A stretch of 23,559 nt of DNA from a virus. The notes under the pieces are model-generated. The model saw only the letters and a program-made list of their open reading frames with translations, had not been told where the DNA came from and searched no databases. The position numbers and the translations under genes are program-made. The stretch is from positions 1 to 23,559 of IMG/VR virus record IMGVR_UViG_3300013127_000032, one strand, 5' to 3'. Positions within the stretch are counted from its first letter, which is position 1, and each line of letters starts with the position of its first letter. Shown here one piece after another: positions 1 to 23,559 of this stretch.

Positions 1-975
1 AGTAAGAGCACCAACAAATCCACCAGTTGAAGTCGTAACTCCAGAAGCATTAATGTTTGTTGCATTCAATGAAGCAAAAGTAGAAACTCCAGAAGAGTTG
101 ACGTTTCCTGTTACGTTACCAGTGACATCTCCACTAAATGAAGTGGCAGTAATCGTACCAGCACTAAAGTTTCCAGATCCATCTCTAGCAACTACTGCAG
201 AATTGGTGTTATTGCTTGTTGCGTTAGAAGTAACAGTGAATGTAGCCGCACCACTTTGATTAGCACTAAACGTCTGAGATCCAGTTAATCCTACACCAGC
301 AACATTAAGAGTTAAAGTTCCATCACCAACAGTAATGGCATTGGTGGTAACTCCAGTAACAAGACCTTTAGCATTTACTGTGATGCTTGGGATTGCTGTA
401 GAAGAACCATAAGTGCCAACATTAGAGTTAACTGTTGCTAATGTTCCTATTCCTGTTACATTAGCAGCACCATCAAATGCTCCTGAAGTGTAAGCCAAAT
501 CTCCAGTGATTGCTACAGTTCTTCCAGTTGCAAGTTGAGTAGCAGAACTAGCTAAACCAGTTAAGTTTCCAGTGACATTGCCAGTTACGTTTCCAGTAAT
601 AGGACCACTAAATGATAATGCAGTAACAACACCAGTAGCATTTACTGTAGTTGCTTGTAAGTGAGCAGCAGTAGAAACACCAGTTGCGTTGATGTTACCA
701 GTAACACCTTTTGAGGCTGTTAGGATACCAGTAACGATTGCGTTTTGAGTAACAACTAAATCGTTCGTAGTTGATACTCCAGTAATTCTTGAGTTTGTTG
801 CTGTTGTTTCATCATATGATAAGTCACCAGTGACGTTTAGATCACCTAAAATACTAAGATCATCAAGCATGAAGACATTTGAGGCGAAAGTAGATACGCC
901 AACAAAGCTGGAAACACCAGCAATAACTTGTTGACCTGCTCCACCAAGTTTCGCCAGTTCTCTGGCTCTAGACAT
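1..975 (-). CDS. Tail-fibre-like repeat protein, C-terminus beyond window edge
   Basis: An open frame starts at ATG 975 (MSRARELAKLGG) and reads without a stop for 325 codons to the left edge, so the C-terminus is missing. The protein is low in charge and built from short repeats: GVSTF/GVSTAA, NATGV, TATSFSG and tandem GNVTG units (residues about 125-140 and again near 295). This is the composition of beta-structured shaft segments in T4-like cyanophage fibres. A CTAAATA late-type promoter lies 27-34 nt upstream of the start. The upstream neighbour (1010-2272) carries the same repeat family, so the two are probably paralogous fibre or adhesin subunits on the virion. The host receptor cannot be inferred. 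No enzymatic motif is visible. Certainty is high that it is coding and moderate for a fibre role. Confidence 0.85.
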   Translation of the reverse strand, partial: MSRARELAKLGGAGQQVIAGVSSFVGVSTFASNVFMLDDLSILGDLNVTGDLSYDETTATNSRITGVSTTNDLVVTQNAIVTGILTASKGVTGNINATGVSTAAHLQATTVNATGVVTALSFSGPITGNVTGNVTGNLTGLASSATQLATGRTVAITGDLAYTSGAFDGAANVTGIGTLATVNSNVGTYGSSTAIPSITVNAKGLVTGVTTNAITVGDGTLTLNVAGVGLTGSQTFSANQSGAATFTVTSNATSNNTNSAVVARDGSGNFSAGTITATSFSGDVTGNVTGNVNSSGVSTFASLNATNINASGVTTSTGGFVGALT

Positions 976-1001
976 ATTGGGTATATTTTATACTACAAGA
1001 G

Positions 1002-1009
1002 TATTTAGT
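1002..1009 (-). promoter_or_regulatory. T4-type late promoter (ACTAAATA)
   Basis: ACTAAATA on the minus strand starts 1 nt after the stop codon of the 420-aa fibre gene and ends 26 nt before the ATG of the left-edge fibre gene. It fits the N[A/C]TAAATA motif seen before other gene blocks in this window and resembles the T4 late consensus TATAAATA, read by the phage gp55-type sigma. The assignment rests on motif and position only. Confidence 0.55.
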
Positions 1010-2272
1010 TTATACTTCAGTTAGGTTGATTTTATATTTTTTACCAGTTCTATTATTGAGCATATAAAGATCATTTTCACCTTCTTGTAACGTCCAATTT
1101 CCCCAAGTTCCATCTACACTGTTTGCACTACCTTCATTACTAAAGTGCATGTCAGCAGAGTAAATATTTCCCCAACGCATTGCTGGACCACCAAGATCGA
1201 AAGAAGCATCTGCTGATGGTAAAATTGTATTTGATGTAACAATCCCAACAACAATATTTGGGGTTCCCGTTAGACCAGTTGCATTACCAGAAAATTGAGA
1301 TGCAGTTGCAACACCAGTAATGCTAATCGTATCACCTTTCAGTTGTTGAATTGTAGATAAACCACTTGGTGAGTGTATAGAAGTAACATGCAATATATTT
1401 GCAGTAGAAACACCACTAGAGAAGAAGTTGCCAACAAGATCACCAGTTATTGTACCCGTTACATTACCAGAAAAACTAGAAGCAGTGATGATGCCTGAAG
1501 CATTTACTGTAGATGCTTGTAAAAATGCAATAGTAGAAATGCCAGAAGAATCTATGCTTCCAGTAATTCCACTGTTGCCCAATACTAGTTCATTGATTGT
1601 TGTAATACCAGACACTAAAAGATGCCTACCAATGTTAGCATCCTGAGTTACTGTTAGTGATGTTCCTACCGTAGCAGCAGCACTTACATTGATTGTGGTC
1701 GCTTGTAAAAATGCAGCAGTAGAAACACCAGCAGCATTTATATTTCCAACAATTCCTGCAGATGCTGTAATAATGCCAGTTACGATAGCTCTATCAGTAA
1801 CTCTTAGTCCATTTGCAGTTGTGTAAGATAAGTTTGCACTGTCTTGCAGCGATCCAGATGTTCCAGCAACAACAACTCGTCCAGTAGTAAGATCAGAAAC
1901 TGCTGCAGAAGCAAATGTTGCTACTCCAGATGTATGTGTTATTTGTCCATTGAAAATAGAAAAACCAGTTACAAGTAAACGTTCTAAAATTCCAGTTGGT
2001 CTAATAGATGCAATCCCAGAAGAAGAACTGGTAAACGTCATTCCAGTGCCAACTCTAATCGTAGTGATACCAGTTAAAGTATTATTTTCAGAACCATCTT
2101 GAACATTTATTAATCCTTGAACTCCAGTCAAAGAAACTCCGCTACCAACAAATGAAGTTGCAGTCACAACCCCAGAAACTACAATTCCGTTTGTAACGCC
2201 GATACCATAAGGAAAAATAACCTTATCAGTATTAGTTCGGTTTACGACTGTATTTACGCGAAGCTTTGACAT
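1010..2272 (-). CDS. Tail-fibre-like repeat protein (420 aa)
   Basis: Residues 1-25 (MSKLRVNTVVNRTNTDKVIF) look like a fibre attachment segment. Residues about 30-330 are repeats of GVSTAAFLQATT, GISTIAFLQAST, GVVTATSF and NATGLTG type, with no enzymatic motif. The C-terminal 75 residues form a different module: SADASFDLGG, MRWGNIYSADMHFSNEG, then GTWGNWTLQEG and LYMLNNRTGKKYKI, a terminal domain often seen on cyanophage fibre proteins. The gene has a CATAAATA late promoter upstream and an AGGA Shine-Dalgarno 7 nt before the ATG. The next fibre gene downstream shares its GVSTAA repeats at both protein and DNA level. The inferred role is a fibre or baseplate-decorating adhesin. Confidence 0.85.
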   Translation of the reverse strand: MSKLRVNTVVNRTNTDKVIFPYGIGVTNGIVVSGVVTATSFVGSGVSLTGVQGLINVQDGSENNTLTGITTIRVGTGMTFTSSSSGIASIRPTGILERLLVTGFSIFNGQITHTSGVATFASAAVSDLTTGRVVVAGTSGSLQDSANLSYTTANGLRVTDRAIVTGIITASAGIVGNINAAGVSTAAFLQATTINVSAAATVGTSLTVTQDANIGRHLLVSGITTINELVLGNSGITGSIDSSGISTIAFLQASTVNASGIITASSFSGNVTGTITGDLVGNFFSSGVSTANILHVTSIHSPSGLSTIQQLKGDTISITGVATASQFSGNATGLTGTPNIVVGIVTSNTILPSADASFDLGGPAMRWGNIYSADMHFSNEGSANSVDGTWGNWTLQEGENDLYMLNNRTGKKYKINLTEV

Positions 2273-2306
2273 TATAAGTTCCTAAGGTTTTCTACTTTGC
2301 TTGTTT

Positions 2307-2314
2307 TATTTATG
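2307..2314 (-). promoter_or_regulatory. T4-type late promoter (CATAAATA)
   Basis: CATAAATA on the minus strand lies 34 nt upstream of the ATG of the 420-aa fibre gene, just past the stop of the 193-aa gene. It differs from T4 late TATAAATA only at the first base. It could give the fibre gene its own late transcript. Confidence 0.6.
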
Positions 2315-2315
2315 A

Positions 2316-2897
2316 TTACAGGCTACCGAGATTTAGGATATCTACTGTAAAAATTCTTCCATCACCAACAACTAATTCATCTCCTTCATTGAGAACCAAT
2401 GTTTCATAAATTGACCATGCACGTTCTGCATTTGGCATTGTCGATGCGTCAATTGTTATCGATCCTCCAAGACCAACTTCAGTGTTCAGATATTCAACAA
2501 TACCAGGATGTGATCCATCAACAACAGAACCAATACCAATTTGTTCTGGTGGAAGTTGGACAGTAACAGTAGCAACGCCAATGTTTAGACCAGATACAAC
2601 TTTTGTTGACTGTGTTACAGTAACAGCAGTACCAACAAAGTTCATAATAGTGATAGAACCAGCAAATCCTACTGGTGTCACACCTTCTTCTTCTACTGTG
2701 ATACCATCAACAGTTCCAGCTGGGGTAATTGGGTTCCAATATCTGTTTCCATTAGTATCAGAGTACAGAACAAAATTATTATTAGCAGGATTTCCTAAGT
2801 TAGGTTCTACCTGCTCTAGTCCAATAAAGGAATATCTATCCGTTGTTAGTCCAGAAGCAGTTGTTAGTCCTACTCTACCAGAAAGAAGTCTAGGCAT
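2316..2897 (-). CDS. Putative virion structural protein (193 aa)
   Basis: No named family is recognised with confidence. The N-terminus (MPRLLSGRVGLTTASGLTTDRY) and a beta-rich, low-charge body with runs such as GGSITID, GFAGSITIMNF and LNIGVATVTV resemble fibre-associated proteins of T4-like cyanophages. It contains an EVGLGGSI-type loop and ends in an Asp/Val-rich segment, DELVVGDGRIFTVDIL. Its ATG overlaps the stop of the 112-aa gene in TAATG, so the two are probably translated in a coupled way. With its position between two fibre genes, this suggests a baseplate or fibre accessory component. The function is otherwise unknown. Confidence 0.75.
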   Translation of the reverse strand: MPRLLSGRVGLTTASGLTTDRYSFIGLEQVEPNLGNPANNNFVLYSDTNGNRYWNPITPAGTVDGITVEEEGVTPVGFAGSITIMNFVGTAVTVTQSTKVVSGLNIGVATVTVQLPPEQIGIGSVVDGSHPGIVEYLNTEVGLGGSITIDASTMPNAERAWSIYETLVLNEGDELVVGDGRIFTVDILNLGSL

Positions 2898-3235
2898 TAC
2901 TTAGCGTTCTCCAATACACTAATAATACATTTCATCGTATTAGAAAAATCACCCCTTATTTTCAAAATATCACCAGTTTCAAGCACAAGTCTTCCATCAA
3001 TGAAAGACATTGCATCTTGATTAGGTATTCTTGCCAATTCAATAATTGGTGTATCAACACCATCTCTACTATGAAATGCAGTAAACTGAGTTACTGATGT
3101 TCCAGATCCTACGTTTGCAACGTTTCCATAAATGACAAGTGCTGCAACACCAGGAGGACATGTATAAATGCCGACTGCTGATGTATTCAGCGTATGTGTA
3201 ATTGTCTTGAACCTGTTTAGTGGAATTGCAGCCAT
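2897..3235 (-). CDS. Small putative virion protein (112 aa)
   Basis: A compact, beta-rich protein with no signal peptide or membrane segment. It starts MAAIPLNRFKTITHTLNT and contains YTCPPGVAALVIYGNVANVG and a C-terminal KIRGDFSNTMKCIISVLE. That pattern resembles small jelly-roll-like virion accessory proteins, but I do not recognise the family. It begins 3 nt after the stop of the 677-aa protein and its own stop shares a base with the next start (TAATG), so it belongs to the 677-112-193 transcription unit. Co-expression with fibre proteins suggests a structural role, which is inference. Confidence 0.7.
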   Translation of the reverse strand: MAAIPLNRFKTITHTLNTSAVGIYTCPPGVAALVIYGNVANVGSGTSVTQFTAFHSRDGVDTPIIELARIPNQDAMSFIDGRLVLETGDILKIRGDFSNTMKCIISVLENAK

Positions 3236-3238
3236 TGT

Positions 3239-5272
3239 TTATCCTTGTCCTAATGCGACAATAAGTGGTGTTAGAATTGCTTGAATACTTTTATTGAAAG
3301 CATCCCCAGTGATTGTTCCAGTTTGCTGATTGATTGTAAATCCATCGCCAATTCTGAAATTGCCCTTTTCATCTGTTGATGTATAAACTACAATTCCACC
3401 ACTCTCAGAAACTACCATGTTTTCTGGAATTGATACTCCTCCAGCAGAAGGGAAAGCAGTAGCAATTGTAGTACCAGAACCAATGTATTCAAATGTATAT
3501 GAAGACGCTAAGATTAGTGATTGCTTAGCAAATGGAACTGTAGATCCAACTCCAATATTTGATGGTAGATTTTGATCAAGAGTAATCGTAGATACGCCAG
3601 CAGTGGGCGTTGTAGCACTATTTATAGTGAAATATGCTGGTCCAATTTCTGCAACCGCAGTAGCAGTTGCAAGTCCTACATTAGGCGCTGCAATAGTAAC
3701 AACTGGTGGTGTTCTATATTGATTGCCAGTAGAAACCAGATCAATCGCAGTCACTGAACCAAACCCACTGACAACTGCTACAGCTTCTGCAGTAATGCCA
3801 TTTAGTCCACTTGGCGATCCAACAGTAACTCTAGGAGGATTTGCAGAAGTATAACCAGCACCAGCGGATGTTACTCTAATTCTTCTAACCGTATTGAAGA
3901 GTTCCCCAATGTATAATACTTGTCCTGTAAATGGTCTTTCGGATCCTAGACCAGATACAACAATAACATTATCTTCTGCAATTGCAGCAGTAGTCAAAAT
4001 ACCAGTATAGCGAACTGTACCAATACCAGATGCAATCAATCCAATATTTCCAAATGAAGCATTGGAATTGTTCAAGTCACAAGATCCACCAGAGTAACAC
4101 GAAATTGCTTTATCACAGCAGATTGTGAAGATAGAAACTAACTGTGCGTATCCATCATTTGTAATAGAAACACCAATACCACCTTGATTGTATTGGGTGT
4201 AACTATCACAAACCATAGATTTGGTTCCTTCTGCATGGCGTCCATCAATCTTCATTCCGATACTATTTGGAACAAAGTTTGTGCAGTTTCTAATATATGG
4301 AGATTGAGTAATGATGCCAGTGTTTGATGCTGGATTGAATGCAATCATTGCACCAGTATTTGCTGCCCCAATGAATGACATGTTTTGTAGTAAATTACCA
4401 TTATCGACATAGAAAAGATCTTGTCCAATATTTGTTGGAATGATCTGAGTATTTCTTAGATCGTCTCCATCAATTGTAATATTTTTTGGAATAATGATTG
4501 GATTGTTTTCTGGATATACTCCACCAGTTATACGAATAACTTGTCCTGCTGTTGCAATACCACAGGCTGCTTTGACAGTTCTTTTTGCAGTTTCTGGAGA
4601 TCTTCCGTCATTACTATCATTACCAACTTGGGTTACAAAAATAATATTATATTCGGATGTTCCTGCACCAACCCATTTTAGTTCACCAAATTGATTGACA
4701 CCAAGAACAGAACCAGCAGCACCTACAGAACCAGTAGCATCTAAGAATGTTCCGCCAATCTGAACATATCCATTGTCACTATCATCTCTAGGGCGCTTTA
4801 CTTGGAATAAGTATTCTGGAACAGATGTGCCAATACCGACACGATCTGTTGTTGGATTATAATAAAGTTGATTAGCACCGCCAAACTTACCATCAGTTCT
4901 TCTATATTGAACTTGGAAGTCTGTTCCTGCAGCATTGACTTGAATTTCTGCAAGATCTGTCCAAGAAACAGCAGTACCAACAGATCTTAGAACTTGTCCA
5001 TTATTTCCTGCACTATTGTTTACATCATAAACTTCTTCATAAAACTGAACCGTTCCACGGAAATCAGCATCTCTTACTGGTTGTGTACTACCAATGCCAA
5101 TTTGTCCAGCAGCAACGATACCATCAAAGTTTGCGGTTAGAGCAACGTCTAACCCATATTGGGCATTAGTTTTACCTACACCAGTTCTATTATTATCGGC
5201 ATCTACAAAAAGAGCTTGATCTCCAACTTCAAGACCTTTTTCAACAGAAAATTTCTTATTGACAGATGCCAT
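3239..5272 (-). CDS. Beta-helix virion protein related to the 1808-aa protein
   Basis: The N-terminal 190 residues carry fibre-head motifs (TGVGKTNAQYGLDV, RVGIGTSVPEYLFQV). From about residue 210 a right-handed beta-helix, pectate-lyase-like segment follows: VGNDSNDGRSPETAKRTVKA, TIDGDDLRNTQIIP, then SMVCDSYTQYN at about 345 and SNASFG at about 405. Residues about 465-550 hold two GAGYT/GNQYR units of a Gly/Tyr module. Near 590 comes TFEYIGSG, then GGIVVYTSTDEKGNFRIG. The beta-helix and TFEY modules recur in the same order in the 1808-aa protein, so this is a shortened paralogue. AAGGAG lies 11 nt before the ATG and a GATAAATA promoter is just upstream. The likely role is a tailspike or baseplate adhesin; no depolymerase active site was identified. 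Confidence 0.8.
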   Translation of the reverse strand: MASVNKKFSVEKGLEVGDQALFVDADNNRTGVGKTNAQYGLDVALTANFDGIVAAGQIGIGSTQPVRDADFRGTVQFYEEVYDVNNSAGNNGQVLRSVGTAVSWTDLAEIQVNAAGTDFQVQYRRTDGKFGGANQLYYNPTTDRVGIGTSVPEYLFQVKRPRDDSDNGYVQIGGTFLDATGSVGAAGSVLGVNQFGELKWVGAGTSEYNIIFVTQVGNDSNDGRSPETAKRTVKAACGIATAGQVIRITGGVYPENNPIIIPKNITIDGDDLRNTQIIPTNIGQDLFYVDNGNLLQNMSFIGAANTGAMIAFNPASNTGIITQSPYIRNCTNFVPNSIGMKIDGRHAEGTKSMVCDSYTQYNQGGIGVSITNDGYAQLVSIFTICCDKAISCYSGGSCDLNNSNASFGNIGLIASGIGTVRYTGILTTAAIAEDNVIVVSGLGSERPFTGQVLYIGELFNTVRRIRVTSAGAGYTSANPPRVTVGSPSGLNGITAEAVAVVSGFGSVTAIDLVSTGNQYRTPPVVTIAAPNVGLATATAVAEIGPAYFTINSATTPTAGVSTITLDQNLPSNIGVGSTVPFAKQSLILASSYTFEYIGSGTTIATAFPSAGGVSIPENMVVSESGGIVVYTSTDEKGNFRIGDGFTINQQTGTITGDAFNKSIQAILTPLIVALGQG

Positions 5273-5298
5273 CTACTATTACACTCCTTCGTTATCAG

Positions 5299-5306
5299 TA
5301 TTTATC
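5299..5306 (-). promoter_or_regulatory. T4-type late promoter (GATAAATA)
   Basis: GATAAATA on the minus strand overlaps the TGA stop of the 1808-aa gene (5305-5307) and lies 26 nt upstream of the 677-aa start. It has seven of eight bases of the T4 late element. Confidence 0.55.
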
Positions 5307-8300
5307 AAAGAGTTCTCATAATATAAGCAAGAGCATAATATGGAGGTCTGTTTTCGTGTGATTGCCCACCACCAGTATTGTTTACATTAATGCCGTGGTT
5401 ATGTGTTCCATTATTGTTTATATTAATACCGTGGTTGTGTGTTCCATTATTGCCAATTGTTGTGGTTGTATTAACAGAGATGCCAGTAAATGCGGATGAA
5501 GTAGATGTAATTGGACCGTCAGCACCTGAGGTTGTTCCACCAACTCCATCCCCACCAAGATTTTCAGTAACAATATTAGGAGATAATCCATGCGCGTGGC
5601 TAGGATCAGAAACAGATGATGTTGAAGATGCAGTATGATTGTGATTGCCGTTGTTATCTGAAGATGCAGTATGATTGTGATTGCCGTTGTTATCTGAAGA
5701 TGCAGTATGATTGTGAGATGGTATCTGATCTGTTGTTAAGGTTACACTATTTGCACCACCAGTAGATCCTGGTGAATATGCAGATCCTGCGCCAACAATA
5801 AATCTATCTACTAAGTTTGGTGTTCCATTTGATCCATTACATAGTGCCCATCCAGTTGGAACGGAAGCAATGCTTCCAGACCACATAATAATACCACCAA
5901 TAGGAATTGTACCAAATCCTTCAAATTTATATGCAGTAGAAATTCCAGTTACATTGGTATTTCCAGTTGTTTTAGTATCACCAACAACTTGAGACTTATA
6001 TGCGTCATCAACAAAAGTTACACCAACTCCAACTTTATCAAAAACATAATGATCACTCGAACATTCTTGTGAAATCTTACCCCATCTTTTCCATGCACTT
6101 GCGATATTGGGTTCATTAGTTTTTACCCATCCAATATATCCACCGCGAGTGAATGATGTTCTGAATAAGATAGTATCATTAGCAGTGTTTGGACAACTAT
6201 CTCCACCCCTAATACCAACATAAACCGTTTGTCCAATATTACCAGTTCTATTTCCCGTTAAAGCAATATCTACAACTTCTGTGTTTCCTTTACTGTATAA
6301 GTTATTATTTACAGTAAGATCATCGATAGTCAATGATGTAATTATATTTCTAAAAATACCACCACCTTCACCAAATAGTCCTGCAGCACCAAGACCAGTT
6401 ACACTATTAATTTTACTTTTTCCGATATAAAAATCACCATTATCATTCATACCAGTATAAACAACTAGTCCACCTCTAGTTTGAATAGACTGTGAAAGTA
6501 GGACAGCATTTTCATCAAGAACTCTATCTTGAGTTTGCGGCATCGCAGTCGAATAGTTTCCAGGACCATATCCAAGATATTCAAATGTATGTCCTGATGC
6601 ACGAAGAATAGAATATCTTCTGTTTTCTATAGGAAGAACTTTTATTCTTCTAACTGCTACGTTAGCATCATGAGGAACTGCATTAGTTCCTAACATTCCT
6701 CTAAGGAAAGATGTACCAGTATTATTAGCAACTCTTACAATTTCATCTTCAATTAATAGATAATCACCACGCTTTAATAATGCAGTGCTGCTAATTCCAA
6801 TTGATGATGTTGTTGTTGTAATTCCAGAAGTTATTCTTCCTGTAAATCCACCGTAGATAGGAATTCCTCTGCCTTTACCACGAATTGATATTCCAGTTGC
6901 ATGTGCTGTAGCAACACCAGTAAACGTTGGAGCATCACTAGTACTTCCAATATTAACTAATAAAGAAGAACCATATCCTACACGTTCACTAATGAAGTGA
7001 GATCCATTGTAAATGGTAGAAAGTCCAGTACATCCAGAAATAACAATTTGATCGCCAGTTCTTAATCCAATATCAGATGATAGTAAAACGGTAGCAATTC
7101 CGCTTAATGCATCGTGTTTGATATTTACAATATTAGTCGAAACACCAACATGATAGACAAAACCACCTGTAGAAATTCCATTAACAGTTCCCGTATAATG
7201 AAGTGTCTTTGAGTTTGGTACACTGCTAATTCTGTAAAGACCATTATAGGATGTGCTGCCAACACCAACAACCTGAATTGCATCACCAACTCTGTTATCA
7301 ATAGTATTAACAGTAACCGTAGCATTTGTACCCGCTGCATAACGAGGTACACCAGCAATCGTTAATACATCGCCAACAGAATATCCAGATCCATGAACAA
7401 TGATTGATACATCTGTGATTATGCCAGAAGATGAAACAGTAACACTTGCTGTTGCTCCTTTTCCACTACCACCAGTTAATCTGATATTGTAATAATATTC
7501 TGTGCTACCACTATTTGTACCATAGTTAGTACCGCCAACAAGGGATCCTACACTTAGAATTCCATTTAAATTATGCTCTACTTCAGTATTAATAATTAAT
7601 GTCGATCCAGAAACTGATGCACCAGTAATCCCAATGCCAATACCAGTCTGTTCAAATAATGAAAATACTGCTTCTTTTGAAATACTATTAGAAGGATCAC
7701 TACTTTCTACTTGTCCAGGTAAGTCACGTAATGCATAGCTTGTGGTAGCATTAGGATCATCAATAGAATTATCTTTTCCAACAGCAGGAATGATATCGTT
7801 TAAGTTTTGTGAGAACCTATTCGATGCTGTTGAGAATGGAGATACTTCTGGTGTTTTTAAATATCCTAAAATTACTAAATCATAAATTCCATCTTGAATA
7901 TCTTTTTTGTATTTTTGTTTTTCAATTGTATTATAGATTTGGTATGAAGGTCCAAAATCTTTCTTGACAAAATATGGATTAAAAGTTCTACCAGATCCTA
8001 CAATTGATTGATCAAATAGTGTATATGGAGTATTTGTTGCAATAGTTGAAATTGAGCCTGGGTTTGTATTTAAACCGATCGTAAATGTCTTGCTATCTGT
8101 AATCGCAAGAACATTATATAATCCATTAAATCCAGAATTCTTTGTTCCTAAGGCATTATTAGAGCTCTTAAGTCTATTGATTTCTACTAAATGTCCTACT
8201 TTTAAAGCATGTGGATATTGTGTTGTAATAATACCAACATTAGACGCCCAAGTAGCATCAATAATATTTGTTTTTGTTCTTAAACTAGTTCCAGAAGTTA

Positions 8301-10731
8301 ATGTAGTATTATCGTTTTTATAAACATCATCATCAATTGCAGTGCTACTTTCTTCAATTGAGAAACCATTTAGTGGTGGTGCTGCAATAGTAGCAGTGTT
8401 TGGAATGACATATTTTAGACGATAAATTTTATCCTCATCTTTTCTATTATCTGGATATCTGTATACAAAAGAATTTGCTGTTTTAGGAGTTATTTTTGCT
8501 TGATTTGTTACTATTGCAGACCTTAAACTATTAGCAACACCAACGTTTACATACCATCCAGTGCTATCATATTGAATAGGATGTCCAGGATCTCCAGGAT
8601 TTTTATCTGTAACACTAGAAACAATACGAAGAGGACCACCAAGATTATTGATACCAATTAACTCATCACCCGCGATTGCGTTATTGTAAGTCGTTGCAAT
8701 CTTGATTTGATCCGCATTTAATGCGTCTGTAATTGCATAATATAATGTCTTATGCTCTATACCATCAGGTAAAGATCCAGTTTCTGAATAAACTCTAATC
8801 GATTCGCCTGGGAATAGTCTATGATTTTCTTGTAAAGTAAAGACATTTCCTGTAATAGAGTTGATACCAGCAGATCTACCAACGAAATATTCTTTTTTAC
8901 CAGAAGTTCTGCTATTTACTGAAGTGCCTGGGACAGGCATCAATACGTTTGCACCGTAAATAATATTGTCAATATTGCAGTGAATAGTCTCGCCAACTTT
9001 TGCACCAATTATATACTCGCCAGCATTTTTTGGAGGCACAGTATCTTTTTGATTATATGCATAGAAATATAATTTAGCATCTGTAGATAGTCCAGCAGTT
9101 ACTTCAACATCAAATGGCAAATAATTAATTTGCGATTGCTTTGTAAAATTCTTTTGTGCTGGAAGAATTTCAGTTATGTATCCTTGATCATCTTTAACGA
9201 ATGTTTCTATTCTAAATTTATCTGCTTCTAATGCTTTTGCACCAAAGTTGGAGTTTGAGTTGGTGATAGACATATCACCACCACTTTCAGCAACAAAGTG
9301 CGAAGTATATCCAATTGCAAAGATAGAAACACACTGGATAAATCCGTTATTTGAAGCTTTAATGTGGTAGTTAGACCATTCTGGCTTATGCCTTGCTCTA
9401 CTGTCGGTATGTAGTGATACAGTAGTTCCTAAGTCTGCTTGATCTTGCCAAATGCCAGATGTTGTGTTGTACTTAACATATGCATTATCATCTTTGTTTA
9501 GTGCAATACCAGTGAACTGAGCAACAACCATGGACTTAAATCCTGTTGCTTTATCACCATCTGCGTGCATACCGCACAGACCATAAACCGATCTAATTGA
9601 ACAATTAAAAACATATGGTGAGCATGATGTTACCGTATCAGATTCTACAGCAACAACTGGACTTCTTCCAACTAAAGTAGGATTTGCAGTTGAAGTTGGA
9701 GTAAATGCTAGAGAATATGTAAAGGTAGTGTCATTAATAACTTGAGATACAATGTAGCTGCCATCATACTCTACGTTTCCTACCCCAAAAATAAGAACAG
9801 GAGTTCCTACAGAGAATTGATGATTTGTTCTTGTAACTACAGTAACTACTGGTGTTGCTATGGCAGATGATGGATTAGCACCAGAATAAATATCCTCAAT
9901 TTCAATATCACCAATCTGAGAAATTGCACCAACAATTCTAGATTCGTCAACAGATGCTTGGAAATCATTATTGGCAGGATAATCTGGCAATTGTCTACCA
10001 GAATTAACGCCATAAGATAAAGTAAGTTTATGATAATACATGTCAAGATCTGTATTACCCTTGCCAGTTACGATATTTACACCATCAGCATACTCAAAGC
10101 AAGTAAGTTTATGGTGTGAAAAGTTTGGAGAATGCACTGATTTCGTGAAATCTCTATAAACTCTATCTCCAGGATCGGCGTCAAAGAAACTAAATCCAAA
10201 GAAGAAACAACCACCAGTTACTCTAAAGATAGCAGATCTAGGAATATTATCATTATCTGGTTGTGGTACATATTTTGGTCTGATCTTTGTTTTTCTTAGA
10301 TCTTGTCCAACAATAGACGTACCACGGGGCATAATTACGCCGCCGTGAATTGAATTAAAAAGATATAATACGTTATCTGGATCCTGAATATCAAAATTAG
10401 TTCCTACAGAGAACTGATTAATTGATGCTGAGGAACCATTTGCATCTGTTAAGTTACCATTATTATCAATAGCAAGTCCTGGTCTATTATCAATGTAATG
10501 AACACCAGGAGATACTAAAATTGTAGTTTTATCAAATCTATCGTTATTTTGTCCTACTTGATAGGAGAACCTAGCACTTTCTAAAAGAGCACGTTGGATA
10601 GTCTTAAAAGGACGTGTTCTTGAGTTACCAGTATTGCTGATATCATCTGTTGCATCAAGTTCTTCGGGATTGACGTATATTACACTTCCCTGAACGTTCT
10701 TGAGAAAATTTTCCAGTCTGCTTAATGGCAT
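5305..10731 (-). CDS. Giant tail-fibre/collar-domain protein (1808 aa)
   Basis: The N-terminus (MPLSRLENFLKNVQGSVIYV) leads into a beta-helix, pectate-lyase-like region with TILVSPGVHYIDNRPG, TSIVGQDLRKTKIRPK, MHADGDKATGFKSMV (about 385) and ITNSNSNFGAKALE (about 490). The centre is long and beta-rich, with a HGSGYSVGD Gly/Tyr module near 1120. TFEYLGYG and GGLVVYTGMNDNGDFYIG lie near 1385-1430. The last 200 residues are a phage tail-collar domain: IPIGGIIMWSGS, PTGWALCNG, then six HxH motifs and the ending NRPPYYALAYIMRTL. In T4, collar domains occur in short fibre gp12, and HxH motifs bind metal at the gp37 tip. A tail-fibre role is likely; exact T4 equivalence is not claimed. The gene has its own TATAAATA promoter. 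Confidence 0.88.
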   Translation of the reverse strand: MPLSRLENFLKNVQGSVIYVNPEELDATDDISNTGNSRTRPFKTIQRALLESARFSYQVGQNNDRFDKTTILVSPGVHYIDNRPGLAIDNNGNLTDANGSSASINQFSVGTNFDIQDPDNVLYLFNSIHGGVIMPRGTSIVGQDLRKTKIRPKYVPQPDNDNIPRSAIFRVTGGCFFFGFSFFDADPGDRVYRDFTKSVHSPNFSHHKLTCFEYADGVNIVTGKGNTDLDMYYHKLTLSYGVNSGRQLPDYPANNDFQASVDESRIVGAISQIGDIEIEDIYSGANPSSAIATPVVTVVTRTNHQFSVGTPVLIFGVGNVEYDGSYIVSQVINDTTFTYSLAFTPTSTANPTLVGRSPVVAVESDTVTSCSPYVFNCSIRSVYGLCGMHADGDKATGFKSMVVAQFTGIALNKDDNAYVKYNTTSGIWQDQADLGTTVSLHTDSRARHKPEWSNYHIKASNNGFIQCVSIFAIGYTSHFVAESGGDMSITNSNSNFGAKALEADKFRIETFVKDDQGYITEILPAQKNFTKQSQINYLPFDVEVTAGLSTDAKLYFYAYNQKDTVPPKNAGEYIIGAKVGETIHCNIDNIIYGANVLMPVPGTSVNSRTSGKKEYFVGRSAGINSITGNVFTLQENHRLFPGESIRVYSETGSLPDGIEHKTLYYAITDALNADQIKIATTYNNAIAGDELIGINNLGGPLRIVSSVTDKNPGDPGHPIQYDSTGWYVNVGVANSLRSAIVTNQAKITPKTANSFVYRYPDNRKDEDKIYRLKYVIPNTATIAAPPLNGFSIEESSTAIDDDVYKNDNTTLTSGTSLRTKTNIIDATWASNVGIITTQYPHALKVGHLVEINRLKSSNNALGTKNSGFNGLYNVLAITDSKTFTIGLNTNPGSISTIATNTPYTLFDQSIVGSGRTFNPYFVKKDFGPSYQIYNTIEKQKYKKDIQDGIYDLVILGYLKTPEVSPFSTASNRFSQNLNDIIPAVGKDNSIDDPNATTSYALRDLPGQVESSDPSNSISKEAVFSLFEQTGIGIGITGASVSGSTLIINTEVEHNLNGILSVGSLVGGTNYGTNSGSTEYYYNIRLTGGSGKGATASVTVSSSGIITDVSIIVHGSGYSVGDVLTIAGVPRYAAGTNATVTVNTIDNRVGDAIQVVGVGSTSYNGLYRISSVPNSKTLHYTGTVNGISTGGFVYHVGVSTNIVNIKHDALSGIATVLLSSDIGLRTGDQIVISGCTGLSTIYNGSHFISERVGYGSSLLVNIGSTSDAPTFTGVATAHATGISIRGKGRGIPIYGGFTGRITSGITTTTSSIGISSTALLKRGDYLLIEDEIVRVANNTGTSFLRGMLGTNAVPHDANVAVRRIKVLPIENRRYSILRASGHTFEYLGYGPGNYSTAMPQTQDRVLDENAVLLSQSIQTRGGLVVYTGMNDNGDFYIGKSKINSVTGLGAAGLFGEGGGIFRNIITSLTIDDLTVNNNLYSKGNTEVVDIALTGNRTGNIGQTVYVGIRGGDSCPNTANDTILFRTSFTRGGYIGWVKTNEPNIASAWKRWGKISQECSSDHYVFDKVGVGVTFVDDAYKSQVVGDTKTTGNTNVTGISTAYKFEGFGTIPIGGIIMWSGSIASVPTGWALCNGSNGTPNLVDRFIVGAGSAYSPGSTGGANSVTLTTDQIPSHNHTASSDNNGNHNHTASSDNNGNHNHTASSTSSVSDPSHAHGLSPNIVTENLGGDGVGGTTSGADGPITSTSSAFTGISVNTTTTIGNNGTHNHGININNNGTHNHGINVNNTGGGQSHENRPPYYALAYIMRTL
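5386..5457 (-). repeat. 36-bp imperfect tandem repeat encoding NGTHNHG units
   Basis: Two adjacent 36-bp copies (5386-5421 and 5422-5457) differ at only a few positions. Each encodes a 12-residue unit around NNGTHNHGIN in the collar region of the 1808-aa fibre. The frame is preserved, so this is a coding repeat that adds HxH motifs. Confidence 0.8.
5623..5716 (-). repeat. Perfect 36-bp tandem repeat encoding NGNHNHTASSD units
   Basis: Two identical 36-bp units (5623-5658 and 5659-5694) are followed by a 22-bp partial third (5695-5716). Each full unit encodes the 12 residues NNGNHNHTASSD of the fibre tip. Identity at every base, including third codon positions, points to recent or ongoing expansion and contraction. 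Confidence 0.92.
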
Positions 10732-10735
10732 TACC

Positions 10736-10743
10736 TATAAATA
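10736..10743 (+). promoter_or_regulatory. T4-type late promoter (TATAAATA), rightward
   Basis: An exact match to the T4 late consensus lies 31 nt before the ATG of the plus-strand 238-aa gene. It faces away from a second exact copy at 10765-10772 on the other strand. Confidence 0.75.
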
Positions 10744-10764
10744 CTGAGACACCGTTCTTCTTTG

Positions 10765-10772
10765 TATTTATA
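10765..10772 (-). promoter_or_regulatory. T4-type late promoter (TATAAATA), leftward
   Basis: An exact match to the T4 late consensus on the minus strand, 33 nt before the ATG of the 1808-aa fibre gene. It lies immediately before the start codon of the divergent 238-aa gene, so the two transcripts initiate between the two elements. Confidence 0.75.
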
Positions 10773-10774
10773 CT

Positions 10775-11491
10775 ATGGCAAGTGGTCCAAAAACAAAATA
10801 TTTAATTTCAACTTATAAAAAATCAATTGAACAGGATAACAAGCAAAAAGAACAACTACTGCAAGCATTATCTGGAATTGAAGTAAGAACTGCTGACGAT
10901 AGTGCTCCAGAATATGTTATTGAAGGATTAGACACTAGAATAGATGCTTACAATCCAGCTACAAGAGGATTAGATAAAAGAGTTCTTGAACTGAACCAAC
11001 AAATTAGATCCCAACAAAACTTAGTTTTAGCTCTTGGTCAAGAAGCAAATACCTTTGAATGTGTCGGTATTGGTGCTAGTATACGATCAGTTGTTGGAGA
11101 TGAGGCAATATTATATTCCTGGGCATTTTCTGGTAATAATCCTTTTGTTGAAAGTAATCAAGTTTTATCTTCTTCCAATATCGGTGTCGGAACATATACA
11201 GGAATAACAACTGTAAGTCTTGGGACTTACATAGAATTTGATGCAATAGGAATTTGTGCTGAATATGCAAATTCAATCACAACAATTCTAAGTGGATTGA
11301 GTACGTTAAGATCTGAAAGAGATGGTATTATTATTCAACTCAATTTTATAAAAGAAGCTAGATCTGTTTTGCAACTTCAAAGATATGGATATACAAATTT
11401 ACAGGATCAAATAAATTCTGAGATACAAAAAAAGAACACTATAATTAGTGTTCTTGAAAATCCAATTAATCAGCAATATTTTGAAGAATGA
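10775..11491 (+). CDS. Plus-strand coiled-coil protein, unknown function (238 aa)
   Basis: This is one of only two plus-strand genes in the window. Residues 8-35 (YKKSIEQDNKQKEQLLQALS) and about 63-92 are charged helices with coiled-coil spacing. Residues 95-160 are Gly/Ser/Thr-rich and beta-like (NIGVGTYTGITTVSLGTY). Residues 165-230 are again helical (RSERDGIIIQLNFIKEARS). There is no signal peptide or clear membrane segment. It has its own TATAAATA late promoter, so it is probably made late with the fibre genes, and may be a virion or fibre-assembly protein; that is inference. No strong Shine-Dalgarno is visible before the ATG. Its stop lies 3 nt from the stop of the convergent 294-aa gene. 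I do not recognise the family. Confidence 0.75.
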   Translation: MASGPKTKYLISTYKKSIEQDNKQKEQLLQALSGIEVRTADDSAPEYVIEGLDTRIDAYNPATRGLDKRVLELNQQIRSQQNLVLALGQEANTFECVGIGASIRSVVGDEAILYSWAFSGNNPFVESNQVLSSSNIGVGTYTGITTVSLGTYIEFDAIGICAEYANSITTILSGLSTLRSERDGIIIQLNFIKEARSVLQLQRYGYTNLQDQINSEIQKKNTIISVLENPINQQYFEE

Positions 11492-11504
11492 TTGTTATAC
11501 AATC
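11490..11504. other. Perfect inverted repeat spanning two convergent stop codons
   Basis: GATTGT-TAT-ACAATC is a 6-bp perfect palindrome with a 3-nt loop. It overlaps the TGA of the 238-aa gene and contains part of the TAA of the convergent 294-aa gene. The stem is AT-rich and has no flanking U-run, so a terminator role is possible but weakly supported. Confidence 0.35.
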
Positions 11505-12379
11505 TGTTTAGAACTAGAAGTATAAACTTTACCAGAACTTAGAACTTTATAATTCCATTCCCAATCTGGACTTCCACTTGAATAAATTTCTACTATTTCT
11601 ACGTCAGAAGCAAGGGAATTAACTTCTACATATTTTTTCGCATCATCTAATGTATAAAGATATAGTGTTTTATCACTAGTACCCTCATTAAAGGTATTAT
11701 CTGTATCCATCCATGTAATACTACCGCTTGGAGTTTTTTTTAGGAAACAATAGTAAACGTATACTGGAATTCCTAAATCTCCAAAAGCACATTTTTTGAT
11801 ATCAACGTCTGTTCTTAACGAACAAACTTCTCCTTCAGGCGTGTAAATTGCGCCAGAATTTGATTTATACCAGAAATAATAATTTGGGGGACCAAAGTCA
11901 TAAAATTCAAATACAGATGCTCCAATCGGGGCATTTTCAATTTTAGAAAGAAATTCTTCAGCTTCAGATTTATCTACAAATGAAGTTTTTTCTCCAAATG
12001 GGATTTCGCTTGTAAAAATACCATCTTCATTACACCAAGATACCTCAAAAGGAAGACAAATTTTTCCAATCTTATAAAAAATTCTTTTATAAAGAGGATG
12101 TTTTAGATCAGAAATTTCCATTAACTTACATCTTTCATTATATGGAAAGGGTAAATTTTTTATTACTTTTTCTGCTTCCGATTTACTAGAAAAATGATAA
12201 ACCTCTTCAGGTGTACAATTTGAAATAAAAGCAAAATCTGTAGATTCGGAATCAAACGAATCTATATTTGTTTGCCCTTCAGCACCAACTCCAGGACTAG
12301 ACATATTGTTATCGGATAGATAATATAAATTGCCCAAAAAAGTTTTTGTATAAATTCGATAAAAAGAGTTTGAATTCAT
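11495..12379 (-). CDS. Three-repeat protein of unknown function (294 aa)
   Basis: No known family is recognised. The protein contains three related units. Unit 1 (about 61-91) has YHFSSKSEAEKVIKNLPF. Unit 2 (about 132-180) has SFVDKSEAEEFLSKIENA, then FEFYDFGPPNYYFWY and SGAIYTPEG. Unit 3 (about 240-290) has YLYTLDDAKKYVEVNSLA, then EIYSSGSPDWEWNYKVLSSG and KVYTSSS. Each unit is an alpha segment followed by aromatic-rich beta strands, as in small alpha/beta domains or ligand-binding repeats. It has no signal peptide. The start is the first in-frame ATG; a TATAAT lies 18 nt upstream. It sits between the tRNA cluster and a convergent late gene, so its time of expression is unclear. Cys is more frequent here than in the fibre proteins. 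Confidence 0.75.
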   Translation of the reverse strand: MNSNSFYRIYTKTFLGNLYYLSDNNMSSPGVGAEGQTNIDSFDSESTDFAFISNCTPEEVYHFSSKSEAEKVIKNLPFPYNERCKLMEISDLKHPLYKRIFYKIGKICLPFEVSWCNEDGIFTSEIPFGEKTSFVDKSEAEEFLSKIENAPIGASVFEFYDFGPPNYYFWYKSNSGAIYTPEGEVCSLRTDVDIKKCAFGDLGIPVYVYYCFLKKTPSGSITWMDTDNTFNEGTSDKTLYLYTLDDAKKYVEVNSLASDVEIVEIYSSGSPDWEWNYKVLSSGKVYTSSSKQIV

Positions 12380-12397
12380 ATAACAAAATTTTACTGT

Positions 12398-12425
12398 ATT
12401 ATATAGGAACGATTATATAGGAACG
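12398..12425 (-). repeat. 14-bp perfect tandem repeat of the tRNA-Leu 3' end
   Basis: Two adjacent identical 14-mers (12398-12411 and 12412-12425). Read on the minus strand each is CGTTCCTATATAAT: the 3' acceptor strand and discriminator base of tRNA-Leu plus TATAAT. The copy at 12412-12425 belongs to the tRNA; the other is an extra copy downstream of it and upstream of the 294-aa gene. Confidence 0.95.
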
Positions 12426-12502
12426 GTCGGAATTGAACCGACAAGAACTTTACGTTCGGCAGATTTTAAGTCTGCTGTGTTTACCAATTTCACCACGCTC
12501 CC
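12418..12502 (-). tRNA. tRNA-Leu (anticodon UAA)
   Basis: A class II tRNA read on the minus strand. The acceptor GGGAGCG pairs with CGTTCCT (G1-U72 and one internal G-U wobble) and the discriminator is A. The anticodon stem GCAGA/TCTGC encloses CTTAAAA, giving anticodon UAA for Leu UUA. A long variable arm follows. The T arm is GTCGG-TTCAATT-CCGAC. CCA is not encoded. The 5' end is 4 nt from the 3' end of tRNA-Ile(GAU), implying processing from a shared precursor. UUA is a common codon in AT-rich phage genes. Confidence 0.93.
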
Positions 12503-12506
12503 AAGG

Positions 12507-12579
12507 TGGGAAATGGTGGATTTGAACCACCGACCTATCGGTTATCAACCGATTGCTCTAACCGCTGAGCTAATCTCCC
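12507..12579 (-). tRNA. tRNA-Ile (anticodon GAU)
   Basis: Acceptor GGGAGAT pairs with ATTTCCC and the discriminator is A. The D stem is GCTC/GAGC. The anticodon stem ATCGG/CCGAT encloses TTGATAA, giving anticodon GAU, which reads AUC and AUU. The T arm is GGTGG-TTCAAAT-CCACC. The 5' end is fixed by the nine bases required before GCTC, so the extra G at 12580 is left in the spacer. It lies 4 nt from tRNA-Leu and 3 nt from tRNA-Ile(UAU). Confidence 0.93.
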
Positions 12580-12582
12580 CAG

Positions 12583-12654
12583 TAGGACCGCCGAGAATTG
12601 AACTCGGTTCTGCCGCTTATAAGGCGACGGCTTTAACCAATAAGCAACGGTCCC
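12583..12654 (-). tRNA. tRNA-Ile (anticodon UAU)
   Basis: Acceptor GGGACCG pairs with CGGTCCT (G1-U72 wobble) and the discriminator is A. The D stem is GCTT/AAGC. The anticodon stem GTCGC/GCGGC (one U-G pair) encloses the 7-nt loop CTTATAA, placing UAU at positions 34-36. UAU reads the Ile codon AUA directly. The T arm is CCGAG-TTCAATT-CTCGG. Its 5' end lies 5 nt after the stop codon of the zinc-finger gene, so it is probably on the same transcript. Confidence 0.88.
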
Positions 12655-12659
12655 ACAAG

Positions 12660-12803
12660 TTATTGCTTAGGTTTTTTCTTAGAATTTTTCTTTGGATTAA
12701 ATTTAAATTTGGTATCTGCTTCTTGGCATCTTTTGATGTGTGACCCAAAATTAATTTTACCATTGCATAGATGTCCGCACATGGGGCATCTAATCTGCGA
12801 CAT
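12660..12803 (-). CDS. Small C2HC zinc-finger protein (47 aa)
   Basis: A 47-residue frame starting MSQIRCPMCGHLCNG. Four ligands are visible: C6-x2-C9-x12-H22-x3-C26, the spacing of a C2HC finger (CPxCG...H...C). A Lys-rich tail follows (residues 32-47, 9 Lys), suitable for nucleic-acid contact. The start overlaps the end of the 63-aa gene by 14 nt, and AAAAGGAG lies 12 nt before the ATG inside that gene. The stop is 5 nt from tRNA-Ile(UAU). The likely role is a small DNA- or RNA-binding regulator or host-takeover factor; the target is unknown. The intact zinc-ligand pattern and the Shine-Dalgarno argue that it is real despite its size. Confidence 0.7.
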   Translation of the reverse strand: MSQIRCPMCGHLCNGKINFGSHIKRCQEADTKFKFNPKKNSKKKPKQ

Positions 12804-12981
12804 ACTCGATACGTACTCCTTTTGAATGTGACTTAGTAAATTCTAGCACACCCAAGAATTGATCTGGCGTTTCGCAATGCACTTCTTCATAAGACCCGTC
12901 AGTTCCGTGAAGATAAAACGTCCTATTACTAATATTTATTTTGACACAATCAATGTATTCGTCAGTCAAATGAAGATCCAT
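12790..12981 (-). CDS. Small hypothetical protein of the early-type island (63 aa)
   Basis: The sequence (MDLHLTDEYIDCVKINIS, then TFYLHGTDGSYEEVHCETPDQ and FLGVLEFTKSH) reads as a small soluble alpha/beta protein. It resembles short conserved hypotheticals of T4-like cyanophages, and its function is not known. A sigma70-like promoter (TTGACA-N17-TATGAT) ends 21 nt before the ATG, leaving a leader of only about 15 nt with no obvious Shine-Dalgarno, so initiation may be nearly leaderless. It overlaps the zinc-finger gene downstream. Early expression is inferred from the promoter. Confidence 0.7.
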   Translation of the reverse strand: MDLHLTDEYIDCVKINISNRTFYLHGTDGSYEEVHCETPDQFLGVLEFTKSHSKGVRIEYVAD

Positions 12982-13002
12982 AATTTATGTGTATCAAATT
13001 CC

Positions 13003-13031
13003 ATCATAGCACGAAGATTAAGATCTGTCAA
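13003..13031 (-). promoter_or_regulatory. Sigma70-type promoter TTGACA-N17-TATGAT
   Basis: The -35 is an exact TTGACA (13026-13031), the spacer is 17 nt, and the -10 TATGAT (13003-13008) has one mismatch. The -35 lies in the last codons of the 77-aa gene and the stop codon falls within the spacer. The predicted start is near 12996, just before the 63-aa gene, the zinc finger and the tRNAs. Confidence 0.75.
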
Positions 13032-13251
13032 GGGGTTGTGCTTGAACTGAATAATAGGCATCAATAGCACCACCACTAGCGTTTCTAACTACAACTCTTG
13101 TTCCCCATTCTATTCGATCAACAAACAATTCTTGATAAAATCTACTAGGTGTCAATTGTACTGAAATTGTTTCTTGCCTAATATCTCCCCTCCATTGTTC
13201 AGGAAGTTCGATAATTCCATCTACGGTAACTCTTCCAGATGTCAAATACAT
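13018..13251 (-). CDS. Hypothetical 77-aa protein
   Basis: A small beta-rich protein: MYLTSGRVTVDGIIELPEQW, DIRQETISVQLTPSRFYQEL, then IEWGTRVVVRNASGG. No family is recognised. The beta-rich, Trp/Arg/Gly-containing sequence would suit a small virion or baseplate component, and it follows the S74-domain gene by 27 nt. However, a near-consensus sigma70 promoter sits immediately upstream, which suggests early or host-RNA-polymerase expression, with or without late read-through. The start at 13251 is the first ATG after that promoter; the spacing from GATGAG is not ideal. Its last codons hold the -35 element of the next promoter. Confidence 0.65.
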   Translation of the reverse strand: MYLTSGRVTVDGIIELPEQWRGDIRQETISVQLTPSRFYQELFVDRIEWGTRVVVRNASGGAIDAYYSVQAQPLDRS

Positions 13252-13272
13252 AAAATCAACTCATCTTCAAAA

Positions 13273-13301
13273 ATTATATCATGTCTTTTCAAGTTCGTCA
13301 A
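13273..13301 (-). promoter_or_regulatory. Sigma70-type promoter TTGACG-N17-TATAAT
   Basis: The -35 TTGACG (13296-13301) has one mismatch, the spacer is 17 nt, and the -10 TATAAT (13273-13278) is exact. The -10 starts directly after the stop codon of the S74-domain gene. The predicted start is near 13266, about 15 nt before the 77-aa gene. Confidence 0.75.
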
Positions 13302-14124
13302 GTCTTTTTTTCAAATCTTCAATTTGCTTTTGCTGCTCCTTCATACCCTCAACTAAAAGTGCTACAAGGTTTTCATATTTAACACCCTTGATACCAATTC
13401 TATTGCCATCATTATTGTCAATGGTAGTGTTGATAATAACTTCTGGAACAATCTTTTCAACTTCTTGAGCAATAAACCCAACATTTACTCCTGGATGATT
13501 ACGTTTTTGTTCCCAATGTGTCCACTCAAAAGTTACTCCTTGAAGTTCTAAAATTTTAGAAAGAGCACTTTTAATTGGTTTAATATCAGTTTTCAATCTA
13601 GCATCAGAATGGGTATGTAAAAATGCAAGTGGTGTTCCATTATGTTTCCAATATCCATAAAGATCACCATCTGGTGATGATAGATTTTGATCTATTGCTG
13701 CCGTCTGATTATTTGGTTCCGCAGCAGTTTTGCCTCCAACTTCAACGGCTGCACCAGTGCGATTGAACAATCCCATCATATTTTTTAGTCCAACTGCATT
13801 CCATAATCCAGTATTATTGGAAGTACCAAAAAAGTTACTCAACGCAAAGTTATTCATATAACCTATGTGCTGAGTTCCTGCCGTAACTTCTAATCCTAGA
13901 GTAGGAATTCCTGGACTAAATGGTGGAATTGCTGGTCCAATACTTACAACTGCACGAGAAAATCCTATATTTGTAGGAGCACCAAAGAATGCTGGTCCAA
14001 CACAAGACAATGTTCCAGCAAAAGGATTTTCTTTGTTTAACGTCAAAATAGATTGATCTAGTTTAACTGGTAATTCTGGACCAATATAGACTTTGCCTGC
14101 AGATAATTCTCCCCCAATTGCCAT
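13279..14124 (-). CDS. Baseplate/spike protein with C-terminal S74 chaperone domain (281 aa)
   Basis: Residues 1-170 are Gly/Pro-rich and beta-like (KVYIGPELPVKLDQS, GFSRAVVSIGPAIPPFSPG, NTGLWNAVGLKNMMGLFN) and probably form the trimeric body. Residues 173-281 are a peptidase S74 intramolecular chaperone: SDARLKTDIKPI with the expected Ser173/Lys178 dyad, then LQGVTFEW, VGFIAQEVEKIVPEV, KYENLVALLVEGMKEQQ and a terminal coiled coil. In characterised fibres and tailspikes this domain drives trimerisation and cuts itself off before the Ser, which here would leave a mature product of about 172 residues. The gene starts 1 nt after the stop of the beta-helical spike gene and ends the hub operon. 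That suggests a tail-tip or hub-associated part, although S74 is usually on fibres. Confidence 0.85.
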   Translation of the reverse strand: MAIGGELSAGKVYIGPELPVKLDQSILTLNKENPFAGTLSCVGPAFFGAPTNIGFSRAVVSIGPAIPPFSPGIPTLGLEVTAGTQHIGYMNNFALSNFFGTSNNTGLWNAVGLKNMMGLFNRTGAAVEVGGKTAAEPNNQTAAIDQNLSSPDGDLYGYWKHNGTPLAFLHTHSDARLKTDIKPIKSALSKILELQGVTFEWTHWEQKRNHPGVNVGFIAQEVEKIVPEVIINTTIDNNDGNRIGIKGVKYENLVALLVEGMKEQQKQIEDLKKRLDELEKT

Positions 14125-14125
14125 A

Positions 14126-14668
14126 TTATTCTCCGAAAATTAATTCTCCTAATAGTGTATTTACAAGACTTGACACACCTGTTGGAACAAGTTTTGTTTT
14201 TTGTTCTGCGAAAAATATTGGATTACCAGATATAATATTCCATCCATCAGAATGGTGCAACATATTGTGAGATGCTTTAGTTGTTATGTTTGTTCCTATT
14301 ATTGTTGTATTATTATCCGCGTCAAGACGTATATTGTGTTTAGAATTTAAAACAATATCACCATCAGATGCTAATGTTTCAAGAATAATATTTTTTCCTC
14401 GCATAGAGATATCACCTTTTGCTTCAATATTAATATCTCCATCAGACGTAATATTGATTGGACCATCTCCTTCTTGAATTATGCTGCAACCTTTTTCATT
14501 TTGCTTACCCCACAAACACCATCCACCATCTTTATAAATGTGAAGTGCTGCTCCAGTTCCTCCACCAAGTTGAACATGATGTTTTCGTAAACACTTATCA
14601 TCATCTTCTTCTCCTATTTCTAAAAATCCATGCTCTGGATTGTTTATTATAATTGGTGGTGATGTCAT
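14126..14668 (-). CDS. Cell-puncturing spike, beta-helix segment (180 aa)
   Basis: The core (residues about 65-135) is a regular beta-helix repeat: GPINITSDGDINIEAKGD, ISMRGKNIILET, GDIVLNSKHNIRLDADNN, with alternating Ile/Val and Gly-Asp turns. This resembles the C-terminal needle of T4 gp5 and the spike of VgrG-type proteins. The N-terminal 60 residues (GFLEIGEEDDDKCLRKHHVQ, GGWCLWGKQNE) probably anchor it to the hub. Its ATG overlaps the stop of the gp5-like gene (ATGA). In T4 the OB hub and needle are one protein; here they are two genes. The ending, SSLVNTLLGELIFGE, resembles a trimer tip. The spike role is likely from the fold pattern and position. Confidence 0.8.
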   Translation of the reverse strand: MTSPPIIINNPEHGFLEIGEEDDDKCLRKHHVQLGGGTGAALHIYKDGGWCLWGKQNEKGCSIIQEGDGPINITSDGDINIEAKGDISMRGKNIILETLASDGDIVLNSKHNIRLDADNNTTIIGTNITTKASHNMLHHSDGWNIISGNPIFFAEQKTKLVPTGVSSLVNTLLGELIFGE

Positions 14669-16629
14669 CTACTTATACAATTTACAACACGAATAACTTT
14701 TTCAGATGGAATGTCTACATTCAATTCACTTCTTCTACTATATCTTATAACTGGTCTAATGATAGCACCAATTCCAGTCGCACTATTTATTGATAAATTT
14801 GGGATCTTAGTTAGTCCAATAGTAGATGAGATAATATCTGCCCCAACGATTCTACCAGCATCATCTAATCGTGGTTTTAGAGTAATACTATTGTCATCAC
14901 TTTCAATTACATCACCAGAATTGTATCCCGTACCAGTATTAACAATTTGAACATCTTCAACATCTCCAACAACATCTTCACCTTCACTATCTGGTGTAGT
15001 ATCTGATGTTGGAATATATCCCCCACCAGGATTATCGACAACAATATTAGTTACCTGACCGTCCTCTACAATTGCTTGTCCTGTAGCACCATATCCATTA
15101 TCGCAAGCATCCATAAACTGAATATAAGGTTTTCCAGAATATCCAAAACCAAGATCAGTCATATTGACGCCAATAACCTGCCCAAGACTATTAACAACTG
15201 CTCTAGCTGCTGCTCCTGACCCACCACCACCAAAAATAAGAACATCTGGAGGTCCGCATGTTATTGTGTATGGATCACATCCATTAACTAATCCCTCAAT
15301 AATTTCATCGCCAACCTCATCTTTAGGAAACCATCCTTCAAGAGTATTTTGAGTGTCTTTACTCAAATTTCCAATATATCTAGAAAGACTTACTGATCTT
15401 TGAAAGTCTGCTGCTTCTTGTGGTGTAGGTCCAAAATTTACTGCCCAGTTATATGGTGTTGGCTCACAAACTTCTCCTTCACACTTTAAGAAATTTAATC
15501 CAATTTGAGTGTAGTTAATTGCCTGCGACATATATCCAATAAAATTTCCTACAGATCCTATAATTTGTTGGATAGCAGCCATTGCAGGACCAATTGCTTC
15601 TTGAATTTGATTGCTAATTTCAGAAATAAGACCAGCAATAAATTGTTCTGCTGCACATAGTGGGATATTGGTAATCTTACCAAGCATTTGTTGTAAGAAA
15701 TCTGAAATAAACTTTGTTAAACCTTTGATAATATTTTCGATCAAACAGAAAATAGTATCCATCGCCTTCTTAATTGCGATGTCTTTCATTAAACTATCAG
15801 GGAGCAAAAAGTTTAATAGATCTTTTACTCCATTAAAAATTTTCTGGAACATATATTTTCTTGCTAATCTAATCAGCTGAGAAAATGCTCCAGAAATTGA
15901 AGTTGCTGTCTGTCCGATTAAAGATGGTATATTTACGATTTTATTTAAAACTGGATCAATAAATTCACCCTGATATACTACCAATCCTTGAGTTATTTTT
16001 ATAAACGTTGCTAATGATCTTGCGACTTCCCACATGAAGCCTTTTCCACCTTTACATTTTTTAGCACGTCCAACAATTTTATCCTTCGCTTGATTATTTT
16101 GTTTTCCTTGAATACTTTCCCTTCCATCAGCAGTTTTACCGCTACCTGGTGTTCCATTTCCTGCTGGTGCTGATCCATCGGCAGGTCTTACTGCAGTAGA
16201 AAACTTTAATTGTTTATTAAAGTCAATTGGTGCAAACCCAGTTGTTCCCTTCTGTACTGCTGTTTGCCATGCAACAAGATTTTTTTCAGCTTGCCCACTA
16301 AATAGTGCTCCCATGATAATGGGTTGCTGCATATCATCACCATCTAAGAAAAATCCTAGAACAGTTTCCCCACCCTGTAAAGCAAAACTAGTACCACCAA
16401 AGTTTTTACCAGAACCAAGATTTGGTGGTACTAGAAAATGTGCCCAAGGCAATTCACTATCAGGAACTTCATTTGATGCTGGATGACGACCTAAGATCCT
16501 GACTTTTGCTCGATATCCATACTTAGTGCTGAATTCTCGCCAATTTGGATCAGCAGTTACCTGTCCGATGAACCAATGAAATCCATCTTCTCCGATAAAG
16601 TTGATCTTAGATAGGCGTTGCTCCAACAT
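14665..16629 (-). CDS. 5: gp5-like baseplate hub protein lacking the lysozyme domain (654 aa)
   Basis: Residues 17-112 form the gp5 OB-fold: FHWFIGQVTADPNW, YRAKVRILGRHP, LPWAHFLVPPN, GETVLGFFLDGDDMQQPIIMGALF. After a Gly/Pro linker (140-195), residues 200-385 are hydrophobic helices (SLIGQTATSISGAFSQLI, IFCLIENIIKGLTKF, AIQQIIGSVGNFIG). Residues 465-575 hold a Gly/Tyr repeat module (DLGFGYSGKP, PGGGYIP, GTGYNSGD). T4 gp5 (575 aa) has an internal lysozyme and a C-terminal needle. Neither is here: the needle is in the next gene, and lytic motifs are in the 557-aa protein. It overlaps its neighbours on both sides (TGATG and ATGA). It is expected to bind gp27 at the centre of the baseplate. Confidence 0.85.
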   Translation of the reverse strand: MLEQRLSKINFIGEDGFHWFIGQVTADPNWREFSTKYGYRAKVRILGRHPASNEVPDSELPWAHFLVPPNLGSGKNFGGTSFALQGGETVLGFFLDGDDMQQPIIMGALFSGQAEKNLVAWQTAVQKGTTGFAPIDFNKQLKFSTAVRPADGSAPAGNGTPGSGKTADGRESIQGKQNNQAKDKIVGRAKKCKGGKGFMWEVARSLATFIKITQGLVVYQGEFIDPVLNKIVNIPSLIGQTATSISGAFSQLIRLARKYMFQKIFNGVKDLLNFLLPDSLMKDIAIKKAMDTIFCLIENIIKGLTKFISDFLQQMLGKITNIPLCAAEQFIAGLISEISNQIQEAIGPAMAAIQQIIGSVGNFIGYMSQAINYTQIGLNFLKCEGEVCEPTPYNWAVNFGPTPQEAADFQRSVSLSRYIGNLSKDTQNTLEGWFPKDEVGDEIIEGLVNGCDPYTITCGPPDVLIFGGGGSGAAARAVVNSLGQVIGVNMTDLGFGYSGKPYIQFMDACDNGYGATGQAIVEDGQVTNIVVDNPGGGYIPTSDTTPDSEGEDVVGDVEDVQIVNTGTGYNSGDVIESDDNSITLKPRLDDAGRIVGADIISSTIGLTKIPNLSINSATGIGAIIRPVIRYSRRSELNVDIPSEKVIRVVNCISR

Positions 16630-16841
16630 CAGTTTTCGTAAATTCTACACTCAAGTGCATTAGGATTTTTATCACAATAGATTTCAAATGGCGTTGGATC
16701 ATGATGATCTTCAGGATGATTTGCCTGATAAATTTTTAAGTCTTCTAGTTCGTGTTCTAAAAAACGACGACGTTGTGAAGAAATACCAGGATCATAAAGA
16801 TCTGTGGTATACTTTTCGATATGGTCTTCAATAGTTCTCAT
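16629..16841 (-). CDS. Small acidic/helical protein between gp27 and gp5 (70 aa)
   Basis: A charged helical protein (MRTIEDHIEKYTTDLYDPG, SQRRRFLEHELEDLKIYQ) ending in FEIYCDKNPNALECRIYEN. It overlaps gp27 by ATGA and gp5 by TGATG, so it is locked into the hub operon. No catalytic motif is visible. Two Cys near the C-terminus could form a disulphide or bind metal. Position and coupling suggest a hub-assembly chaperone or an accessory subunit, but this is inference; the family function is unknown to me. Confidence 0.75.
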   Translation of the reverse strand: MRTIEDHIEKYTTDLYDPGISSQRRRFLEHELEDLKIYQANHPEDHHDPTPFEIYCDKNPNALECRIYEN

Positions 16842-18100
16842 GTTAGTTGTGCGTAGGAATCTCTTACTAATGTTAATCCAGTAAAATCGCCCCTTGAAGA
16901 AAATTTATGTGCCAATGACTTAATCATATAGTATCCCGAACTAGGATCAGAACCAAAATCTGATTCTTGCTTATTTATCTTAGAAAAGTTGCAGAAGATT
17001 ACTTCTCCAACTCTTAAATTAAAATTCATTGGCACCGTTATCGACAATGTTTGAGAGAACAGTGATGCGTATCTTGCAATTCCTTGCGATTGGAATAGAG
17101 GTTGATATTGTGGTGTATTTAATTCCCCCTTTGTAGATAACGTTCCTGTGTCAATTACTCCCATAATAATTCTTGATGGATAAGTATCAATTTCATTGGG
17201 AATGTTCTCAACTTCGTTTGATAACGTTAGTTGTCTGTTTATGCTTTGATTAAAGTAATAATCTTGAAAGTCTGGCGATCTTGTAATGATATTATAAAAC
17301 CAATTAGAAGATCTGTACATTCCTAGTCTTAGTTTTTCTAGGATATCATGACTTTCTTTCCAAACTGGAGGCGAAACAAGTTTGTAATTATTATTTGGAC
17401 TTAGTGCGTCAACAGTTTCGTGATAACTGTATTTTAAAATTCTATTTTTATTCTTCTTTGCTTCATTAAAAATATTATCAACGCTCCTGAAGTAATATCC
17501 ATCTAACGCTTCGTAGAAAAAATATCCAGCTGTTCCAGAATTTTTTCCATTATTAACTAAAGGAATAGATTTTGGACATAACCAAGTGCAAGTGAATAAA
17601 GGTTTCTTATAGTTCCCCATGAAACTATAAGTGTTTGAAGTCTCTTCCAGTCTTCTTATTCTTGATAGATTGATACGAAGATCTTTTTCTAAGATCTTTC
17701 TTATAATTGTATCAAGTTTACCTGTATATTTTCGATACAATCGAGTTGTATGATTACTGAATGATCCTTGTGTTTCCAAGATTAAAGTATAAACTTCTCG
17801 TTTTGCTGTTGCAGTTCCTGTCTTAATATTGCTGATAACTAACGGATTATTTTGATCAAATTTGATTATTCCTGAAGGGTGTGTGATTGTAAGATATACA
17901 AAAGCACCACTTCTTACAGGAAGTTTTGCTAACTTACCACTGGTGTCTAGAATATCAATCTCAAAGTGAATTGAACTATCTGTGACATCTTCATAATAAC
18001 TGATGAGACCAGACTGTAAACGAACATCCTCAAACCTATCACCTTTTGGGGAAGCAATTAGAAGTTCTGTTACTTTATGTCCTTTTAAGAAATTGGACAT
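16838..18100 (-). CDS. 27: Baseplate hub protein gp27
   Basis: The length (420 aa against 391 in T4) and pattern fit T4 gp27: an N-terminal beta domain (residues 1-110, ISYYEDVTDSSIHFEIDILD, then LPVRSGAFVYLTITHPSG), a central helical/beta region (130-260), and the C-terminal segment typical of cyanophage gp27, SGYYMIKSLAHKFSSRG then FTGLTLVRDSYAQLT. In T4, a gp27 trimer forms the torus that holds gp5 and adapts the sixfold tube to the threefold spike. The start shares a base with the preceding stop (TAATG), and the stop overlaps the next start (ATGA). No truncation is visible. Confidence 0.88.
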   Translation of the reverse strand: MSNFLKGHKVTELLIASPKGDRFEDVRLQSGLISYYEDVTDSSIHFEIDILDTSGKLAKLPVRSGAFVYLTITHPSGIIKFDQNNPLVISNIKTGTATAKREVYTLILETQGSFSNHTTRLYRKYTGKLDTIIRKILEKDLRINLSRIRRLEETSNTYSFMGNYKKPLFTCTWLCPKSIPLVNNGKNSGTAGYFFYEALDGYYFRSVDNIFNEAKKNKNRILKYSYHETVDALSPNNNYKLVSPPVWKESHDILEKLRLGMYRSSNWFYNIITRSPDFQDYYFNQSINRQLTLSNEVENIPNEIDTYPSRIIMGVIDTGTLSTKGELNTPQYQPLFQSQGIARYASLFSQTLSITVPMNFNLRVGEVIFCNFSKINKQESDFGSDPSSGYYMIKSLAHKFSSRGDFTGLTLVRDSYAQLT

Positions 18101-19626
18101 TATGCGGTTATCTGTGACATCATCTGAGCATATTTAGCAGCAGCCTGATATGGTGATGCTCCGCTACCACCGATGACTTGTGCTCCACCACCTACAGGAA
18201 CAGGAACAATTGTGGTATTTGGTTCTGCCAATGCAACAATATTTCCTCCACTCAGACTACTTTGAGGACCGATAGGAGTTGGTTCTGGTTCTAATGTACT
18301 TCTAATTTTTTTCCGTTGTTTGACTTGCTTCTTTATTCCTTTTAATTCTTGCTTTTGAAAGAATTCTTCTGGTGTTTCTTTTTCTACTTTAGATGCAGAT
18401 CTTCTAATAATAATCTTTCTTTTTGGAGTATCAATAACTTCTTCAATCAACTCTTGTGATTTTCCTGTCTTAGGATCTCTAGGAACCCTTGAAGCATTTT
18501 TGGGTGTAGATTTTTCCCCAAAAATCGATTGCATGATCCTTTCAGATGTTGGTTTTGATGTTGGTGTAGGTGTAGGAAGTTCTTCTTTAGGAAGAACACG
18601 AACCTTACTAGGATCTGTTCTTGGAATTTCTGGTGCTTTTGGTGTTTTTGGTATCAGATCTGCAACCTGTCCAATTCTTTGAACTAATGGACCACCTTTG
18701 CCTCTTGTTAAAAATAAGACACCACCAACAATGGCAACACCAGCAACAAATCCAGCAACACCACCTTGTACTCTACCTTCACCAAATCCTTTACTATATC
18801 CCCTTTCAAATGTTTCCTGTATTTGATCCTTTGTTCTTTGTATACTAAACATTTCTGCTGGTGGTTCTTTGCCCGCACATGCACAAATACCACCAGGAAA
18901 AGATGCTAACTTATCTAAAGCAGCATCAAATGTATCTAATGCACCAGAGAACGGTGTTTTGGTGATTAGTAAACTAGTTTTCTTTTCTTCTTCTTGCACT
19001 CTTCTTTCTACTTCTGCTTCTCCCGCATCAACACCAGTTGCTTTGTCAGCAATATTTCCTGCTGCCATTGCACCAATACCACCACCTATAAGAGATCCTA
19101 TTCCGCCTCCAATAATTGTTCCTACGCCAGGAGCAATCAATGTACCTAATCCTGCACCAATCTTTGCTCCTAAAGTAGCACCAGCGACACCACCAGCGAC
19201 ACCAGCACCAGCTCCAATACCTGCTTGTAAATTAGACTGCCCTGCAGATCGTCTCTGCATAAAATCAATACCGCCTAGAAGTACATTAAATCCTGCAACG
19301 CCACGTCCTATTCTAGGTCCACCTAACCTAGGTTTAGGCGCTACACCTACTGGTGCTTTAGCACCTTTCAATCCTCGTGCTAACCCTGCCAGTCCAAGTG
19401 AACCAAGAACTTTATTTAATGGATCACCTTTATTTTCCTTCTCGGACTGAGAATCTGCAATTAAATTATAAGTTTTTTGTTTATATTCTAAAAGTTGTGT
19501 CTTAGCGCGTAGTTTTTGGGATTCAATTTCATTTGTTGTAGAAACCGATCTCGCAAACAATTTTTCAAGATTAATGCTTCCTTTTCTATTAGATACTGCT
19601 GCATCTAGTAATCTTTCTAAATTCAT
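18100..19626 (-). CDS. Tape-measure-like Gly-zipper protein (508 aa)
   Basis: The N-terminus is charged and helical (1-62). Residues 134-190 are a long Gly-zipper hydrophobic stretch (GAGAGVAGGVAGATLGAKIG, GTIIGGGIGSLIGGGIGAMA), and 286-306 form a second membrane-like segment (QGGVAGFVAGVAIVGGVLFL). Residues 325-360 are Pro-rich (PTPTPTSKPTSE). A basic region (about 395-440) precedes a hydrophobic C-terminus (NTTIVPVPVGGGAQ). Membrane-insertable Gly zippers are typical of tail tape-measure proteins, which leave the tube during DNA ejection. No gp29 homologue is otherwise evident. It is coupled to the 557-aa gene by ATGA. The role of the two-protein tape measure is inferred. Confidence 0.75.
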   Translation of the reverse strand: MNLERLLDAAVSNRKGSINLEKLFARSVSTTNEIESQKLRAKTQLLEYKQKTYNLIADSQSEKENKGDPLNKVLGSLGLAGLARGLKGAKAPVGVAPKPRLGGPRIGRGVAGFNVLLGGIDFMQRRSAGQSNLQAGIGAGAGVAGGVAGATLGAKIGAGLGTLIAPGVGTIIGGGIGSLIGGGIGAMAAGNIADKATGVDAGEAEVERRVQEEEKKTSLLITKTPFSGALDTFDAALDKLASFPGGICACAGKEPPAEMFSIQRTKDQIQETFERGYSKGFGEGRVQGGVAGFVAGVAIVGGVLFLTRGKGGPLVQRIGQVADLIPKTPKAPEIPRTDPSKVRVLPKEELPTPTPTSKPTSERIMQSIFGEKSTPKNASRVPRDPKTGKSQELIEEVIDTPKRKIIIRRSASKVEKETPEEFFQKQELKGIKKQVKQRKKIRSTLEPEPTPIGPQSSLSGGNIVALAEPNTTIVPVPVGGGAQVIGGSGASPYQAAAKYAQMMSQITA

Positions 19627-21296
19627 GCCCCATATACTCCTAGAATTAGGTTAGAAGTAAATCTGTCAACACTTTCAAAGGTAGTATTGAATGCAACTTC
19701 ACTTGATGCTGGAGCAGATTTAGGTCCTTGTGGTTTAGCAACTTTTTGCTGTCCAGGAATTGTAATCAATGAAATATCAGACGCTCCAGATGTAGTTGAT
19801 TGCATACTCTGAGATCTTGCATCTTCGGATACTGATTTTTTCTTCTTTGGTGCTGGTTTAATTTCTACCTGTTGTGCTTCTCTAAGATTTTGATTATAGA
19901 TATCTAAACTTTGTTGTAATGTTCTTTTTGTTTGTCTGTAACGAGGTCCAAATCCCGCCCATTCTTCATTTAAAATACGAAGATCATTAATTGTCAGTGG
20001 TTTTGATACATCTACCCTTCTTTTACTTTTTGCAAGAAATAAAATCATTTTATTTTGCAATTCTGGAGTAAACTTTTCCTTGCTAGGATCTAATCCCATT
20101 GCACTAACAACATTCTCTGGTTCCATGAATTGCCCAGCACCAACTGCTGCAGATCTTCCCCCAGAATAATTTCCTCTACCTTCTCGTAAAAATTTCTTCT
20201 GCAGTTCTGCAACTTGATTTGCTGTTAGTTTTGATAAATCTCCACCATACTGAGATCCCCCAAAAAATGTATTATATCCTTGTTTTCCTGCTGTCCCTTC
20301 AACTTCTCTAACTGATGCAATGAATGCTTTTTCTTGTGGAGTATCAGCAATAACGTCAGCAGCATTTACATTTCCTGATTGAGTTCCACCACCACCAGGA
20401 TAGTTCTTTGGTTTTTCATCCATCAAATCTTCAACTGCAACTTTTGGTTGCTCTACTGCTTTTCCAACACCACCTTTTTGTGATAAGATTGCATCAAATC
20501 GAGTTACAGTTGCCTGAAATCTATCTATATCATCTGGACTAATTTCTGCGGATCTAGTCTGTCTTTTTACAAGTTCTTGCCTTCTTACATCAGCAGCACC
20601 CATTGTTAAAGGCACTGCAGCAGCAAGTCCTAACATTCCCAATCTACCCATACCAGGCATTCTAACCCCGCCAGCGCGAGCAACTGTTCCCTCTGCAGCG
20701 CGAGCAACTGTTCCCCCCGCAACACGACCCATACCGCCAAGTGCTACTCTTGTAAGAACAATCCCAGAGGTAATATTAATGATTTCTGGAAGCATTGCAG
20801 TAACTGCAAACCCTGCATTAGTAGCAGCATCACCAAATCTGCCTTCCATCAACGCCTTTCCAGCAAGAACAGCTGATAGTGTTGCAAATTTAGATCTTAA
20901 ACCAAAAAAAGATCCTTGTAAGTTTTTTAAACTTTCTTCTTCCTTTTTATATAACTTTTTCTCCTCATCAAAATATTTTTTCTTATCCCTAATATCTTGA
21001 CGAATTTGTGCTTGAATATTTGAAAGATTGGCATTTACTTGCTCAAATTCTAATACAAGTCTACCTAAAGTTCTTATAGATTTTGGAGAAAGAGAACCTG
21101 CTTTCTCTTCTGCTTCCATAAGCAATTTATCATATGCTCTACTCATTCTTTGCTGCACAGGAAGTTTGATGCCTTCCTTTTGAGCAAATGATGCTAATGG
21201 ATCTGGAGCACCAGGAATTAGCGACGACTGAGGTTTTATCTTAACAGTTGTCGAACGTGGTAGGATATATTGAAACGCTGGACTAGTAGGAAGCAT
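19623..21296 (-). CDS. Tape-measure-like protein with lambda-R-like lytic domain (557 aa)
   Basis: It follows the gp26/gp51 pair, the place expected for a tape measure. Residues 50-135 are coiled-coil (DIRDKKKYFDEEKKLYKKEE). Residues 135-235 have hydrophobic stretches (AGFAVTAMLPEIINITSG, LGMLGLAAAVPL). Residues 319-460 match lambda R-type lytic transglycosylase (GH104) landmarks: EVEGT (candidate catalytic E333), GYNTFFGG, VGAGQF, NEEWAGFGPRY. The C-terminus is low-complexity, with a KKKK stretch. A lytic domain here would cut peptidoglycan during tail entry. The gene overlaps the gp51-like gene by 14 nt and the 508-aa gene by ATGA. T4 gp29 is 590 aa, so this could be the main gp29 equivalent. 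Confidence 0.78.
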   Translation of the reverse strand: MLPTSPAFQYILPRSTTVKIKPQSSLIPGAPDPLASFAQKEGIKLPVQQRMSRAYDKLLMEAEEKAGSLSPKSIRTLGRLVLEFEQVNANLSNIQAQIRQDIRDKKKYFDEEKKLYKKEEESLKNLQGSFFGLRSKFATLSAVLAGKALMEGRFGDAATNAGFAVTAMLPEIINITSGIVLTRVALGGMGRVAGGTVARAAEGTVARAGGVRMPGMGRLGMLGLAAAVPLTMGAADVRRQELVKRQTRSAEISPDDIDRFQATVTRFDAILSQKGGVGKAVEQPKVAVEDLMDEKPKNYPGGGGTQSGNVNAADVIADTPQEKAFIASVREVEGTAGKQGYNTFFGGSQYGGDLSKLTANQVAELQKKFLREGRGNYSGGRSAAVGAGQFMEPENVVSAMGLDPSKEKFTPELQNKMILFLAKSKRRVDVSKPLTINDLRILNEEWAGFGPRYRQTKRTLQQSLDIYNQNLREAQQVEIKPAPKKKKSVSEDARSQSMQSTTSGASDISLITIPGQQKVAKPQGPKSAPASSEVAFNTTFESVDRFTSNLILGVYGA

Positions 21297-21471
21297 TGGC
21301 TGATTGTTGTGCCTCTAATTTCTTTTTCTCCAAATAATTCTCAAGATATTGTACGTAGATTTCTCTTTCCCACGGGATTAAATTTTCAATTTCAGATAAA
21401 CTCCACTTATGATGATGCATCAAAGCAAAATTGATCTCATAATATGAAGTCATATCCGTATGATATAGCAT
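21283..21471 (-). CDS. 51: gp51-like tape-measure chaperone C-domain (62 aa)
   Basis: A short helical protein, MLYHTDMTSYYEINFALMHH, then HKWSLSEIENLIPWEREIYV and a charged tail. Its tandem His and WSLSEIENL segment resemble the T segment of lambda-type tape-measure chaperones (gpG/gpT), and small proteins at this position are called gp51 in cyanophages. T4 gp51 is much longer (249 aa), so the label is positional. The ATG overlaps the gp26 stop (TAATG), and the frame is -1 relative to gp26, joined by an A_AAT_TTT slippery heptamer. It may therefore be made both alone, by reinitiation, and as a gp26 fusion. It acts in tail or hub assembly, probably binding the tape measure. Confidence 0.75.
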   Translation of the reverse strand: MLYHTDMTSYYEINFALMHHHKWSLSEIENLIPWEREIYVQYLENYLEKKKLEAQQSANASY

Positions 21472-21475
21472 TATG
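21438..21475 (-). other. Possible RNA structure downstream of the gp26 slippery site
   Basis: An outer stem CATAAT/ATTATG encloses an inner stem TCATA-CGGA-TATGA. It starts 4 nt after the slippery heptamer and covers the gp26 stop and the gp51 start. It is AU-rich and not strong; it might stimulate a pause or control reinitiation. Confidence 0.3.
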
Positions 21476-22202
21476 CGAAAAAATTTGATAATCCCTCAAT
21501 TAGAACATTGGTGTCAACACCAGTATTTGGATTTTTTACCTTTGTTGAATATGATAACTTTGGCATCGTTTCAAAGAATTTTTCAATTTGTTGAAACTGA
21601 GAACTATCTAATTGCTCAAGGAAATCGATCCACTCTTTTTCAGTATAATCTGTCGAAGACCATGCTTCCTCATCGTTATATACTTGTTCAATGCATGTAA
21701 TAACTGATTTGAAGGCTTTTTCAATCCTATCTTTATTTGTTCCTGCCTTAGAAACTGAGAAATTATTTTCAACAAACTGTTGCATCGATGGATATTTCAT
21801 CTTAATGCAAAGACCATCACCAAGTTCAACAATATCAGTATGCCCGTCAGGAACAGTAAGTTTTACTTCATTGATTTTAACCACTAATGGAACTTGAGTT
21901 TCTCCATCGTCAGTACAAGTAACTAGAAGTTCTACACTTTCACCAACAGACTTGCTGCGAATATTCAAGAAAAGATATTCAAGTTCAAAACTAGGAAGAT
22001 CTTCTACTTTAATACCCCGAGTAAGAACACAAGATTTTAAAACATCTTTTATAGTATTCAAAATATTTTTTTCACTGTCACTTTCAAGTGCAATCAGAAG
22101 AACTTTCTCTTCCTTTACAAGAAATGGACGATATTTGATTGTTTTACCAGTCGAAATAAGATCTAGTTCAAATGAAGGAGTAACAACTTTAGGTAATGGC
22201 AT
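21471..22202 (-). CDS. 26: Baseplate hub assembly protein gp26
   Basis: A 243-aa protein of the T4 baseplate hub assembly family, with KTIKYRPFLVKEEKVLLIAL near residues 18-37, LPSFELEYLFLNIRSKSVGE near 63-82 and CIKMKYPSM near 128. T4 gp26 is 208 aa. In T4 it assists hub formation, and the comparable position in other tailed phages is taken by the tape-measure chaperone. The last codons read TCA AAT TTT TTC GCA TAA and contain a -1 slippery heptamer. A shift there would give a product of about 306 aa fused to the gp51-like protein. A TCTAAATA late promoter lies 22 nt upstream, overlapping the stop of the tube-like gene. Confidence 0.88.
   Translation of the reverse strand: MPLPKVVTPSFELDLISTGKTIKYRPFLVKEEKVLLIALESDSEKNILNTIKDVLKSCVLTRGIKVEDLPSFELEYLFLNIRSKSVGESVELLVTCTDDGETQVPLVVKINEVKLTVPDGHTDIVELGDGLCIKMKYPSMQQFVENNFSVSKAGTNKDRIEKAFKSVITCIEQVYNDEEAWSSTDYTEKEWIDFLEQLDSSQFQQIEKFFETMPKLSYSTKVKNPNTGVDTNVLIEGLSNFFA
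21480..21486 (-). promoter_or_regulatory. Slippery heptamer A_AAT_TTT for -1 frameshift
   Basis: On the coding strand, in the gp26 frame, the sequence is TC[A AAT TTT] TTC GCA TAA. This fits X_XXY_YYZ (A_AAU_UUU). A -1 slip puts TTT CGC ATA next and enters the gp51 frame without a stop. It lies 4 codons before the gp26 end. Confidence 0.6.
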
Positions 22203-22223
22203 AAAATTTCACATCATTGTCTT

Positions 22224-22231
22224 TATTTAGA
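22224..22231 (-). promoter_or_regulatory. T4-type late promoter (TCTAAATA)
   Basis: TCTAAATA on the minus strand overlaps the TAA stop of the tube-like gene and lies 22 nt before the gp26 ATG. It is the same 8-mer as the one before gp4. It would start the long hub and tape-measure transcript. Confidence 0.6.
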
Positions 22232-23063
22232 ATGGATTTCTAATGTTCTTTCCAAGATCAGATCTTAATAGAATATCATCATTATAGCGTCTAGACGTTC
22301 TATCAGTATAATAATAATCATATTTAAATGTAACTGCAGTTTTAATTAGTTCTGCATCTCCATATGCTAATGGGGCAGCAACAATATTAACTGGAAAAGC
22401 ATCCATTAGGTGATAAGTAATGCTGCTTGATAATCTAGCAGATGTTCTTATGTTATTATAAGGTTTCATTTTAGATCGTTCTGGAAGAATATCTCCACTA
22501 AATGCCATGATTTGTATATCGCATTTGTAACTTAATGGATATTTTAATTTTCTGTAAGATCCAACATCTTTTTTTCTTTGATCTGTGCTTGTACCATGTC
22601 CACCAGTTGATAAGTATGTTGGTGAAATGTATTCCATCCAAGCATTGAATACTTCATTAGTGTAATAGTCTTTTTGAGAATAATACGTCAATGTAATGTC
22701 TGGATATCTTCTATAGATGGCATAACTTGATGATACACCTTGCCTCAAACCATCAACTTGCGAGGTTTGAATTTGTGATCCTGGAAGAACTGCCTCAGAA
22801 CAAAATAGTGCTAAAAAATTACCTGGATTTTCTCTTGAATTTGCCTCATAAAATCCATGCTGGTTGATAAATCCAATCAGACTATTACTGCCTGATGGAC
22901 CTTGTGGTACTGTACTATTAAAGTCTATCCACACATCATAAAGATTATTGAATGCAGGCACAATACCAGAACCAGTTTTATCTATTCCAGCACCACTATA
23001 AAGCTCATATGTTGGTAGATAAAGCCTATTGGTCAATGCCTGTGAATTACTTTCCCTACTCAT
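22227..23063 (-). CDS. Tail-tube-like baseplate protein (gp48/gp54 family), 278 aa
   Basis: A tube-protein-like beta fold: FNNLYDVWIDFN near 40, LPGSQIQTSQVDG near 93-105, PDITLTYYSQKDYYTNEVFN near 120, then LSYKCDIQIMAF near 175. Near 220-255 it has MDAFPVNIVAAPLAYGD and TAVTFKYDYYYTDRTS, resembling the tail-tube protein pattern of aligned Tyr-rich strands. T4 gp48 (364 aa) and gp54 (320 aa) both have this fold and cap or initiate the tube on the baseplate; I cannot tell which this is. It lies before gp26 and diverges from gp4. The start is the first ATG after the divergent promoter region; a TATATAAA element lies 15 nt upstream. Confidence 0.78.
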   Translation of the reverse strand: MSRESNSQALTNRLYLPTYELYSGAGIDKTGSGIVPAFNNLYDVWIDFNSTVPQGPSGSNSLIGFINQHGFYEANSRENPGNFLALFCSEAVLPGSQIQTSQVDGLRQGVSSSYAIYRRYPDITLTYYSQKDYYTNEVFNAWMEYISPTYLSTGGHGTSTDQRKKDVGSYRKLKYPLSYKCDIQIMAFSGDILPERSKMKPYNNIRTSARLSSSITYHLMDAFPVNIVAAPLAYGDAELIKTAVTFKYDYYYTDRTSRRYNDDILLRSDLGKNIRNPF

Positions 23064-23070
23064 CTAAATA
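23063..23070 (+). promoter_or_regulatory. T4-type late promoter (TCTAAATA), rightward
   Basis: TCTAAATA begins at the last base of the divergent gene's start codon and lies 21 nt before the gp4 ATG. The same 8-mer occurs before gp26. Confidence 0.55.
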
Positions 23071-23091
23071 GAAGACGTTTATATACTATGT

Positions 23092-23526
23092 ATGAGTTAT
23101 AAGGGAAAGTTTCGACCTTCCAATCCAAAAAAATACAAGGGTGATCCCACAAACATCATTTATAGATCTTTATGGGAACTAAAATTTATGCGGTATTGTG
23201 ATATAAATGAAAACATTTTAAAATGGGCATCGGAAGAACTTTGGATACCTTATAAGTCGCCAGTTGACAACCGCTTACACAAATACTTCCCAGATTTTTA
23301 TATCAAATATAAGAATACTTCTGGAAAAATATTGGAAAGTTTGATTGAAATAAAACCTGCAAGGCAAGTTGCTGGACCAAAACCGCAGAAAGCAAAAACT
23401 AAAAAATACCTTTCTGAGGTTTATGAATATGCTAAAAATATGGCAAAATGGGAAGCAGCAAAAGAATATTGTAATGATAGAAAATGGGAGTTCAAGATAC
23501 TAACGGAGCACGATCTTGGAGTATAA
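23092..23526 (+). CDS. 4: Head completion nuclease-like protein gp4
   Basis: A 144-aa protein. The motif order fits the restriction-endonuclease-like (TnsA-type) fold of T4 gp4/gp50: SLWELKFM with E29, YFPDFYIKY with D68, and SLIEIKPARQ with E86/K88, that is E...D...ExK. In T4, gp4 acts on the filled head before tail joining; its enzymatic activity is inferred from the fold. It is on the plus strand, opposite the tail genes, with a TCTAAATA promoter immediately upstream and TATAAGG-like bases inside the start of the gene. The length is close to the T4 protein (about 150 aa). No truncation is visible. The last 33 nt of the window, after its stop, show no feature. Confidence 0.85.
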   Translation: MSYKGKFRPSNPKKYKGDPTNIIYRSLWELKFMRYCDINENILKWASEELWIPYKSPVDNRLHKYFPDFYIKYKNTSGKILESLIEIKPARQVAGPKPQKAKTKKYLSEVYEYAKNMAKWEAAKEYCNDRKWEFKILTEHDLGV

Positions 23527-23559
23527 ATCACGATTTCCCAAATCAAAAATTACAAGCAT

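Follow-up and report, generated by a model that had tools for sequence, protein, structure and literature searches.

A probable sigma70-type promoter conserved at the entrance of the gp5-proximal tRNA island of T4-like cyanophages

The vicinity of gp5, with its tRNA genes, has been described as a hot spot in the genomes of T4-like cyanophages (Sullivan et al. 2010, PMC3037559). Cyanomyoviruses have no homologues of the T4 genes alt, modA, motA and asiA and are believed to begin early transcription at sigma70-like promoters with the unmodified polymerase of the host, sites of this kind having been reported before early-gene homologues in S-PM2 and Syn9, and their late element is NATAAATA (PMC2984593). 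Early, middle and late classes of genes have been distinguished in P-HM2, the auxiliary genes belonging to the middle class (PMC5082946).

The DNA analyzed here (hereafter the window) is a linear IMG/VR virus fragment of 23.6 kb with 36% GC, whose genes make up the tail and baseplate block of a T4-like cyanophage, including a gp5-type hub and lysozyme gene (phrog_1922), a CP12 gene, a tail protein tipped with an S74 domain and genes for very long fibre-like proteins. The CP12 gene, encoding a regulator of carbon metabolism (16629-16841), is flanked by two tail genes, as it is in cultured Kyanoviridae. A relative of 172 kb (L029), the hub of which is 75% identical to that of the window, carries two Photo_RC genes (PF00124, psbA/psbD family), and these genes together with the CP12 gene of the window indicate that the lineage very probably infects cyanobacteria. 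Within the annotated phage collection the closest relative of the window is the single-cell virus AG-345-D19.

The island that concerns us here lies between the gp5 hub and its tail-associated genes on one side and the tail fibre genes on the other (CP12, gp5 hub, orf180 and the S74 protein upstream, a fibre-like protein of 1808 amino acids downstream), and comprises three tRNAs, a DUF7294 gene and a zinc-finger gene (Table 1). This locus is the known gp5/tRNA hot spot: as in the description of the latter (PMC3037559), tRNAs and small genes follow gp5 and its tail proteins and precede the tail fibres, with CP12 nearby. The order hub, CP12, gp5, tail proteins, small genes and tRNAs, fibres is common, with variations, to cultured Kyanoviridae, and since the cassette stands at an already described hot spot it is no special feature of the window phage. 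The difference resides in the content: the window lineage has DUF7294, three tRNAs and the zinc-finger gene, and the window lacks cpeT, endonuclease V and 2OG oxygenase. Beyond the island, the stretch that separates the 1808-aa gene from the 238-aa gene (10732-10774) holds divergent T4-type late elements (TATAAATA) on both strands.

Table 1. Features of the island and its surroundings (window positions, except for the last line).
Feature	Position	Strand	Remarks
281-aa tail protein	13279..14124	-	S74 intramolecular chaperone tip (PF13884)
P1	13273..13301	-	TTGACG-17-TATAAT, extended -10, 11/12; end of S74 gene; possible promoter
77-aa ORF	13018..13251	-	detached C-terminal module of tail protein; not an island member
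P2	13003..13031	-	TTGACA-17-TATGAT, extended -10 (TGC), 11/12; probable main promoter of tRNA island (sigma70-type)
DUF7294 gene, 63 aa	12790..12981	-	PF23966, phrog_662; first island gene; dN/dS 0.10-0.17
Zinc-finger-like gene, 47 aa	12660..12803	-	C-x2-C...H-x3-C; overlaps DUF7294 gene; dN/dS 0.01-0.09
tRNA-Ile (anticodon UAU)	12582..12654	-	kept in relatives
tRNA-Ile (anticodon GAU)	12505..12579	-	window and L005 only
tRNA-Leu (anticodon UAA)	12417..12503	-	kept in relatives
orf294	11495..12379	-	probably reached by P2 transcript
Intrinsic terminator	11432..11455	-	10-bp stem then T run, after orf294; likely island transcript end
Syn9 TGCTATAAT	NC_008296.2, just after 18,631		directly after gp5 stop

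A preliminary description of this DNA had reported two near-consensus promoters with 17-nt spacers, their -35 boxes embedded in terminal Leu-Asp codons and their -10 boxes at or just past the stop, and both parts of this account held. The sites, P1 and P2, are the only 11/12 matches among 62 promoter-like matches between 5 and 20 kb of the window, and in both of them TGn precedes the -10. In the codon context of P1, CTT GAC GAA CTT GAA AAG ACA TGA is followed directly by TATAAT; that of P2 reads CTT GAC AGA TCT TAA, with the -10 nine bases past the stop. Sites with at least 11/12 matches, a 17-nt spacer and TG number two on the minus strand and none on the plus strand of the whole window, against a mean of 0.013 expected by chance (150 first-order Markov sequences), so that both present -35 and -10 hexamers within the 16-18 nt spacing of sigma70-type promoters beyond chance expectation. 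When the demands for TG and a fixed spacer are dropped, the expectation for at least 11/12 rises to 0.83 in the window, and the surprise therefore depends on the complete element.

Comparison with relatives separated the two sites. In nine IMG/VR relatives (L005-L013), retrieved via the 77-aa protein, the TTGACA of P2 and the TGC before its -10 are invariant and the -10 is TATGAT in all except L010 (TAGGAT), the spacer being strongly divergent; counting L029, where the same P2-type element occurs, each of the ten IMG/VR relatives compared retains P2. In the window the -35 hexamer falls in Leu-Asp codons and its first base is 13 nt upstream of where the stop codon ends; in L006-L013, by contrast, the last residues of the upstream protein are VEA or VEG, and the hexamer contains its TGA stop. 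Because these protein ends differ, the amino acids do not maintain the hexamer, and its retention despite the changed coding meaning points to selection at the level of DNA. The Leu-Asp embedding, which we weighed as a possible signature and rejected, proved incidental, as the -35 of most relatives overlaps a TGA stop and that of another a TAG.

P1 comes after a swapped S74 fibre tip and before the 77-aa ORF. In the alignment this ORF finds its counterpart at residues about 201-270 of one protein of 278 amino acids in L007-L029, and it matches residues 162-232 of phrog_17490; this 278-aa protein corresponds to the N-terminal half of the 281-aa protein of the window plus the 77-aa sequence, and in the window and L005 the S74 tip intervenes and leaves the 77-aa module as a separate ORF. 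We observe here an exchange of tail-protein tips (window 13018-14124; L005, L007, L029, L040) in which the old C-terminus has given way to an S74 chaperone tip. Since one protein covers the 77-aa sequence in the relatives, the ORF is tail-derived and lies outside the island; its earlier inclusion in the cassette is not borne out, and we rejected it as an independent early gene. The idea that P1 generally accompanies S74 tips was likewise rejected, P1 being absent from about 20 other S74 gene ends, and a DNA search with the S74 end gave a sole, chance-looking match in a Thermus phage. Of the two sigma70 promoters that had been placed before the cassette, P2 stands as a conserved boundary element and P1 does not, because it is kept in one close relative only (L005) and precedes the tail-derived ORF. 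P1 is possibly a weaker second promoter of recent origin. That it is also functional, having been gained with the swapped S74 tip so as to give the detached module a transcript of its own, is an explanation to which we give almost as much credit as to its opposite: P1 persists in L005 despite several differences in the spacer, with TG intact and the -10 changed from TATAAT to TATGAT, and the ORF behind it is under purifying selection (dN/dS 0.17), but the site occurs in two sequences only, with 84-88% protein identity, its -35 is constrained by coding, and L040, another S74-plus-77-aa arrangement, lacks it.

As for the transcript starting at P2, the preliminary description had it that the two sites precede only the 77-aa, 63-aa and zinc-finger genes and the tRNAs, which is too narrow, orf294 following on the same strand before any terminator and without a late element that could clearly be assigned to it. 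In most relatives the homologue of orf294 is headed by a CTAAATA-type late element that is absent from the window and L005, and for this reason orf294 may join the P2 transcript here. The terminator after orf294 is kept in the 6/6 relatives inspected, with paired changes in the stem. Judging from this arrangement, the operon DUF7294, zinc finger, tRNA-Ile(UAU), tRNA-Ile(GAU), tRNA-Leu(UAA) probably continues through orf294 to the conserved terminator. The 47-aa zinc-finger-like gene has AG-345-D19 as its sole carrier in the phage collection. At the 3' end of tRNA-Leu (12398-12425) ATTATATAGGAACG stands as two tandem copies of 14 nt, a duplication of the 3' flank of the tRNA that the aligned relatives do not show.

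The DUF7294 profile search gave no relatives beyond the contigs already found, and for the wider comparison we therefore turned to annotated phage genomes. The region scanned ran from 60 nt upstream of the last tail gene's end to 150 nt downstream of it, and the score counted hexamer matches plus TG. The promoter-like element recurs at the same boundary: a score of at least 11 was reached in 12 of 18 diverse cyanophage lineages versus 6 of 240 (2.5%) other ORF ends of the same loci, with a nominal binomial value of 1e-15 that overstates the independence of the lineages because they are related. Syn9 and S-SCSM1 present a perfect 12/12 element with TGC, S-CAM3 12/12 without TG, S-ShM2, Syn33, S-RIM2, L029 and AG-345-D19 11/12 with TG, and S-PM2 and Syn1 11/12. 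The score at the first boundary was below 11 in S-CAM9, P-HM2, S-MbCM7, P-TIM40, S-H9-2 and Sf-CH3, P-HM2 having an 11-scoring site one gene further downstream, and none of the six phages without tRNAs at the locus reached 11. In Syn9, S-SCSM1, S-ShM2, L029 and the L006-L013 group the -35 reads T-TGA-CA, its TGA being the stop of the tail gene, an overlap found at 1 of the 240 other ORF ends; in AG-345-D19 the -35 begins with a TAG stop. The island promoters of Syn9 and S-SCSM1 are thus like P2 in boundary and TGC and unlike it in being perfect, in holding the TGA within the -35 where that of the window starts 13 nt upstream of the stop codon's end, and in the genes downstream. The arrangement is of a known kind and here well supported, and this promoter-like sequence is shown to recur at its boundary across lineages.

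The same type of element also marks other pre-late genes in the 172-kb relative, where TTGACA-N17-TATNAT occurs 8 times (the reversed-pattern control giving 0), the genes behind it including the gp32 single-strand-binding protein, a high-light-inducible protein (hli), MazG and the DUF7294 of the island. P2 resembles in this the sigma70-type early promoters of cyanomyoviruses (PMC2984593), which are TTGACA-17-TATAAT-like and read by the unmodified host polymerase, and departs from them in its place inside the late structural block, where a tail gene's 3' end or stop codon shares bases with the -35. At other strict-motif sites too the -35 overlaps the end of the upstream gene, as with the long ORF that precedes hli and the ORF that precedes gp32, so that overlaps of this sort are ordinary genome compaction. 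A search of this genome for AsiA (PF09010) gave no match, the control search being equally silent. At 85018-85046 of the contig (L108) a TTGACA-17-TATAAT carries the late element GATAAATA inside its spacer, which suggests overlapping early and late promoters.

Late elements had been reported to lie before gene blocks elsewhere and not at the island. This is true of seven blocks, with NATAAATA or CTAAATA 28-42 nt upstream of the starts at 975, 2272, 5272, 10731, 10775, 22202 and 23092 and none upstream of the island genes in the window, and needs correction for a late-like AATAAATA on the minus strand at 12940, inside the 63-aa DUF7294 gene and shared with the aligned relatives. The AUA codon in AATAAATA would be read by the island's own tRNA-Ile(UAU). 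In S-PM2, S-H9-2, Syn1 and Sf-CH3 a CTAAATA-type element follows about 60 nt after the -35, and the cassette may for this reason be transcribed in both phases. According to such a reading, which we regard as a tentative but serious alternative, the sigma70 promoter would serve the island early, and later on a late element, or else the tail operon by read-through, would keep it transcribed, P2 supplementing late transcription rather than imposing purely early control. The elements of those four phages and the AATAAATA of the window speak for it, as do a terminator scan showing none convincing between the hub genes and the island and the paired early and late promoters described for cyanomyoviruses (PMC2984593); against it, AATAAATA doubles as the coding sequence for Ile-Asn-Ile of a conserved protein, and the boundary regions of Syn9, S-SCSM1, S-ShM2, Syn33, S-RIM2 and AG-345-D19 have no late-like element.

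That P1 and P2 arose by chance from coding sequence, owing to Leu-Asp codons at gene ends, with the island co-transcribed late with the tail genes, is highly improbable: LDE codons at S74 C-termini do yield TTGACG without a -10 in L053 and L060, so that the -35 of P1 can come from coding, and relaxed matches are expected at the frequency given above, but P2 is kept in relatives under another reading context and spacer and stands at the orthologous boundary in distant genera, which already contradicts chance in its case.

We consequently favour, with considerable confidence, the view that P2 is a true sigma70-type promoter from which the unmodified RNA polymerase of the host would transcribe the island operon in the early or middle phase; its activity and timing, the extent of the operon and its transcript ends, and the role of the tRNAs are all things that we infer from sequence. 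The polymerase would start at P2, pass through DUF7294, the zinc-finger protein, tRNA-Ile-UAU, tRNA-Ile-GAU, tRNA-Leu-UAA and probably orf294, and stop at the terminator, so that a translation-support cassette inside the gp5-to-tail-fibre block would be transcribed before gp55-type late promoters fire on the surrounding tail genes, with a possible later contribution from late read-through of the hub operon. Given a host-style promoter at the same place in related viruses, the products of the island are probably made before the tail proteins. The claim of early expression of a cassette inside late genes by the unmodified host polymerase is upheld in part: a sigma70-type promoter, conserved at this boundary across T4-like cyanophages, precedes a cassette of tRNAs and small genes among late tail genes, and use of the unmodified polymerase fits what is described for cyanomyoviruses (PMC2984593), but "early" may be too strong because the auxiliary genes of P-HM2 are of the middle class (PMC5082946).

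Whether the boundary is more than a recurrent promoter position leads to a speculative proposal, which we think probably overreaches: the end of the last gene of the gp5 block would be, across T4-like cyanophages, a fixed landing pad with a sigma70 promoter whose -35 doubles as the stop of the tail gene, the tRNA and auxiliary cassettes being swapped behind it and hence placed at once under early host transcription. Were it true, the repeated appearance of tRNA and auxiliary genes beside gp5 would be explained, and so would the timely expression of newly acquired genes. In more immediate terms, the conservation of P2 would supply a rule, legible in the sequence, by which a cassette for early or middle expression can be lodged among the late structural genes of a cyanophage, and from it exact transcript starts can be predicted for Syn9, S-SCSM1 and other cultured phages.
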